This document shows positions 1-64,000 of a stretch of DNA of 64,000 nt, piece after piece. The position numbers and the translations under genes were made by a program. The stretch's first letter is position 1, and each line of letters starts with the position of its first letter. Source of the DNA: Oceaniferula flava (GTDB lineage: Bacteria; Verrucomicrobiota; Verrucomicrobiia; Verrucomicrobiales; Akkermansiaceae); assembly GCF_016811075.1 (NCBI RefSeq), contig NZ_JAFBGL010000008.1:1-64000 (forward strand), written 5' to 3'. The notes below the pieces were generated by a model. That model saw only the letters and a program-made list of their open reading frames with translations. It did no database searches and was not told the origin of the DNA.

Positions 1-124
1 TCAGTTTATCAGTTTATCAGTTTATCAGTTTATCAGTTTATCAGTTTATCAGTTTATCAGTTTATCAGTTTATCAGTTTATCAGTTTATCAGTTTGCCAG
101 TTTGCCAGTTTGCCAGTTTGGCAG
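1..124. repeat. Octamer tandem repeat TCAGTTTA
   Basis: Eleven perfect head-to-tail copies of TCAGTTTA fill positions 1-88. One TCAGTTTG copy, three CCAGTTTG copies and a GCAG remnant follow. The array starts at the window edge, so its true length is unknown. No reading frame uses it convincingly. It looks like a simple variable-number repeat decaying toward the right. Confidence 0.95.
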
Positions 125-150
125 ACCCGGAGGGTCGAAAGGAACTAGCG

Positions 151-203
151 CGGGGTGCAACCCCGGGGGTCCGCCCCAGCAAACCATCAAGTCCCAGAGG
201 GAC
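151..203. repeat. Two small REP-like hairpins
   Basis: A perfect 6-bp stem with a 3-nt loop lies at 151-165 (CGGGGT GCA ACCCCG). A 5-bp stem with a 3-nt loop lies at 191-203 (GTCCC AGA GGGAC). GC-rich paired hairpins of this kind are common as dispersed intergenic repeats in Planctomycetota and Verrucomicrobiota. No other copy was seen in this window, so the repeat status is inferred. Confidence 0.4.
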
Positions 204-262
204 GACAGAAGGCAAATCCCACGCAACGCCACAATCTAACAAACCACCTCATCTAACCAAAG

Positions 263-307
263 CCATCAACCACGAATCTTCCATCAACCACGAATCTTCC
301 ATCAACC
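263..307. repeat. 18-bp direct repeat, 2.5 copies
   Basis: The unit CCATCAACCACGAATCTT occurs at 263-280 and 281-298, followed by a half copy ending at 307. It sits just after the 3' end of the protease gene on the other strand. No function is apparent. Confidence 0.85.
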
Positions 308-324
308 TTCGATCGAGAAAATAC

Positions 325-1881
325 TCAAGGCTGCACCTCTTGCGAACCCTCCTTCGCCTTGGTCAACAATTCCCGACTCAGTTCGCGCAATGCGTTGGCG
401 GGAATCAACAGCCCCAAGGTGCGTGAGAACCGCGCAATATGCATCCCTACCAAATCGCCCTCTTGGTTGAAGATGGGCACTCCGGCATCCTTGGCAAAGA
501 GTGGCAGGGCATGACGCACCACCATGGGGTAGGGCGCCCGATGCCGACTGATTAAGGACCTGTCACGAACAGGCCCCATGCTGCGGTTTTTACGCAGGGG
601 TCGGCGACTATCAGCCGCCACATTCCAACGCACGGAACCATTCAGATCGCGAGCTAACAGCAGGTCGCCCGCTTCGAGGTCTTCGATGTTTTTAGGCCAG
701 GAGATTGGCTTCAAGGGCGCGCCATCCTGCAGTCGAACCAGCGCCAGATCCCATCGCGGATCCGTGGCAAGCACCTTGGCCGGTGCCAACTTTCCATCGA
801 TCGCAACGGAAAGGCTGTCGGTTTTATCCACCTCACTGGCCTTGGTCAGCAGATGATTCCCATCCAGGGCGATGCCGGCACAAAGGGGCTTTTTGTTCCC
901 ATACAGGGTGACTTGGCTGATGGCATGCCGCGGGAACTCGGGGAGCTTCCTGGTAAACACCGGATCGCCTAGACCGAGCCCAAATGCCTGTTTTCTGGAA
1001 ATTGCCAAGGCCTCGGTTGTCATATGCTGCACGATGTCTTGCTGCGATATGTTGAGCTTGCCGCTGGCATCCGCACGCTGCGCCACGAAGTCGATGGTGC
1101 TTGGGTATTTGATCTTCATTCGGCGCATGAATTCGTGCTGCAATTGTTTCATGCTAGATGCATCCAACGAGCCTTTCTTCGCGAAAGTGGCTACCGCTCC
1201 CTTCGCCGGGTCGCCCCAACGTTCCTTGTTGAGGAGACGTTTTTGATCGAGATGGTATTGGTCAATGGCAGGAAACAAATTGAGCCCGAGATGGCTGGAG
1301 GCACTGCTGTCGATGGCGATGAGTTGGCCGTCGATTGAAAACAGCGGACCACCTGAATCTCCGGGTTGGATATTACAATCGGCAAAGAGGAAGAAAGGCT
1401 TCGAGCGCGAGATTCCGTGGCTGGTGATCCTACCCAACCTCGCCTGGGCAGGTCGGCCTTTGATGCGACCCGATGGGTGGGCCAGGGTGTAACACAAGGC
1501 CCCTGTAGTGGGTGCTGTGGCGGCCAGCTGACAATGTGGCCAGTCGGCGCGCTGCGGCTGTTTGATTTTCAGGAGCGCGTAGTCGGTTTCCTCATTGTAT
1601 CCCAGCCGCTCAGCCTTCGCCGTGCTGCCGTCACTGAGGACGATCGTCGCTCCCCGGTCGTCCTTGATATGCTTCGCCACATGAGCCGCTGTTAGGATCA
1701 GGCCATCGGGAGAAATCAGCACACCGCTCGCCGAGCCACCGTAGAAGATGGCCACGGTGCAGGGCATGGTTTTTGCAATACTCTGTTTCAGCTGCCGGGA
1801 GATGAGCACAGGGTCGTGAGCCGGGTCTTCTTTGGCGTGGAGTGAGCTCAGGCAGAGCAGGAGAATGAATAGGCGGTGCAT
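325..1881 (-). CDS. Secreted trypsin-like (S1) serine protease, tandem domain
   Basis: A 518-residue protein read from the ATG at 1881. That start gives a clean signal peptide (MHRLFILLLCLSSLHA), while the longer frame adds a proline-rich lead with no signal. The first S1 domain carries a full catalytic triad: H67 (LTAAHV), D100 (DYALLKI) and S176 (GDSGGPL). A second trypsin-like half, roughly residues 355-510, has lost the triad: KAS stands where TAAH should be, and AGVPIF replaces GDSGGPLF. One active domain plus a degenerate, possibly substrate- or partner-binding domain is likely. It should act in the periplasm or outside the cell. The gene stands alone, downstream of the sulfatase on the same strand. 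Confidence 0.85.
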   Translation of the reverse strand: MHRLFILLLCLSSLHAKEDPAHDPVLISRQLKQSIAKTMPCTVAIFYGGSASGVLISPDGLILTAAHVAKHIKDDRGATIVLSDGSTAKAERLGYNEETDYALLKIKQPQRADWPHCQLAATAPTTGALCYTLAHPSGRIKGRPAQARLGRITSHGISRSKPFFLFADCNIQPGDSGGPLFSIDGQLIAIDSSASSHLGLNLFPAIDQYHLDQKRLLNKERWGDPAKGAVATFAKKGSLDASSMKQLQHEFMRRMKIKYPSTIDFVAQRADASGKLNISQQDIVQHMTTEALAISRKQAFGLGLGDPVFTRKLPEFPRHAISQVTLYGNKKPLCAGIALDGNHLLTKASEVDKTDSLSVAIDGKLAPAKVLATDPRWDLALVRLQDGAPLKPISWPKNIEDLEAGDLLLARDLNGSVRWNVAADSRRPLRKNRSMGPVRDRSLISRHRAPYPMVVRHALPLFAKDAGVPIFNQEGDLVGMHIARFSRTLGLLIPANALRELSRELLTKAKEGSQEVQP

Positions 1882-2014
1882 GATGTGAGGTGGGGGCGGT
1901 CGCGCCGTCAAAACGATGGCACCGAGCTTAATACCTCTAACGTTTGCTGCCACAGAGATCAAGCATCGTTGGGCTTTGTGTCATGCACTAGGCGCTGTGC
2001 GGACGGGCAACCAG

Positions 2015-5000
2015 CTACTTCGGTTGCACTTCCAGCGAATAGAACGAAGCATTCTCACCCTCGATGCCTGAGCTTCGGCGCAATTCCACCTTCTCGCTAA
2101 TCCCGTCCGGATTGGGGGTGGTGAGCATGGTTTGCCACTCGCTGCTGTCATCTTGCCAGAGACTCAGGTCACTACCCAGCCAACGGATGATAAAGTCGTT
2201 AGGGTCCATGCCAACGCGGCGGTTGAAATGCAGCTCCGGGTAGCTGGAACCCTCCGATTCCACCAGATGAAGTTCCGGCAGGGCCTTGTAGCCATTTCCG
2301 TTAGGTCCTACTCCTAGAGCGAAGGCGAGATATTCTGACAGGCCGTCACGTCTGAGACTGGTCGGGTAGGTCGCCACATGGCGTGTCTCCCATTCGCGAA
2401 ACGTGACCGTGGCCCGAATATCATTATCGCCGGACGCCGCTGCCAGGCCGGCTAAAAGATCGAGAGGGAAGCTAACACTCACCGCTGTCAGATCGGTCCA
2501 CGTTTGGTGATCGGCTGAGTATGAGGGGATGATTTCATTCCCGGCTCGAGCCACTTTGATGAACAGGGGAAGTGTGAGATTACTCACCAGCACGGTGGTG
2601 GTCTCGCTTGCTCCGGCTGTGCTGCGCACCGACTGGACAAGGTCACCATTGGCTTTCAACGACAGCATGAAATGGGCGCTATTAGCAGTCTCGCTTTGAC
2701 GCAGCATCACACCCGCTGAGCCATCAGCTGTTAGGTCGGACATCGACTCAATTTGTGCACTCAGATATCCATCGCCGCAGAAGGCTCGGTGGGCAAAGGT
2801 GACACTATCGGAATTCCCATCGATACCGGAAGCGGATGTTGCGGTGAGGTAAAACTCCCAGTGGTCATTCATCGTCGAGGCCGTTCCACTGCCGATGTCG
2901 CTGAGGGTAATATCGGTCCCAGGTTGTGCCCAGAGGCCATTTGCTAGGGAACTTGAGTAGCGCAGCTCTTGAGTCAACTCATCGCGGGTGTCTCGCTGCG
3001 CGTAGGTGCGACTGGTATTTCCGTAAGTGTCCACGGCCCACTGGTCGTAGAGAGCCGCCAGTTCGGTCACCTTATCCGGATACTCCCAGCGTAGGTTGCG
3101 GGTCTCGGTTCGGTCGTCTTTCAGGTTATACAGTCGCCACGGGCTGCTGCTGAACGCGGCGAGTTTCCAATCGCCCTGAATCACACCAAACTCGCTGGAA
3201 TTATACTCAAAGCCCCAAAAGTCAGGAGCTGGTCGGGTGCCGCCTCTGAGAATAGGCATCAGACTGCTGCCATCCATCGGTGGCACCGGGTTACCATTGT
3301 TTTTCGTCAAGGAATCGTAATCCGCGCCGGAGACATCGACGAGGGTGGCCATGACATCGACGATGTGGCCAGGCTGGTCGGTTATCGAGTTCGGCTCGAT
3401 CACACCCGGCCATCGAGCAATGAATGGAGTGCAGATGCCGCCCTGTTGTTGCGACTGCTTGTAGTAGCGGAATGGGGTGTTGCTGAATGCCGCCCAAGCA
3501 GGGCCCATGCTCCAGCGTGAGTTTTCTAGGGACGGGCTGGAGCTTTTATTGCTGGTGTTGTCGAAGGCTTGAGCACCATTGTCTCCGGTGAAAATCACCA
3601 GAGTGTTGTCCTCGATACCACTGTCGATCAGTTGCTGGAGAACTTTCCCCACATTCTGATCCAAGCAATCCATCATCGCGGAATACACCGATCGACGGTG
3701 ATCCTCGCGGTCTTGTTCTGCCGCGCTGAGGTCGCTCCACTTCGGAATATCAGCCCGCAGGTGGGGGAGCTGCCAGTGCGGATCGACAATCCCTTTTTCC
3801 TTCTGCCTCTGCCATTTCTCTTCTCGCAACACATCCCAGCCTTGCATGTAGCTTCCTCGATATTTGTTGATCAAATCCAAGGGCGCTTGCAAGGGCGTGT
3901 GGGGGGCATTGAATGCTAGATAGAGGAAAAACGGTTGGTCCGGATGGTTCTCGACCGCATCCTTGATGAAGGTGACCGCATTGTCTCCCAGGGCGTCAGT
4001 CTGATAGTATCCTGAGTCAAAGCTCGTCTGGTAGCTGCTGATTCCTGACGAGGTATTGAAACTGGAATCAGGATAGGCTGAGAGGTAGTTGCCACTTTCC
4101 GCAGTATCTCGCCTCATTTCTGTTGCTCCGATACCAGCGGGGAAGTATTGGACGCTACCACTGTAAAAGCCATAAAAACGATCAAAGCCCTGCTGCACTG
4201 GGATATTTGAGCCGGTGCCGAGGTGCCACTTGCCAACGGCGTAGGTGCGATATCCCACGGTCTTTACCGCTTCCGCCAAAGTGGCTCCGCCAGAGGTGTT
4301 AGAACCTCGACCGTGATAGAGCCCTGTCATGACCGATGTCCGTGTGGTCTCGCATTTGGCATTGTTGTAATACTGGCGGAAACGCATTCCGGCCGAGGCC
4401 AGGCTGTCGATATGAGGGGTGTCAATTTCCCCGCCGTAGGCACCAATATCGGAGTATCCCATATCGTCGGTGATGATGTAGATGACGTTCGGTTTCTCTG
4501 CGTCGGACGGATCTGATGGGTCGGGGTCATTGGGATCGGGATCTTGAGGGTCCCCAGTGTGAGGTGACACATCGGTGAAGCTCACGCCGAGGCGAATCTC
4601 GTCGAACCCGTCCACCTGGGTTTCACCAATGTTGAGCATGCTGAGCGACTGCTGGGCGCTCAGAGGCATGTCGAAGGTGTCGCTGGCAATGGCTTCACTT
4701 TCCGCCGGTTCGCTCGAGAGATCGGTGATGTTGAAAACGAAGATTTCATCCGGCGTGCCATCCGGTTTCCAATTGATCTTGGCCGCTAGTAGGAACGGTG
4801 TGCCTTCGCTGTCATTGGGGTTGAGCTGGGAGGCGGAGCGGGTGGACGCTGTGGCGTTGAGATAATAGGCGGTTTCTACTCGTGCGTTGGCACCCGTTTG
4901 AGGTTCGCCAATCATGATCCCCACACCGTAGCCAGCAGAGTTCAGCGTGTGGTCGTTCGAGAGCGCCAGCTGGGTGGAGGTCAGCACCAGTGAGCTGTCC

Positions 5001-5419
5001 GGACCCGACACTCCGTGATCGACGTAGAGGAAGCTGATCCACAAAGTCGAGTTGTCTGAGGTGAGTGCATTGACCGATGAGGTGCTTAACGAGCGTGATG
5101 CGACTGTGTAACCCGACCTGGCCGAGCGGAGGGCGTAATTTCCAGTCACCCCGAGACTCCTGCCCACACTGTCGGTGAAGCTCAGTCCACCAGTTGTCAC
5201 CTCCATCTCCACATCATTGATCAGCTGTGACCAGCCGCCGGAAAATCCGGTGCCGCCGTTTTGGCTGCCACTACCGAGGAATACCCCGTCACCATCCGTG
5301 CCTGTTGCCGGATAATCAAAAGGTTCGTAAACGACCACTTGGGCAGACAGGGAGGGAAAGAAACTGCTCAGGCTGGTCAACAGGGCAAGCAGACAGGGAT
5401 CAAATGATTTGCGCATCAT
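2015..5419 (-). CDS. Secreted multidomain sulfatase
   Basis: A 1,134-residue type I sulfatase read from the ATG at 5419, which begins a signal peptide ending near LSSFFPSLSA. Order: an N-terminal beta-rich region of about 290 residues, an Asp-Pro-rich linker, then the sulfatase core starting at KPNVIYIITDDMGYSDIG. The modifiable cysteine, near residue 356, lies in CETTR, which keeps Cys and Arg but has Thr where the usual motif has Pro/Ser/Ala. After the core comes a laminin-G/DUF1349-like beta-sandwich, then a C-terminal segment (LSEYLAFALG... FYSLEV) of the kind common at the ends of secreted verrucomicrobial proteins. It probably removes sulfate from a marine polysaccharide; the substrate cannot be told. 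No sulfatase-maturing enzyme is nearby. Confidence 0.85.
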   Translation of the reverse strand: MMRKSFDPCLLALLTSLSSFFPSLSAQVVVYEPFDYPATGTDGDGVFLGSGSQNGGTGFSGGWSQLINDVEMEVTTGGLSFTDSVGRSLGVTGNYALRSARSGYTVASRSLSTSSVNALTSDNSTLWISFLYVDHGVSGPDSSLVLTSTQLALSNDHTLNSAGYGVGIMIGEPQTGANARVETAYYLNATASTRSASQLNPNDSEGTPFLLAAKINWKPDGTPDEIFVFNITDLSSEPAESEAIASDTFDMPLSAQQSLSMLNIGETQVDGFDEIRLGVSFTDVSPHTGDPQDPDPNDPDPSDPSDAEKPNVIYIITDDMGYSDIGAYGGEIDTPHIDSLASAGMRFRQYYNNAKCETTRTSVMTGLYHGRGSNTSGGATLAEAVKTVGYRTYAVGKWHLGTGSNIPVQQGFDRFYGFYSGSVQYFPAGIGATEMRRDTAESGNYLSAYPDSSFNTSSGISSYQTSFDSGYYQTDALGDNAVTFIKDAVENHPDQPFFLYLAFNAPHTPLQAPLDLINKYRGSYMQGWDVLREEKWQRQKEKGIVDPHWQLPHLRADIPKWSDLSAAEQDREDHRRSVYSAMMDCLDQNVGKVLQQLIDSGIEDNTLVIFTGDNGAQAFDNTSNKSSSPSLENSRWSMGPAWAAFSNTPFRYYKQSQQQGGICTPFIARWPGVIEPNSITDQPGHIVDVMATLVDVSGADYDSLTKNNGNPVPPMDGSSLMPILRGGTRPAPDFWGFEYNSSEFGVIQGDWKLAAFSSSPWRLYNLKDDRTETRNLRWEYPDKVTELAALYDQWAVDTYGNTSRTYAQRDTRDELTQELRYSSSLANGLWAQPGTDITLSDIGSGTASTMNDHWEFYLTATSASGIDGNSDSVTFAHRAFCGDGYLSAQIESMSDLTADGSAGVMLRQSETANSAHFMLSLKANGDLVQSVRSTAGASETTTVLVSNLTLPLFIKVARAGNEIIPSYSADHQTWTDLTAVSVSFPLDLLAGLAAASGDNDIRATVTFREWETRHVATYPTSLRRDGLSEYLAFALGVGPNGNGYKALPELHLVESEGSSYPELHFNRRVGMDPNDFIIRWLGSDLSLWQDDSSEWQTMLTTPNPDGISEKVELRRSSGIEGENASFYSLEVQPK

Positions 5420-5861
5420 AGTGTTAAGAGGGAAGAGGGCTGATGCGTAGGGATCAACCCGACACATGTATCAACCTACTCTGCGCAATTAACTCTGAAT
5501 GGGTTGCCTTAACAACACGGAACTTGGGCGATACTCAGCAAAGGCATTCTGCATTCGTGAAATGGCACAGTGTGATTGTTTAGCTCGGAGACGACTGGAT
5601 GGCAGCAACCGTCGGCCCTGTATCTCGAGATGGTTCAGTCTCACAAAGAAGAAATGAGCGCGCGGATTATCACACCAGGTGAAGCGAGCTCGATCTGTCT
5701 GTTATAAGCGCGGATAGCTTGTAATTATCAGTGAGATTATAGGGGCTTTCCGGTCGGGGATTTTTGTATGTTATTCTGTCGTGATCTGTCAGGGTGATGA
5801 AGCTTTTTACAGTGGTCAGCAATAGTGCCATTGAGTATGAATCGCTTTGTCCATAATCATC
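5420..5861. other. 442-bp intergenic region between divergent genes
   Basis: The region separates the sulfatase (leftward) from the dehydrogenase/kinase pair (rightward) and should hold both promoters. No convincing -35/-10 pair, terminator or structured RNA was found on either strand. Nothing else was recognised. Confidence 0.6.
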
Positions 5862-6839
5862 ATGAGCAAGCGAGTTTTACTATCCACAACAAGTTTCCAA
5901 GACACTCCCGGAAGTCATCAAGATCTCCTTAACGCCCAAGACTGGGAACTCGTGCGCGAGCGCGGGCCACTGAGCGAAGAGCGCATGCTTGAGCTGGCAG
6001 GCGAGTTCGATGCCTTTCTCTGCGGCGACGATATTATCTCGCCTGAGGTGATCGATCAATGTCTGCCGAGACTGCAGTGCATTTCCAAATACGGCATTGG
6101 CTTGGATAAGATCGACGTCGACTACGCCACGGAAAAAGAACTGCCCGTGCTGTTCACTCCGGGTGTAAATCACACCACGGTGGCAGAACACGCCTTTGGC
6201 TTTATGCTTTCTCTGTCGAAAAAAATCCACAGCAACGCCTGCGATGTCAAAGATGGCAAGTGGGTGGGCGGCTGGAAAAAGCCGGTGGGCAACGAGGTCA
6301 TGGGGAAAACCCTCGGCATCATTGGCATGGGCCGCATCGGCAAGGAAGTCGCCATCCGCGCCCGGGCATTCGGGATGGAGGTGATCGCCTACAACCGCAG
6401 CTTCGATGCCGAGTTTGCTGAGCAACATGGAATCCAACAAGGTGGCTCGGCCCAGGAGGTGCTGGAAGCGGCCGATATCATATCCTTGCACTGCGCCCTG
6501 ACACCCGACACTCGGGAGCTGATCGATGCGGCACAGATCGAGCGCCTCAAGGACGGGGTGTTGATCGTCAACTGCGCTCGTGGCGAGGTGGTTCATTCCA
6601 AGGATGTTGCCGCGGCACTGGTCAGTGGGAAAATTGCAGGCTTTGCAGCTGACGTGTTAGATGCCGAGCCGCCCGAAGCGGACCATCCGCTGATCACCGC
6701 CCCAAACACCATCATCACGGCCCACATCGCATCGCGCACCCATGAGTCGGTGCAGCGTCAGGCAAACCGATGCTTGAATAATCTGATCAACTTCTTCGAT
6801 GGCACCGATGACGTTCTCTGCGCCAACGGAGTCATCTAA
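5862..6839 (+). CDS. D-isomer 2-hydroxyacid dehydrogenase (phosphoglycerate dehydrogenase-like)
   Basis: A 325-residue NAD(P)-dependent 2-hydroxyacid dehydrogenase. The ATG at 5862 is preferred over the upstream in-frame TTG. The nucleotide-binding loop is GMGRIG. The catalytic Arg (NCARGEV), Glu (DAEPPEADHP) and His (ITAHIAS) are all present. It lacks the ACT regulatory domain of long SerA forms. A sugar-acid kinase follows 42 bp downstream on the same strand, so the pair probably works on a sugar acid or hydroxypyruvate rather than in serine synthesis. The exact substrate is unknown. Confidence 0.8.
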   Translation: MSKRVLLSTTSFQDTPGSHQDLLNAQDWELVRERGPLSEERMLELAGEFDAFLCGDDIISPEVIDQCLPRLQCISKYGIGLDKIDVDYATEKELPVLFTPGVNHTTVAEHAFGFMLSLSKKIHSNACDVKDGKWVGGWKKPVGNEVMGKTLGIIGMGRIGKEVAIRARAFGMEVIAYNRSFDAEFAEQHGIQQGGSAQEVLEAADIISLHCALTPDTRELIDAAQIERLKDGVLIVNCARGEVVHSKDVAAALVSGKIAGFAADVLDAEPPEADHPLITAPNTIITAHIASRTHESVQRQANRCLNNLINFFDGTDDVLCANGVI

Positions 6840-6881
6840 CATAAATCCACATCTCTTTTTTAAAACCAACCTAACAAAACA

Positions 6882-7979
6882 ATGCTGAATATCAAATCCG
6901 CTGAGTCCTGCCAATACGACATCATCTCCATGGGCGAAATCATGCTGCGCCTTGACCCGGGTGACGGTCGAGTCCGCACCACACGCCAGTTCCAAGCCTG
7001 GGAAGGTGGCGGTGAGTATAACGTAGCGCGTGGTTTACGCCGCTGCTTTGGAAAACGTGCCGGGGTGCTGACCGCATTTGTGGATAATGAAGTGGGCCGA
7101 CTGCTCGAGGACCTTGTGCTGCAGGGCGGGGTGGACACCCAGTTCATCAAATGGGCGGATTTCGATGGGCTTGGCGTGGCTTCACGCAACGGCCTGAACT
7201 TCACCGAGCGCGGATTCGGTCTGCGCGCAGCCAAAGGAACCTCCGACCGCGGCCACACGGCGGCTTCTCAGTTGACGGTCGATGATTTCGATTTCGAACA
7301 CATCTTCGGCACCTTGGGCGTGCGTTGGTTCCACACCGGAGGCATCTTTGCCGCTCTCTCCGAGGGCAATGCCCAGCTGAGCATTGAAGCCTGCAAAATT
7401 GCCAAAAAACATGGCACCATCGTTTCCTACGATCTCAACTACCGTCCTTCACTGTGGAAATCTATCGGTGGCCAGGCGAAAGCCCAGGAGGTGAACCGTG
7501 AGATTGCCAAATACGTCGACGTGATGATTGGTAACGAAGAAGACTTTACTGCCTGCCTCGGATTCGAGGTCGAGGGCGTTGATGAATCTAACATCACAGG
7601 TCTCGAGCTCGATTCCTTCAAGAAAATGATCACCAAAGCTGTGGAAGAGTTTCCTAACTTCAAGGCCACCGCCACAACTCTGCGCGAGGTGCACACCGCA
7701 TCAGACAACGACTGGGCCGCACTCTGCTGGCACGATGGTGAGTTCTACCCGTCGGTGAACCGCGAACACTGCGAGATCTTCGACCGCGTAGGCGGTGGCG
7801 ACTCTTTTGCCTCCGGCTTGATCTACGGTTTCATGGAATTCAACGATCCTGCCCAGGCAGTGGAATACGGTGCCGCTCACGGTGCGCTCGCCATGACCAC
7901 CCCTGGTGACACCACCATGGTCACCAAGGAAGAAGTGGCTAAACTGGTCGGTGGCGGCTCGGCTCGGGTCGATCGCTAA
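6882..7979 (+). CDS. kdgK: PfkB-family sugar kinase, probable 2-keto-3-deoxygluconate kinase
   Basis: A 365-residue ribokinase/PfkB kinase. The N-terminal signature MGEIMLRLDPGDGR...EGGGEYNVARGL is typical of 2-dehydro-3-deoxygluconokinases. The C-terminal catalytic loop VGGGDSFASG carries the Asp base and anion hole. Such enzymes phosphorylate KDG to KDPG in uronate and polysaccharide breakdown. That fits the adjacent dehydrogenase and the nearby sulfatase, but the linkage is inferred. A strong terminator follows the gene. Confidence 0.8.
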   Translation: MLNIKSAESCQYDIISMGEIMLRLDPGDGRVRTTRQFQAWEGGGEYNVARGLRRCFGKRAGVLTAFVDNEVGRLLEDLVLQGGVDTQFIKWADFDGLGVASRNGLNFTERGFGLRAAKGTSDRGHTAASQLTVDDFDFEHIFGTLGVRWFHTGGIFAALSEGNAQLSIEACKIAKKHGTIVSYDLNYRPSLWKSIGGQAKAQEVNREIAKYVDVMIGNEEDFTACLGFEVEGVDESNITGLELDSFKKMITKAVEEFPNFKATATTLREVHTASDNDWAALCWHDGEFYPSVNREHCEIFDRVGGGDSFASGLIYGFMEFNDPAQAVEYGAAHGALAMTTPGDTTMVTKEEVAKLVGGGSARVDR

Positions 7980-8007
7980 GCTGGACTCCCACCAACTCAC
8001 TCATCCA

Positions 8008-8039
8008 CCCCGGCCAGTTTGATGTGGTCGGGGTTTTTT
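8008..8039 (+). terminator. Rho-independent terminator after the sugar kinase
   Basis: An 8-bp stem, CCCCGGCC paired with GGTCGGGG (one G-U pair), has a 10-nt loop and is followed by six T residues. It ends the dehydrogenase/kinase operon. Confidence 0.85.
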
Positions 8040-8099
8040 GTTGGTGTTTATGACACAGAGCGCTTGATGTCAGATTCGATTCCATTCAACATGGTTCCC

Positions 8100-11000
8100 A
8101 TGATTCGAGTATTATGCATGCTGATGTTTGTTAGTCTGACTTCGCAGTGGCTATTGGCTGCGGATGATGGTGTTTCCCATCAGGTGCCAGATGTCATCAA
8201 GAAACAGGTTTTGCCCCAGCTGACCAGTTTGGAAGAGGTCCTGAAGAAAGCCAAAAAACACCGCAGCGGCGATGAGTCCGGAGTGATTTTATTGAGAGAG
8301 AAATACTACTGGGTGACGGAGGAGGGGCGACGCTTCCGCATCTATCACAACATCTATCAGGTGAAGACCGAGCAGGGGGTCGAATCGCTGTCACGTGACA
8401 ATTTCGGTTACGATGAGAAGTTGATCAAGGTGCACCTCGCCAAGGCGCGCACTGTGCTTCCGAATGGCGAGAGTAAACCGCTCGCTGACAATGCGGCATT
8501 CATTCAGCGAGGTCGTGGGTCACACTCGGATCAATTGTATAACAGCAATCGAGAACTCGTTCTCATCTATCCGGATGTCAAAGTGGGCTCCATCACCGAG
8601 TGCGTGGTGATCTACGAGGACATTCAGCCGAGAATTCCACAGGAGATGTTAGGGTCCTTCAGCCTTGCCAGTGGCTGGCCGATTGTGATGAGTCGACTGG
8701 TCGTCGATCTCCCCGAGAAGATGGCGGAGCGTCTGAAAACCAAACACATCGCCACCCAGGTCCGGCCCGAGCGCCAAGCTGGCCGATCGGCTGGACGGAG
8801 TCAGATTGTCTGGCAGCAAAACCATAGTGAGGGTGAACATTACGAGCCAAACCGTGCTCCATCGGATCAGGCTGGACCGGCTATTCAGTTCTGCACGTTG
8901 GAAAGCTGGGAGACCTTCGGCCAATGGTATCGGAAGCTGGTCCAACCTCAGCAACTGCTCTCGAAAAAGCTCCAGGGGCTGGCGGATGAGTGGACCAAAG
9001 ACGCGAAGTCTCGCGACGAAGTGATCCGCATTCTTTTCCAGCGGGTCGCCAACGACGTGCGTTACACCGGCTTGGAGTTTGGGATTTCCGGCCTAAAACC
9101 TTACTCCTGCGACGAGGTTTGGGATGCGCAGTATGGCGACTGCAAAGATAAATCGAATTTGCTCTGCGCTCTGCTCACCTACAAAGGTATTCCCGCCTAC
9201 ATCACCCTGGTCAATACCGAGCACCGAGGCGTGGTTCACCGTGAGGTGCCTGGCTACCATGCTTTTAATCACGCGATTGCAGCCATTGCTCCGGAGAAAG
9301 CCGACGGCCGGTGGATGTTCTGCGATCCCACCATCAATTACGGCAAGCCTGGGCAGCTCTCGCCATCGTCGTCGAACCGCGATGTGCTCATCGTTTCTCC
9401 CAAGAAGGTGCATTGGCAAAAGACGCCGGAGAGCACGGGCGGTCAGCTGCACTACGCCTTTGACCTGACGCTGAATGCCCAGGGAACCTTGTCGGGCTGG
9501 ATGACTCTCAGTGCCAATGGTTTTTACGGAATTAGCGTGGGGGAATCCTATCAATCACTCGAACGCCAGAGTGTGCTACAGAAACTCAACGACCTGATCG
9601 AGCCTTACTACGCCGGTGCCGTGGTGGCCGACTACGTGCTTCCTGTTAGTCAGGGGAAACAGTTCCCAGACCCGGTCGTTGTAAAAGCTTATTTCACCTG
9701 CCCGGTCTCCCAGCCGAATGAGCAGGGACGACTACCTCTCCGTTTCCCCTCGTCCTCAAACCTCTTTTTGGACTACGGGGATCATGCCGCTCGGAATACC
9801 GATTTCTTCCAATGGCGGGATACCATTCGTGTTAGCGCATCGATCCAACTGCCATCAGGGTGGGTGATCGATTCAAAACCGCAGCCACTGGATATCGACA
9901 CCCCTTACTACGCCATCAGCGCATCGTGGAATGGTAGGAAGCAAGATGTGAAGGCTCGCCAAGAAGCACCGGTGATGACGATGCGAATGGATGTCGATTG
10001 CCTAAGCGACCTGATCCCGGCTAATCAAATCGGTGTCGTTCAGCAGGCGAACCGGGCACTTGCTGCCTGGCTGCAAAAACCCGCTTTGCTCACCAAGAAT
10101 GCGCAGCTTGCTGAAACCCAAACGCACACGGCCAATGAGGATGTGGAGCTGTCGTTGATGCCGACAGGGAAGGGGCAGATGGATTTGGTGAACCGACTCT
10201 ATCCAAGCACAGGTTCCCTCGCCCTGCGAGAATTGGCATTGAAGAAAGCCCTGCAATTTTTCCCGAACGATCGCAACCTTGCCTTCGTGGTGGCATCAAG
10301 CTTGGCGCATATGAAATACAGCGTGGCCGATTACCAGAGTGCCAACAAGATGTATGCCGAGCTGTTGGCGCGACCGACCCAGGGAGTCGAACCAGCGGAG
10401 GTGCACTACGCGCGCTACATCCATGCCATGTCGCTGTATGAAGTGGATGAAAAAGAAAAGGCGATTGAGCTACTCACGCAGCTGGCCAAAGAAAGCGACC
10501 TCTCCAACTACCGCGAAGGGTGGACGCTGGCATTGTTAGGCGATTACTTGGCCACTAACACGGAGGGCCATGCGGAGCGTGCCGAGTTGGCGATTCAGCA
10601 GTATGAGAAAGCGCTCGAGGTGAAGAGCAACCACACGGCTTACACCGTGGCCAGCCTCTACATGCAGCGCAGCCATGCCGGCCAGGGCGCACGGGCTGCC
10701 GGAGAGTTCATAGAATGGATTTCCTCTGATCCTAAACTGAGTCAGGAGATCCTCGATGAACTGGATGCCAAATTGAACGATTCCAATTTCAACACGCACT
10801 TGGAACCCTCCCTCAAGGTGCTGGCTCAGGTCATCCCTGAAGTAAAGCAAGATGCCAAACTTAAGGATGCACTCAGTGAGATGCTCAAAGGTCACCAATC
10901 GAAGATGATTTCGAAAAAGGCAAACGTTGCAATCCGCACGAAGCTGCTGGCATTGATCGATCAAACCCGTCCCAGCTATCTTCGTGATGCAAGCGCTCCG

Positions 11001-14000
11001 CAAGGGGCGGATAGTCGTGAGAAGGTCGAGGCAGCCATGCAGGAGTATTATAACGAAAAGCATGCCCAATGGCTAACCACCGCTGCGTATTACTTCCGAA
11101 CTTACCCAGCCGATGATTCCTTCACCAAACACCTCTGGGATTTTTACACCTACGTGAAATGGCAGGAGTATACCTCGCAGTCAGGTGAGAAACCGGTTCT
11201 GTTTGAGCCCCTAACAAAACTGGTTAAGACCATCCCCACCAGCGATCCCTACTACTGGGAATGCCTGTATGTGACCGCTTCATGGCACGAAGAACATGAC
11301 CGATGGGAGGAGGTTCTCAAAATTTTCGAAGCCATCCCAACGCACCCGGATTACGATGAAGATTTCCGAATCACCTGCTGGGCGCGGATGGGCGCGGCCT
11401 ACGAACGATTGGGGCGTTGGGAGGATGCCATTCGGGCTCACACCCAGCTCGCCGACGAAAGAGACTCCTACGAGTCGGTCTGCGAGCAGTTGTTACGCGC
11501 CGGGATGCTACAGTTGCGCATTGGCAAGCCGGACGCAGCCTTAGCCACTTGGAGACTGTTAGCCAGCGTGCCCAAATCGACTTGGGACGAATCCGTCGAC
11601 GTCGATGATATCAAGACTGTGGTTCAACTCATGGCTGACGAGGCAAAGACCAAGCAGTTCTGGAGTCAGACAGATCGTTGGTGGAACGAGGAACTACTGC
11701 CACTGATGCAGACTGTGGGGGCTACCATCCCTGATAAGCCACTGCTGTATAACGCCATCAATGCCGAAGCCGTTCAGAATGCGGTGAGTGAGTCGACTTC
11801 CACTAAAAAACTAGCTGACCTGTTAGCCGCAAATTACCCAGTTCTTGAATCGGCGAGGTGGTTACCCTCGCGTCTGAGTGACGTCCAATTGACCCTTTAC
11901 AATCCATCACTCAAACTGAAAGTCGCTGATTTCAGAAAAAACAGCGCCCTTCTGATCGGATATTACAAAGCCGTTCAATCGGGTTGCCCACCGGAACTGC
12001 TGCCAACCGCCCGCCTGATGGAGGTCGCCATACTGATTGATGCAGGCCACAACGAGGAGTCTGCCGCCGAGGCGTTGAAAAATTTGCAGCAGCTGGAGAA
12101 GTTAGACAATCCTGACCGCGAGCAACTCGAACGAACCACCCTCATTTACATGCTTGCTATCCAGCGTGCCGAAGGTGACCTCAAGGATGCCATCGCCCGT
12201 GCAGAACAACTGCAGGAGTCGCCACTGCTGTTTATTGAGAAAAACATGTTTGCACGCCACTACTGCCAGTTGCTGAACCAAAGTGGACAAACTGAAAAAT
12301 GTCTCGAGGTGGTGCAGCAATCCATCGCTGGGAATGCGACCAAGGATTCGAACTACCACGCGCTGGTGGCGTTGGAAAAACAGCTGCGTGGCGAGCGCTT
12401 CTCGCGTGAAGGGTTCGGTCGACACCTGACAAGCTGGGTGAAAGCAAACCAACCGGCCTGGTTTGCCGAAGTGGACATCAAGTCCCTTGACGATGATCGA
12501 CTCCCAGGCATTTCCGAGCTTATCGACGGTGACCGTGGAGAGCTCAGTGAGGTGCAATTTCTCAAAGCTTTGCTGCTGGTGGCGCAATCGCCGGAGCTGG
12601 AAATTGGCACCCGACAGGAAGCGTTTCTTTTCTACATTGCGGAGATGGTGAAATATCAAACGACTTGGGACGACGCTGTGAAATTGGTGACGGGTGCGAT
12701 CAAGATGGAGCCTGGGTTTGAGAACATAAACCGCCGCTTGATCTGGACCCAATACGTCGATCACTGCTATGAGGGTCGACTGAAGCAGGCGAACCAACTT
12801 CGCCGACACCCGGCGTATGAACTGGTACAGCAATCGGTGCGAGAGACCACTGGCGTGCAAGTTCACAAGTTGTGTCAAGTCATTGCCAAGAACGACGCAC
12901 AAGCGATCCTCTGGCACATCGAGGACGCTACGGCCGAGCCAATGGATAAGGTGAAAAGCGGGAATGTCTACACCCTCATCGAACAGCTGATCAGCTATGG
13001 CGCGCTTGAGCAGGCGGAAGAAGTTGCCAGCGGTATCAAAAACTGGAAACTCGAAGCCGAGCAGTCTAAAACAAAACTCGCATTGCGCCTCGAGTTAAAA
13101 CAAACGCTGCGTACAGCCAAGCGTCAGCACGACGTGGTGAAGCAACTTTACGCAGCGAACCGTGAACGGATTGAGAACTTGGCAAAAAGTGCTCCCGACG
13201 GCTGGAATCAATATGTTAGAATTCAAAACAACCAGGCGTTCTCTCCAAAGCAACTCAGTGCCGTGGATGCCTCACGCTGGATGAAAACCGGCTGGATCGA
13301 TCAAACGGATCTCTCGTTTTGGATGACCCACACGGGCTTCTGGCTCTACGATGAAGAGATCGAGGGGTTGGATGCGAAGGCCTTTGCCAATGCGATGGAA
13401 ACCATTCTCAAGTCGGACCTTCGGGAAGATGCCAAGATTGGATTGCTGGCCGGCCTGCTGATGCTCAATATGCACGATGGGCCAGCCATGAAGGCTGGTT
13501 CTGAAATCCTGAACCGTGAGGACCTTCCGACGCTTGATCCTAAGGCCCAGGCAGCACTTCAATTGTTTGTTGAACAATCGCAGCGTTACTCAGGGGGTGA
13601 CCCGGTGACATCGCTGGATATGTTGAAATTGAAAACCGATGACACAGTGACCGGTTTCCTCACGACCGCTACCGCGCTGATGCTGGCAATTTCAGAAGGG
13701 AAGAAGCCCAATATCGAGCGGGTGCTCGAAGATGCTGATTCTAATTTATTGTTAGATGATCACTTGATCCATGCCTACCTGCAGGCGTTGATCGCTATCG
13801 GGGATGATGACTTGGTCGATCTGGTGAAGGAACAGGCCTTGGATAATTTTCAGGACGATCTCAGCGAACTCTGGTTAAAACCGAATGTCTCGAGCTTTGC
13901 CTCAGCCGTGGATGTGACTACCTTGTTAGGGTGTGAGTCATTGATTTCTGAGCGTTTAATCCAGCATATCCGCGACAATGTTCATGAGGACCGTCACGCC

Positions 14001-14249
14001 AAGTTGGACTTGCTCGCCGCGTTGTTACGCAAAGATTGGAAGAAGGTGCTGGAAGCTGGCGATGTCATGCTGGAGGAAGACGAGGATCGCAGCCACCTGT
14101 TGAACTACGCCATGGGAATGGCTCATCAACACTCTGGGAATGTGGCGAAGGCCCGCGAGTTCTTCACGCCCTTGTCGAAGAAGAACCCGATCGAGCACAC
14201 CTATATTCTGGAAGCTCGCAAACACCTCAAGCAGATGGAGGGCAAGTAA
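8100..14249 (+). CDS. Giant secreted DUF3857/transglutaminase/TPR protein
   Basis: About 2,049 residues from the ATG at 8100, which begins a signal peptide (MIRVLCMLMFVSLTSQWLLA). In-frame ATGs at 8067 and 8091 are alternatives; the region before 8040 is a terminator. The N-terminal third matches the DUF3857 plus transglutaminase-core architecture. The apparent triad is Cys347 (YGDCKDK), His391 (FNHAIA) and Asp409 (CDPTINYG). The rest is a long helical solenoid of TPR-like repeats with no further enzymatic motif. The protein is exported; cell-wall or envelope protein remodelling is a guess. It is more than twice the usual length for DUF3857 transglutaminase proteins. Confidence 0.75.
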   Translation: MIRVLCMLMFVSLTSQWLLAADDGVSHQVPDVIKKQVLPQLTSLEEVLKKAKKHRSGDESGVILLREKYYWVTEEGRRFRIYHNIYQVKTEQGVESLSRDNFGYDEKLIKVHLAKARTVLPNGESKPLADNAAFIQRGRGSHSDQLYNSNRELVLIYPDVKVGSITECVVIYEDIQPRIPQEMLGSFSLASGWPIVMSRLVVDLPEKMAERLKTKHIATQVRPERQAGRSAGRSQIVWQQNHSEGEHYEPNRAPSDQAGPAIQFCTLESWETFGQWYRKLVQPQQLLSKKLQGLADEWTKDAKSRDEVIRILFQRVANDVRYTGLEFGISGLKPYSCDEVWDAQYGDCKDKSNLLCALLTYKGIPAYITLVNTEHRGVVHREVPGYHAFNHAIAAIAPEKADGRWMFCDPTINYGKPGQLSPSSSNRDVLIVSPKKVHWQKTPESTGGQLHYAFDLTLNAQGTLSGWMTLSANGFYGISVGESYQSLERQSVLQKLNDLIEPYYAGAVVADYVLPVSQGKQFPDPVVVKAYFTCPVSQPNEQGRLPLRFPSSSNLFLDYGDHAARNTDFFQWRDTIRVSASIQLPSGWVIDSKPQPLDIDTPYYAISASWNGRKQDVKARQEAPVMTMRMDVDCLSDLIPANQIGVVQQANRALAAWLQKPALLTKNAQLAETQTHTANEDVELSLMPTGKGQMDLVNRLYPSTGSLALRELALKKALQFFPNDRNLAFVVASSLAHMKYSVADYQSANKMYAELLARPTQGVEPAEVHYARYIHAMSLYEVDEKEKAIELLTQLAKESDLSNYREGWTLALLGDYLATNTEGHAERAELAIQQYEKALEVKSNHTAYTVASLYMQRSHAGQGARAAGEFIEWISSDPKLSQEILDELDAKLNDSNFNTHLEPSLKVLAQVIPEVKQDAKLKDALSEMLKGHQSKMISKKANVAIRTKLLALIDQTRPSYLRDASAPQGADSREKVEAAMQEYYNEKHAQWLTTAAYYFRTYPADDSFTKHLWDFYTYVKWQEYTSQSGEKPVLFEPLTKLVKTIPTSDPYYWECLYVTASWHEEHDRWEEVLKIFEAIPTHPDYDEDFRITCWARMGAAYERLGRWEDAIRAHTQLADERDSYESVCEQLLRAGMLQLRIGKPDAALATWRLLASVPKSTWDESVDVDDIKTVVQLMADEAKTKQFWSQTDRWWNEELLPLMQTVGATIPDKPLLYNAINAEAVQNAVSESTSTKKLADLLAANYPVLESARWLPSRLSDVQLTLYNPSLKLKVADFRKNSALLIGYYKAVQSGCPPELLPTARLMEVAILIDAGHNEESAAEALKNLQQLEKLDNPDREQLERTTLIYMLAIQRAEGDLKDAIARAEQLQESPLLFIEKNMFARHYCQLLNQSGQTEKCLEVVQQSIAGNATKDSNYHALVALEKQLRGERFSREGFGRHLTSWVKANQPAWFAEVDIKSLDDDRLPGISELIDGDRGELSEVQFLKALLLVAQSPELEIGTRQEAFLFYIAEMVKYQTTWDDAVKLVTGAIKMEPGFENINRRLIWTQYVDHCYEGRLKQANQLRRHPAYELVQQSVRETTGVQVHKLCQVIAKNDAQAILWHIEDATAEPMDKVKSGNVYTLIEQLISYGALEQAEEVASGIKNWKLEAEQSKTKLALRLELKQTLRTAKRQHDVVKQLYAANRERIENLAKSAPDGWNQYVRIQNNQAFSPKQLSAVDASRWMKTGWIDQTDLSFWMTHTGFWLYDEEIEGLDAKAFANAMETILKSDLREDAKIGLLAGLLMLNMHDGPAMKAGSEILNREDLPTLDPKAQAALQLFVEQSQRYSGGDPVTSLDMLKLKTDDTVTGFLTTATALMLAISEGKKPNIERVLEDADSNLLLDDHLIHAYLQALIAIGDDDLVDLVKEQALDNFQDDLSELWLKPNVSSFASAVDVTTLLGCESLISERLIQHIRDNVHEDRHAKLDLLAALLRKDWKKVLEAGDVMLEEDEDRSHLLNYAMGMAHQHSGNVAKAREFFTPLSKKNPIEHTYILEARKHLKQMEGK

Positions 14250-14309
14250 TTCCAAGTTCGCCTAGGTTTATTGATTGGCATTTCAGCGTCTCCGAGCGAG
14301 GGTGTCCAG

Positions 14310-14936
14310 GTGAAACGTATCGTAGAACCTGAGATTCTCGACGAGCTGCCTGCCGATGATCCGGCGGCGGTTCGGAGTCGGAGAGACTTGCGTATGATCA
14401 ATGCCCTCATGGGTGGTCCTCGGTGGATTGTTCGGCAGCTCGAGGGGCTGGGGGACATCGAGCGCATCGTCGAACTCGGCGCCGGTGAGGGTGAACTGAG
14501 CCAGCAGCTGAAGCGATCATTCCCTGACAGCGAAGTGGTCGCCGTTGATCTCATTGGCAAACCGGATGCCGTGTCTGCCGAGGTGCTCTGGCATCAGGGG
14601 AATGTGCTGGATTACCATGGTTTTGACGAATACACGGTAGTAGTTGCCAATTTGTTTATCCATCACTTGAAGGCGGATGCTTTAAAATTGTTAGGCAACC
14701 GTCTCGCCGACGCTCGAGCGGTGATCTTGGCCGAGCCCCACCGGGTGTCTTCGTCGCTAATCTTGGGACGCACTATTTTTCCTCTGATCAACCACGTCAC
14801 GCGGCACGATATGATGACCAGCATCCGCGCAGGTTTTGTGCCGGGAGAAATCCCTGAATTGTTCGGTGGTGGCTTTCAATGGAGTGAAAGTTTCAGTCGC
14901 TTGGGAGGCATCCGCACGATGGGAGTGAAGCCATGA
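14310..14936 (+). CDS. SAM-dependent methyltransferase of a type III PKS operon
   Basis: A 208-residue class I methyltransferase with the SAM-binding motif VELGAGEGE. The GTG at 14310 is chosen because it follows GCGAGGG and gives MKRIVEPEILDELPADDPAA, which resembles the N-termini of methyltransferases found beside type III polyketide synthases. An upstream TTG at 14271 is less likely. It ends in an ATGA overlap with the flavoprotein gene. In this kind of cluster it probably O- or C-methylates the polyketide product. Confidence 0.8.
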   Translation: MKRIVEPEILDELPADDPAAVRSRRDLRMINALMGGPRWIVRQLEGLGDIERIVELGAGEGELSQQLKRSFPDSEVVAVDLIGKPDAVSAEVLWHQGNVLDYHGFDEYTVVVANLFIHHLKADALKLLGNRLADARAVILAEPHRVSSSLILGRTIFPLINHVTRHDMMTSIRAGFVPGEIPELFGGGFQWSESFSRLGGIRTMGVKP

Positions 14937-15946
14937 AGGAAATCGAAATCATCGGCGGTGGACTGGCAGGTCTGTCATTGGCGATCTACCTTCGTAAGCT
15001 CGGCGTGGATGTGACGGTTTTTGAGTCGGGGAGTTATCCCAAGCACAAGGTCTGCGGCGAATTTATCTGCGGCGTGGATGAGGCTGTGCTGCAAGATTTG
15101 GGGATTCAAGAGGTCATTGACCAGTCGCAGCATCACACGACGATGAAGTGGTGGATGGGCGACTCGCTTGTGCTCGCTGACCGACTTCCCACCGTAGCCT
15201 GGGGACTGTCGCGATACCGCTTGGACGAGGATCTGGCGCACTTATTGGTCGACCGTGGAGGGCGCTTGCAATGTGGTCAACGGGTGCAGACTGAAGACGC
15301 AGAGTCCAGAGTGTGGGCGACTGGTAAACGCAAAAAATCAGGTCGATGGATCGGGCTGAAAATCCATGTCACCGATGCTCAAATTGAGGGGCTGGAAATG
15401 CACGTTGGCGAGCGTGGCTACATCGGTCTGTGTGGCATCGAAGAAGGCAAGGTGAACTGCTGCGGCCTCTTCCGGGTGGACAAATCACTCAGGGGAAGTG
15501 GCTCGGAATTGATTGCGGCTTACCTGCAAGCGAACGGCTTGTTAGGTCTGGCTGCACGCTGCAGAAACTGGCAAAAAGACGAGGCGTCGTTTTCCGCCAC
15601 GGCAGGGTTTTCTTTTGGCAAGCAGGAACAGGTTGGGGGACTTTGCGTTGGCGATGCCTCTTATCTTATTCCTCCATTTACTGGAAATGGCATGAGCATG
15701 GCGTTGGAATCGTCATGGCTCGCCGGGCCATGGTTGGCTCGATACGCGGCGGGGGAACTAACATGGTCGGCCGCCTGTGAAGGCTACGATCACGAATGTG
15801 TTGCCTTTTTCCGAAAACGGATGAGTCTGTCGGGTAACATGCAGCCACTGTTGTTTCACCGACTGGGCAGGATGTTGCTGAAGACCGCGGCGAAAACTGG
15901 CACCCTGCCGTTTCAATCTCTCTTTCACCACCTCAGAACTCCATGA
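14933..15946 (+). CDS. FAD-dependent oxidoreductase/monooxygenase of the PKS operon
   Basis: A 337-residue flavoprotein of the PHBH/geranylgeranyl-reductase group. The N-terminal Rossmann motif is IIGGGLAGLSLAIYL. A C-terminal FAD-binding segment reads GDASYLIPPFTGNGMSMAL. Its start overlaps the methyltransferase stop by 4 nt, and its stop overlaps the polyketide synthase start in the same way. The tight coupling implies a shared pathway in which it oxidises or reduces the type III PKS product. Confidence 0.8.
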   Translation: MKEIEIIGGGLAGLSLAIYLRKLGVDVTVFESGSYPKHKVCGEFICGVDEAVLQDLGIQEVIDQSQHHTTMKWWMGDSLVLADRLPTVAWGLSRYRLDEDLAHLLVDRGGRLQCGQRVQTEDAESRVWATGKRKKSGRWIGLKIHVTDAQIEGLEMHVGERGYIGLCGIEEGKVNCCGLFRVDKSLRGSGSELIAAYLQANGLLGLAARCRNWQKDEASFSATAGFSFGKQEQVGGLCVGDASYLIPPFTGNGMSMALESSWLAGPWLARYAAGELTWSAACEGYDHECVAFFRKRMSLSGNMQPLLFHRLGRMLLKTAAKTGTLPFQSLFHHLRTP

Positions 15947-16965
15947 ATTTACTCGGCATCGCCTCCGCATTTCCTACGGCATCATTTACTCAACCACAAT
16001 GTCTGGCCGCGATGCAGGAGGCGGATTTTTGGCTAGATCTCGATCGGCGTTCACAGGTTTTGTTAGGCAAGGTTCTGGGAGGCGACAGCGGGATCAACAA
16101 ACGTCACTTCGCACTCGATCAACTGACCGACGCCTGGCGACGCGATGCCCAGGCCTTGAACGAAGCGTATGAACGACAGGCACCGAAGCTGGCTGCGGAA
16201 GCCGTGAAAAAGGCACTGGCAAAAAGCGGCCACCGTCCTGAGGAAATCGATGCCTTGCTCGTTTGTTCCTGCACCGGCTATCTCTGCCCAGGCGTGAGCA
16301 GTTACACCGGCGAGCAATTGGGGCTGCGTGAGGATGCGGTCTTGCAGGATATGACAGGGCTCGGTTGCGGTGCAGCGGTGCCCATGCTGAGGGTGGCGAA
16401 CTCGATGGTTGCTGAGCGGCCGGACGCGGTGGTGGTGACGGTGGCGGTGGAAATTTGCTCGGCGGCCTTCTACGTGGAAGACGATTTTGGTGTGCTTATC
16501 AGCACCTGTTTGTTTGGCGATGGGGCGGCGGCTGCTGTGTGGTCGGGCGCTGGAGGAACGTGGCAGGTGGGCGACTTTGAATCGCTGCATCGACCGCAGC
16601 ACCGGGAGAAAATCAGGTTCACCAATGCGGGAGGTAAACTTCGCAACCAACTCGACAAAAGCGTGCCACTCCACGCCGCAGAGACGGTGGAAAAACTCTA
16701 TGCCAAGCGGCGCGGCGAGCCTCAAGCCTGGGTGACCCACGGTGGTGGCCGAGATGTGATTGAACAACTGGAAACCGTGCTGCCTTGCGATGAACTCAGC
16801 CTCGCTAGAGCGGTGATGCGAGATTATGGCAATCTCAGCAGTCCGTCCGTGTTGGTGGCTTTGGAACGCTTTCTCGAGCAAAGCGATGGCTCGGAAGACC
16901 GACTATGGATGTGTGCCTTTGGTGCTGGGTTTTCAGCGCACAGCTGCGAGATTGTTAGAAGTTGA
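15943..16965 (+). CDS. Type III polyketide synthase (chalcone synthase family)
   Basis: A 340-residue thiolase-fold enzyme with the complete type III PKS triad: Cys142 (GLGCGAAVP), His266 (WVTHGGGRDV) and Asn297 (YGNLSSPSV). These enzymes extend an acyl-CoA starter with malonyl-CoA to give pyrones, resorcinols or chalcone-type products. It closes the three-gene coupled operon with the methyltransferase and flavoprotein. The starter unit and product cannot be read from sequence. No transporter or regulator is in the operon. Confidence 0.88.
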   Translation: MNLLGIASAFPTASFTQPQCLAAMQEADFWLDLDRRSQVLLGKVLGGDSGINKRHFALDQLTDAWRRDAQALNEAYERQAPKLAAEAVKKALAKSGHRPEEIDALLVCSCTGYLCPGVSSYTGEQLGLREDAVLQDMTGLGCGAAVPMLRVANSMVAERPDAVVVTVAVEICSAAFYVEDDFGVLISTCLFGDGAAAAVWSGAGGTWQVGDFESLHRPQHREKIRFTNAGGKLRNQLDKSVPLHAAETVEKLYAKRRGEPQAWVTHGGGRDVIEQLETVLPCDELSLARAVMRDYGNLSSPSVLVALERFLEQSDGSEDRLWMCAFGAGFSAHSCEIVRS

Positions 16966-16968
16966 TGC

Positions 16969-17460
16969 TTAAGCGTCTCCTTCGACAAAACCTCGATCGA
17001 CAGGATTTCCTCTTTGGTCAGCTGCGTTGGTGGCCAGGGCATCACAGCGTTCGTTTTCCGGGTGTCCGGCATGCCCTTTGACCCACTTCCAGCTGACCTT
17101 GTGCCCCTGCACCGCTGCGGACATACGTTTCCAGAGATCGGCATTCTTGAGCGGCTTGTTAGGGCCACGCGACCAGCCTTTCTTTTTCCACCCATGAATC
17201 CAGCCCTTGTCCATGGCGTCGATGACGTATTTCGAGTCGGAGTAAACGGTGATCCGGCACGGCTCGCGGAGTGATTCCAGCCCCGTCAGTGCGGCGAGGA
17301 TTTCCATGCGGTTATTGGTCGTCTTCGCAAATCCACCGCTGAGTTCCTTGCGGTGACCTTGATAGATCAGCAGGGTGCCGTAGCCTCCGGGGCCCGGGTT
17401 GCCACGCGATGATCCGTCGGTGTAGATGGTGATGTCCTTCATGCGGATGTCTTGCGTCAT
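16969..17460 (-). CDS. rnhA: Ribonuclease HI
   Basis: RNase HI, about 163 residues from the ATG at 17460 (a second candidate ATG lies at 17442, right before KDITIYTDGSS). The four carboxylates of the active site are visible: YTDGSS, NRMEI, YSDSKYV and RCDALA. The W-rich basic handle (GWIHGWKKKGWSRGP) is present. It degrades RNA in RNA-DNA hybrids in the cytoplasm. Its stop is 3 bp from the PKS stop on the other strand. A second, type II RNase H lies at 42974. Confidence 0.93.
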   Translation of the reverse strand: MTQDIRMKDITIYTDGSSRGNPGPGGYGTLLIYQGHRKELSGGFAKTTNNRMEILAALTGLESLREPCRITVYSDSKYVIDAMDKGWIHGWKKKGWSRGPNKPLKNADLWKRMSAAVQGHKVSWKWVKGHAGHPENERCDALATNAADQRGNPVDRGFVEGDA

Positions 17461-17540
17461 GGAATCAGTCGCTGCAAGCACATAGCTGGACTATGTCTGT
17501 ATCCTGAATTTTACTGGTATTTTGCGCTGGGTTTCAGAGG

Positions 17541-18257
17541 ATGAATTTTATGATTTTATCCAAATTTCAATACGGAATCGCAATTGCCGCCTGTTCGATC
17601 CCGCTGATGGTATCGGCTCAGGTGAACGAGCTTACGAAACAGGAACAACAAGAGGGATGGCAGCTGTTGTTCGATGGCAAGACCTTCGAGGGCTGGCGCA
17701 ATTACCAAGGCAAGGGGGTGCGTGACGGCTGGCAAGTGGTCGATGGCACCATGCACCACACCAAGGGCGGCAAGGACCTGATGACCGAGAAACAATACGA
17801 AGATTTCGAATTCAAGCTGGAGTGGAAAATTTCCGAGGGAGGCAACAGTGGGATCTTCCTTGGGGTTCGCGAGATTAAGGATAGAATTTCCCGTTCAGGC
17901 ATCGAGATGCAGATTATCGATAACGAACGCCACCCGGATGCCAAGAACGAGAAAAACGTCTCAGGCGCCTGCTACGCGCTCTACAAACCACCGGTGGGAG
18001 CCGACCGCAAAGCCGGTGAGTGGAACCAAGTGTACATCATCAAAAAAGGATCACACTATCAGTTTTTCCAAAATGGCGTGAAGACTGCGGACTTTGATCT
18101 GGAGGACACCGAGTTCATTGATCGCATTGCCGCAGCCAAATTCAAAGATTGGCCACACTTTGCCCGCTACCGCAAGGGACACATCGGGCTACAAGACCAC
18201 GGCGATGTGGTTTCCTTCCGCAATATCAAATTGAAGAACCTCAGCGCGAAAGATTAG
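17541..18257 (+). CDS. Secreted DUF1080 protein (3-keto-disaccharide hydrolase-like)
   Basis: A 238-residue exported protein with a signal peptide ending near PLMVSA and a single DUF1080 (concanavalin-like) domain. Typical family segments are WQLLFDGKTFEGWRNY near the start, GGNSGIFLGVRE in the middle and GHIGLQDHGDVVSFRNIKL at the end. The family is greatly expanded in Verrucomicrobiota and Planctomycetota. Some members act on 3-keto-glycosides; the substrate here is unknown. It shares a bidirectional terminator with glutamine synthetase. Confidence 0.85.
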   Translation: MNFMILSKFQYGIAIAACSIPLMVSAQVNELTKQEQQEGWQLLFDGKTFEGWRNYQGKGVRDGWQVVDGTMHHTKGGKDLMTEKQYEDFEFKLEWKISEGGNSGIFLGVREIKDRISRSGIEMQIIDNERHPDAKNEKNVSGACYALYKPPVGADRKAGEWNQVYIIKKGSHYQFFQNGVKTADFDLEDTEFIDRIAAAKFKDWPHFARYRKGHIGLQDHGDVVSFRNIKLKNLSAKD

Positions 18258-18310
18258 CGGCGATCAGGGGGCTTTAAAAAAAACTAAGCCTCGGCCCAAT
18301 TAGGGAACAT

Positions 18311-18348
18311 AAAAAAACGGCTGCGAGGAAATCCCCGCAGCCGTTTTT
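18311..18348. terminator. Bidirectional terminator between DUF1080 gene and glutamine synthetase
   Basis: A-rich flank, then ACGGCTGCG paired with CGCAGCCGT, then a T tract. The 9-bp stem is extended by A-T pairs. Both strands end in a U-run, so it can serve both convergent genes. Confidence 0.9.
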
Positions 18349-18382
18349 GAAAGAGTGAGTGATGGTATCACTCGCGAGCTCC

Positions 18383-19396
18383 TTACTGCTCGACGCTTGC
18401 GATCGTTTGAAGGATGCGGCCAGCAATTTTGTATGGGCAGCCCTGTGAGTTAGGTCGGCGATCTTCAAGGTAACCCTTGTAAGCATCGTCCTTAACAAAG
18501 CTGTGTGGCACACGAATGGAAGCACCACGGTCAGCAACACCCCAGGAGAACATGTCGATGCTCTGAGTTTCGTGCAGGCCGGTGAGGCGCTTGTCGTTGT
18601 CAGGACCGTAAACAGCGATGTGCTCTTCACAGTTCTCTTCGAAGGCGTCCATGAGTTTGAGGAAGTATTCCTTACCGCCGGTCTCACGCATGTATTCGGT
18701 GGAGAAGTTAGCGTGCATACCGGAACCGTTCCAGTCACCATTCAGAGGCTTACAGTGCCACTCGATGTCGACCTCATACTCTTCAGTGAGGCGGAGAAGG
18801 AGGAAGCGAGCCATCCAGATTTCGTCAGCAGCTTTTTTGGAGCCTTTACCGAAGACCTGGAATTCCCACTGACCTTTGGCCACTTCAGCGTTGATGCCTT
18901 CGTGGTTGATTCCAGCGTAGAGGCAGAGTTCGAGGTGGATGTCAGCGATTTCGCGAGCGATGCCACCGACGTTCTTGAAGCCAACACCACAGTAGTATTC
19001 ACCCTGTGGGTTCGGGTAGCCGCCTTTCGGGAAGCCGAGAGGCACGCCGTCTTTCATCATGAAGTATTCCTGCTCAAAGCCAAACCATGTGCCTGGATCG
19101 TCGATGATGGAAGCACGGTAGTTGGTGGGGTGAGGAGTGCCGTCTGGCAGCATGACCTCACACATGACAAGCACGCCATTTTCGCGAGTGCCGTCAGGAT
19201 AGACTGCCACTGGCTTGAGAACACAATCTGAGTCTCCGCCGTCGGCTTGTTGGGTGGAAGATCCGTCGAAGCCCCACTCAGGAAGCTGCTCAAGTGTTGG
19301 GAATTCGTCGAATTCCTTCATCATGCACTTGGTGCGGAGGTTCTGAACTGGGGAGTAGCCGTCAAGCCACACGTAGTCTAGTCTATATTTAGCCAT
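18383..19396 (-). CDS. glnII: Glutamine synthetase, type II (eukaryote-like)
   Basis: A 337-residue GSII enzyme from the ATG at 19396 (MAKYRLDYVWLDGYSP). Length and motifs fit GSII rather than the roughly 470-residue GSI: WGFDGSSTQQADG, the ATP/metal segment GFEQEYFMM, NGDWNGSGMHANFSTEYMR and the SFVKDDAYKGYLEDRRP region. It makes glutamine from glutamate, ammonia and ATP. A near-consensus sigma-54 promoter lies 76-93 bp upstream, which points to nitrogen control. The longer frame reaching 19477 runs through that promoter and is rejected. Confidence 0.93.
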   Translation of the reverse strand: MAKYRLDYVWLDGYSPVQNLRTKCMMKEFDEFPTLEQLPEWGFDGSSTQQADGGDSDCVLKPVAVYPDGTRENGVLVMCEVMLPDGTPHPTNYRASIIDDPGTWFGFEQEYFMMKDGVPLGFPKGGYPNPQGEYYCGVGFKNVGGIAREIADIHLELCLYAGINHEGINAEVAKGQWEFQVFGKGSKKAADEIWMARFLLLRLTEEYEVDIEWHCKPLNGDWNGSGMHANFSTEYMRETGGKEYFLKLMDAFEENCEEHIAVYGPDNDKRLTGLHETQSIDMFSWGVADRGASIRVPHSFVKDDAYKGYLEDRRPNSQGCPYKIAGRILQTIASVEQ

Positions 19397-19471
19397 AATT
19401 TTATGTTGTTGGGTAATGGTTAGTGTCTGGGATGCCGCATTTGAATGCCGCGACGGGCATGAAAGAAAAGG

Positions 19472-19489
19472 AAGCAATCAACGTGCCAA
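19472..19489 (-). promoter_or_regulatory. Sigma-54 (-24/-12) promoter of glutamine synthetase II
   Basis: Read on the minus strand the site is TTGGCACGTTGATTGCTT. It has the -24 element TGGCAC, a 5-bp spacer and the -12 element TTGCT, matching the RpoN consensus at every key base. It points at the glutamine synthetase start, leaving a leader of roughly 65 nt. No enhancer-binding regulator is encoded in the window. Confidence 0.85.
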
Positions 19490-19508
19490 TTTTTGATTTA
19501 ATCGAGAA

Positions 19509-20387
19509 TTAGTCGGTTGATTTGCCCTCGTGAACCTCGATGGTGATGAGAGTGGTATCGTCTCTGCCATCGTTGCTAATGGCACGATTCATCAGAGATG
19601 AGGCCAGCTCACTTGTCGAGCCCTGGTTCTTCGAAAATGCCGAGTGGATGTTCTTTTCCCACAGTCCGTCGATGACTCCGTCGCTACAGATGAGAAAGCG
19701 GTCGCCTGGCTGGTAGGAAAGGGCGCCAATTGTTGGTTTGGTCTGGTTTTTTCCTGCGCCCATCACCTGATAGAGCACGGATTTGCGAGGGTGTTCACGG
19801 AACTGGCGTTCGCTGATTTCACCACGTTCCAATTTTTTCCAGGCGTAGGTGTGATCGACGGTTATCATCTTCGTTTCACCGTTGCGATGGAGGTAGATGC
19901 GGGAGTCGCCGACGTTGGCAAAGTAGAGATTCTCCGGGGTGAACCAAGCGAGAGCCAAGGTGGCGGCCATCCCCTGGTGGGCCTCGTTGGCGGCCGCCTG
20001 AATGTTGATCGCTTCGTGCACTGCACAGATCGCCTTTTCCAGATGACTGGTGTAGTCTGGGTGAAGTCCTGCTGCCGCGGTTTTGAACGTGCCGGGAATG
20101 ACCAGAGTGAGCTCGTCGAGGATCAAGCGCGATGCCACATCACCGGCATTGCCGCCGCCCATTCCGTCGGAAACTCCGAAAATTAAATCATGTGCCGCCA
20201 GCGAGTGGCTGCCTTGGTCGTCAAGCCGTGCCGCGCCATTGATATCCGAGGCAAAGGCGAGCCAAGAATCATCGTTGACCGGTTTCCGTGACCCCGATTG
20301 GGACAGCGCCGACCACTCAATGTCCGACGGCGCAGCGTCTGGCTCGAGCTTCGGAGCGCCGGGGAGGAAAGGATTGATATCGGGCAT
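19509..20387 (-). CDS. PP2C-family serine/threonine protein phosphatase
   Basis: A 292-residue PPM/PP2C phosphatase with the metal-binding motifs in order: VNDDSWL, GVSDGMGGGNAGDVAS, GMAATLALAW, NVGDSRIYL, LICSDGVIDGL and NDGRDDTTLITI. It should dephosphorylate Ser/Thr residues in the cytoplasm; there is no signal peptide. The gene follows a 131-residue kinase-like gene by 17 bp on the same strand, so the two probably form an antagonistic pair. Its own downstream neighbour is glutamine synthetase, which has a separate promoter. Confidence 0.88.
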   Translation of the reverse strand: MPDINPFLPGAPKLEPDAAPSDIEWSALSQSGSRKPVNDDSWLAFASDINGAARLDDQGSHSLAAHDLIFGVSDGMGGGNAGDVASRLILDELTLVIPGTFKTAAAGLHPDYTSHLEKAICAVHEAINIQAAANEAHQGMAATLALAWFTPENLYFANVGDSRIYLHRNGETKMITVDHTYAWKKLERGEISERQFREHPRKSVLYQVMGAGKNQTKPTIGALSYQPGDRFLICSDGVIDGLWEKNIHSAFSKNQGSTSELASSLMNRAISNDGRDDTTLITIEVHEGKSTD

Positions 20388-20404
20388 TGGGGAACTGAGA
20401 AAAA

Positions 20405-20800
20405 TTACTGCTCCTTGGAGGGCATGTCGAGAAGTGTTGCGAGTTCAAAATCGATAATGCAGAACTGCCCGGTTTTTTCATCGTAGGTGATGTTGCGGGA
20501 GAACGGGTCGTCGTGACGGACGCCATATTTATCCTCGAGGTTTTGGAAAAGTTTGTCGCACTTTTTCTTGGAAATGTCAGGCGCTGGGGAGCCGCAGTTG
20601 GAGGTGACCAGGTGCAGTTCCTCCTCGTTGGCCTCAATAAACTTGGGCACATTGGTGCAGCCTCGTTCTTCGAGGGCTTTGAGGATTTTGACCTCGTTGG
20701 CGAAGCGTTCTTCCTTGTCGGTGCCACGGAAATATTTGTGCACATTGCCGTAGTAATCGATCTTCACCATGGATCGGATGCCGTCTTTGAGATTGCGCAT
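20405..20800 (-). CDS. Miniature protein kinase-like protein
   Basis: A 131-residue protein with the core marks of a kinase fold and little else. A short N-lobe contains a candidate Lys in VHKYFRG and a candidate helix-C Glu in RFANEVKIL. A hinge strand LHLVTSN is followed by a catalytic-loop-like HDDPFSRN (H96, D98, N103) and a metal-binding IIDFE (D117). The chain ends about 14 residues later, so there is no activation segment or C-lobe helices. An AAAAGG lies just before the ATG. With the PP2C gene 17 bp downstream it may phosphorylate a partner, or act as a pseudokinase. The fold call is inference from motifs. Confidence 0.55.
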   Translation of the reverse strand: MRNLKDGIRSMVKIDYYGNVHKYFRGTDKEERFANEVKILKALEERGCTNVPKFIEANEEELHLVTSNCGSPAPDISKKKCDKLFQNLEDKYGVRHDDPFSRNITYDEKTGQFCIIDFELATLLDMPSKEQ

Positions 20801-20862
20801 GGCCTTTTGTAACCACGAATCGGAAAAATCGCACGAAGGAATTTGGCCTTCCCATCGAGGCC

Positions 20863-21252
20863 TTATAAAAACAACGTGTTAGCAGCCTTGAAGCCTAACC
20901 AAACTGCGGCCAAGGACCCCAGAACCGAGGCAGCGAGGTTGACGATTGCTAACAGTGGCGTCTCGCCAAAAAGTTTGTGGGTATCCAGTGCGAAAGTGGA
21001 AAAGGTGGTGAAGGACCCGAGGAAACCGGCCACTGCAAAGGGGTGGAGGCGTGCCCAGGATTCCTGATGCCGCACTGCCATGAAACCAATGATCAGTCCG
21101 ATGACAAAGGACCCTAACAAATTGCATGCGAGAATACCGACGGGGAACTTGTGCAGACGGGTATTTGCCGCGAGCTGCTGAACTCCACTTGCGACGGCGT
21201 AGCGCGATGCCGCGCCGAGACCACCACCAAGAAAGATGTAGAGCCAGTGCAT
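20863..21252 (-). CDS. crcB: CrcB/FluC fluoride ion channel
   Basis: A 129-residue, four-helix membrane protein with the family motifs GGGLGAASRY, NLLGSFVIG and GFLGSFTTFSTF. FluC forms a dual-topology dimer that exports fluoride. The gene is 15 bp downstream of trpF in a leftward run. No fluoride riboswitch was recognised in the short gap, so it is probably expressed with trpF. Confidence 0.93.
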   Translation of the reverse strand: MHWLYIFLGGGLGAASRYAVASGVQQLAANTRLHKFPVGILACNLLGSFVIGLIIGFMAVRHQESWARLHPFAVAGFLGSFTTFSTFALDTHKLFGETPLLAIVNLAASVLGSLAAVWLGFKAANTLFL

Positions 21253-21267
21253 AATATGGGTGAGTGG

Positions 21268-21918
21268 TTAGCGTTGTGTGGCGGCCAGGAGGGCTTGCAC
21301 TTTGTCGAGGTCCTTGATGCCGGGTGAGAGTTCGGCTCCAGAGGCGATATCGAGCGCGCAAGGGTGCACTTGATCGATCGCATCCGCCGCGTTCACCGGA
21401 GTAATCCCACCGGCCAGTAGCACAGGAATTTCGGGGTGCTGCGCGATGAAGGCTTGGGCGTGTGTCCAATCAAAGGTTTCACCAGTGCCTCCGTAAACGC
21501 CAGGGGCAGGGGTATCTAACAAAATGGCCGTGGCATTGTAGTCGTATATATTGGCCAGCGAGTCTTTGTTTTTCACACCGATGGCTTTGATGAAAGGGAG
21601 GTTCTCGCTTGCAAAAGCAGCGCAGTAATCTGCCGATTCATCACCGTGGAACTGGGCGACATCAATTTGATTAGCAGCTAACAGACTGCGAGGAAGTTCC
21701 GGATCTGCGTTAACGAAAACACCGACACGGAGGATCTTCCCTGCGGCGTGTTGCAGCAGGGGGCTGGCGGAATCCGGGGCGAGGTAACGCTTAGAATGCG
21801 GCCAGAAATTGACACCCAAGGCGTCGACGCCGAGATCGATCAGTGCACTCACATCCTCCATGCGGGTGACTCCGCAGATCTTGAGAGATGTTGTGGTCGG
21901 ATCGAAGAAGGCATTCAT
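21268..21918 (-). CDS. trpF: Phosphoribosylanthranilate isomerase
   Basis: A 216-residue TIM barrel that catalyses the Amadori rearrangement of N-(5-phosphoribosyl)anthranilate in tryptophan synthesis. Diagnostic segments are SLKICGVTRMEDV with the catalytic Cys, LGVNFWPHSKRY, VAQFHGDES, LLDTPAPGVYGGTGETFDW and LLAGGIT. The C-terminal phosphate-binding DIASGAEL follows. No other trp genes are in the window. Confidence 0.95.
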   Translation of the reverse strand: MNAFFDPTTTSLKICGVTRMEDVSALIDLGVDALGVNFWPHSKRYLAPDSASPLLQHAAGKILRVGVFVNADPELPRSLLAANQIDVAQFHGDESADYCAAFASENLPFIKAIGVKNKDSLANIYDYNATAILLDTPAPGVYGGTGETFDWTHAQAFIAQHPEIPVLLAGGITPVNAADAIDQVHPCALDIASGAELSPGIKDLDKVQALLAATQR

Positions 21919-21983
21919 GGGGGACTCGGAAAGAAGTGTTTTTTAACTGGCAGTAGGCGATAGGAAAGCGGGACTCGGTCTCG

Positions 21984-22862
21984 TTACTCGACGTTCTGCA
22001 CTTGTTCGCGGACTTTCTCCAGCTCGGTCTTCGCATTGACGATCAGCTGGGCCAGGGTGGCGTCGTGGGCTTTGGAGCCAATCGTGTTGAACTCGCGATT
22101 GAGCTCTTGGCAGAGGAAATCGAGTGGTCGTCCCACTGGTTCATCCTTGCCCAAATATTCGCGGAACTTGGTGAAGTGCGAGTGCAGGCGGGTGATCTCT
22201 TCGCTGATGTCACAGCGTTCGGCAAAGAGGCCTATTTCTTTCAGCAGCCGCTCGTCGTTCAAGTCGATCTCGAGACCGGCTTCACTGAGTCTGCGATGCA
22301 GCTGCTCGCGATAATGGGTCACCACCGCCGGGGCGTGGCTGCTGATCTGTTCGGCAATGTGTTCCAGACTGCTGAGCCGAGCTTCTGTATCGTCGTGCAG
22401 ATGCTGACCTTCGCTGGCACGCATGGCAATCATGCTATCGAGGGCATCGTTGACCGCTGGGATGACGGCTTCACGAGCTTCCTCCACCGAGGCGGACTCT
22501 TGATCGAAATGTAAAATTTCCGGTGTCCTCAGGAAATCCGCCGAGGTCGCTTGGATCGGGCGGTCAATAGCATCGGAGAGTTCGGTGAACGCCGCTTCCA
22601 GGGCGCGCGCGCGCTTGGTGTTGATCCGGATCTGATCGCTGGCTGTATCTGATTGTTCAATCTGGATGGCGATGTTGACCCGGCCACGTGATAACTTCCC
22701 AAGGGCCATCTTACGAATTTCCGCTTCGAGTTCGGCGTAGGCGCGAGGCAGCTGCACCACGATTTCGCCTTGCTTGCGGTTGACCGAAGAGGCCTCCACG
22801 CGGGCTGCTAGAGTGCTTGTGGCGTGCTCGGCACGACCGAAACCTGTCATCGAGTGCATCAT
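21984..22862 (-). CDS. yicC: YicC-family endoribonuclease
   Basis: A 292-residue YicC protein. The N-terminus MMHSMTGFGRA aligns with the family start, which decides for the ATG at 22862. A C-terminal region DEPVGRPLDFLCQELNREFNTIGSKA is the most conserved part of the family. YicC proteins are endoribonucleases involved in RNA turnover. It sits between trpF and tatC on the same strand. Confidence 0.93.
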   Translation of the reverse strand: MMHSMTGFGRAEHATSTLAARVEASSVNRKQGEIVVQLPRAYAELEAEIRKMALGKLSRGRVNIAIQIEQSDTASDQIRINTKRARALEAAFTELSDAIDRPIQATSADFLRTPEILHFDQESASVEEAREAVIPAVNDALDSMIAMRASEGQHLHDDTEARLSSLEHIAEQISSHAPAVVTHYREQLHRRLSEAGLEIDLNDERLLKEIGLFAERCDISEEITRLHSHFTKFREYLGKDEPVGRPLDFLCQELNREFNTIGSKAHDATLAQLIVNAKTELEKVREQVQNVE

Positions 22863-22907
22863 GTCTGGGTAGGTAGTTGGGGGAAGGGATGAGGGTCGTC
22901 GTGTTTC

Positions 22908-24440
22908 CTAACGCTCTTCCTCGTTACTGCCGTCGTGTTTACGGTAGTCATCATCGTCGTCGTCCTCATCATCGTCGCTTGAAGCGCTGTCTTCGGCATC
23001 GGAGGATTCCGGCTTGGGCTTGTCGGTCTCGAGGTAGGGGCCTGGATCATAGTCGGGCTCTAACTCGGATTCGTCGAAGTCGTAGGTGCCGTCATCGGAC
23101 TCTTCGCCTTCGTCTTCATCGTGGTCGAAGAAGTCTTCGTGATCGCGGCGGTAGATTTCCATCTGCTCGTCCATGTCGGGTTCGTCGTCATGGTGGTCGA
23201 AATGCTCATCCGGCGAGTGGCCGTGGTCATCGTGCTCGTCGTAGCTATCGTAATCGTCGTCCTCGCCGTAAGCGGCGGTGAGCGGTGGGGCGGCTAGGAG
23301 TTTCTTACGCAGTTCCTCCTGCTCCGCGAGTTCCTGTTCGCGTTCCTTGCGCCGATGGAAAAAGGCGAGCCAGATACAGATTTCGTAGAGGATCACCATC
23401 GGTCCGGCGAGCAGCAGCAGGGTGAAGGCGTCCGGTGTGGGGGTGATGATGGCGGCGATCACCACAATGGCGAGAATCGCGTAAGAACGCGTGTTCTTCA
23501 TGATCTCGTAGTTCAAGATCCCCAGCTTGACCATGGTCATCACCACCACAGGTAGTTCAAAACCTAGACCGAAGATCAGGGTGAACTGGGTAGCAAATGA
23601 GATGTAGTAACCAATCCTCCACTCGTTGGTGACTCCCATTTCCTGACTGTAATTGTAGAAGAAATCGAGCACCTTCGGCAGGACGAAGAAGTAGGAAAAC
23701 AACACGCCCCCGATGAACAGGCCAAAGCCAATCAGCATCGCCGGCCACATCGCACGTTTTTCATTACTCTTCAGCCCCGGCAGAATGAACTGCAGGATGA
23801 ACAGCAGCAACAGCGGGAAGGAAATCACGATGCCCGCGAAGAGTGAAAGCTTGATCGACAGCATGAAGCCCTCGGTCGGGTTCAGCGCCTGCATGAGCAC
23901 GAGCTTGCCCCTGGCATCGACGGCGGCATCCGGGCGTTTTCCCTCTTCCATCAGCGCCATCAGCTGTTTCCGCAGATCGTCTGATATGTTGGGCAGCCCT
24001 TCAAGGAACTCAATGCCCTTGCCATTGGTGTTTTCCATGTCGATGGCGGCACGGTAGTAAACCACGCTCTCGGTATGGAACTTGAGGTTTTTATCGCCTG
24101 ACGGATCGAGCAGTCGGTAATAATGATCGCGCTGCTCCGGAGTGAAGGCAGAGGTGTCGCGCTCTGCTTTCTTGGCCATCTCCCAAGTGCTGAGATCCAG
24201 CTTCACTGGGCCATCCGGGATCTTGTCGTTCTGGCTGATCTGCCAGACTTGCTCCACTGGCCGACGGATGATCTCCATCAGCTCGTTGCGGAAGACAAAA
24301 CAGACTGCCATGGCGATCACCAAAGTGAGCACCACCCGCGTGATTACCACACGGAGGTCCTCCAGGTGCTCAAGAAAGGGCTTTTCTTCGTCCTGATGCG
24401 TGTGATCACGCAGCTGAAATAATTTTTTAAGCAGAAACAT
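22908..24440 (-). CDS. tatC: Sec-independent translocase TatC with large insertion and acidic tail
   Basis: A 510-residue protein, twice the usual TatC size. The conserved start PFLEHLEDLR precedes TM1. A non-membrane insert of about 130 residues separates TM1 from TM2. The remaining helices are normal, with FLPGLKSNEKRAMWP-like and GFELPVVV segments and ITPTPDAFT before the final helices. After residue about 385 comes a cytoplasmic tail of some 125 residues very rich in Asp, Glu and His, ending in a run of aspartates. Tat exports folded proteins. No tatA/tatB gene is adjacent. The tail may bind metal or partners; that is inference. Confidence 0.9.
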   Translation of the reverse strand: MFLLKKLFQLRDHTHQDEEKPFLEHLEDLRVVITRVVLTLVIAMAVCFVFRNELMEIIRRPVEQVWQISQNDKIPDGPVKLDLSTWEMAKKAERDTSAFTPEQRDHYYRLLDPSGDKNLKFHTESVVYYRAAIDMENTNGKGIEFLEGLPNISDDLRKQLMALMEEGKRPDAAVDARGKLVLMQALNPTEGFMLSIKLSLFAGIVISFPLLLLFILQFILPGLKSNEKRAMWPAMLIGFGLFIGGVLFSYFFVLPKVLDFFYNYSQEMGVTNEWRIGYYISFATQFTLIFGLGFELPVVVMTMVKLGILNYEIMKNTRSYAILAIVVIAAIITPTPDAFTLLLLAGPMVILYEICIWLAFFHRRKEREQELAEQEELRKKLLAAPPLTAAYGEDDDYDSYDEHDDHGHSPDEHFDHHDDEPDMDEQMEIYRRDHEDFFDHDEDEGEESDDGTYDFDESELEPDYDPGPYLETDKPKPESSDAEDSASSDDDEDDDDDDYRKHDGSNEEER

Positions 24441-24658
24441 GCGACGGCGGGGAGTTCTTTAGCCTATCATGATGCGATCGCGAAGAAGAAATCTGCGGGA
24501 AAATTGGCGACCGCTTGAGGCATGAAACCTGTCTACGGTAGATGTCGACCGATCTGTCAAATTCCTCCACGTCACAACCACAGGCGGCTCGCTGCCAATA
24601 TCGAGGAGGGGAATCGACCCGTAAGCAAAAAATGAACAAAGTTCGGGCGAATTCCTAT

Positions 24659-24687
24659 TTGAAACCGAACGCTCTCAGGCATAGGAT
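24659..24687 (+). promoter_or_regulatory. Candidate sigma-70-type promoter for host-attachment-like gene
   Basis: TTGAAA at 24659-24664 and TAGGAT at 24682-24687 are separated by exactly 17 bp. The expected start of transcription would be only a few bases before the ATG at 24698, implying a very short leader. Confidence 0.4.
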
Positions 24688-24697
24688 GTTTAGAATT

Positions 24698-25159
24698 ATG
24701 GCAAATACACTAAACTCCTATCAACGACTACTTGTACTGACCGACCTCGGTAAAATCCGCGTGCTTGGATTCACTGAGCCCAGCGACGATCCTACCGAAA
24801 AAATCCACCTTACCGAGCTTGCCGAAGAGGAACTAGAAGCCCCTCGGGGAGCGAAAACCACGGACACTCCGGGTAAATTCAATCGTGGTTACGAAGCTGG
24901 TGAAGGCGATGCGATGTCACACGCCGAGACCAAACTGGACGTCGAAGTGGAAAAACGATCGATCAACCAGGTGGCCAATGAGATTTGCAGCAAGGTGATG
25001 TCGCACGGCTGCAAGCACTTCATCCTCGCCGCACCGCAAGAACACCTGAAGCGCCTGGTGGCTGAGATGACTCCCGATTGCAAAGCTTTGATGGTAGAGT
25101 CCCACGGTCTCGATCTGACCAAGGAAAAGCTTCCGGCTCTGGAAAATAGATTCCTCTAA
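24698..25159 (+). CDS. Host-attachment (baeRF-like) family protein
   Basis: A 153-residue protein from the ATG at 24698; the longer frame upstream is low-complexity and crosses the candidate promoter. It begins LLVLTDLGKIRVLGF and ends with FILAAPQEHLKRLVAEM...VESHGLDLTKEKLPALENRF. That matches the pattern of the family once named for host attachment, which resembles release-factor domain folds. Real function is unclear. It is divergent from tatC. Confidence 0.6.
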   Translation: MANTLNSYQRLLVLTDLGKIRVLGFTEPSDDPTEKIHLTELAEEELEAPRGAKTTDTPGKFNRGYEAGEGDAMSHAETKLDVEVEKRSINQVANEICSKVMSHGCKHFILAAPQEHLKRLVAEMTPDCKALMVESHGLDLTKEKLPALENRFL

Positions 25160-25193
25160 AGCCTGAGATAAATCATCCGGCGCGCATCAGCTA

Positions 25194-25808
25194 TCAGGAA
25201 GCGGGGGATCTTGCCCCCTTCTTCCGGATCGCGCGAATGCCTTTGCGAATCACTGCCCAAGTGCGTCTGGACAGCCAGACGGCGAGGATGACCACGGCAA
25301 GGAAGACAAAAAAGGCAACCACCGGCGCGCCGGCCATCAGGCCCAGGCCACCCAGCACCAATCCATCTTCACCGAGGCTGGCAACGGTGTTGGAGACTGG
25401 CTCGGGGGACATATTGATCAAAAGTCGACCACCCGCCTTCGAGGCGTGGGTGATGAGGGTGGTGCCGCCACCCAGAAGCGCGGCGATGACTGACACGGCG
25501 GGGTCCATTTCTCCCAGTGCGGTCAGGGCGAGCAGAGTACCGCCGATTGGCCGGATGAAGGTGTGCACAGCATCCCAGCTGCTGTCTAACCACGGAATCT
25601 TATCGGCAAAAAATTCTACCAGAAACAGCACTCCGGCGACACCGATGATCCACGGGTTTTCCAAAACCGCCAATGTTTCATACTTGTCGGCTAAATTGAC
25701 CCAGTTGAAACGGATCGCCATCCCCGCCAGAAAGGTGGTCAGGTAAAGGTTGATTCCAGAGAGCGTGGCAAAGCCGAGCGCGACCCCTAGCAATGAAAGT
25801 GTCTCCAT
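25194..25808 (-). CDS. DUF4126 integral membrane protein
   Basis: About 204 residues from the ATG at 25808 (METLSLLGVALGFATLSGINLYLT), with several hydrophobic helices and a basic C-terminus (IRKGIRAIRKKG). The segment SGINLYLTTFLAG at the start and GGGTTLITHASKAGGRLLIN in the middle are typical of DUF4126. The function of the family is unknown. It is divergent from the lipoprotein gene that follows, with about 70 bp between starts. Confidence 0.75.
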   Translation of the reverse strand: METLSLLGVALGFATLSGINLYLTTFLAGMAIRFNWVNLADKYETLAVLENPWIIGVAGVLFLVEFFADKIPWLDSSWDAVHTFIRPIGGTLLALTALGEMDPAVSVIAALLGGGTTLITHASKAGGRLLINMSPEPVSNTVASLGEDGLVLGGLGLMAGAPVVAFFVFLAVVILAVWLSRRTWAVIRKGIRAIRKKGARSPAS

Positions 25809-25879
25809 AATCCACATGCTATCGCACAAAGTTGATTTCGCGATGGGAAAATCGGCTCGATTTTGTAAAAGCAACCTTC

Positions 25880-27064
25880 ATGCTTCATTTTCGTCGTGCT
25901 TCCAGCTCCAGCTCTGCCACCAATCTGCTGGCCGTTTTCTGTTGCGGCTGGCTGCTGGCAAGCTGTTCGCCCATGGAAACTGTTCCAGGCGAGAGCAAGG
26001 CTCAACACCCTACGGCGGCATCTCACGATTTACTGGCTCAGTCGCGCCAGTGGGTGACGGCAGTGGGCCGACCACAGGCGCGAGACCAGCTGAGCAAGGC
26101 ACTGGCGAGACAAGACCAGTCGGACGGGCAGCTGGAACGCCGCTTGTTTAAAACCAACGCGGAGAAGGATTACATCTTCCCCGAATCGCTCGCCACCATG
26201 CCACGTGCGGAACGCAACAAAACTGGGGTCTACTTCGTGCTCGGCTTCAATCAGGACAAGGGCCGCTCGCCACCAATCATTCGACGCACGGTGCAGCATA
26301 TGAACGACTTGGGGTTCCGAGCCAAATTCATCGATGTCGCTTCACGGCAGACTGCAGACAATGATGCCTCAGTCATCGCCAAGGCGCTGCGTCAAGAGCT
26401 GCCGAAGGTCGAACGCGCGATGCTCCTCGGGTTTTCCAGGGGCAGCACCGACCTCGTTCACTTCTGGCATGGGCCAGCGCATGACATCCCTGCCGAGGAG
26501 TTGCGCAAAATCAGGCTCTGGGCGAACTTTGCGGGAGTCCTGCGCGGTTCTGAAGTCGCCCGCTGGGGCGCCTTGGGTCACGATCCTCTGGCGTGGGGCT
26601 TTCGTTGTTTCCTGAACTGGCGCGAAGGGGCACCGAGAACCTCGTCGGCCGATCTGGCATCCATCGGTTACGATAAATGGCAGTATCCGGGGCGCGGGTT
26701 TCCTGAGGCGGTGCGGGACGATATTACCGTGATCAACTTTGTCAGTCTGCCCGATGGCACCGACGGCTGGCCTGAGGAGGACCGACATTTCAAGTGGCTG
26801 GCCAGCACGGCGGCACGGCAGGGAAGGGTGATAGGACCCTGTGATGGTCTGGTGGAAAGTGCTGCGTCGATCCTACCTCCGCAAACAGGCATCGAACAAT
26901 GGATCGTGCGGGTGCACGGGTCTCACTCGCTGTTAGGTGGCCGATACATGAATGGCAAACCCGTGGCCGCTCGCTATCATGCGGGGCAGAAAAACCGCCT
27001 CCAATCCGGCGTCACCTTGCTTGATGATTTTGTGCGAGCCGTGCCAAAATCATCGCTGGAATAA
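25880..27064 (+). CDS. Lipoprotein with alpha/beta-hydrolase-like fold
   Basis: A 394-residue lipoprotein read from the ATG at 25880. The signal sequence ends in the lipobox LLASC. The body contains GVYFVLGFNQDKG and a nucleophile-elbow-like GFSRGS, with a plausible late His in VRVHGSHSLLGG. This suggests an alpha/beta hydrolase acting in the envelope, but no specific family was recognised. It is convergent with tmk. Confidence 0.6.
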   Translation: MLHFRRASSSSSATNLLAVFCCGWLLASCSPMETVPGESKAQHPTAASHDLLAQSRQWVTAVGRPQARDQLSKALARQDQSDGQLERRLFKTNAEKDYIFPESLATMPRAERNKTGVYFVLGFNQDKGRSPPIIRRTVQHMNDLGFRAKFIDVASRQTADNDASVIAKALRQELPKVERAMLLGFSRGSTDLVHFWHGPAHDIPAEELRKIRLWANFAGVLRGSEVARWGALGHDPLAWGFRCFLNWREGAPRTSSADLASIGYDKWQYPGRGFPEAVRDDITVINFVSLPDGTDGWPEEDRHFKWLASTAARQGRVIGPCDGLVESAASILPPQTGIEQWIVRVHGSHSLLGGRYMNGKPVAARYHAGQKNRLQSGVTLLDDFVRAVPKSSLE

Positions 27065-27094
27065 CAGCTTCCGCTATGAACCTCCAGCACGCGT

Positions 27095-27724
27095 CTAACT
27101 CTTGCAGAGTTCCAGCACCTCACGGTGCACGGCCTCGATCTCTTGCGAGGCATCGATGACGTGGGCAAAGGGTTCGTCGGCCAAGCCCAAAAATAGATCT
27201 CTGCAGAACTGAAGGGCGTCGCGTTTTTCAAACTCATTGGCCTCGCCATCACGCACGCCGATGCGATCTAGCGCGGTATCCACGTCCAGATCGAGGATGA
27301 TCAAGATGTGAGGCAGCGGAGCAAAGGCCTCGTTCTTCTGGCGAATCTCCTGAGGATCGATGCCTCGGGCGCCTTGGTAGGCCATGCTGGAAAAGTAATA
27401 TCGATCGAGAATGACCATCCCTCCCTTGAACACCGTGGGCAGAATGAGTTCTTCCACGTGCTGCTCGCGGTCTTTTAGAAAATATTCCAGTTCCTGCTCG
27501 ATGGTTAGTCGGCCGGTGGTGGCACTTTCGCGAAGTTTTTTACCCCACGGGCCATCGGTGGGTTCGTGGCTTTGCACGACTTCGTGCCCTTGTTTCCTTA
27601 GAGCCTCTGCCAGCATCGTGGCTTGGGTCGATTTGCCAGTGCCATCGATGCCTTCGATGACGATGAGTTTCCCTGTTTCTTGCGGTGTCGGGTCGGTGGC
27701 GGCCGTATCTTGATCGGATGTCAT
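27095..27724 (-). CDS. tmk: Thymidylate kinase
   Basis: A 209-residue dTMP kinase from the ATG at 27724. The P-loop is IEGIDGTGKST. The DR(Y) motif is ILDRYYFSSMAYQG, and the substrate-binding region PTDGPWGKKLRE is present. It converts dTMP to dTDP for DNA synthesis. It lies downstream of the MoeB/rhodanese gene on the same strand. Confidence 0.95.
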   Translation of the reverse strand: MTSDQDTAATDPTPQETGKLIVIEGIDGTGKSTQATMLAEALRKQGHEVVQSHEPTDGPWGKKLRESATTGRLTIEQELEYFLKDREQHVEELILPTVFKGGMVILDRYYFSSMAYQGARGIDPQEIRQKNEAFAPLPHILIILDLDVDTALDRIGVRDGEANEFEKRDALQFCRDLFLGLADEPFAHVIDASQEIEAVHREVLELCKS

Positions 27725-27801
27725 ACTGGTCGTCGTAAGTGTGTTGCTGCCTCTCCAGATCATCCGCAGAGAACTGGCGAAAACGTGCGTGCTGGCTGGT
27801 G

Positions 27802-28926
27802 TTAGAGCTTTAGCCAGGCGTCCATACCTCCGGCGACGTTAGTGACATTGGTAAAGCCTTCGCCGCGGAGAAACTCACAAGCTCGATCGCTACGCATACC
27901 TGCTTTGCAGTGAATGATGATCTCGGCGTCCAGGCCAAGTTCCTTTAATGTTGGAATATGAGAAGGAACGGTGGCCAGGGGAATGAGCTTGGCTTCGGGG
28001 ATGTTCGCCACGTCATGTTCCCACGTTTCGCGGACATCGATCAGGGTGCCATCGAAGCCGTTTTCCAGGCGTTGTTTCAGTTCCTCGACGCTGATTTCGC
28101 CAGGTTGGTTGGTTTCTTGATTGGAATCGGGCATGCCACAAAAGTTTTGGTAGTTTACGAGTTGGGTGATGGTTGGGTGATCGCCGCAGAGGGCGCATTG
28201 GGGATCGCGTTTGAGCTTAAATTCGCGGAAGCGGGTATGCAAGGCATCGTAGTGAAGAAGTCGCCCAAGTGGTGGCTCGCCAACGTCTAGCAAGATTTTA
28301 ATCGCCTCCATGGCCTGCATGCTGCCGATGATTCCCGGGAGCACACCTAACACTCCGGCTTCAGCACAGCTGGGCACCGAACCTGGGTCGGGAGGCTGGG
28401 GGAGCATGCAGCGGTAACAGGGCCCGCCAAGATGCGGGGCGAAGACGCTAAGCTGACCTTCAAAGCGGAAAATCGATGCGTAAATGTTAGGCTTTTTCAG
28501 CAGCACAGAGACATCGTTGCTCAAGTAGCGGGTGGGGAAATTGTCGGTGCCATCAAGGATGATGTCGTAATCCTTGGCGATCTCCATGGCATTTTCCGCG
28601 GTGAAGTTCACCGGGTGCTGCTCCACTTGCACATGCGGGTTGATGTCGCTGAGGCGGGTGGTGGCACTCTCGAGCTTGCTCATGCCGAGCGTCGACTGGC
28701 CATGCAGGATCTGGCGCTGCAAATTCGACAGCTCTACCACATCGGCATCGACCAAGCCGATGCGCCCCACTCCGGCGGCCGCCAGGTAGAGCGCCGCCGG
28801 TGATCCCAGACCACCGGCACCAATGCATAACACCGAGCTGTCCTTTAGCTTCTGCTGCCCCTCGAGGCCAACTTGGGACAGGGTGAAATGCCGTGCGTAG
28901 CGTGCTTTTTCCTCCGTGCTGAGCAT
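27802..28926 (-). CDS. moeZ: MoeB/ThiF-type adenylyltransferase fused to rhodanese (MoeZ-like)
   Basis: A 374-residue E1-like enzyme. The adenylation domain has GAGGLGSPAALYLAAAGVG, catalytic Cys187 (SVPSCAEAG) and zinc pairs CYRC (170/173) and CALC (244/247). The C-terminal rhodanese domain carries Cys340 in HCKAGMRS. Such fusions activate the C-terminus of ubiquitin-like sulfur carriers (MoaD, ThiS, CysO) and transfer sulfur to them. No carrier protein gene is in the window, so the pathway served cannot be fixed. Confidence 0.9.
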   Translation of the reverse strand: MLSTEEKARYARHFTLSQVGLEGQQKLKDSSVLCIGAGGLGSPAALYLAAAGVGRIGLVDADVVELSNLQRQILHGQSTLGMSKLESATTRLSDINPHVQVEQHPVNFTAENAMEIAKDYDIILDGTDNFPTRYLSNDVSVLLKKPNIYASIFRFEGQLSVFAPHLGGPCYRCMLPQPPDPGSVPSCAEAGVLGVLPGIIGSMQAMEAIKILLDVGEPPLGRLLHYDALHTRFREFKLKRDPQCALCGDHPTITQLVNYQNFCGMPDSNQETNQPGEISVEELKQRLENGFDGTLIDVRETWEHDVANIPEAKLIPLATVPSHIPTLKELGLDAEIIIHCKAGMRSDRACEFLRGEGFTNVTNVAGGMDAWLKL

Positions 28927-28966
28927 GGCGGGAGCTTAGGCCTAATTCTTGCGGAAGGTAAACTGA

Positions 28967-31900
28967 TTAGTTGGTCGGAGTGTCAGCCTCCATGGTGTTC
29001 ACCGGCTTGGTAGGCGCAGCTGGAGCGCTCGATTGATGTGCCGGTGGCTTGCTGCGGCTACGGTATCTGGCTGCAGGGTATGGCTTAGCCTTTGCGGTAT
29101 CTTCCAGCAAGACACTGACGGCTTTTTCCAGCTGATGATCGATGCCGGCACTGAGTTCGCCGGGGCGGTTCCAGATTTCGTAATGCGGCTTGGCACCATT
29201 GAGTTCCATGTCTTCACCATCCACCGTGCTGAACCAGCCGCGGAAGGGCATGCGCATGGTGGATCCCATGATACTCACGGATCCGGTGGAAACCACTCCG
29301 CCAGCGGTGGCGACCCCCACTAATTTTCCTCGGCCCAAGTTGCGAATAGCGTGCGAGAAGATCTCGGCATTGGAATAGCTGTTCTGGTTACAGAGCACAA
29401 TGATCGGCTTGCTCCATGTAGCGTAAACGATGCGGTCCTGTGGGTAACCGACCCCACCACCACGAGGAATGGTATAGGCGTGGCGTGGCTGGCAAAGTGC
29501 GGTCAGCAAGTGATCGGTAGTGAACCCGCCACCGTTGTCGCGGACATCGATAACGATGCCTTTTTTCCCGGCGCCTTGTTCGTAGAGGTGGTGCTCGAAC
29601 TGCTCGAACTCGTCCCACATCATGCGGGCTACGTGGATGTAGCCCAGCTGCCCGCCGGAAAGTTTGTCTACAGCCGCCTCGGTTTCATCGATGCGGGCGT
29701 TCTTCGCGAGATCACGCGCTGCGGTGTAGCTGATCGGCTGAATCTTCACCTGGCGTTCCTTGCCTTGGGCATTTTCCACGGTCAGGTAGACTGGATCAGA
29801 GAGTCGGCGGTTCAATACACTGGTCAATGGGGTATCGGTGCTGACTTCCATATAATCCACCTTGGTGATCAGCTCGCCGGGGTTGATCTTGGAGATTTCG
29901 TGGCTCGCCGGGCTATTCGGGATGACCGATTCCACACGCCAGCCTTTGCCTTCGTGTTCGGCATCAAAGCGCACGCCGAGGTGCACGGTGACCTCTTTCC
30001 ATGGTGTGCGTGGTTTCCACGGAGTGGGCCAAGTCTTGGAGCGGAAACCCATGTGCGAGGCATTGAGCTCGCCTAACATCATGTTGGCTACCCGACTGAA
30101 AACCGTCGAGTTCGGCGCTTGGGCCGCCATGTCTTCGTATTTCTCAAGGATCTGATCCCAGTCGCGGTTATTCATGGCCGGGTCATAGAACCGATCGCGC
30201 ATTGTCTTCCATGCGGTGCGGAAGGTCATGCGCTTCCAGTTTTCCGGATCGCGGTAGGTGTAGATGGTGAATGGATACTTGGTGAGTTTGCCGTTGATGA
30301 GCACGGATGGCAGACCTTCTGAGAGCATGTAAAGTTTTCCCTTGGAGCCCATCCGGATAGGGGTGCCAGAGGCGTCGGCGAATTTGCTCGGCTTGGCATT
30401 GCTCTTTGCCTCGATGGCGTAGATGGATTTGCCTTTGCTCGACTGGAATAAGATCTTCTTCGAATCGTGACTCCAGATGACATGCGTGGGGATGATGCCC
30501 TTGACCTCCAGTCGGTTGACTCGCTGGGCGATATTGTGGAAATCGAAGCTCTCCTTCGCCTTTTCTTTTTCCTTTTTCTTGTCCTTAGTGAGTTTCTCGA
30601 GGGCTTTTTTTACCACCTTTTTCGCGGTGTTTTTGTAGGCGGGATCTTTCTGCATCAGCTTGCGAGCACGCTCACGGGCTTCGCCATCACTGTCTTTGGC
30701 CTCATCGGAGCGGTAGAGATCGACGTAAAACAGATCGTAGTTCTCCTTATGGTGTCGACCCACAAAGGCAAGTCTACGACCGTCGGGTGACCAAGACGGG
30801 AAGAAATCATTGTCCGGGTGGCGACTGATATTGACGGGAGCGCTGCTGCCATCGGCGGCAACGATGAAGATATCGGAGTTGAAATCATTATTCTTAACGG
30901 AGTAAGCCAGCCATTTTCCGTCAGGGGACCAGCGCACGGATGGTGGCTCCCAGGATTCCAAGATTCGGCGAGGCTCGGATCCGTCGGCCTCACTGATCCA
31001 GAGGTTACCCGGGTAGGTGGTGTAGACCATTTTCTTGCCTTTCGGTCCAGGTGTGACGCTGTTAGGTCGATCACTGGATTTCACCAGCACGCTGTGTTCA
31101 AACTTCTTGGCCTCCCACCAATACTTGCCAGGCTTACTCTTTTCCAAACGGCGGATCTCGGTGTCGATACCGTCGTCGTAGAGATACACTACCGATTTAC
31201 CGTCGTGGGAAAACCAGACGTCTTTCTCGTGACCGGCGGTTTCGGTGAGGCGGTTCGGTTTTTTCAGCACCGTGTCCATGGCCCAGAGGTCGCCACGCGC
31301 GGTGAAGACGGTTTCCAGTCCGCTCGGGGAAAAAGTCACGTCTTCGGTCTCGCGGATCACCAGTTCATGGGATTCGGCCGGGCCGAGGTCTTCGTTGTGC
31401 CAGAGCTTGAGCTGCTGAGGCTTGGCGGGGTTGTCTTCCGTGCTGTCATCCAGTGACAGGGTGTAGAAATCAAAGAGATGGCGGAAAACCATCGTGCTGC
31501 CATCGCGAGAAATGGCAGGCTGCATCACGCTGTCGTCTTCAAAGAAGGTCACTTGGCGACTGCTTTTCGTGGCGAGCTCATAATACCAGAGATTGAATCC
31601 GTTGGGGCTGCCCTGAGTGTAATAGAATCCGGTGCCTTGCTGATCGTAGACAGGGGTGCGACATCCATACTCGCTGGAAACAGGCTGTTCGAAGACATCT
31701 TCGCCCTGCGCGTTTTGGGTCCAGGTCCAGACTTGGCTGGCCTTGCTGCCGTAGTATCCTTTGCGGTAAAGCTGCTCACTGCCACGTGTAAAAACAATCG
31801 ATTTGCCATCGGCGGAGTAACGTCCGTTCTGCGCGTAGGCTTTAAACACCAGCTGTTCTGGAGATTTTCCATCGATCCCCACTTCGAAAAGTTGATAGGG

Positions 31901-32305
31901 GATGGCACCTACGGAATCACGGATGCCTTGCACCAGGACTTTTTTCCCATCGGGCGAGAGATCTTGTAACATCGAACCTTGCGAGTGGAAGGTCAACTGG
32001 GTGGCTGCGCCGCCACTGCTCGACATGCTGTAGCTCTGGAACGTGCCGTCGCGGTAGCTGCCAAAACAGATCGACTCGCCATCGACAGTGAACCGAGGGC
32101 TTAAGTCGCGCGCCGGATGACTGGTGAGTCGGTGCGCCTGACCTCCATTGGCAGAGGCAATCCAAATATCATCGCGCCATGAAAATACGATCTTGGAACC
32201 GTCTGGGGATACGTCCGGATAGGCAGCCATCCGGATGGGTTCGGCCGCGTGCACGTTGAGGGCGATCAGGGCTGAGGTGAGAAAAAGCGGGAATCGTAGT
32301 GTCAT
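28967..32305 (-). CDS. Tricorn-type S41 protease with beta-propellers and PDZ
   Basis: A 1,112-residue exported protein from the ATG at 32305 (signal MTLRFPLFLTSALIALNVHA). The N-terminal half has TolB/DPP-like propeller repeats (AYPDVSPDGSKIVFSW, SPRFTVDGESICFGS, SPSGLETVFTARGDLW). A Lys/Glu-rich helical insert follows near residue 600. The C-terminal half has a C1-like domain, a PDZ region (VIPNSPASHEISKINPGE) and an S41 protease domain with VIDVRDNGGGFTTDHL and NQNSYSNAEIFSHA carrying the nucleophile Ser. It should degrade peptides in the periplasm. Confidence 0.88.
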   Translation of the reverse strand: MTLRFPLFLTSALIALNVHAAEPIRMAAYPDVSPDGSKIVFSWRDDIWIASANGGQAHRLTSHPARDLSPRFTVDGESICFGSYRDGTFQSYSMSSSGGAATQLTFHSQGSMLQDLSPDGKKVLVQGIRDSVGAIPYQLFEVGIDGKSPEQLVFKAYAQNGRYSADGKSIVFTRGSEQLYRKGYYGSKASQVWTWTQNAQGEDVFEQPVSSEYGCRTPVYDQQGTGFYYTQGSPNGFNLWYYELATKSSRQVTFFEDDSVMQPAISRDGSTMVFRHLFDFYTLSLDDSTEDNPAKPQQLKLWHNEDLGPAESHELVIRETEDVTFSPSGLETVFTARGDLWAMDTVLKKPNRLTETAGHEKDVWFSHDGKSVVYLYDDGIDTEIRRLEKSKPGKYWWEAKKFEHSVLVKSSDRPNSVTPGPKGKKMVYTTYPGNLWISEADGSEPRRILESWEPPSVRWSPDGKWLAYSVKNNDFNSDIFIVAADGSSAPVNISRHPDNDFFPSWSPDGRRLAFVGRHHKENYDLFYVDLYRSDEAKDSDGEARERARKLMQKDPAYKNTAKKVVKKALEKLTKDKKKEKEKAKESFDFHNIAQRVNRLEVKGIIPTHVIWSHDSKKILFQSSKGKSIYAIEAKSNAKPSKFADASGTPIRMGSKGKLYMLSEGLPSVLINGKLTKYPFTIYTYRDPENWKRMTFRTAWKTMRDRFYDPAMNNRDWDQILEKYEDMAAQAPNSTVFSRVANMMLGELNASHMGFRSKTWPTPWKPRTPWKEVTVHLGVRFDAEHEGKGWRVESVIPNSPASHEISKINPGELITKVDYMEVSTDTPLTSVLNRRLSDPVYLTVENAQGKERQVKIQPISYTAARDLAKNARIDETEAAVDKLSGGQLGYIHVARMMWDEFEQFEHHLYEQGAGKKGIVIDVRDNGGGFTTDHLLTALCQPRHAYTIPRGGGVGYPQDRIVYATWSKPIIVLCNQNSYSNAEIFSHAIRNLGRGKLVGVATAGGVVSTGSVSIMGSTMRMPFRGWFSTVDGEDMELNGAKPHYEIWNRPGELSAGIDHQLEKAVSVLLEDTAKAKPYPAARYRSRSKPPAHQSSAPAAPTKPVNTMEADTPTN

Positions 32306-32472
32306 GACAGGAAATAAGTAGTGGAAACAGCGGAGCAAGGTGTGGGTCTTGTCTCGCCAAGACGAGAATTATCCCACGAGTTCGAAAATGAACTCGGTCG
32401 ACCAATAAAGCTGCTATCGACGGACCAGCAGATACTGGGCCGAGGTCCTCCAAATACGCACGGAGGAGTGAA

Positions 32473-34671
32473 CTACTTTCCGAGTTTCTGCTCGTGAGTT
32501 GGATTCGGTGGCAGGCCGTGCTCGAGCGCCTTCCCATAGAACTCGGAAGCCTTTTCTTTTTCGTTCTGCTGCAAATAGAGCACCGAAAGGTTGAAGTAGG
32601 CTTCGAACAGGGTGGGATCGAGTTTGATCGCGGCGAGGAAATGTTCTTCCGCCTGGTTAAAACGCTTGCTGCCACCGGCGACGTTGCCGAGGTAGAGGTG
32701 CGCCTTGGCATTGCCTGGTTTTAGATCGAGGGCACGCTCGAAGGCATTTCTGGCGCCATCGAAATCTTCGCTGTGGTAAAGCGAGAGCCCTAGCATCTGG
32801 TGTGCGTAGCTGCTGTTCTCACGCATGGTGATGGCCTCATTGAAGAAGTCGCTCGCCTTATCGTAGTTCTCGGTTTTTAGCTCCACCACACCACGGTTAC
32901 AGAGGGTAGGGAAGTGGCCGGGGAAACGCTCGTCCATGTCCTGCAGGATCTGGCGCGCCGCTTCGTAGCGTTGTTTCTCAAAGGCACGCTTCATCAGCGG
33001 CGTGTAGGTGGCAATTTCCTGCTCCAGAGCATTGCCAAATGCCTGGGCGTGGGTGCGGGAGACACGCTCAGGGCCCATGAACTCACTGTCGGGCCGACGA
33101 ACCGTCATCAGAACCTTCTCCTGATCGGTGAGTTCCACCTTGGCGTTGCGGATGTCACGAATCACCTCCGGCATGCCGGGGATGTTCACCTTGGATTTCT
33201 GGTAGGTGTCCCAGAGGATCTTCTCGGCCGTGCGACGACGCTCTTGCGAGGCGATCAGGCGCTTCACCGTGGCCTTCAAGATTTCAATCTCCTCGGCCTT
33301 CGCGGAATTGTTTCTGCTCCCCGGGTTCTTGCCACGAGAGGCTAACAGGTCGGCCTCAGCATCGCGCAGTTGACGTTCGAGCGTCTTGATTCGGCGACTG
33401 TGGTCCGACTGCTCATGCTGGTATTTCATGATCCGGGTCTTGGCAATGGCGAGGTCGCGCTTGGCCTCCACCAGCTCGTCTTTGGTCGCGTTGTTCTCTT
33501 TCTTGAGATACTCCAGTCGATCCATCGATTCCTTCAGCTCCTTACCCAGGCGCATGTTTTCCGCGATCAGCTTCTGCACTCCCTCGGAGTCGTTTTGCTT
33601 GAGGATGTTTGCCAGGGTGTCGCGCTCGGTGCGCAGTTCGTTGCGCTCGCGTGTCAGTTCGTCGATGGTCGCCTGCGATTGTGTCAGGCTGCGCTCCATC
33701 CGGGCAATGGTGGCATTGGCTGCCCCCAGCTCGCGGCGGGTGTTGTTGAGCATTTCCGTCACAGTGGTCAGCTCTTTGCGAAGCTCCCGCACCACGCGGT
33801 TATCGATCTTCTTCTGAGCTTCCATGTTTTTCTGGATCTCTTCGGCTCGGCTTTGGGCGAGCAGGGCGTCTTCTTTATACTTCTCCGCCATCTTTTGGGT
33901 CGCCTTGAGTTTCTTCTGCGACTCCTTGAGGGCGCGTGCGGTGATGTTGATCTCCGCCTTGATCGTGCGGTTCTGATGTGCCAGTTGATCCATGTCCTTC
34001 TGCAGCGGGGCGCGGGCGAGGATGTTGCGTAGCGTCGTCAATTCGCGATCGCGGCGGGCGATTTGATCGATCAGCCGCTGCTCCTCGGCCTTGCCTCCGC
34101 CGGACCCAGTGCTGCGTGCCCGGCTGAGTGTGTCACGAAGACGTTTGTTATCGACTTCCAAGATTTTCAAACGGCGCTGAATTTCCTGATCGCCTGAGTT
34201 CCTCGCAATGGATGGTTGAATCGCGTGTCCGCTTGCCAATGGTTGTGCCTGTCCTCCTTGGGGAACTTGCGGGCCACCTTCGACCAGGTCCTTGGTCTTT
34301 GCTTGCTTGCCTGCCAGCTCGGCTGCAGCTTTGGGTTCGATCTCCTTGATTGATTCACGGGTGGTTTTGACCCGTTCCTCAACCAGGTGAGGTTTCCACT
34401 TGCTGTGATAGCGCGAGAGGATGTCGTAGTATTTGGCCGCCTGACGGTATTTGCGCCAGGCATCGCTGTGTTTATTCTCCGTTTCCAGCTTCTCAGCGTC
34501 TCGAATGGTCAGCCAGGCTTGGAAAAAAACATCCGCAGGAGCCAGGGCACGTGGGTCCTGTTGGGCAGAAAGTTGTTGGGGGAGCGTGAGCAAAACCCCG
34601 CAAAGAATGAAGATGGGCATAACAAACCGAAGAGGTCTGAAATCCCGGATCGGTAGGTGCGAACCATTCAT
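32473..34671 (-). CDS. Exported coiled-coil/TPR protein
   Basis: A 732-residue protein with a signal sequence (hydrophobic stretch PIFILCGVLLTLPQQLSA; an internal ATG at 34620 is an alternative start). Residues about 150-450 are a long heptad-rich coiled coil. The last 180 residues hold TPR units such as ARNAFERALDLKPGNAKAHLYLGNV and AEEHFLAAIKLDPTLFEAYFNL. It is probably a periplasmic scaffold. A specific role is not recognised. It lies upstream of the tricorn protease on the same strand, 167 bp away. Confidence 0.75.
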   Translation of the reverse strand: MNGSHLPIRDFRPLRFVMPIFILCGVLLTLPQQLSAQQDPRALAPADVFFQAWLTIRDAEKLETENKHSDAWRKYRQAAKYYDILSRYHSKWKPHLVEERVKTTRESIKEIEPKAAAELAGKQAKTKDLVEGGPQVPQGGQAQPLASGHAIQPSIARNSGDQEIQRRLKILEVDNKRLRDTLSRARSTGSGGGKAEEQRLIDQIARRDRELTTLRNILARAPLQKDMDQLAHQNRTIKAEINITARALKESQKKLKATQKMAEKYKEDALLAQSRAEEIQKNMEAQKKIDNRVVRELRKELTTVTEMLNNTRRELGAANATIARMERSLTQSQATIDELTRERNELRTERDTLANILKQNDSEGVQKLIAENMRLGKELKESMDRLEYLKKENNATKDELVEAKRDLAIAKTRIMKYQHEQSDHSRRIKTLERQLRDAEADLLASRGKNPGSRNNSAKAEEIEILKATVKRLIASQERRRTAEKILWDTYQKSKVNIPGMPEVIRDIRNAKVELTDQEKVLMTVRRPDSEFMGPERVSRTHAQAFGNALEQEIATYTPLMKRAFEKQRYEAARQILQDMDERFPGHFPTLCNRGVVELKTENYDKASDFFNEAITMRENSSYAHQMLGLSLYHSEDFDGARNAFERALDLKPGNAKAHLYLGNVAGGSKRFNQAEEHFLAAIKLDPTLFEAYFNLSVLYLQQNEKEKASEFYGKALEHGLPPNPTHEQKLGK

Positions 34672-34815
34672 AAGTCACAAAAAGTATCGAAATTCGTGTC
34701 ATCATGCAAACGCAAAAACGGCCCGAATGACGCGATAAAACCCGCTCCACGATGGCCGTCTTTTCTCTGCAAATTTCTTGCCAAGTTTCGGGGCAGAGTC
34801 TAGGCAGGTGGCGCA

Positions 34816-35226
34816 ATGAAAGTAATTATGATTTATGGCAGCGCCAATGATGTTCCCTTCATGGAGCCTGCTCGCGAATACCTGAAAGATGCCAATGTCA
34901 CTTACGAAGAGACTGTCCTCTCGGCACACCGCAACTTGAGTGAACTCATCGAATACCTCGGCAAGCTCGAGGAAAAAGGTGAAAAAGCCGTGATCCTCGC
35001 GATTGCCGGCCTCGCAGCAGCCCTTCCAGGCGTGGTTGTCATGAAGACATCCCTGCCAGTCATCGGCGTGCCAGTTCCCGGCGGTCCATTGAATGGCGTG
35101 GACGCCCTGCTTTCTATCAGCCAGCTTCCCGGTGGTGTGCCTGCTACCACGGTAGGACTGCACAAAAAAGCACCTGCCAATGCCGCCATGGCCGCTCACC
35201 GTATCCTTCAGCTTGCTGGAGCCTAA
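34816..35226 (+). CDS. purE: PurE-like carboxyaminoimidazole ribonucleotide mutase, divergent
   Basis: A 136-residue protein of the PurE fold. SAHRN keeps the His thought to be catalytic, and LLSISQLPGGVPATTV matches the family. Two conserved places differ from the textbook enzyme: GSANDVPFM replaces GSxSDW.TM, and IAGLAAALPG replaces GAGGAAHLPG, so a conserved active-site His is Ala. It may be a functional variant or a paralogue with another role. An AGGTGG sits 7 nt before the ATG. It heads a run with pyrR, pyrB and pyrC. Confidence 0.75.
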   Translation: MKVIMIYGSANDVPFMEPAREYLKDANVTYEETVLSAHRNLSELIEYLGKLEEKGEKAVILAIAGLAAALPGVVVMKTSLPVIGVPVPGGPLNGVDALLSISQLPGGVPATTVGLHKKAPANAAMAAHRILQLAGA

Positions 35227-35231
35227 TTTAA

Positions 35232-35756
35232 ATGCGTCGAGCACTCTCAGAATCTGACATCGCCGCCGCGGTTCAGCAGCTGTCCGATGGGATCTTGCAA
35301 AAGAATCCCGACTCGGACTTCGTGCTGGTCGGGCTGCGTAGCCGTGGTGACGAAGTGGCTGAGCGAATCCTTGCCCAGCTCACCGCCCAAGGTCTCAATG
35401 TGGAGATGGGAGTGCTCGATATTTCTCTCTACCGGGACGATCTCGCCCACCTGAGTTCCAACCCAAAACTTCAGGGAAGCGACATTCCGTTCACCGTGGA
35501 CGGAGCGAAAATCATCCTGGTCGATGATGTGCTGTTCACCGGTCGCACCGTCAGATCCGCCATCGATGCGCTGATGGATTACGGTCGACCCTCCAAGATC
35601 GAACTCGCGGTCCTGATCGATCGCGGACATCGCGAGCTACCATTCGCCCCTGACTACGTGGGCATCACCCTCGATACCCAGCGGATGGACTACGTGGATG
35701 TGAAACTCAAAGGAAGTGATGGTCTCGACTCCGTGGAGGTGACCGAAAACCAAGAT
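35232..35756 (+). CDS. pyrR: PyrR bifunctional regulator/uracil phosphoribosyltransferase
   Basis: A phosphoribosyltransferase of about 175 residues with the PRPP loop ILVDDVLFTGRTVRSA. PyrR characters are LVGLRSRGDEVAERI and LSLYRDDL-like DISLYRDDLAH. In other bacteria PyrR binds pyr mRNA and attenuates it in response to UMP. No PyrR-type RNA element was found here. Its stop (TGA) overlaps the next ATG as TGATG, so translation is coupled. Confidence 0.92.
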
Positions 35757-35758
35757 TG

Positions 35759-36133
35759 ATGGTCAAGATTCCGGACAAAAAGCACGGCGACCGGGAACTG
35801 AACGACCTCCGGAAACGTAATGCATTTGCCGTCCGGCCACCCGTGCAAGCGGTTGTCAATCTAGCGCTTCATCCCATTCTGCTGGCCGCCGTCTACCTGC
35901 TCACGCTGACTTCCGCAGGTCTAGCCATTGCCGCTCTTTACATCCCCGCATTGAGCTGCGCGGGGCTCAGCTTGTTAAGCTCACTCGTTATTTTCTGGAA
36001 AAAACCACGATCCAGACACCATGCGGCGTTCATCGCCATTATATCATTACTTGTGCTGGTGTTCGGTTCCGTGTATTACCTCGCTCAGTTTGAGCCGACC
36101 TCCAATGACCCGCAAGGACCTATTAGATATTGA
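35759..36133 (+). CDS. Small membrane protein inside the pyr operon
   Basis: A protein of about 124 residues with a basic N-terminus (VKIPDKKHGDRELNDLRKR) and three hydrophobic stretches. The start ATG overlaps the pyrR stop, and the last 29 nt overlap the start of pyrB. No known family was recognised. The tight packing between pyrR and pyrB supports real translation and a possible link to pyrimidine metabolism or transport. Confidence 0.65.
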   Translation: MVKIPDKKHGDRELNDLRKRNAFAVRPPVQAVVNLALHPILLAAVYLLTLTSAGLAIAALYIPALSCAGLSLLSSLVIFWKKPRSRHHAAFIAIISLLVLVFGSVYYLAQFEPTSNDPQGPIRY

Positions 36134-37031
36134 ATCCCTCAGCCGTGAGGAAATTGAGCTATTGCTTGACCAGGCTGGACCGTTTAAAGATTTATTCACC
36201 CGCTCGGTGAAGAAGGTGCCGGCATTGAAAGGTAAGTCGGTGCTGACCTTGTTCTACGAACCAAGCACACGCACCTTGTCGTCGTTCGAAGTGGCCGCCA
36301 AGCGACTCTCCGCCGATGTCACCAACTTCGATGTGCCTCACTCGTCCGTGGTGAAGGGAGAGACCATCAAGGACACCATCGACACCCTGCAGGCGATGCG
36401 CACCGACTACATCATCGTGCGCAACAAGATGCCCGGTCTGCCGCAAATGATTGCCCGCGAGACCAAGGCCTGCGTGGTCAATGCCGGTGACGGCGCCCAT
36501 GCGCACCCGACTCAGGCGCTGTTGGATGGCTTCACTTTTCGCGAGGTATTCCCTGAACTCACTGGTAAAAAGATTCTCATCGTCGGCGACATCCTGCACA
36601 GCCGGGTCGCACGTTCGACCTCCACCTTGATGCGCAAGCTCGGTGTGGAAGTGGCATGGTTGGGGCCTGGCTCCTTGGTGCCGAAACACGGACCGAAGGA
36701 AATCGAGCGCTTCACCAACTACGAGGAAGCCATGCGCTGGGCGCCCGACTGCATTTATCTTCTGCGTGTCCAGATGGAACGTCAGTCGGTGCAGTATTTC
36801 CCCAGCCTGCGTGAATACACGAAACTTTACGGCGTGACTCCCGAGCGCTTCAAACGCATCGCCGATCAAGGGACCTACATCATGCACCCTGGTCCGGTTA
36901 ACCGTGGCGTCGAACTCTGCGACGCGGTGATGGACTACGATCGCAGCTTAATCAATCAACAGGTGGAAAATGGAATCGCCGCACGGATGGCCGTGCTTTA
37001 CTGGCTGAAACCTGACACCCCAACATCATAA
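36105..37031 (+). CDS. pyrB: Aspartate carbamoyltransferase catalytic subunit
   Basis: A 308-residue enzyme from the ATG at 36105 (MTRKDLLDIESLSREEIELL). Carbamoyl-phosphate-binding FYEPSTRTLSSFE, the GDGAHAHPTQALLDG loop and the aspartate-site HPGPVNRGVEL are present. It makes carbamoyl aspartate, step two of pyrimidine synthesis. The longer frame starting at 36021 overlaps the membrane protein further and is rejected. pyrC follows 2 bp later. Confidence 0.95.
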   Translation: MTRKDLLDIESLSREEIELLLDQAGPFKDLFTRSVKKVPALKGKSVLTLFYEPSTRTLSSFEVAAKRLSADVTNFDVPHSSVVKGETIKDTIDTLQAMRTDYIIVRNKMPGLPQMIARETKACVVNAGDGAHAHPTQALLDGFTFREVFPELTGKKILIVGDILHSRVARSTSTLMRKLGVEVAWLGPGSLVPKHGPKEIERFTNYEEAMRWAPDCIYLLRVQMERQSVQYFPSLREYTKLYGVTPERFKRIADQGTYIMHPGPVNRGVELCDAVMDYDRSLINQQVENGIAARMAVLYWLKPDTPTS

Positions 37032-37033
37032 TC

Positions 37034-38314
37034 ATGGCATCTCTACTCATCCAAAACGCCCGCATTGCCTGCGAGGAAAACGACGATCTCACACCGGCCG
37101 ATGTGCTGGTGGAAAATGGCACCATCACTCAAATTGGCGACCAGCTCCAGGCACCGGAAGGCGCCAAGGTCATCGATGCATCGAACAAAATTCTGATGCC
37201 TGCGATGTTCGATACCCACATCCACATGCGTGAGCCGGGGCAGGAGGCCAAGGAAACGATCAAGTCCGGCAGCGAAGCAGCAATCAACGGTGGCGTCACC
37301 GGCGTGGTGCTGATGCCCAACACCTCTCCTGCGATCGATTCCGCCGCCATGGTGCGCACCATTTATGATATCGCCAAGCGCGATGCCCGCATCCCGGTTT
37401 ACACCTCCGGCTGCATCACCAAAGGTCGCGAGGGCAAGGAACTTGCCGGCATCGATGGTATGCTGAAGCTCGGCGTGAAAATGCTTACCGACGACGGCGA
37501 TGCGGTGCCTGATTTACTGCTGCTGAAACATGCGATGGAGTATGCTTCCGAGTTCGATTGTTTCTTCGCCAGCCACTGTGAGGTATTGGAACTTTCCGGA
37601 CCGCGCGCGCTCAACGAAGGAGTGGTCAGCCATCGCCTTGGCATTCAGGGGACACCTGCCTGCAGCGAGGAAATCTGCATGGACCGCGATATCCGTCTCG
37701 CCCACGCCACCGGAGCCCGCCTGCACATCCAGCACGTATCCAGCAAGATCGGTATGGAAACCATCCGCTGGTGGAAACAAATGGGAGCCAAGGTCACCGC
37801 CGAAGTTTCTCCTCACCACTTGCTCTTCAACGAGGAGGATATCGGCGACTACGATACCCACTACAAGATGAACCCGCCACTGCGCACCGCGGAGGACAAC
37901 AAGGCATTGTTAGAAGGTTTGAAAGAAGGGGTCTTCGACATCATCGCCACCGACCACGCACCGCACACGCCTTTCGAGAAATCGCAGGACTTCGTCAATG
38001 CGCCCAATGGCATCACCGGACTGGAAACCTCGCTGATCTCGCTGTTCCACTACTTTGTCAAAACCAACGAGTTTGGCTGGGGCTTGATCGTGAACCGCTA
38101 CTCCGCACAACCGCGCCGGATGATGGGTCTGGATCCGGTTCCCATCACCGAGGGAGGCAAGGCCGACTTCTTACTGTTCGATCCCGAAGGTCAAACCACC
38201 TTCAGTTCCGACTACATGCAGTCGCTCAGTAAGAACACTCCTTTCCTCGACAAGACACTCGACGGCAGCATTGATCTCGTGGTCTTGGGCGATGAGGTTC
38301 TACTGGAAAGGTAG
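37034..38314 (+). CDS. pyrC: Dihydroorotase
   Basis: A 426-residue amidohydrolase of the long (type I, pyrC-like) group. Metal ligands lie in DTHIHMREPGQE, and later His residues in FFASHCEV and LHIQHVSS. The catalytic Asp is in IATDHAPHT. It closes carbamoyl aspartate to dihydroorotate. It is the last gene of the purE-like/pyrR/membrane/pyrB/pyrC run, and convergent with the metallopeptidase-like gene. Confidence 0.95.
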   Translation: MASLLIQNARIACEENDDLTPADVLVENGTITQIGDQLQAPEGAKVIDASNKILMPAMFDTHIHMREPGQEAKETIKSGSEAAINGGVTGVVLMPNTSPAIDSAAMVRTIYDIAKRDARIPVYTSGCITKGREGKELAGIDGMLKLGVKMLTDDGDAVPDLLLLKHAMEYASEFDCFFASHCEVLELSGPRALNEGVVSHRLGIQGTPACSEEICMDRDIRLAHATGARLHIQHVSSKIGMETIRWWKQMGAKVTAEVSPHHLLFNEEDIGDYDTHYKMNPPLRTAEDNKALLEGLKEGVFDIIATDHAPHTPFEKSQDFVNAPNGITGLETSLISLFHYFVKTNEFGWGLIVNRYSAQPRRMMGLDPVPITEGGKADFLLFDPEGQTTFSSDYMQSLSKNTPFLDKTLDGSIDLVVLGDEVLLER

Positions 38315-38351
38315 AACCGTTTGGCGGTCTGGCAGAGGTTGTTAGGCCGCA

Positions 38352-39203
38352 TTACATCTCACCGTAGAGCGTGGTAATGCGCTCGATCAAGGCGTGGTGC
38401 TTCGGCGGCGCGTCTTTTATCCATTTGCTGAGATAGGCTCTAAAACTCAAACCCGGCTTGGCGGCCGTGACATTGAGGTAGCGCAGCGCATCCCAGTGTT
38501 TCGGTTGCCGCTCGAAGAGGGGCAGCAGGGCAACAGCCATCGCTCCATTGTGCTGCCGGAGCTTCGGGTTGCGGCGCAGTTCGAAGCGATGTTTCCGATA
38601 GTAAGCAGCCAGATTTCGTTGCTCGATTTCCGGATACTGTGCCATCACCTGCTCGGCATAGTTCTGCAAATGGGTCGCGTAAATTTTCCAGTGAGGGTAG
38701 GGCGGTTGCGTCTTCCAGTCATCGGCCATCGCACGCAAACAATACAAGGAGGCAAGCTCACAGATCGTTTCCTCAAACCAATCGTTCTCCGTGCCGTCGT
38801 CCCGCAGTCCGCAGAGCACATGACAGAACTCGTGTGCCCATTGGTAGCTATACTGGCTCCATTGCCGCCCCTGGCTATCGAGTAAGATTACGATTTCACC
38901 CTGATCGTTTCGTCGATACATGGCCGCCGGGCCACGACGCCCGCGCACTACGACCATCTTTTCAAAGTCCACCCGATCGAGATGCCGCCCCATCACCTGC
39001 GTGGTGGAGTGCAGTAGTTTGGAAAGGTCGGCTGGGCGCGTCTGAAAGCCTTCCGCATCGATGCGCAGGCGGATGCTCCCTTGTTCCTCCGCTTGCATGC
39101 ACGGCAGCGAAAGAGCCAGCACTACCAGACCCAATATCTGCCGAGATAAAAAAATCCGCTGGATAGCGCGAGCCGTCCAGCGGGTTGGAAAAGGGAATAT
39201 CAT
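38352..39203 (-). CDS. Membrane-anchored or exported zincin-like protein
   Basis: A 283-residue protein from the ATG at 39203, with a hydrophobic export segment (LSRQILGLVVLALSLPCMQA). The middle contains WAHEFCHVLCG, a HExxH zinc motif, followed by NDWFEETICELASLYCL, which offers a third Glu ligand. This is the layout of a gluzincin-type metallopeptidase. The substrate is unknown and no named family was recognised. The next gene upstream is 5 bp away, so the two are probably co-transcribed. Confidence 0.6.
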   Translation of the reverse strand: MIFPFPTRWTARAIQRIFLSRQILGLVVLALSLPCMQAEEQGSIRLRIDAEGFQTRPADLSKLLHSTTQVMGRHLDRVDFEKMVVVRGRRGPAAMYRRNDQGEIVILLDSQGRQWSQYSYQWAHEFCHVLCGLRDDGTENDWFEETICELASLYCLRAMADDWKTQPPYPHWKIYATHLQNYAEQVMAQYPEIEQRNLAAYYRKHRFELRRNPKLRQHNGAMAVALLPLFERQPKHWDALRYLNVTAAKPGLSFRAYLSKWIKDAPPKHHALIERITTLYGEM

Positions 39204-39208
39204 CGGTG

Positions 39209-39583
39209 TTAGGCCGCGTGCGCTTCCTCCAAACTCAGTTGGTGGCTGCGATTCATGCGGAAGACAAAGACGGCATTCATCAGGAAGGCAACTGAGATTA
39301 GCAACCACACCATGGCGGTGCCATTGCTGATGTTCAGCACCGAGCGGTAGGCCGTGGCTCGGGCAGCTTCAGTGTGAAGGATGCCGTGCTGCAAAGTCGA
39401 GCTGTCTTGCTCCGCCTTGGTCATGGCCAAGTAAGTGCGATCTATCTTGGACTGCCCCTTGAACCTCTCTGAGTTGTTTTTCATCAACACCGCCGCACAG
39501 ACTAACACAACGGCGATCGCGGAATTCAAAAATAAGAACCAACGGGTATTCCGACTGCGGCTTGTATGGGTAGGTGCTTTCAT
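39209..39583 (-). CDS. Small two-helix membrane protein
   Basis: A 124-residue protein with a basic start, a helix (WFLFLNSAIAVVLVCAAVLM), a soluble middle with many polar residues, and a second helix (AMVWLLISVAFLMNAVFVF). It is not recognised. It lies 5 bp upstream of the zincin-like gene. The 275 bp further upstream to rsmI show no clear feature. Confidence 0.5.
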   Translation of the reverse strand: MKAPTHTSRSRNTRWFLFLNSAIAVVLVCAAVLMKNNSERFKGQSKIDRTYLAMTKAEQDSSTLQHGILHTEAARATAYRSVLNISNGTAMVWLLISVAFLMNAVFVFRMNRSHQLSLEEAHAA

Positions 39584-39858
39584 GGGATGGGGGGGGAGTT
39601 GGGTTAAACTCGCCTAGAAGTATCGACCACAATCCTGATCAGGTAAAGATATTGGCACACGAAGGAGCTGGAACGCCCATGCCTAGGGGAAACTTTTTAC
39701 AAAACTATGTTTCACTTATGCGGACTAAGTTCCTAACAAATAACAAAACCACGGAGTTCACCACTTGATCATCCCGCTCTCTTAAGCACTTAGAAGCTGG
39801 AAGCATGACTGGAAAGCCGCTTTTTTAAAATGGCGATAAGCAGCCGGATCTAAGTCTG

Positions 39859-40521
39859 TTAGCTCACATCAAGCAACAGCACGATTTCACCCTTGGCTGG
39901 ACGTTCTTGGAAATACTGCCACAGCGCGGCAGCGGAATCGCGGTGGTAGGTCTCGAATTTTTTACTCAACTCTCTGGCGACACAAACGCGCTGCTCCGGG
40001 TTGATGTCGGCGAGAATTTCCAAGGTGGATCCGAGCCGGTGAGGGGACTCGAAGAAGATGGCTGTTTTCCCTCCACCGATGGCAGCTTCCAGCGCCTTGC
40101 GACGTTTGCCTTTTTTCACCGGTAGAAAACCATCGAAGCTGAATGCGTGACAGGGAAAGCCGGATCCGGCAAGCGCCGTGAGCACAGCCGAGGGGCCGGG
40201 CAACACGGTGTATTCCACGTCCTCGGCGATACAGGCCTGCATTAGTCGATACCCCGGGTCCGAAATCAAGGGCATGCCGGCATCCGAGATAATGGCGATG
40301 TTCGCGCCATTCTGCACCTTTTCGATCAGTTCGGGAATGCGCTGTGCCTCGTTGTGATCGTGCAGCGAGAGCAGCGGTTTATCGATCTCGTAGTGCTTCA
40401 GCAGGGGGCGTGAGTGACGGGTGTCTTCACAGGCGATCAGATCAGCCTCGCGCAGCACCTCAAGCGCACGCTGGGTGATGTCGCCTCGATTGCCGATGGG
40501 TGTGGGGACGAAGGTAAACAC
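39859..40521 (-). CDS. rsmI: 16S rRNA (cytidine1402-2'-O)-methyltransferase
   Basis: A 220-residue SAM-dependent methyltransferase of the tetrapyrrole-methylase fold. It starts FVPTPIGNRGDITQRALE and has LIACEDTRHSRPLL, IAIISDAGMPLISDPGY and VLPGPSAVLTAL. It modifies the ribosomal decoding centre. It is a little short of the usual 280 residues because the C-terminal extension is missing. It follows lptE by 15 bp. Confidence 0.95.
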   Translation of the reverse strand: MFTFVPTPIGNRGDITQRALEVLREADLIACEDTRHSRPLLKHYEIDKPLLSLHDHNEAQRIPELIEKVQNGANIAIISDAGMPLISDPGYRLMQACIAEDVEYTVLPGPSAVLTALAGSGFPCHAFSFDGFLPVKKGKRRKALEAAIGGGKTAIFFESPHRLGSTLEILADINPEQRVCVARELSKKFETYHRDSAAALWQYFQERPAKGEIVLLLDVS

Positions 40522-40536
40522 GGAGTGGTCGGGGTG

Positions 40537-41043
40537 TTAGAATCCGTCGGCCAGGCGGGCAACCATCGATTCCGCAGCTCTACGCAGAGCATCAGGCAGA
40601 GCATTCGTCCGAGCTACGTGCAGGTTGCCACCGGCAAAAAAACGGGTCTCGCCGCTGGATTTGCCCTTTTCAAGAATACGCGCAGGATTGCTTCCGTCTC
40701 GCAGCACCCACTCGATGGTAATTTCCATGCTCAGCTCTTCCGTGCTCAAGGTGTCTTCACGGGAGGAACTGATCTGACTGTAGTCGATTTCGGAAACGCG
40801 ACCTTCCAACACCGCGTCCGCCGTGTCCGCGGTGGCAATTCGGTAAGTGCCGTCACGTGTAAGTGCATCCACAGCACTGTTCGTTGCATAGGACTCTGCG
40901 CGGATCTGCAGGGTGTCGTTTTCAAACAACGGCACGTGAATGCTTTCCACCGCAGCCAGATGTGTCGGCTTGGCACCACCCAGCTGATAGCCAGCGCAGG
41001 AGGCGAGAAACATCGTCAGGACAAAGAGAAGGAGAGCTTTCAC
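40537..41043 (-). CDS. lptE: LptE-like LPS-assembly lipoprotein
   Basis: A 168-residue lipoprotein with lipobox FLASC and the family start CAGYQLGGAKP. LptE plugs the LptD barrel that inserts LPS into the outer membrane. The body (VPLFENDTLQIRAESYATNSAVDAL) fits the fold. Its position between the BamD-like gene and rsmI, all leftward, supports an outer-membrane biogenesis cluster. Confidence 0.8.
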   Translation of the reverse strand: MKALLLFVLTMFLASCAGYQLGGAKPTHLAAVESIHVPLFENDTLQIRAESYATNSAVDALTRDGTYRIATADTADAVLEGRVSEIDYSQISSSREDTLSTEELSMEITIEWVLRDGSNPARILEKGKSSGETRFFAGGNLHVARTNALPDALRRAAESMVARLADGF

Positions 41044-41096
41044 AGATTCGGTGGCGTTTGGGAGATTAACGGAATACAGACGGATTAGAGCGCAGT

Positions 41097-42077
41097 TTAC
41101 TGACCACTCAACTCAGCGACCCGTTGCTTGGCTTGATTGTAAAGTGCGCCGCTCTTGGTCATGTTCATGACTTCGCGGTAGTAGAACAGAGCCGATTGGT
41201 TCTGGCCTTTGGCGCGGTAGAACTCAGCCACGTCGTAGCTGCGCTGGATGTCCTGACCACCTAACATGGAGAGGCGCTTTCTAGCATCAGCGGCTCGTGG
41301 GTGACTGGGGTAGCGTTGCACGAGATCATTGTAAATCTGACGTGCGCGGTTGACGTTGGCTTTGTTCTGGTTGCCACGCTCTGCCTTGATGACGAGAATT
41401 TCACCGGTCTGATAGAGAGCATCCGGGGCGTAGGGGCTGCTTGCAAAATCAATATCCACACGTTTGTAGGCTGCCATGGCTCGGTCGGCGCTACCTTCTT
41501 TCTGCCAGACTTGGCCGATGGTATACTGCGCCTTGGAGGCACTGGCTGCTTTCGGTGCGTTGTCGCGCACTTGACCGAGCATTTTTTCCACCTTGTCAGG
41601 GCTGATCCGGGTTTTCATACCGAGGAAGTTGTTTTTGATCACCCCGTTCGCCGCCGCGTGAGCCACGGCTTCCTGACGCTTGATAGCTGCCGAGTAGTGA
41701 GGGCTGGCTTGGTGATTGGTGATCAGGCGCTGATAGGCTTCGAACGCTTTGAAAAGGTCACCTTCTTTATCGAGGATCTGGCCCTCGGCAAAGGATGCCT
41801 CACCGGCCGCTTTGGAGTAGGGGTATTTTTTAGCCAACTCCTTATAAGTGGAGATTGCCTTCTTGTTGTTACCCGCTGCTTGGTAGGCCTGACCTTGGGC
41901 CAACAGGGTGTCAGCGGCAGAGGAATTGGCACCGACAGCTGAACCTCCAGCTGCATTCACCAGAGGTATATCGCTGGCATCAGGGCCACAGGAGGTGATG
42001 ACGGCCAAACTTGACATCAAACCAAGGGAAAGGCTGATCCGACAAATCACTGGAGAAAAGGCTGCTTTCTTACGCAT
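41097..42077 (-). CDS. bamD: BamD/YfiO-like TPR lipoprotein
   Basis: A 326-residue lipoprotein with a basic start and a lipobox-like AVITSC. It is followed by tetratricopeptide repeats of outer-membrane assembly type (AISTYKELAKKYPYSKAAGEASFAEG, IYNDLVQRYPSHPRAADARKRL). It is probably part of the BAM complex or a related envelope scaffold. It has an unusual central Ala/Gly-rich stretch after the lipobox. It is the first gene of the bamD-lptE-rsmI run. Confidence 0.75.
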   Translation of the reverse strand: MRKKAAFSPVICRISLSLGLMSSLAVITSCGPDASDIPLVNAAGGSAVGANSSAADTLLAQGQAYQAAGNNKKAISTYKELAKKYPYSKAAGEASFAEGQILDKEGDLFKAFEAYQRLITNHQASPHYSAAIKRQEAVAHAAANGVIKNNFLGMKTRISPDKVEKMLGQVRDNAPKAASASKAQYTIGQVWQKEGSADRAMAAYKRVDIDFASSPYAPDALYQTGEILVIKAERGNQNKANVNRARQIYNDLVQRYPSHPRAADARKRLSMLGGQDIQRSYDVAEFYRAKGQNQSALFYYREVMNMTKSGALYNQAKQRVAELSGQ

Positions 42078-42338
42078 GCGTAGAAGCTAGATGGCCTCAC
42101 TGGATTTGCCAAGAAGAATGCCTGAAATCATCGAGTCAGCTCTTGTATTTATCTGTCAGTGAACATGTTAGTCGAAGCAGGTGATAAAACACCTGTAACA
42201 TTGTTAGTTGATCTCTGTTTTGACAAAAGATGGGGTTTAGAGCAGTTTAACTTTTTCTCAAGTTTTGATTCAGCTTACATAAAGTTTTTGAATAATATCT
42301 CGACTTGTTTACTAATTACTCCTATAGAAATGTTACCT

Positions 42339-42872
42339 ATGAAAGCCGTAATCTCGATTCTAACCTGCTGTGCTACAGCTGTTCTGCTCAGCTCTTGTGC
42401 ATCGAGCCTCAGTTCAAGCCCTACCAGATCTGCTCCAAAAGCAAGTCAGGGTGAGCAAGCCGTTGCGGAACAAATTTTTGCACTTATCAATGCCGAACGT
42501 GCCCAAATTGGAAAAAAACCACTGCGCGGCAACCGTGGATTGAACCAAATGGCCCAGAAACAGGCCGATTTCATGAGCCAGCGCTCCAGCGTAACCACCA
42601 TGGGGTCGATGAACCGCTCGCAATACGCCTACCTCCGCCTGAATGTGCAGAATCTCACCGAACTGGCCAATGCCACCGCATCCAGCAACACTGCCTCGGC
42701 CGTGGTGCAATCGTGGAAAAACAGCCCGGAACACAACCGCACTCTGCGCCAGTCGTGGAACACCACCGGCATCGGTGTCAGCCAAGGAGCCGACGGCAAA
42801 ACCTACGTCACCATGCTGGTCGGCGTCAGCTCTACCGGCGTGCCTCGCTCGGTGACCCCCATCGGCTGGTAA
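42339..42872 (+). CDS. CAP/SCP-domain lipoprotein
   Basis: A 177-residue lipoprotein from the ATG at 42339 (signal KAVISILTCCATAVLLSSC). The CAP domain shows INAERAQIGKKPLRGNRGLNQMAQKQADFM and the WKNSPEHNRTL helix, then GIGV. Bacterial CAP proteins are exported and of mostly unknown function. The 260 bp before it are markedly AT-rich, with a perfect 6-bp hairpin at 42178-42195 of unknown role. A strong terminator follows. Confidence 0.8.
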   Translation: MKAVISILTCCATAVLLSSCASSLSSSPTRSAPKASQGEQAVAEQIFALINAERAQIGKKPLRGNRGLNQMAQKQADFMSQRSSVTTMGSMNRSQYAYLRLNVQNLTELANATASSNTASAVVQSWKNSPEHNRTLRQSWNTTGIGVSQGADGKTYVTMLVGVSSTGVPRSVTPIGW

Positions 42873-42907
42873 ATCGCGGTCCTCTTCCATCCGGAATCTC
42901 TCATCGC

Positions 42908-42947
42908 TCCGGCATGTCCACTTTCCTGGGCACGCCGGATTTTTTTT
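42908..42947 (+). terminator. Rho-independent terminator after the CAP gene
   Basis: TCCGGC pairs with GCCGGA, and an inner TGTCC pairs with GGGCA after a single mismatch. The loop is 8 nt, and a run of T residues follows from 42940. Confidence 0.85.
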
Positions 42948-42973
42948 ATTTCCGTCCGGGCAGTCATCCGCCT

Positions 42974-43603
42974 ATGGCTGTGGCCGCCATGCCGGATTTA
43001 GAATTTGAAAATGCCAGGAGACAGCAAGGTCACACCTTGATCGCAGGGATCGATGAAGCTGGCAGGGGACCTCTTGCCGGCCCGGTGGCTGCCGCCGCAG
43101 TGATCCTGCCGGATAATTTCACCCATCCGCTGCTGAACGACTCCAAAAAGCTCACCGAGAAACGGCGCGAGGCGCTTTATGCCGAACTGACCGAACGCGA
43201 CGACATCCTCTGGGGGCTCTCCTTTGCCGATGCGGAAGAAATCGATCGCATCAACATCCTGCGCGCCACCCACGCCGCCATGGCCCGCGCCACCGAAGCC
43301 CTGACACCCACCCCCGATTTCTGCCTCATCGATGGCCTGGCGGTGCCGTCTTTTCCTTTTCCCTCGGAAGGCATTGTCAAAGGTGATGGCAAAAGCCTGT
43401 CGATCGCCGCCGCCAGCGTCATTGCCAAAGTCTCACGCGATCGCCTGATGCTGCAATACGCCGAACAATACCCTGCCTACGGCTTCGAACGCCACAAAGG
43501 CTACGGCACCAAGGTCCACTTAGAAGCCCTGCAAGAACACGGCCCATGCCCGATCCACCGCCAGTCCTTCGCCCCGGTAGCGAAAGCCACGCGGCCGCAG
43601 TAG
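42974..43603 (+). CDS. rnhB: Ribonuclease HII
   Basis: About 209 residues from the ATG at 42974; the ATG at 42989 is an equal candidate. The terminator at 42908-42947 rules out the longer frame. Signature GIDEAGRGPLAGPVAAAAVIL carries the D-E active-site pair. CLIDGLAVP and SVIAKVSRDRLM follow. It cuts RNA in DNA, including single ribonucleotides, and complements rnhA at 16969. Confidence 0.93.
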   Translation: MAVAAMPDLEFENARRQQGHTLIAGIDEAGRGPLAGPVAAAAVILPDNFTHPLLNDSKKLTEKRREALYAELTERDDILWGLSFADAEEIDRINILRATHAAMARATEALTPTPDFCLIDGLAVPSFPFPSEGIVKGDGKSLSIAAASVIAKVSRDRLMLQYAEQYPAYGFERHKGYGTKVHLEALQEHGPCPIHRQSFAPVAKATRPQ

Positions 43604-43748
43604 GACCGGGTGATCCACTGAGGAAAATGGCAAGGTCACTGGCATCAAGCGACGTGCCAGCAATGACCGATGCTCCAGGAGTGACCCTGTAAGGCATACA
43701 CCAGCATCCCGTAAGAACGGTTTCTCGTGTTTCAAGTGATACTCACAC

Positions 43749-46700
43749 TCAACCGGCCTCGGCGCTCGCGAGCTGGTGGGGGTGGTGGGGGATGGTGGCT
43801 TGTTGGGCGAGGTCGAGGTTGTGGGGGTGGTGGGTGAAGATGAGGACCTGGGTTTTTTGGGAGAACTCTTCGAGAACCTTGAGGAGGGCGGTGGTGCGGG
43901 TGTCGTCGAAGGTCATCAGGACGTCGTCGAGGATGAGGGGCATCGGAGGGTGGGACTCGAGATGTTTGTCGATGGCCGCGAGGCGCAGGGCGAGGTAGAG
44001 CTGATCGCGGGAGCCTTCGGAGAGGGCGGAGGTGGCAAGCTCTTCGGCGGGGAGATCCGGCGATGCGTTCGGGCGCAGGGCGACGAGTTCGACGTTGTTG
44101 CTATCGCCGGGGCGGGCATCGACGCCGCTGAACTCACCGCAGGTCAGCTTGGCGAAATACTGCGAAGTTTTGCTAACCAGGGGACCCTGCGCTTGCTTGC
44201 GGTAGGCCTCGATCTGGGCCTTGAGGAAATCGATGGCGTGATGGAGGCTGATGAAGCGCTGGGTATCGGTGACGATTTCGGAGAGGGCATTGTTCGCCTC
44301 CTGTTGGGCATCGATGGCGGCACTGGAGGCTTTTTCCAGCTCGGACTTTTCATCGCGGAGCTTGAGGAAGGATTCGTGTCGGGCGTCGCGCTCGGACTGG
44401 CAGGTCTCGATGTCCGAACCAATCCGGTCCTCTTCTTCGGAGAGCTCTTGGGGATCTGACTCCTGGCAGGTGCTGATCAGGGCTTCCAGAGGCTGCCCTT
44501 GGGCGATGTTGACCAGCTGCTCTTCGGTATCGGCCAGGGCACGGCGTAGCGATAAGCGCTCGTTGTGCTCGAGGATGGCGGTTTCCAGTCCGTCCGGGGA
44601 GTTGAGCTTGGCGGCGCTGGCAAGGGATTGCAGCTGGGTGTTAGACTGTTCGAGCTGGGCTTCCAGCTTGGCAATGGATGCCTGAGTGCTTGCCATTTCT
44701 TGACGTAGGTCATCGGCACGGGTGGTTTGTTTACGCGCCTCGCTGAGCGACTGCCAGAGGGCCGAAACCTGCTCATCAGCAGGGGCGGTTTTCGACTCGG
44801 GGAGGATCTGGCTGACGGTTTGTTGCAGACGTTTCTGAAACTCGGTGGTCTGCTGCTGCAGCTGCTGCAGCGTAGCGGCCGCTTGCTGTTGTTCTGCTAG
44901 TTGTTTATTGAGTTCCAGATGCGCCTCGAGATGGGAGAGTGTCTGGGCCGGGCTGCCTTCCAGTTTCCATGCGGCGGTCGCCTGTTTCCATTCGTTCTCG
45001 CTGTTCGCGTAGGCCTCGGTGGCGGCGCTGAGCTGGTCTTGTGCCGGCTTGAGCTGGCTGTTGAGCTTCGCCAAATCCTGAGACAACACACTTTCCTGAC
45101 CCTCAGTTTTATCGGCGCGGCGTTGGGCGCTTTCCAGATAGGCATGCAGGGTGGGTAGGTCTTTTCCGGGGAGCTTGAGGGCTGTGCGCATTTCTCCTAA
45201 CAGATCCTTGTGGCCGTGTTCGGTTTCGCTGATCTGGCCTTCGAGGAGACGACATTGGCGATCGAGCTCCTGCCACTTTGCCCAGAGATCGAACCACGGC
45301 AGCAGCTCGCTGGGTGAGAGTGTGCGGCTGCTGAGGAAGCGGGTGAGATCGGTCCACTGGTCTTGCCATTCTTGCATCTGCTGACCGGCCTGCTCCAAGT
45401 CCTGGGCGAGCAGGCCGAGGGCGTGCTTTTTCTTATCGCGCTCGGCCCGGCGTTCGGCGGCGCGGGCGGTGGCATCGGCCTTGTCGAGCAACTGGTCGCC
45501 AATGCGGTCCGGCTCGATGATTTTCTGATCGAAATTCTTCAAGCGATCGGCGCTCAGGGGTTTCTCCTCGTGGAGGTCGGACTTCAGTTCCTGCCAATGC
45601 TGGTCGCGCTGACTTCTGGCCTGCAGCAGGTCCTCCTTGGTGACGATTCGGCCGTGGCTTTGTTGGAATCGGTCGAGGTCGAAATCGATGTCTGCGATCT
45701 CCTTTTCCAGACTCCGGTGGTCGCGCTGAATCTCCTTGCTGGATGCCTCCAGCTCCGCGTGTTCCTTGATGAGCTTCTCGACCGCGGGGCGCGAGGGCGG
45801 TCTGAGATCGCGAATGGCGGCGGGGTCACTGCCGGGCGAGAGTCGGCTACTCATTTGCTCGCGCTCCATCCACAACTGTTGAAGTCGGTTTTGTTTCTCA
45901 GCGAGCTGTTTGAGTTCGGCAAGCATGGCGGCGGCACGACCTAACAAGGCTTCATGCTCGGGAGGGAAGTTAGCCTCCTCGAGGGCTTCCAAGGCGCTGG
46001 ACTTGTCCTTGATCTCCTGCTGCAAGTTCTGGAGTTCCTGGCGACTGGCTGCTCGCTTGTTCTCCGTTTCCCGCAGCTGTTCCACCAGTCCCTTGATCGT
46101 CGTCAGGTCGTTGCGCGTCATGCTGGGCGACTTGGCAAAGGCCTCGGCTGAAGCGTAGCCGAGCTGCGACAGCGCAAACTCTAACTGCTTTTCTCCGATG
46201 GTCTGTTGCTGCTGTGCGGAGTCGAGCGAGCGGAGGTCGTCGAGGTGCTGTTGGATTCCTTGGTGGAGAGCTTCGATGGCAGGGGCGGCATCGAGCACCG
46301 TTTGGTGATCGGGGATGGCGGCCAGGGTCGCGCGTTGCTGCTCCAGGCTGTCACGACTTGGCTTCAGGGCGGCAGCGGACTGGGTATGGGTTGCTTGGGC
46401 CGCGCGCACCCGCTGTTGGAAATCGTCTGCAAGATCGGGCAATTGGATGGCATTCAGGCGCGTGAGCTTTTGCTCCCGACTGGCGATCAGGGGCAAGGCG
46501 GTGAGGATCTTGCGGATTTGATCGTGGCGCTGGCGCAGCTTGCGGAGTTCGGCATCGGCTTCCTGGAATGCTTGCTCCGAATGCGCGAACTCCTTTTCCA
46601 GGGTTCTCCATTGGTTGGCGGAAATGCTCGCCTCCTTGGCTTGTTTCTCGGCATCCTTGTAGCGCTTGATTGCCTCGGGGATGCGAACATTTTTCCGTGC

Positions 46701-47225
46701 CCCACCTTTGGCCAAGGACTGAGCTTCCTGCTCGAGTTGCTCAATCGCCTTATCGATGCGTGTTCCACCCAAGCTGGCGGAGAAGAGAAGAGTGCCGATT
46801 TCGTTAGAGCCCGAGAGCAAACTCTCCGCCCCTTTGCGCAGGCTCTCGGTGCTGAGGCCGAACATGTGGTTGAAAAAGTCCTCATTGATCGGGCCGAGGA
46901 TACTGAGCAACTCGCTATCGGGGATGACCTTCGAGTCCGAGCCAACCAGGGTGTTGGCCCGACCTTTCTTGCGGAAAAATTGCAGTGAGCTGTCACCGCG
47001 GGTGATCTCGGCGCCGATCAGCATCTTTTTGTAATCGTGGACAAAATCATCCGTGCTGCGTGTGGGGATACCGAACAGCAGGTTGTTGATCCCACGTAGC
47101 AGGGAGCTTTTTCCTGCTTCGTTAGGGCCGTAGAGCAGGTGCAAATCCGAGTCCTTGTTAGGGAAATCTAACTTGAACTGGGTGAAGGGGCCGAATGCCG
47201 GAATGTTGAGTGAATCGAAACGCAT
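43749..47225 (-). CDS. yhaN: SbcC/YhaN-type ATPase (large coiled coil)
   Basis: A 1,158-residue ABC-type ATPase of the Rad50/SbcC/YhaN group. Walker A is LYGPNEAGKSSLLRGI near residue 35. A very long coiled coil follows. The signature LSEGSRDQLYLALRLA and Walker B LILDDVLMTFDDTR lie at the end. With the phosphoesterase gene 42 bp upstream it forms an SbcCD/YhaON-like nuclease that acts on DNA ends or unusual structures. Confidence 0.85.
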   Translation of the reverse strand: MRFDSLNIPAFGPFTQFKLDFPNKDSDLHLLYGPNEAGKSSLLRGINNLLFGIPTRSTDDFVHDYKKMLIGAEITRGDSSLQFFRKKGRANTLVGSDSKVIPDSELLSILGPINEDFFNHMFGLSTESLRKGAESLLSGSNEIGTLLFSASLGGTRIDKAIEQLEQEAQSLAKGGARKNVRIPEAIKRYKDAEKQAKEASISANQWRTLEKEFAHSEQAFQEADAELRKLRQRHDQIRKILTALPLIASREQKLTRLNAIQLPDLADDFQQRVRAAQATHTQSAAALKPSRDSLEQQRATLAAIPDHQTVLDAAPAIEALHQGIQQHLDDLRSLDSAQQQQTIGEKQLEFALSQLGYASAEAFAKSPSMTRNDLTTIKGLVEQLRETENKRAASRQELQNLQQEIKDKSSALEALEEANFPPEHEALLGRAAAMLAELKQLAEKQNRLQQLWMEREQMSSRLSPGSDPAAIRDLRPPSRPAVEKLIKEHAELEASSKEIQRDHRSLEKEIADIDFDLDRFQQSHGRIVTKEDLLQARSQRDQHWQELKSDLHEEKPLSADRLKNFDQKIIEPDRIGDQLLDKADATARAAERRAERDKKKHALGLLAQDLEQAGQQMQEWQDQWTDLTRFLSSRTLSPSELLPWFDLWAKWQELDRQCRLLEGQISETEHGHKDLLGEMRTALKLPGKDLPTLHAYLESAQRRADKTEGQESVLSQDLAKLNSQLKPAQDQLSAATEAYANSENEWKQATAAWKLEGSPAQTLSHLEAHLELNKQLAEQQQAAATLQQLQQQTTEFQKRLQQTVSQILPESKTAPADEQVSALWQSLSEARKQTTRADDLRQEMASTQASIAKLEAQLEQSNTQLQSLASAAKLNSPDGLETAILEHNERLSLRRALADTEEQLVNIAQGQPLEALISTCQESDPQELSEEEDRIGSDIETCQSERDARHESFLKLRDEKSELEKASSAAIDAQQEANNALSEIVTDTQRFISLHHAIDFLKAQIEAYRKQAQGPLVSKTSQYFAKLTCGEFSGVDARPGDSNNVELVALRPNASPDLPAEELATSALSEGSRDQLYLALRLAAIDKHLESHPPMPLILDDVLMTFDDTRTTALLKVLEEFSQKTQVLIFTHHPHNLDLAQQATIPHHPHQLASAEAG

Positions 47226-47267
47226 GACGGTGCAATAAAAGGAAAAAGAAATTCAGAAAATGGGGGC

Positions 47268-48509
47268 TTAATCGGCGATGGTAAGAGCGTGCAAGACGAT
47301 AGCGCTGACCTCGTCCTTGAGGGCATCGCGGTCGGCTTTCGACGGTGCATCGAACTGAAGCTCGCGCAGTGCTTCGGGCGGCAGCTTCGTCCGGAGCTCC
47401 GTGACTGCTGGGGGATGCTGGCTGGCATCGAGATGATCCAGGGCATCGATCACCATGGCCACGAGATCATCGCGCTGGGCGAGATCCGCGAGCTTGGTTT
47501 TGGACTTGGTTTTCAATTTGATTTTCTCCACCCAAATATTTTCCAGACCGAGATCCTCCGTGATCAGTCGGCATTCCGACTCAATGCGCGACGGCTCGGA
47601 GTGAAGGGTGCCGTGCAGTTCGGTGTGTCCTGTTAGGTTGACGCGCACGACCGCCAAACGGTCGCCGGATTTCTCGATTGCATCGTCAAAGGCAGTGCGG
47701 ATGGCGTCGAAGAGCTGATCGAGTTCAGTGAGGTCCGAGCAATCGATCTCCGTCTGGTGCCAGCGCACAGTATCGAGGGCGTGGAAATCGAAATCCTGCA
47801 CCTGAAGGTCGGCATCGACACGCACGAGGTAGCAGCCTTTGGGACCGGTCTCCTTGGCGTGACGCCCCTGTATGTTTCCAGAGTAAACGATGTGGGGCGA
47901 CTGCTGGTGCACCTCGCGTTTGTGGATGTGGCCGAGCGCCCAGTAATCGTAGCCGTGCTGCGCCAGCTGCTGTTGGGTGCAGGGGGCGTAGTTTCCGTGA
48001 CCGGCTTGATCTCCCAAGTTGGTGTGGAGCAGGCCGATGTTGAAGTGCTCGGCCACGGGAGCAGGGTAGGATTCTGCGAGGTTCTCAGTCACCGACGGAG
48101 TGGCGAAACTTTGGCCGTGGATGCTCACCGGGTGTCCCTGCACCGTGACGGTCGCAGCTTTGCCGCTTTTAAAATGATGCACGTTATCCGGTAGGGTGAG
48201 CGCCTTGGTAATTTTCGACTCGGCATCGTGGTTGCCGGAAATCAGATAGACGGGGATCCCGGCCTCATCGAGTCGGCGCATTTCGCGGATGAAAAAGAGT
48301 CCAGTGTTGTAGTCCTTCCAATCGCCGTTGTAGAGATCGCCAGCGATCAGCAGGAAATCGATTTGTCGCTCGATGGAGAGATCGACAAGATTCGTCAAGG
48401 CGGTCCGGGTGGCATTGCGAATGCGCTCAACCGGAGCGTCCTGATACTGGGAAAGACCGGTGAGGGGACTATCGAGGTGGATGTCTGCGGCGTGAATGAA
48501 AGTGAACAT
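47268..48509 (-). CDS. yhaO: SbcD/YhaO-type exonuclease subunit
   Basis: A 413-residue calcineurin-fold phosphoesterase. Metal-binding motifs in order are AADIHLDSPL, IAGDLYNGDW, LISGNHDAES and YDYWALGHIHKREV. This is the partner of the adjacent ATPase; the two form the same operon. Such complexes are bacterial Mre11-Rad50 relatives. Confidence 0.9.
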   Translation of the reverse strand: MFTFIHAADIHLDSPLTGLSQYQDAPVERIRNATRTALTNLVDLSIERQIDFLLIAGDLYNGDWKDYNTGLFFIREMRRLDEAGIPVYLISGNHDAESKITKALTLPDNVHHFKSGKAATVTVQGHPVSIHGQSFATPSVTENLAESYPAPVAEHFNIGLLHTNLGDQAGHGNYAPCTQQQLAQHGYDYWALGHIHKREVHQQSPHIVYSGNIQGRHAKETGPKGCYLVRVDADLQVQDFDFHALDTVRWHQTEIDCSDLTELDQLFDAIRTAFDDAIEKSGDRLAVVRVNLTGHTELHGTLHSEPSRIESECRLITEDLGLENIWVEKIKLKTKSKTKLADLAQRDDLVAMVIDALDHLDASQHPPAVTELRTKLPPEALRELQFDAPSKADRDALKDEVSAIVLHALTIAD

Positions 48510-48727
48510 GATGAGGCAAGGATGAAGACGAGTCGTGGACCGAGTATGGTCGTTTTCGGCTGAGGGTATAGATTGTTTTTACTCTCTGGCGAGATTGCTT
48601 TGGGTCAGTAATGACTGTGGCGGATGTCGAAACTAACAGACAGGGGTGGGACAAGGGCTGGGGCAGGGTGTGCAGCCGCTGACTCGTTGATGCCCGAAAG
48701 GGACAACACAGAGAGAAAGAGACATGG

Positions 48728-49180
48728 CTACTCGCTCAATGCGCCGGGCAACCATTCGCGTTCTTCGACTTTCTCCACCTGCGGTTTGACGTTCATGGTA
48801 AGACACAGATTACGCGCCAGCGCGCGGATTGCCTTTCGGTCAGGTTTGCCGTCGGTGCCTTTGAGTCGGGAGGGAGATGCGAGGAAACCGCCTCCACCGC
48901 CACTCATTTGATAGATGTGTGCACGAAACAGGCGGGCCTCCGGCACGGCTGCCATCCACGGCTGCAGGATCGACCTGATCAGGTTCTCCCGCCTGGGGTC
49001 GTCACGCAAGAGCTTCTTCCCAAGTCGGATCTCGATTTCCACCACGCCGTCCTTGTAGCTCAGGGGCGACGACGAGCTGCCGGCACACATGCGGATCAAT
49101 TTTTCACGGTAGGCGTAGTCCGGGTGTAAGCGAAGCAATGCCTGGTATTCGGGGGATTCTTTCGAGGGGGTAGCATTCAT
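48728..49180 (-). CDS. Hypothetical protein, unknown family
   Basis: A 150-residue soluble protein. It starts MNATPSKESPEYQALLRLHPDYAYREKL and has a basic central part with GKKLLRDDPRRENLIRSIL and a Gly-rich turn (MSGGGGGF). No family was recognised and no signal or membrane segment is seen. It is leftward, divergent from the WYL regulator, so the 84-bp gap may hold both promoters. Confidence 0.5.
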   Translation of the reverse strand: MNATPSKESPEYQALLRLHPDYAYREKLIRMCAGSSSSPLSYKDGVVEIEIRLGKKLLRDDPRRENLIRSILQPWMAAVPEARLFRAHIYQMSGGGGGFLASPSRLKGTDGKPDRKAIRALARNLCLTMNVKPQVEKVEEREWLPGALSE

Positions 49181-49264
49181 GTTGGCATCATACCGTAAGG
49201 GGTAGGACAGATCGTGGGTGAGGTTTCATTGACCTGTCGAAAACCCTATGTTAGGTCATGATGC

Positions 49265-50263
49265 ATGAGTGGATTCAGTGGTGGAGGAAAGGTGCAAATG
49301 AGAAGGATTTACGCGATTGTGGACGCTGTCAAAGGAGGCGGCTACCCGAACTGCCGTAGTCTGGCCGAGCGTTTGGAAGTGACTCCCAAAACCATCCAGC
49401 GCGATATCAATTTCATCCGCGACCAGCTCGCCCTACCGTTGGAATACAATCAGACGATGCACGGTTACGAATTCACCAGCGACGTCAATCAGTTCCCTGT
49501 CTTTGAAGCTCAGGTGGAAGACCTTGCGGCCTTGTTTCTGGCCCGGCATGCGATGAAAAGCGTCAAAGGCACGAAACTGGCGGAAGCCTTGAAACCTGCC
49601 TTCGAGCGACTGACCAAACAGCTCGACGGCAAAGTGAACATGAACTGGAGCAGCATCGACCAGGTATTCACCGTCAAGGAAACCGGTGTGGTGGACGCTG
49701 ACCTCACCCTCTTTGGCAAACTTGCCGAGGCGGTGTTGAATGGTCATGAAGTCAGCTTTCTCTATCGAAAACTCGGTGATCAACAATCGATCAAACGTCG
49801 GCTACAACCTTATCACGTGGGAGAAATCGACGGCGGCTGGTATGTCGTGGGCCACGATGTCATGCGCAACGGTCTCCGCACCTTTGCGCTCCAACGCATC
49901 AAGGGACTGAAGGTTCTCAAGGCACACTTTCAACGACCCGCGGACTTCCAGATCGGACGCCATCTCGGGGGCAGCATCGGCGTCTGGGATCATCAGGAAA
50001 ACGAGCTGCAAGAAGTGGTGGTGGAAGTTTCCGGCTGGGTAGCCCGCATCGTCCAGGAGCGGCTGTGGCATCCATCGCAAACCACCCGAGTGCTCGACGA
50101 GCGCGGCGAGAACGTAGAGCTCCGCATGCGGCTGGGGAATCTGGAGGAGATGAAACATCTGATCCTTAGCTGGGGAGCCTCGGCCAAGGTGCTCGCTCCC
50201 AAGGCCTTGCGTCATGCGGTCCGGGAAGAAGCTGCGGGGGTGGTAGAAATCTACCGAGCATGA
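49265..50263 (+). CDS. WYL-domain transcriptional regulator
   Basis: A 332-residue regulator. An N-terminal HTH (LAERLEVTPKTIQRDINFIRDQLALPLEYN) precedes a WYL domain (VSFLYRKLGDQQSIKRRLQPYHVGEIDGGWYVVGHD) and a WCX-like C-terminal part (VEVSGWVARIVQERLWHPSQ). WYL proteins sense nucleotides or metabolites and often control DNA-damage or defence genes. The neighbours here are a nuclease pair, a hypothetical gene and the integrated element, but no target is evident. Confidence 0.85.
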   Translation: MSGFSGGGKVQMRRIYAIVDAVKGGGYPNCRSLAERLEVTPKTIQRDINFIRDQLALPLEYNQTMHGYEFTSDVNQFPVFEAQVEDLAALFLARHAMKSVKGTKLAEALKPAFERLTKQLDGKVNMNWSSIDQVFTVKETGVVDADLTLFGKLAEAVLNGHEVSFLYRKLGDQQSIKRRLQPYHVGEIDGGWYVVGHDVMRNGLRTFALQRIKGLKVLKAHFQRPADFQIGRHLGGSIGVWDHQENELQEVVVEVSGWVARIVQERLWHPSQTTRVLDERGENVELRMRLGNLEEMKHLILSWGASAKVLAPKALRHAVREEAAGVVEIYRA

Positions 50264-50306
50264 ACTCACATCAACGACGGAGAAACTTCAAATATCTAGA
50301 CACAAA

Positions 50307-50339
50307 AAACCGCTATAAGCTATTAACTTAAAGCGGTTT
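50307..50339 (-). terminator. Native terminator of tRNA-Ser, now displaced
   Basis: On the minus strand AAACCGCTTTAAG pairs with CTTATAGCGGTTT (one mismatch) and is followed by a T tract. It lies just beyond the left att copy. That is the place where the tRNA-Ser transcript would end if the element were absent. Confidence 0.75.
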
Positions 50340-50343
50340 AAAA

Positions 50344-50370
50344 AAATGGCGGACCGACAGGGATTCGAAC
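50344..50370. repeat. attL: left copy of the tRNA-Ser att core
   Basis: 27 bp identical to 54904-54930. Sequence diverges at 50371 (T here, C in the tRNA copy), so the crossover lies within the shared 27 bp. The chromosomal side carries the displaced tRNA terminator. Confidence 0.9.
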
Positions 50371-50575
50371 TCTGTGTGCCCTACGATCTAGCCCTGATTC
50401 TAAAAAGGGTGACGAGCTAACAGATTGGCAATCATCCCTTATTTCATCCCTCAAGGCTGGGTCTAGCTGCCCGTTGTTGGGTGAAATTGTCGAGCTTTGG
50501 CCAAATCTTAGCGACGAGATCAAGGGCGCGATTCTAGCCATAGCTAGGACAACAGGAAAGGGGACTAGCGAGTGA
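50348..50575 (+). pseudogene. Detached 3' end of the integrase reading frame
   Basis: Read in the integrase frame, this segment is open for 75 codons and ends in TGA at 50573-50575. The C-terminal part includes LLGEIVELWPNLSDEIKGA, resembling the ends of some planctomycetal and verrucomicrobial integrases. It has no start codon of its own in the integrated state. In the excised circle it would follow integrase codon 405 directly and give a 480-residue protein. Its stop overlaps the rep GTG as GTGA. Confidence 0.75.
50431..50451. repeat. Left candidate integrase arm sites
   Basis: Two TCATCCCT octamers, at 50432-50439 and 50444-50451, spaced 12 bp apart. The whole 21-bp block is repeated exactly at 54748-54768. 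Confidence 0.6.
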
Positions 50576-51849
50576 GTCCCCCAGATGAAAAAGGGGGAGC
50601 CAGTGCTGTAACACCGACGCCCCCGAATAAAGTTCACTCCGTAGCAGGAAATAAGAACTCGCCCAAAGTTTACCGCCTTTCTCGGCAGGGTCAAGATTCT
50701 GAGGATTCAACGCCACAGGAACAGGGAGAAAAAGCCCCTCCATTGGCCGATGTGGATGCACGCGGTAGCGGGCGCCGCACGGCCAAGGAGGGCTTTATAC
50801 CAGAGTCTGAGCGTCAATACCTCGAAATCGTGGCCAAACGCTCAGGAGAGGAAATAGACGAGGAGACATTTCAGAGAAAACAACAGGATCGCGAAAAGCT
50901 CAAGGCTCAGTCTGTGGCTATTGCTGACAAGTTAGAATCGGTAAATGTTCGGGCATATGGCGATTCTAAGATAACCTTGGTTGGATTGATCTCGGGTATT
51001 GAAGAGGAGTTGATCGACTTTCGAAACATCGTTTTTATTCCGATGGTGGCAAAACGTAAACGGGCAGCAATGCTAGCTGACCTGGAATACTTCGTGCAGC
51101 GTCATCGGTTTTCCCGCATGTGGGTGATGACCAGCGGAACAAGAGTAACGATTCCAGAAGTAAGAGAGCGCATGCTGCATACGCACCGCAGAATATCGAA
51201 GCTGAACCACACCGCCTTCATGAAGTCTAACGAGGCGAGTATTGTGTTCCGTTCTTCTGAGCTGGGATCGATGGAGCGTATCAATGGGGAGGCAACTTTT
51301 CATATTCACTGCCACCTTATCGTCTACCTACACAAAAAACTGACCCGTGAACAATGGAGCGAATTGCTCCGACGTGTTCGCAAATGGTGGAAATTTCATT
51401 TCAAGGACGCCAAGCAAATCCAGATGGCTAGGGAAGCGTGTAAGTATGTGGTGAAACCCAACGACCTCGAAAAACTTTCAGCGGAAGAACTCAAAGCACT
51501 CTATGAGCAGCTTTTTAAGATGCACATTGTCCAGGCACTCGGACCACTCAAGCTTCAACGCAAGGAAACAGGTGAAAACGAGATTAAGCTAATCCACGAG
51601 AAGGTGGGTGATAAATGGAAACTTAAGCCGATCCTAAATTGGAATAAAAGCAAACGTAAAACAAGACCAGACGAAGGGTATCAGGAACCGCCACGAGATA
51701 ATATCATAGCAACTATGCTGCCAGCTCCATATTTTGCCCAACAGTCTGAGCCGATTGCTATAGTATTGAATCGTCAAGGTGGTGATTTATCGAAAAAATC
51801 GAGAGTGCAAAGGATCCATGATGCAGCAAAGAACCAATTGAAAACTTAA
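50572..51849 (+). CDS. rep: HUH rolling-circle replication initiator
   Basis: A 425-residue protein from the GTG at 50572, preceded by AGGAAAGGGG. Motif 1-like MWVMTSGT is followed by the HUH metal motif HIHCHL (244-249) and the single catalytic tyrosine in YVVK (Y292). A charged N-terminal region of about 150 residues precedes the core. It would nick the element's double-strand origin to start rolling-circle replication. No nick site was identified. The start overlaps the detached integrase stop, so translation is probably coupled only in the excised circle. Confidence 0.78.
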   Translation: MSPPDEKGGASAVTPTPPNKVHSVAGNKNSPKVYRLSRQGQDSEDSTPQEQGEKAPPLADVDARGSGRRTAKEGFIPESERQYLEIVAKRSGEEIDEETFQRKQQDREKLKAQSVAIADKLESVNVRAYGDSKITLVGLISGIEEELIDFRNIVFIPMVAKRKRAAMLADLEYFVQRHRFSRMWVMTSGTRVTIPEVRERMLHTHRRISKLNHTAFMKSNEASIVFRSSELGSMERINGEATFHIHCHLIVYLHKKLTREQWSELLRRVRKWWKFHFKDAKQIQMAREACKYVVKPNDLEKLSAEELKALYEQLFKMHIVQALGPLKLQRKETGENEIKLIHEKVGDKWKLKPILNWNKSKRKTRPDEGYQEPPRDNIIATMLPAPYFAQQSEPIAIVLNRQGGDLSKKSRVQRIHDAAKNQLKT

Positions 51850-51880
51850 AATTTTGAGCATTATAAATTGGCCGGAGAAG

Positions 51881-51886
51881 TATAAT
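51881..51886 (+). promoter_or_regulatory. Candidate -10 box for the DUF4393 gene
   Basis: A perfect TATAAT lies 33 bp before the ATG at 51920. The best -35-like hexamer (TTGAGC, 51854-51859) is 21 bp away, which is too far, so only the -10 is well supported. It would let the gene be expressed in the integrated state. Confidence 0.4.
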
Positions 51887-51919
51887 TGATCGTCCAGTCT
51901 TTAGAGCTATTATTTGGCT

Positions 51920-52708
51920 ATGGAATCCGAAATTATTGAGATAGCTAAAGCCACCCAAGAAGTCGCTAAAGTAGGAAATACAGCTATTGAAGCCGCTGTC
52001 AAACTAGGGACGTTTCTTGCGGAAGCAACAAATGAACCCAGGCATCTTATGGTTAATATCGTCACCGAAAGGTTGAAATACATTTGTTATCAGCAGCAGC
52101 AAAGCTTACTTAACAAATTGAATGCTCAAGTGAGTAGACGCGGAATTCAAGGTAATATACGAATTGTATCTCCTAAGCTGGCAATACCGATCATTGAATA
52201 CGCTACACTCGAAGAAAATGATCAGCTTCAAAGTATTTGGGCTGAACTATTGGCTACGGCTATGGACCCCAACCACCTTGGGGAAATACGATCTGCTTTT
52301 ATCGACATCATACGACAGCTTGAGGTTATAGATGCTAATATTTTATCTGAGTCATATTCTGAATACTCAAACATCTCGAGAGAAAGAGTTCATGGACAGG
52401 CCCCGAGCGCTTCTTGGGTCTCTCCTACAGAATATGAAATTGATTTAACCACTCTCCATAGTCACGGTAATACTCGATCTTTAGAATTTGAAGCTTCGAT
52501 AGATAACCTAATGAGATTGAGGTGTATAACACCCTATTCATCGAACTCTCCGCATTATACTGTAATTGCAGGTGAACTTGGAACAAGAGATTACCCTGAT
52601 CCTAGTCGCTACGAATCTGTTTGTCTGACCTCTCTGGGCGTAGCTTTTATTCAAAGCTGTCTAACTAAACATTCGGAAAAAAATTGCGCGCAGCCTCTGA
52701 ATTCGTGA
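51920..52708 (+). CDS. DUF4393 (Abi-alpha-like) protein
   Basis: A 262-residue protein from the ATG at 51920; the in-frame TTG six bases earlier is less likely. The DUF4393 pattern is visible: SPKLAIPIIEYATLEENDQLQSIWAELLATAMDPN, then IRSAFIDIIRQLEVIDANIL. The family is annotated as abortive-infection-like (Abi-alpha), so it is a plausible phage-defence cargo, though that is inference. The DNA is more AT-rich than its neighbours. No membrane segment is evident. Confidence 0.7.
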   Translation: MESEIIEIAKATQEVAKVGNTAIEAAVKLGTFLAEATNEPRHLMVNIVTERLKYICYQQQQSLLNKLNAQVSRRGIQGNIRIVSPKLAIPIIEYATLEENDQLQSIWAELLATAMDPNHLGEIRSAFIDIIRQLEVIDANILSESYSEYSNISRERVHGQAPSASWVSPTEYEIDLTTLHSHGNTRSLEFEASIDNLMRLRCITPYSSNSPHYTVIAGELGTRDYPDPSRYESVCLTSLGVAFIQSCLTKHSEKNCAQPLNS

Positions 52709-52899
52709 TTGGCAGACGCGGACGAGAGTCTCCGCATAAACTCTGTGCCTAGCCTCCTGCGTCTGACAATTGCGGGGGCAAGCGAAGCGCGGCAGGATTT
52801 TCTCTTGTGGTGTATTTGGTCGTGATAGGGCGGCAGCCCATTTAAGTTCACACTACTACCATAACTGTCCTTGTTTTCGAGGCAGCAAATCGCAAAAAC

Positions 52900-52936
52900 T
52901 TTACACTGGGTAAAATATATATTTACAGGGCGTAAA
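52900..52936. promoter_or_regulatory. Twin inverted repeats TTTAC-N5-GTAAA
   Basis: TTTACACTGGGTAAA at 52900-52914 and TTTACAGGGCGTAAA at 52922-52936 share perfect 5-bp arms around a 5-bp centre. Their centres are 22 bp apart, two helical turns. They lie just before the orf-xis-int operon, so they may be operators for an element regulator, or Xis or Rep binding sites. The rest of the 249-bp gap (52709-52957) holds a structured stem (CAGACGC paired with GCGTCTG) and no gene. Confidence 0.6.
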
Positions 52937-52957
52937 CTTGGGTGTAGTTGTCCATTC

Positions 52958-53521
52958 ATGACTACAGCATTTCCGTATGTAACAGTGCCCGAGGAGCTAG
53001 AGGCTGTCTTTGGCGATTTCGATGAAGAAACTAGGTCTTACCATGCTCACGGTGAAGAAAGCCAAAGGGGATACTGGTATGACGTTTTAACTAGTTATTT
53101 TGGCGGGGTGATTCCGCCAAGTGAGGTTGGCATGTTTGTTCCCGTGTCGAGGCCAGCGATTCACAATCGCATTAACTCAGGTCGTTTGACCACCTTTCAT
53201 TTCCACAGCACCCCAGCTACGAAGGGATTGTTTTTTAACAAGAAGGAGGCACGCGATAGTGCCTACGTGTATGTGCCAATCCGTGAGTGCAAGGCATGGG
53301 CTGGAGTCGTTAAGGATAAAATGAAACGCCTGGGGCATGCCACAGTTGAGAGTATTGAAGCTGAAAAGCCTGAATGGTTTTATAATGTGCAGCAATTTCT
53401 AGACCCTGATGGGTTCCGTTCTGAATTTGAGCAGGAAGAGCAAGAGCAAGCCGTGCGAAACGAATTAGAACGTAAAGAATATGAAGCTGAAAAAAGGAGA
53501 GAAGCTTATGAGCAAATCTAG
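52958..53521 (+). CDS. Element-encoded DNA-binding-like protein
   Basis: A 187-residue protein from the ATG at 52958. A helix-turn-helix-like segment VPVSRPAIHNRINSGRLTTF is flanked by aromatic and charged residues. The C-terminal 45 residues are a charged helix (EQEEQEQAVRNELERKEYEAEKR). No family was recognised. It could be the regulator that binds the twin repeats just upstream. It overlaps the excisionase gene by 14 bp. Confidence 0.55.
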   Translation: MTTAFPYVTVPEELEAVFGDFDEETRSYHAHGEESQRGYWYDVLTSYFGGVIPPSEVGMFVPVSRPAIHNRINSGRLTTFHFHSTPATKGLFFNKKEARDSAYVYVPIRECKAWAGVVKDKMKRLGHATVESIEAEKPEWFYNVQQFLDPDGFRSEFEQEEQEQAVRNELERKEYEAEKRREAYEQI

Positions 53522-53696
53522 ACAATACCTAACTATTCCCGAGGTGGCTGAAATCATGAGATCCTCGGACAAGACCGTGAGGCGTAGAATCGCTGCTCGC
53601 AAGTTGACTCACTACAAGGAGGGCGGTCGAATTCTGGTATCCGCTGCCGATGTCGAGCGTTACATGGAAGAGCATAGAAAGGTTGCTACAAGGTGA
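53508..53696 (+). CDS. xis: Excisionase-like HTH protein
   Basis: A 62-residue protein from the ATG at 53508, with an AAGGAGAG ribosome-binding site. It is a MerR/excisionase-type helix-turn-helix: YLTIPEVAEIMRSSDKTVRRRIAARKLTHYKEGGRILVSAADVERYM. It should steer the integrase toward excision. It overlaps the integrase GTG by 4 nt (GTGA). Confidence 0.8.
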   Translation: MSKSRQYLTIPEVAEIMRSSDKTVRRRIAARKLTHYKEGGRILVSAADVERYMEEHRKVATR

Positions 53697-55000
53697 GAGT
53701 GTTCAAACAAAAAGGGTGTAAAACATACCGAGTCCGCTTGTCGATAGATGGTCAGCTTTTTGATGAGCCACTTAAAACGCGAAATCACGAGGTCGCAGTT
53801 TCCCGTGCACGTGAATTACGCAAAGAAAAGGAAATGGAGTTAGCCGGGCTGCTCAGTCCGAAAGTAGAACGTGACACAGCAAAAACGCCATTGCTTGAAC
53901 TGCTAGAAAATTGGGTTTCTGTTGGGCTTCCTCCTGACGTCACAAAAGCACATCGAACTAACTCGCTGAATCGACCTAGCAAGATCATCGAAGAATGTGA
54001 ATGGCGGTATGTTAGAGATATCACAGCGCAGAGCTTTGAAGCGTGGCGAGTCAAGTATCACCGTGATATTGGGTGGACTCCAAAAACGCTCAATGACTAC
54101 CTTTCGCATTTGCGCACATTTCTTGAATGGATGGCTGAGCGTGGAATGATCGGTTTCAACCCCCTGAAGTCCGTTAAGCTGCTCAAGAATCACAAGGGGG
54201 ACTCTATGCGAGCCTTTACCTTGGATGAGCTAGCACAGCTCGTAGAGGCAGTGCCAGTGTATCGGTCTTGTCTTTATCGAGTCGCTGCTTTTACAGGTTT
54301 ACGCCGCAAGGAGCTGAAGACACTTAAGTGGAACCGAGTTAACCTATCTGGGAAATGTCCAAGCATCGAGCTTGAGCCAGATAAGACCAAGAACAGAAAA
54401 GGCGGCACACTGCCGTTATTACCTGATGCATTGGAAGCAATTCAGGCTCTTCGTGAATTAGCTCCTGCTGATACGGAGCTGGTGTTTTTCGAAGGAGTCA
54501 CACAAATGACTCGTTTTCGTAAGGACCTGGAGCTTGCTGGTGTCGCTGAATTCGACTCTAGAGGCAGGGGGCTTGTGTTCCACACATTCCGTAGAAGTTT
54601 GGCAACTATGCTCTCTAACGTCGACGTACCACCTAGAGTAGCCATGCAGCTGATGAGGCATGCCAGCATGAACCAGACCTACGAGGTTTACACCGATTCA
54701 AACCTACTCGAAATCCAGAGAGAACTTGAAAAAGTGCCTACTCTAAAATCATCCCTTATTTCATCCCTTTCTACTGGCAAAACGTGTCCAAACTTGTCCA
54801 AGGGTGGGAATGAGCACCCATTACACGAAAAACCCCAAGAGCCTGAAAACAAGCAACTTGGGGTAACTTTGTCCACCTTTGACCATGATAGTCTAAAGGG
54901 GGGAAATGGCGGACCGACAGGGATTCGAACCCTGGATACCCTTTTGGGGTATACTCCCTTAGCAGGGGAGCGCTTTCGACCACTCAGCCATCGGTCCTAA
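53693..55000 (+). CDS. int: Tyrosine recombinase (integrase) ending in antisense tRNA
   Basis: A 435-residue tyrosine integrase from the GTG at 53693. A SAM-like N-terminal core domain precedes the catalytic domain with Arg204 (TGLRRKE), His297 and Arg300 (FHTFRR), His323 (MRHAS) and Tyr333 (YEVYTD). Residues 406-435 are encoded by the tRNA-Ser gene read backwards (GGPTGIRTLDTLLGYTP... PLSHRS). The native end is the segment at 50348-50575. Catalytic residues are intact, so the integrated form may still be active. Transcription from here points through the tRNA and toward pyk. Confidence 0.9.
   Translation: MRVFKQKGCKTYRVRLSIDGQLFDEPLKTRNHEVAVSRARELRKEKEMELAGLLSPKVERDTAKTPLLELLENWVSVGLPPDVTKAHRTNSLNRPSKIIEECEWRYVRDITAQSFEAWRVKYHRDIGWTPKTLNDYLSHLRTFLEWMAERGMIGFNPLKSVKLLKNHKGDSMRAFTLDELAQLVEAVPVYRSCLYRVAAFTGLRRKELKTLKWNRVNLSGKCPSIELEPDKTKNRKGGTLPLLPDALEAIQALRELAPADTELVFFEGVTQMTRFRKDLELAGVAEFDSRGRGLVFHTFRRSLATMLSNVDVPPRVAMQLMRHASMNQTYEVYTDSNLLEIQRELEKVPTLKSSLISSLSTGKTCPNLSKGGNEHPLHEKPQEPENKQLGVTLSTFDHDSLKGGNGGPTGIRTLDTLLGYTPLAGERFRPLSHRS
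54748..54768. repeat. Right candidate integrase arm sites
   Basis: An exact copy of 50431-50451, with TCATCCCT at 54749-54756 and 54761-54768. In the excised circle the two blocks would flank attP, about 156 bp and 61 bp from the core. Confidence 0.6.
54828..54864 (-). terminator. Substitute terminator for tRNA-Ser within int
   Basis: On the minus strand ACCCCAAG pairs with CTTGGGGT around a 17-nt loop and is followed by TTTTTC. It lies 43 bp past the tRNA 3' end, antisense to int. It can replace the native terminator that integration has moved away. Confidence 0.7.
54904..54930. repeat. attR: right att core inside tRNA-Ser
   Basis: 27 bp identical to 50344-50370. It covers the CCA, acceptor 3' strand and most of the T arm of the tRNA, which stays intact. 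Confidence 0.9.
54907..54997 (-). tRNA. tRNA-Ser(GCT), with encoded CCA
   Basis: Acceptor stem GGACCGA/TCGGTCC, anticodon stem CTCCC/GGGAG with anticodon GCT in the loop, a long class II variable arm (TATACCCCAAAAGGGTAT), T stem CAGGG/CCCTG with loop TTCGAAT, and a genomically encoded CCA. It is the integration site of the element. Confidence 0.97.
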
Positions 55001-55168
55001 TCGATGTGTCGGCGGGCGACGGACGATGTTTGAACATATCGCCGCGCTTTCGTCAAGCGATGAACAACGACTAATTGCAAATAATTTTCTCGAGCACTCA
55101 TTTTCAGTCTGTTTGGAGACCTTAAAATTTCATTCATGATCATGACGCCGAAAATGACACCTGATCTC

Positions 55169-55185
55169 GACAATTGAAAATTGTC
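55169..55185. promoter_or_regulatory. Perfect inverted repeat before pyruvate kinase
   Basis: GACAATT-GAA-AATTGTC, 7-bp arms with a 3-bp centre, ends 31 bp before the pyk ATG. It could be an operator or an mRNA hairpin. No T tract follows, so it is not a terminator. The binding protein is unknown. Confidence 0.45.
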
Positions 55186-55216
55186 ATCGCCCTCGATTTG
55201 CTTATCATCCTGCGGC

Positions 55217-56626
55217 ATGAGCAGCAGCCCTCGCAAAACACGCATTATTTGCACCCTCGGTCCGGCGACGGATTCAGATGAGATGTTAGAATCTCTGATT
55301 AAAGCCGGAGCCAATGTGTTCCGACTGAACATGAGCCACGGCACGCACGAATGGGTGCGTGAACTTTGTCCCCGGATCAGGAAAATTTCCGATCGGCTGA
55401 AGAGCCATACCTCCATCCTGCTGGACCTCCAAGGGCCTTCAATCCGGACCGGCGATGTGGCCGAGACGATGGAGTTGAAAAAGGGGGACATCCTCGAATT
55501 TAGAAAAGTCGGCGCCGCGGCTACGGAGAAACTCTCCACCACGGTGAACTATGAAGGACTGATGGACGATGTATCTGTGGGAGATCGTTTGGTCGTGGAC
55601 AACGGCAACATCCTCATGCTGATCAAATCCGTCTCTGCCACGAACATGCTGTGCGAAGTGCGCACCGAGGGTTCGATGGGCAGCCGCCGTCATATCAACC
55701 TCCCGGGTGTGCGTCTGAATTTACCTGCGCTGACGTCCAAGGATCGCCAAGATCTTTCAGTTGCCTGCGAGTGCGGGGTGGATTTCATTGCCGGTTCCTT
55801 TGTCCGCGATGCCGATCACGTGCGCCAGCTGCGAGCTGCGATGATCGAAGGTGGCGGCGATGCCAAAATCATTTCCAAAATTGAAGATCAGGAAGCGGTG
55901 CGTAACATCGACGATATTATTTCCGAGTCCGACGTCATCATGGTGGCGCGTGGTGACTTGGGAATTGAAGTCAACATTGAGGAACTGCCGATTATCCAAC
56001 GGAAAATCGTCAAACGCTGCCTCCGTCTTGGCACCCGTGTGATTGTGGCCACGCACATGCTGGAATCCATGATCACTAATCCGCTGCCAACGCGGGCGGA
56101 GGTGACCGACGTTTCCAATGCTGTGTTTGAAGAAGCCGACTCAGTGATGCTCAGTGGTGAGACCAGCGTTGGGAAATACCCTGTGGAATGTGTCGAGATC
56201 CTCGACCGTATCGCTCGCCGTATCGAGCGTAGCGGGGGATTAGCCTTTGGCAAGGAAGCCATGCTACGCACGGAGCGCCAAAAAACCGTTCGTGCTGCCG
56301 TTCAACTGGCCGACTCGATCACCGACGCCGTGCTGGTGGTCTTCACGCGCCGTGGCTACATGCCGGTGCAGACCGCAATGCTTCGACCTCTCTCTGCCAT
56401 TCACGCCTTCGCACCGGACGAGGCCATCTGCCGCCAGATCAACCTGGCTCGTGGCTTGACGACGCGGAAGATCGACTTCAGCGAGAACCCTGAGGACACC
56501 CTCAAGACCGCCGTGCAGGCGCTTAAGGACGATGCAACCGTCTCCGCCGGCACGCCCTTGGTGGTGATTTCTGACATGACGCAGAAGGACAAAGTCGTGG
56601 ACTCGGTGCTGCTGATTCATGCCTGA
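55217..56626 (+). CDS. pyk: Pyruvate kinase
   Basis: A 469-residue enzyme from the ATG at 55217 (MSSSPRKTRIICTLGPA). Key parts: RLNMSHGTHEW, LLDLQGPSIRTG, the catalytic/metal segment IISKIEDQEAVRNID, VARGDLGIE, ATHMLESMI and SGETSVGKYPVE. It converts phosphoenolpyruvate and ADP to pyruvate and ATP. The longer frame from 55181 runs across the inverted repeat and is less likely. Confidence 0.95.
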   Translation: MSSSPRKTRIICTLGPATDSDEMLESLIKAGANVFRLNMSHGTHEWVRELCPRIRKISDRLKSHTSILLDLQGPSIRTGDVAETMELKKGDILEFRKVGAAATEKLSTTVNYEGLMDDVSVGDRLVVDNGNILMLIKSVSATNMLCEVRTEGSMGSRRHINLPGVRLNLPALTSKDRQDLSVACECGVDFIAGSFVRDADHVRQLRAAMIEGGGDAKIISKIEDQEAVRNIDDIISESDVIMVARGDLGIEVNIEELPIIQRKIVKRCLRLGTRVIVATHMLESMITNPLPTRAEVTDVSNAVFEEADSVMLSGETSVGKYPVECVEILDRIARRIERSGGLAFGKEAMLRTERQKTVRAAVQLADSITDAVLVVFTRRGYMPVQTAMLRPLSAIHAFAPDEAICRQINLARGLTTRKIDFSENPEDTLKTAVQALKDDATVSAGTPLVVISDMTQKDKVVDSVLLIHA

Positions 56627-56667
56627 TGTCACTTGATTGTCTGAGCTTTTCAGCGTAGCGCTTCTCT

Positions 56668-57150
56668 ATGAATCGTTCCGATGGCCGCGCAGGTCGCCTA
56701 TTTCTCTGCCTGATTGGGCTGATGCTTATCCTTGTGGGGGGCGTCTTTGAGTGGCTGATGATCCGCAGCTATCAGCATGCCAAGGCGTCTCGCGAATGGC
56801 CACAGGTGGAAGCGCTGGTTCTGCGGTCGGTGATTGATGAACGTCAGATCAACGGCTCGCCCCGGGAGTTCCGACTCAATGTGCTGTTTGGTTACAGCTA
56901 TCAGGGGGAGGAATTTACCTCGGACCGATTGTCGCCACGCGGCACCAAGTGGACAAAGGAAACGGAAGCTCTGGAGCAGCTGGCGGAGCAATACGCCAGC
57001 GGCACCACGCACACCGCTTGGGTGAATCCGGAGCAACCGGACGCCGCGATCATGGTGCACGACACCAAGGCGGCCGGCTACACCCTGTGGTTTCCCGCAC
57101 TCATCATCATCGGTGGTGGTGGGATGATCTGGGGTGCGTTTAAAAAGTAA
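56668..57150 (+). CDS. DUF3592 membrane protein
   Basis: A 160-residue protein with one N-terminal and one C-terminal helix (LFLCLIGLMLILVGGVFEWLM; WFPALIIIGGGGMIWGAF). The extracytoplasmic middle (WPQVEALVLRS... YSYQGEEFTSDRLS... WVNPEQPDAAIM) is typical of DUF3592. The function of the family is unknown. It lies 41 bp after pyk and is convergent with the AsmA-like gene. Confidence 0.75.
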   Translation: MNRSDGRAGRLFLCLIGLMLILVGGVFEWLMIRSYQHAKASREWPQVEALVLRSVIDERQINGSPREFRLNVLFGYSYQGEEFTSDRLSPRGTKWTKETEALEQLAEQYASGTTHTAWVNPEQPDAAIMVHDTKAAGYTLWFPALIIIGGGGMIWGAFKK

Positions 57151-57214
57151 GACCCTGAAACAAAGCCCGACACCGAGTCGTCGGCCAGGACGCTACGGAG
57201 CAAGGGGCTGCGAT

Positions 57215-59707
57215 TCACTCAGGCACCACGCGCGCCTTCGGTGGCTTGCGGAAGATGGGATCCTTTTTCCCGCGTGCCGGATTGGTAAAGATCACGGTGC
57301 GCCAGCGGGGGGTCATCACCGGGCCGGTGCCCTTGAACTGAAACAGCCCCATAAACGGACGTAGGGGCAGGGAGAGCACGCTGAACAAACCGCGGGCATT
57401 CATCCGCACTAACAGATCGATCTCCTTCTGTTGTAAATCAATCGTTCCTTCGCCGGTGAACTTGAGCGATCGGGTAGTGGCGAGGAAGTCATTCGAGAGC
57501 ACGACGCCTTTGCGAATAAGGAAGGTGCAGGAAGCATCCTCGGCCTGCTGATTGGTGGGGTTACGCTTGCCCAACACACCACCGATCAAGGGCGAGATGG
57601 GGCCTAACATCGGGACGGAAAACAAGTTCCCTCGCTCCAAGCCCAAGGATCCCTTACCGTTGAACATGCGCATGTTATTTCCTTGGCCGGTGAAATCGAG
57701 TCGCCCCGTCAAGAGTCCACGCTCGGCATTGTTGAATTTGTAGAGCTGACCGATGTCCTTCAGGTGCAAACGCGACCATTGGAATTCACCTTGATAACTT
57801 GGAGTTTTCTGATTGGTGCGCACGGTGATGCTGCCGCTGGCTGGACCTTGGAAGGTGTGAAACGACAGCCCGGTGACCTCTACCCGGTCGTGTCGAATCC
57901 TTACGCGACCACGCAGGCGCTGAAGGGTGAGTGGCTTGCCGAGGAAATCATAATTCATGCTCCCCGGTGATCTGGCATCGATGCGGAAGTTGGTGCGTGC
58001 GTCACCTTTTTTCAGTCCGAATGTGCCATCGGCTACCAGGTGAGGCGGGCGGTGGAATCGGTAAGTCTCGATATGCTTGGCGACCCGACTGGCGAACAGC
58101 TTGACAATTGGTGCCGGCCACGCGGTGGTGCGGATGTTTTTAAGCCGCACTGTTTGTTCGGTTCGGTCGATGGTGATCGAATCCACGGTGGCGCGGGCCG
58201 AAGCGGGGCCACCGTGACGCCGCCGCAACCAATAATCGCTGTAGTCCAGGTTCGCTTCGATGTCGCTGAACTTGGAGCGCAGGTTGGTCATGTCGAACTG
58301 ACCGCTGAGCTGGTGCATCGGCACTTCTTTGTAGGAAAAATGGCGGAAGTCGGCGTGGCCGGACGCCGCCCACTCGGTGAAGTTGCTGCGGTTGATCGTG
58401 CCCTGCGCAGTGATGTGGACTTTCGAGGTCGAGTGGAACTCCGCCTGATCCAGCGCTTTCTCGATGGGCGAGTCGCGGATGAACGCGAGGTAGGCGGCTG
58501 GTGGTAGCGTCGACTCCGCTTCGAAGCGGACGGTTTCGTCTTTTAATAAGACCCGGCCCTCTAGTTCCCCCTGAGCATGGCTAGCTTTCAGGTCGGTGAG
58601 AAAAAGATCATATCCGTGCGAGGAAACATCGGTGGTCAGCTTGGTGAAGGGGACTCCGAGGCAGGTGAAATTATCGATCTCGGCATGACCGGTGACCTGG
58701 ACATCCGGTTTGAAATGTTCGTCCAGAACGATGCTGCCGGTGCAATGAATCTTGGGCGGACGGGAGAAGGTGATCTGGGTGAGGATATCGAGTCCGAACA
58801 ACTTCCGAGCCAGCATCTGCACGTGCAAGCTGCTGTCCGCCTCGAAACGACCACTGCGGGTGGCCGGGTGGAAATCTGCTTTGGCGGAAATCCTGCCTGC
58901 TCCGTCGCTCAGCTTAATTTCATCCAAGGTGACCATTTTGTTTTTGTAGTCGCCACTGATGCGGACGTCCTTCAGAACCACGCCATCGCGCTCAAGTTCA
59001 TTGGCAGTCAGGGTGAAATCGAGTCGGGCCGAATCCGGGTTATCGACATTGCCCTCGAGGTAGAGTTGCAGCAGCGGAGGCTCGCCCTGTGGCCAGTGCC
59101 AATGTTGGATTTCTTGAATGATGCGGGCGATCAGCTTGATCCGCGCAACGCGCACTTCTTTCAATGGCTTGGGCTGGCGACCAGTCAGATGTTTACTCCA
59201 GATACGGGCATCCATTTCCAGCTCAATACCCGCAACCAGTCCGGAGACCGAGCGGGCTTCCACCGTATTCCGATCCGGCAGTAACATATCACCACGCAGA
59301 TCGTTCATGATGACACGCGGACCTTCCGGATCGTCCGGATCGATGGGAAGGGAGATTTCCGCCTTTTTCAGGGACACCTTGTTGACCCGCAAAATACCGC
59401 GCATGAGCTTGGTTTTATCGACATCGATCACCAGGTGTTCCAGAGTGGCCAGAATATCCTCCCGACTCTCGTCGGCATAGACGCGCACCCCTCCGGCGAC
59501 CAGTCCACGGGTCGGCTCGATGCGGAGGCTCTCGAAGTCGGCAATCACGCCGATGTTTTCCAGCTCTTGGGCAATTCGTCCACGCCAGTGATCGTTGACT
59601 CCAGTTTGATTGATGTAGTAGATCCCACCGATCACGCTGCCCACAAGCACGCCAACGACGAGCACAATGACCAAGCGTAGGTAGTGGAGAAGTCGCTTGC
59701 GTCGCAT
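57215..59707 (-). CDS. AsmA-like/YhdP-type envelope protein
   Basis: An 830-residue protein anchored by an N-terminal helix (RLVIVLVVGVLVGSVIGGIYYI). It is followed by a long beta-rich repeat structure as in AsmA, TamB and YhdP. The C-terminal region GNLFSVPMLGPISPLIGGVLGK and FTGEGTIDLQQKEIDLLVRMNARGL is the conserved AsmA-like end. Relatives bridge the periplasm and move phospholipids to the outer membrane. Confidence 0.75.
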   Translation of the reverse strand: MRRKRLLHYLRLVIVLVVGVLVGSVIGGIYYINQTGVNDHWRGRIAQELENIGVIADFESLRIEPTRGLVAGGVRVYADESREDILATLEHLVIDVDKTKLMRGILRVNKVSLKKAEISLPIDPDDPEGPRVIMNDLRGDMLLPDRNTVEARSVSGLVAGIELEMDARIWSKHLTGRQPKPLKEVRVARIKLIARIIQEIQHWHWPQGEPPLLQLYLEGNVDNPDSARLDFTLTANELERDGVVLKDVRISGDYKNKMVTLDEIKLSDGAGRISAKADFHPATRSGRFEADSSLHVQMLARKLFGLDILTQITFSRPPKIHCTGSIVLDEHFKPDVQVTGHAEIDNFTCLGVPFTKLTTDVSSHGYDLFLTDLKASHAQGELEGRVLLKDETVRFEAESTLPPAAYLAFIRDSPIEKALDQAEFHSTSKVHITAQGTINRSNFTEWAASGHADFRHFSYKEVPMHQLSGQFDMTNLRSKFSDIEANLDYSDYWLRRRHGGPASARATVDSITIDRTEQTVRLKNIRTTAWPAPIVKLFASRVAKHIETYRFHRPPHLVADGTFGLKKGDARTNFRIDARSPGSMNYDFLGKPLTLQRLRGRVRIRHDRVEVTGLSFHTFQGPASGSITVRTNQKTPSYQGEFQWSRLHLKDIGQLYKFNNAERGLLTGRLDFTGQGNNMRMFNGKGSLGLERGNLFSVPMLGPISPLIGGVLGKRNPTNQQAEDASCTFLIRKGVVLSNDFLATTRSLKFTGEGTIDLQQKEIDLLVRMNARGLFSVLSLPLRPFMGLFQFKGTGPVMTPRWRTVIFTNPARGKKDPIFRKPPKARVVPE

Positions 59708-59772
59708 CGTGCTTTCAATATACGCGGAAAGGACCTGTGGCGAAAGAGGAAACCTTAGCGCGCAGCGATGTT

Positions 59773-60102
59773 TTAGCCTTCAAACTCACGGCCATCGTCG
59801 ATAATTTCACCGGCCTCGATCGCGGCCATGCGCTGGCGTTCCTCCTCGTGGGAGTGGATCTGCAGGCTGGCGTGCACACCGTGTTTCAGCGCTGCGGCCT
59901 TCATGACATTACGGATGGCACTGGCGGTAAAACCATTGCGCCCGATCAGCATCGCAACATCGGTCTGAGCCACAATGAGCCTAAAGCGCACGTGATCTCC
60001 ATCGACTTCAGCCACTCGCAGTTGAGCCTGTTCCGGATGCTCAATGAATTGCAGGGCAATGAATTCGAGAAATGCTTTGATACTGTCGGTGGTTTCTCGC
60101 AT
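59773..60102 (-). CDS. khpA: KH-domain RNA-binding protein (KhpA-like)
   Basis: A 109-residue protein built around one KH domain, with the GxxG loop in LIGRNGFTASAIRNVMKAAA. It resembles KhpA, which binds small RNAs and mRNA. A short acidic tail follows. It is divergent from purC. Confidence 0.75.
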   Translation of the reverse strand: MRETTDSIKAFLEFIALQFIEHPEQAQLRVAEVDGDHVRFRLIVAQTDVAMLIGRNGFTASAIRNVMKAAALKHGVHASLQIHSHEEERQRMAAIEAGEIIDDGREFEG

Positions 60103-60173
60103 GTCTGGATTTGAAATCCTATCGTTAGAAATGTCGAGCCAAACTCAGTCGATACATGGAGTTTTCCTAACAC

Positions 60174-60193
60174 TGGTCAGTTTGAATTGACCA
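60174..60193. promoter_or_regulatory. Inverted repeat between khpA and purC
   Basis: TGGTCA and TGACCA, 8 bp apart, about 30 bp before the purC ATG. A possible operator; short enough to be chance. Confidence 0.25.
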
Positions 60194-60222
60194 CCACTCA
60201 GGCCACACCTAGAAAAAGGCCC

Positions 60223-61326
60223 ATGAGTTTATCAAACCTCGCAATTGCAAAGACAGACGATCTGCCGATCCGGCACGAAGGTGACGTTCACAGCGGTAAG
60301 GTCCGTTCTGTGTATTGGCTCACCATGGAAGATAGCGCCCGCATCATTGAGCAGCGCGGATATCAGGTCTCCCCAGGCACTCAGCTGGCGGTGATGGTGA
60401 TCAGCGATCGTATTTCGGCCTACGAAATCATCTGGCAAGGTGAGGACGGGCTACAAGGTGTGCCTGGCAAGGGGGCATCTCTCAATGCCACCGCTCTACA
60501 CTGGTTCGAAGAATTTGAAAAAGCAGGCCTCGCAGGTAACCACATTCTCGAGTCGCCCCATCCGCTGGTATGGATCGTGCAAAAGGCACAACCGGTCATG
60601 GTCGAAGGCATCGCCCGCCAGTATATCACCGGCAGCATGTGGCGCAGCTACGCCAACGGCGGTCGCGAGATCTGCGGCATCCCACTGCCAGACGGACTGG
60701 AAAATGGTCAAAAACTCGATGAGCTGCTGATCACACCATCAACCAAGGGCATTCTCTCTGGCATTCCCGGCGTGCCGGAGAAGGACGACGTGGATGTCAC
60801 TCGGGACCAGATTCTCGACAACTACCAGGCCTTCGAATTCCACAGCCCTGAGGATGTCTCTCACTATGAGAAATTGCTTGCCGAAGGTTTCAACATCATC
60901 GCGGATCAGGCCGACGAAGCTGGTCAGCTGCTGGTCGATACCAAATTCGAATTCGGCTACATTCCGAACCCATCAGGTGATGGTCACTCGATGATCTACA
61001 TTGATGAAGTGGGCACCCTCGATTCCTCCCGCTTCTGGGATAAGGATGCTTACGCCGATGGCAACATCGTGGAGAACTCCAAGGAAATGTTCCGCAAGTT
61101 CCTCTGTGATGCTGTGCCGGAAGCTGATGTCTTGCTTAACAAAGAGCGCATGGAGGAGCGCGTAGAGCTGGGTAATTCCTTCAAAGTTCCCGTCGAGGCC
61201 CTGATGGCTACCAGTGAGCTCTACAAGAAAACGGCCGAGCAACTAACAGGCAAACCCATGCCCGAGATCAATAATGCGCGTCAGGAAATTCTCGACTCGC
61301 TCTCAGACTTCGGCATTGTCGACTAG
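60223..61326 (+). CDS. purC: SAICAR synthetase
   Basis: A 367-residue long-form enzyme from the ATG at 60223, with AAAAAGG just upstream; the TTG frame from 60187 is rejected. Signature VISDRISAYEIIW opens the ATP-binding part, with LVWIVQKAQPVMVEGIARQYITGSMWRSY and GQLLVDTKFEFGYI following. It joins CAIR and aspartate in purine synthesis. The nearest other purine gene is the divergent purE at 34816. Confidence 0.95.
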   Translation: MSLSNLAIAKTDDLPIRHEGDVHSGKVRSVYWLTMEDSARIIEQRGYQVSPGTQLAVMVISDRISAYEIIWQGEDGLQGVPGKGASLNATALHWFEEFEKAGLAGNHILESPHPLVWIVQKAQPVMVEGIARQYITGSMWRSYANGGREICGIPLPDGLENGQKLDELLITPSTKGILSGIPGVPEKDDVDVTRDQILDNYQAFEFHSPEDVSHYEKLLAEGFNIIADQADEAGQLLVDTKFEFGYIPNPSGDGHSMIYIDEVGTLDSSRFWDKDAYADGNIVENSKEMFRKFLCDAVPEADVLLNKERMEERVELGNSFKVPVEALMATSELYKKTAEQLTGKPMPEINNARQEILDSLSDFGIVD

Positions 61327-61355
61327 GAAAAATCTTCCCTTCACTTTCAATCTAG

Positions 61356-61392
61356 GCGTGGCTCTCTTTCAGCGAGCCACGCTTTTTTTTTT
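61356..61392 (+). terminator. Rho-independent terminator after purC
   Basis: GCGTGGCTC pairs perfectly with GAGCCACGC, loop 9 nt, then ten T residues. The T-run overlaps the engB stop codon on the other strand. Confidence 0.95.
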
Positions 61393-61990
61393 AGCCCTCG
61401 GCGCGCAGAGCTTGATCGATGAACTGCAGCAGGTCGCCGCGACCACTTTCGGTTTTCGAAGAGCAGATAAAGATCCGCGGCTCGCCCTCGAAGAACTCCA
61501 CCATCTGCTCCTTAAATTGCTCAATGTTGGCTTGGATTGCACCCGGTTTGCTTTTGTCGGACTTGGTGAAGACCAGCACGAAGGGGACGCCGGATTCGGC
61601 CAGCCAACCGGTGAACTCCAGGTCGATGCGCTGGGGGGAGTGGCGGGAATCAATCAGCACGAAGACACAGCTCAGGTTCGGGCGTTCGAGCAGGTAGTCG
61701 GTGACGATTTGCTGGAACTTCTTCCGATCGTGCCCAGCCGCCTTGGCGTAGCCGTAGCCGGGAAGATCCACCAGGGTCCATTTCCTGTTGATGAGGAAAA
61801 AGTTAATCAAACGCGTCCGACCAGGTTTACTGGAGACCACCGCGAGATCCTTTTTGCGCGTCAGCATATTCAGCAGTGACGACTTTCCAACGTTGGATCT
61901 TCCGATGAACGCGAACTCGGTCAGATCGGATTCCGGGCAGCCCTCGAAGTCCGGTGCGCTGAGTTCGAATGTGGCGGTTTGAATTTGCAT
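61391..61990 (-). CDS. engB: Ribosome-biogenesis GTPase EngB (YsxC)
   Basis: A 199-residue TrmE-Era-EngA-EngB GTPase. G1 is GRSNVGKSSLLN, G2 is SSKPGRTRLINFF, G3 is LVDLPGYGYAKA and G4 is FTKSDKSK. It assists 50S ribosome assembly and is usually essential. It is divergent from the HipB gene. Confidence 0.95.
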   Translation of the reverse strand: MQIQTATFELSAPDFEGCPESDLTEFAFIGRSNVGKSSLLNMLTRKKDLAVVSSKPGRTRLINFFLINRKWTLVDLPGYGYAKAAGHDRKKFQQIVTDYLLERPNLSCVFVLIDSRHSPQRIDLEFTGWLAESGVPFVLVFTKSDKSKPGAIQANIEQFKEQMVEFFEGEPRIFICSSKTESGRGDLLQFIDQALRAEG

Positions 61991-62103
61991 GCACTCTCCT
62001 TAGCTCGAAAGTGCCGTGCTGACAAACCGCTTGTGCAAAAGCTTGAACGATCAGTTATGCCAGTCTGGAAGCAAGCGCTCTGGATATTGACTATCAAAGC
62101 AGG

Positions 62104-62130
62104 CAAAATAACATAATCGTTGCTATTTTG
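62104..62130. promoter_or_regulatory. Candidate HipB operator
   Basis: CAAAATA and TATTTTG arms are perfect inverses, 13 bp apart. The site overlaps a possible -10 (CATAAT, 62112-62117) of a promoter whose -35 is TTGACT (62087-62092); the 19-bp spacing is longer than ideal. It ends 25 bp before the hipB ATG. Autorepression would be typical for such modules. Confidence 0.5.
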
Positions 62131-62155
62131 ACCGTCTGGGCCAAATTGCCTTGGG

Positions 62156-62494
62156 ATGGACAAAATAGAAGCTCTTAGACTACGCAACCCGGATGCGCTC
62201 ATCCGGTCGATTGGCGGTCGTCTTCGGGCGCAACGCTTGGCCAAGGGCTGGACGCAAAAACAGCTGGCCGAACGCGCCGGCATCAGCGTTTCCACTCTCA
62301 AACTGATGGAGCACGAGGGCAAGGGGTCCTTGCAGCGCCTGGCGAAAGTGGCCGTTTGTCTGGACATCGACGGCGAGCTGCGCAGCTTGTTTGCCGATCG
62401 CAGTAGCTACAAGTCGCTGGACGAGGTCGAGCGCACCCTGCGCAAGCGCGCCCCACGCCGTCAGAAGCCCACCCAACAATCACCCAATCCCTGA
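62156..62494 (+). CDS. hipB: HipB-like antitoxin/regulator
   Basis: A 112-residue XRE-family DNA-binding protein. The helix-turn-helix is RLRAQRLAKGWTQKQLAERAGISVSTLKLMEHEGKGSLQRLAKVA. The C-terminal tail is basic (LRKRAPRRQKPTQQ). It is followed 22 bp later by hipA; the two are the usual module. Confidence 0.8.
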   Translation: MDKIEALRLRNPDALIRSIGGRLRAQRLAKGWTQKQLAERAGISVSTLKLMEHEGKGSLQRLAKVAVCLDIDGELRSLFADRSSYKSLDEVERTLRKRAPRRQKPTQQSPNP

Positions 62495-62516
62495 TCAGGG
62501 AAACCATATACCCAAC

Positions 62517-63743
62517 ATGAGAATTGAAGTGCTTTACTTAGGCTGCGGCGAGCAGCAGGTCATCGGAGAACTGGCGGAGGCGGTTGATGGTCGATTGTTT
62601 TTCGAATACGATGCCGAATGGTTGTCGCGCGGCATCGAGCTATCGCCCGTTTACCTGCCGATCACCACACGCGGCTCGGTAACCACTCCCACGCCACATG
62701 TCGGACCCTTGTTTGGGCTCTTTTCAGACAGCCTTCCGGACTGGTGGGGTGAGCAGATGATGAAGAGTTACTTTGGCGACAAGGGCATCCCATGGAACAA
62801 GGTCACCGCCTTGCAGAAGCTCGCCTGTGCCGGTGCCCATGCCATGGGTGCGCTAGCCTATCAGCCACCGATGAGCGGCGGTGATTTTCGCGAGGAACTG
62901 ACGGTGGAAGTGGCGGAACTGGTCAGCAATGCCCATTCGTTTATTCACGGTGAGACCGCGGAGATGCTTCCGGGTCTGATCCGCTCCGGACTGTCACCGG
63001 GAGGGGCACAACCGAAAGTATTGTTAGGATTCAACCACGACTTCTCGAAGGCTGTGGCCGGAGGTGGTAGCCTGCCCGAAGGATACGATCGCTGGTTGTT
63101 AAAATTCGATCTCGACCCTGAGTATGAGCTCGGTCGGGAAGAGTATGCCTATTCCCAGATGGCCCGTGCCGCGGGGATCAATATGGCGGAGACCCAGCTG
63201 CTAGAAACCGGCGAGGGGACATGCCACTTTTTATCCAAGCGCTTCGACCGCCCAGGCAACTCTCGCCGTCACATCCACACCTACTCGGGACTGACCCACA
63301 CCCTGGTGCGCGATGGATTGGAATACGGCGATCTGATGGATCTCACTCGGGTGCTCACCGGCAGTGAAAAAGAAGTGGAGGAAATCTTCCGCCGCGCCTG
63401 TTTCAATGTCCTCGCTGGCAACGACGACGACCACGGCAAGAACCATGCCTTTTTGATGAAGAAAGACGGCCAGTGGGAAGTCTCACCGGCCTACGATCTG
63501 ACCCGCACCTCCAACCCACTGGTCAGCGGTATGCGTGCCGCTTCGGTGAATGGCAAAAGTGTCAACGTGGGTCGACTCGACCTCAAACGTCTGGGCGAAT
63601 CCCAAAGTGTGCGCAATATCGATCTAGTGATCGACCAGGTGTTAGACGCAATCAAAGATTGGCCACGCTGGGCCGCCGAAGCCGGACTGAGCCCGCACAG
63701 CACTGAGCAAATCCGCGAAGAAATGCCAGGCTCCGAGATGTAG
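62517..63743 (+). CDS. hipA: HipA-like serine/threonine kinase toxin
   Basis: A 408-residue HipA-family kinase from the ATG at 62517; the frame upstream is out of place over hipB. The N-terminal HipA region (HVGPLFGLFSDSLPDWWGEQMM) is followed by the Gly-rich LSPGGAQPKVL, WLLKFD, the catalytic DDDHGKNHAFLM and metal-binding SPAYDLT. The E. coli relative phosphorylates glutamyl-tRNA synthetase and causes growth arrest. Catalytic residues look intact. The target here is unknown. Confidence 0.85.
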   Translation: MRIEVLYLGCGEQQVIGELAEAVDGRLFFEYDAEWLSRGIELSPVYLPITTRGSVTTPTPHVGPLFGLFSDSLPDWWGEQMMKSYFGDKGIPWNKVTALQKLACAGAHAMGALAYQPPMSGGDFREELTVEVAELVSNAHSFIHGETAEMLPGLIRSGLSPGGAQPKVLLGFNHDFSKAVAGGGSLPEGYDRWLLKFDLDPEYELGREEYAYSQMARAAGINMAETQLLETGEGTCHFLSKRFDRPGNSRRHIHTYSGLTHTLVRDGLEYGDLMDLTRVLTGSEKEVEEIFRRACFNVLAGNDDDHGKNHAFLMKKDGQWEVSPAYDLTRTSNPLVSGMRAASVNGKSVNVGRLDLKRLGESQSVRNIDLVIDQVLDAIKDWPRWAAEAGLSPHSTEQIREEMPGSEM

Positions 63744-63806
63744 GGGTAGGTGGTGAATAAAAATCCAACTGGTCGGGCAGAGTGAATTCTGCTTCAGTGG
63801 GTTGTT

Positions 63807-64000
63807 ATGAAAACCACATCCCTTCTCTTGTTCATCGCCCTGCTCCTGACACCGGCTGCGCTCAGGGCGGGGGAATTTGAATCGGCCTTCCGGAAAAATG
63901 TTGGCGAGTTTCTCAACCTGCTCGACGCGCAGCAGGCCAAGGCCTGTTTACTTCCGCTGGACGATGATAAAAACAGACTGCAACGGCAATACACCGGAGG
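63807..64000 (+). CDS. Exported DUF3500-like protein, partial
   Basis: The gene starts at 63807 and runs off the window after about 64 residues. A signal peptide (MKTTSLLLFIALLLTPAALRA) is followed by FRKNVGEFLNLLDAQQAKACLLPLDDDKNRLQRQY. This resembles the start of DUF3500 proteins, in which a few-helix region precedes a conserved Asp/Arg/Trp patch. The call is tentative because most of the gene is missing. Confidence 0.5.
   Translation, partial: MKTTSLLLFIALLLTPAALRAGEFESAFRKNVGEFLNLLDAQQAKACLLPLDDDKNRLQRQYTG

Follow-up and report, generated by a model that had tools for sequence, protein, structure and literature searches.

Introduction

GlnE exerts reversible covalent control of glutamine synthetase (GS) by nucleotidyl transfer on the type I enzyme (GSI). 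The protein-kinase-like superfamily is defined by a β3 Lys, an αC Glu, an HxD...N loop and a DFG-type Asp; the catalytic Asp of the loop (Asp98 in the protein described below) is required for phosphate transfer and is dispensable for nucleotide binding. Bud32/PRPK and the Rio kinases are part of KEOPS or of ribosome assembly.

Minimal kinases are already known, as passages of PMC13395416 (OspG and SteC) and of PMC10575702 (HopBF1) describe. According to the former, SteC constructs ending at residue 375 or 377, 11–13 residues after Asp364 of the DGD motif, are inactive, αF binds the substrate and OspG requires a binding partner for activity. Archaeal ArkI, an RNA kinase, carries a patch of positive charge as well as motifs for tRNA in its C-lobe, and its activity depends on a C-lobe motif (passages of PMC9095486). 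In cyanobacteria the nitrogen regulator PII is dephosphorylated by PphA, which is a PP2C (part of PMC4285133), and the kinase SpkI, encoded beside pphA, is dispensable for PII phosphorylation, which loss of SpkB lowers (part of PMC11863333).

Here, we describe a locus from Oceaniferula flava in which a miniature kinase-fold protein (KIN), a PP2C-type phosphatase and a type II glutamine synthetase (GSII) are encoded together. The window analysed comprises 64,000 nucleotides (positions 1 to 64,000 of contig NZ_JAFBGL010000008.1, assembly GCF_016811075.1). Literature searches, which covered open-licence papers, found no paper on a KIN–PP2C–GSII module.

Results

Organization of the locus

On the minus strand, the genes run in one direction in the order KIN, a 17 bp gap, PP2C, a 112 bp gap, GSII and a terminator-like hairpin (Table 1). 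An earlier note on this DNA had described a 131-residue protein with an H-x-D...N loop and IIDFE that ends right afterwards, 17 bp before a complete PP2C gene; the translation and the coordinates bear out both statements, and the third conserved partner, GSII, lies outside the interval 19509–20800 to which that note referred.

Table 1. Features of the KIN–PP2C–GSII locus, in window coordinates
Feature	Position	Strand	Basis
KIN, miniature kinase-fold protein, 131 aa, ATG start	20405..20800	(-)	ORF, Pfam APH match, AlphaFold2 model, recurrence as a family
K22 codon, β3 lysine (VAIK equivalent), invariant in 136/136	20735..20737	(-)	Alignment; strand 20–24 in model
E36 codon, αC glutamate, invariant in 136/136	20693..20695	(-)	Alignment; helix 29–45 in model
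Catalytic loop H96-x-D98-xxx-R102-N103; H, D, R and N invariant in 135/135 readable	20492..20515	(-)	Alignment
D117-F118-E119 (DFG equivalent); D and E invariant in 135/135 readable	20444..20452	(-)	Alignment
PP2C-type Ser/Thr phosphatase, 292 aa, ATG start, metal-site motifs intact	19509..20387	(-)	PP2C_2 profile, conserved Asp
Type II (eukaryote-type) glutamine synthetase (GSII), 337 aa	18383..19396	(-)	Yeast GS 3fky is best PDB match, E 6.6e-93
Intrinsic-terminator-like hairpin after GSII, 16 pairs, T tail	18313..18348	(-)	Terminator scan

The terminator scan of 18200–22900 returned one hairpin against a mean of 5.0 in shuffled sequences and is not significant overall; the position of the hairpin fits. 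CrcB and TrpF lie upstream of KIN, in a gene order that is conserved at full length in near relatives only, and the nearest named relatives are Akkermansiaceae and Verrucomicrobiales metagenome assemblies. The window's GSII is the one Gln-synt_C match in its genome, which also encodes PII (GlnB) and has 16 Pkinase matches, 14 of them above the cut-off. No GlnE was found in this genome by a search that, run identically, detected GlnE in three of 14 control genomes.

Two other parts of the window may be mentioned. Positions 14271–16965 carry a row of genes that we take to be methyltransferase-, FAD oxidoreductase- and type III polyketide synthase-like, and 8019–14249 hold a 2076-aa frame in which, by its appearance, long repeats presumably follow a transglutaminase-type domain. 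Elsewhere in the genome, at G000:C6:269315-270718, an apparent single frame of 606 aa matches both PP2C_2 and Pkinase; it would be a separate phosphatase–kinase fusion, the kinase part of which is longer.

Predicted fold and family assignment of KIN

The AlphaFold2 model of KIN, built from an 18-row alignment of the window protein and related loci, has a pLDDT of 92.2 and a pTM of 0.85. Its strands span residues 2–6, 10–14, 20–24, 54–58, 63–66, 104–107, 112–115 and 121–123 and its helices residues 29–45 and 78–92, with the catalytic loop following the latter. The predicted structure is a kinase N-lobe with αE, the catalytic loop, β7–β8 and DFE, and with no separate αD. The activation segment with APE, αF–αI and all that lies beyond DFE are missing. 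KIN had been called a kinase without a C-lobe; this is right for everything after DFE and slightly overstated in other respects, because αE, the catalytic loop, β7–β8 and DFE are present.

The kinase-like nature first proposed from motifs is supported by the structure prediction, which gives a kinase fold with Z of 12–13 to PRPK, Rio2 and Ark1 (VIA Z 12.8–12.3, 115–126 residues aligned), tied with the ordinary kinases ACVR1 and PLK4. The best Foldseek matches are Ark1, CK2, Bud32 and Rio2, with Ark1 at the top (E 6e-7, TMq 0.69–0.70). Judged by residues and predicted fold, KIN belongs to the protein-kinase-like superfamily, with a β3 Lys, an αC Glu, an HxD...N loop and a DFG-type Asp all present.

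By sequence profile, KIN scores 15.9 bits against Pfam Pkinase (PF00069), for which the cut-off is 31.7, and the Bud32 profile matches weakly (E 7e-4), far under its cut-off. The best family match is APH (PF01636), at 27.3 bits against a cut-off of 23.2 and at E <= 0.01 in all 27 of the 27 members compared; it covers KIN residues 68–123 only and 58 of the 239 profile positions (142–199), where KIN ends, so that the full-length APH domain with its C-terminal substrate-binding part is absent. A profile search of the PDB found CDC7 and CK2, mainly across the catalytic loop (best E 6e-4). A close relative by sequence among solved kinases was rejected, the single-sequence PDB search having given weak, unrelated matches (best E 0.48), as was assignment to a defence system, for which the PADLOC matches were weak and partial (7.6e-4 and 3.6e-5).

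Distribution, length and conserved residues of the KIN family

KIN is present in 86 of 98 related genomes; in a sample of 384 genomes from the class, the profile (E <= 0.001) finds it in 195. The latter count was 196 before a weak match in G664 (E 3.6e-4) was left out, and G664 was likewise excluded before the co-occurrence table was drawn up. In the phylum sample 82 of 387 genomes have a match, 78 of them inside the class; the profile searches covered the phylum and class samples, and the sets of 98, 387 and 384 genomes overlap. Wide occurrence outside the class was rejected: the four phylum matches beyond it are weak and lie in longer frames, and the two that were read look, by their translations, like a fusion with a methyltransferase and a kinase of full length. 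One frame outside the class but within the phylum, of 456 aa (L145, 4632–5999), has an N-terminal part that is methyltransferase-like by translation, followed by a KIN-like domain with HRDMNRKN and IDFE and only about 40 residues after DFE. A contig scan with patterns from the window protein confirmed 18 loci, all in records labelled as Verrucomicrobia type. KIN is missing from each of the 20 genus g3 genomes among those listed. Plasmid-borne spread was rejected, since 72,556 plasmid records gave zero matches.

The locus counts that follow refer to 135 loci, from which L145 and L146 are excluded as not being family members; several loci come from close relatives, so that the counts are not independent.

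KIN, which is roughly half as large as an ordinary kinase, carries the motifs H96-D-D98-P-F-S-R-N103 and I-I-D117-F-E119, and its stop lies 12 residues past E119. In the 97 unfused KIN genes, the distance between the first residue matched by the profile and the stop is 127–171 aa (median 139), and the DFE Asp is followed by a median of 22 residues. The early end thus characterizes the family and does not reflect a truncation peculiar to this genome; a truncated gene or pseudogene was rejected because the same short form occurs repeatedly in the class.

The alignment of 136 sequences comprises the window and the 135 loci, one of which (L051) is frameshifted and unreadable at the 3' motifs. Among the printed positions K5, V20, K22, G26, E36, P52 and G70 are invariant in all 136, and H96, D98, R102, N103, T105, Y106, I116, D117 and E119 in the 135 readable sequences. 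The His, Asp and Asn on which the kinase reading had first been based are thus retained in every homologue with readable motifs (135/135). The glycine-rich loop of Pkinase lacks conservation: of the 136 sequences, 82 have T and 50 have G at residue 7, no conserved glycine-rich stretch lies between strands 1 and 2 of the model, and its place is taken mostly by K-[DN]-[GT]-x-R, in which the Lys is invariant and the Arg is present in 130 of 136. The median pI of KIN is 6.2, which is acidic to neutral.

The PP2C partner and its fusion with KIN

The PP2C of the window scores 54.6 bits with the PP2C_2 profile (cut-off 24) and 160.8 bits with the Stp1/IreP equivalog NF033484, below the cut-off of 230. 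D40, D74-G75, G160-D161, D236-G237 and D276 are invariant in 124–125 sequences, and by its profile match and metal-binding Asp residues the protein belongs to the PP2C/PPM phosphatases.

The pairing with a PP2C first seen in the window recurs in the homologues: PP2C adjoins KIN in 124 of the 135 loci and in 37 of them shares a single in-frame reading frame with it, the PP2C match then starting a median of 21 residues past the DFE Asp. A tree of 122 sequences, from which L051, L203, L036 and the 11 KIN loci without PP2C are left out and which holds no exact duplicates among its rows, requires four or more changes between the fused and the separate state. The model of one fused protein (L045; 22 rows, pLDDT 83.4, pTM 0.76) has a low-confidence linker between the domains; the solved folds that resemble its PP2C part most closely include tPphA.

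In the remaining 11 of 135 loci KIN has no neighbouring PP2C and its motif is intact. In eight of these 11 genomes (G402, G031, G049, G019, G057, G041, G023 and G044) a PP2C divergently adjoins GSII; this is not so in the other three (G035, G052 and G085). KIN follows a magnesium transporter gene, presumably MgtE-like, in seven of the nine loci without PP2C that were read, and this gene forms a cluster of ten loci in the ORF census. The arrangement, with KIN directly after the transporter gene and no adjoining PP2C, was observed in genera g7 and g11 (L147, L151, L153, L154, L156, L187 and L189), where the two genes sometimes overlap by four bases.

Linkage and co-occurrence with GSII

GSII adjoins KIN–PP2C in 98 of the 135 loci. 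It lies upstream in divergent orientation in 71 of them; in the others it shares the strand of the pair, downstream in 26 and upstream in one, which makes three arrangements. Of the 37 loci in which it is not adjacent, four are cut by contig ends and 11 are the loci without PP2C. In an ORF census from -5 to +6 kb around 118 loci, GSII was found in 97, a separate PP2C in 77 and the next family in 19; the other large clusters overlap the KIN, PP2C or GSII positions and were set aside as shadow frames. When listed positions were compared in 58 further genomes of the class, KIN and GSII lay within 2.5 kb of each other in 39 and did not in 19. One genome (G027) carries the module twice, with a separate GSII for each KIN–PP2C fusion; these two GSIIs share 71% and 50% identity with that of the window.

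Among the 384 class genomes, 194 carry both KIN and GSII, one KIN only (G527), nine GSII only and 180 neither (Fisher p 1.6e-97, relatedness ignored). Within the GSII-only group a PP2C search gave a single, distant match (5e-7, in G476) and nothing in the other eight genomes; since none of the nine carries a PP2C orthologue, KIN and PP2C are absent together. The KIN-only genome carries a PP2C orthologue. In seven of the nine the GSII score is weak (E 4e-130 or weaker), and in G585 and G683 it is below 1e-160. Weaker GSII scores also occur in some KIN genomes (G153, G426 and G697, 6e-132 to 7e-146), G153 and G426 being cut by contig ends.

Of the 81 relatives that are at least 90% complete, 72 have both genes, none KIN only, three GSII only and six neither. 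In the three, GSII is divergent, a term used here by score and identity alone, and 56–60% identical to that of the window, and there is no KIN; the six fall into three lineages within the order (genus g3, G065 and G095). G038, one of the 72, has a divergent GSII as its sole GSII, and this adjoins the KIN–PP2C pair. A divergent GSII, 50–57% identical to that of the window, was also observed beside the module in three loci. In L183 and L188 it immediately follows the first GSII, whereas L168, the second KIN locus of G027, has no other GSII.

Comparison with three paralogues and yeast GSII gave no Ser, Thr or Tyr by which the linked GSIIs are clearly set apart. T233 and Y244 are unlike the three paralogues yet present in yeast GSII, and Y14, found in 95 of 98, is absent in yeast and present in one of the three paralogues; the three paralogues are themselves linked.

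Discussion

A putative phosphorylation switch for GSII

The linkage, fusion and joint absence of the genes suggest that KIN and PP2C may act as writer and eraser in a reversible phosphorylation switch that serves GSII specifically; of the readings considered this is the likeliest, with odds that we find about even. Cyanobacterial PphA, acting on PII (part of PMC4285133), is a precedent, and the single GS and the lack of a GlnE match in the genome agree with this reading. KIN would then be a phosphotransferase cut down to the nucleotide-binding lobe, αE, the catalytic loop and DFE, which would bind Mg-ATP in its cleft and transfer phosphate, most likely onto GSII itself, from which PP2C would remove it. 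KIN has neither the activation segment nor αF–αI, which normally hold the protein substrate, and we therefore infer that its active cleft may be completed by a partner: PP2C, where tethered to it, or the GSII oligomer on which it would act. ATP binding, catalysis, the substrate, the direction of control and this completion are all deductions from genes and models.

The invariance of the KIN residues favours catalysis, as a non-catalytic scaffold would usually lose some of them; in particular, the conservation of Asp98, kept even where KIN is encoded apart from PP2C, favours it. The main difficulty for KIN as a phosphotransferase is the missing substrate platform: KIN ends 14 residues after D117, like the inactive SteC constructs, which weighs against activity. 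As SteC is inactive at a similar cut and OspG depends on a partner, KIN would be expected either to be active only in a complex or to be an ATP-binding regulator of PP2C.

Under the second of these readings, KIN would be a non-transferring ATP/ADP-binding regulatory domain of PP2C that senses the energy or nitrogen state and gates the dephosphorylation of GSII, or of a nitrogen regulator, phosphorylated by an ordinary kinase. The lack of a substrate-binding C-lobe would then be accounted for, the in-frame fusion with PP2C (37 of 135 loci) would be natural, other kinases of the genome, in which 14 of the 16 Pkinase matches exceed the cut-off, could write, and a precedent is at hand in cyanobacterial PphA, which is inhibited by 2-oxoglutarate with Mg-ATP (part of PMC4285133). 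The invariance of the catalytic Asp98 speaks against it, as do the 11 loci in which a KIN gene apart from PP2C still has an intact motif, and we consider it unlikely, albeit a serious contender. The earlier note had offered regulation of the phosphatase by KIN as one of three options, beside an unusual active fold and a pseudokinase; this was sound in so far as the link to PP2C is real, but as the sole role it is too narrow, because GSII belongs to the module and PP2C lies beside GSII in eight of the 11 genomes with KIN apart.

A writer/eraser pair could also act on another nitrogen protein, such as PII (GlnB), the linkage to GSII reflecting shared regulation only. The genome encodes PII, and in cyanobacteria PphA acts on phospho-PII, the kinase for which is, in the portions of PMC4285133 and PMC11863333 that deal with it, not yet identified. 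Among the neighbours conserved in at least ten of 118 loci, however, there is no PII-like family by residues, and the linkage and co-occurrence with GSII are very strong, which makes this reading improbable. It is very improbable that KIN is an APH-type small-molecule phosphotransferase whose product affects GS, with PP2C being separate: PF01636 is the best family match, but only 58 of its 239 positions are matched, KIN lacks the C-terminal part that binds the substrate, and fusion to a protein phosphatase together with joint absence suggests a phosphoprotein cycle. That KIN is an RNA kinase like ArkI, its top Foldseek match, is scarcely credible given a median pI of 6.2 in place of the positively charged patch, the lack of the C-lobe motif that ArkI activity needs (passages of PMC9095486) and a PP2C partner that would be unexpected.

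Should the GSII-directed pair control its proposed target, about half of the class genomes (195 of 384) would carry an unrecognized covalent switch on the central ammonia-assimilation step. If KIN is active, the size limit for kinase-fold enzymes would be lowered, and its fused and separate forms would offer a natural, comparable system for the purpose of the C-lobe. Even if KIN only regulates PP2C, the gene linkage points to a testable target.

Comparison with known systems

Among small kinase folds, Ark1 (PDB 8yv4 and 8yv5) shares about 20% identity with KIN over 115–117 residues, whereas it has 171–173 residues in its structures and KIN has 131, is not basic and ends at DFE; KIN has neither the positive surface nor the tRNA C-lobe motif of ArkI, and no residues past the DFE tail. 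Bud32/PRPK and the Rio kinases likewise resemble KIN (Z 10.4–12.8 over 116–126 residues), but their chains have at least 222 residues with a longer C-lobe and belong to no PP2C/GS module. The depleted C-lobe of KIN is shared with OspG (PDB 4q5h; 122 residues align, Z 10.4, rmsd 5.1) and SteC; the OspG chain, however, has 169 residues and the minimal active SteC spans 210–429, and both act on host cells, whereas KIN is encoded on the chromosome, is widely conserved and has a PP2C as its partner. PphA and tPphA provide the likeness of a PP2C in nitrogen signalling, although SpkI and SpkB are of the ordinary or ABC1 type and not miniature like KIN. Adenylylation by GlnE differs in acting on GSI, whereas the GS of the window is type II.

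In conclusion, KIN may possibly be the smallest kinase-fold enzyme described, with a platform supplied by a partner, and may form with PP2C a bifunctional GSII switch, fused in some genera, that is neither GlnE adenylylation nor PII-based; we put this combined claim forward tentatively, as more doubtful than probable. PP2C in nitrogen control and minimal kinases are already known, and what is apparently new is the unusually small writer and its unexpected target.
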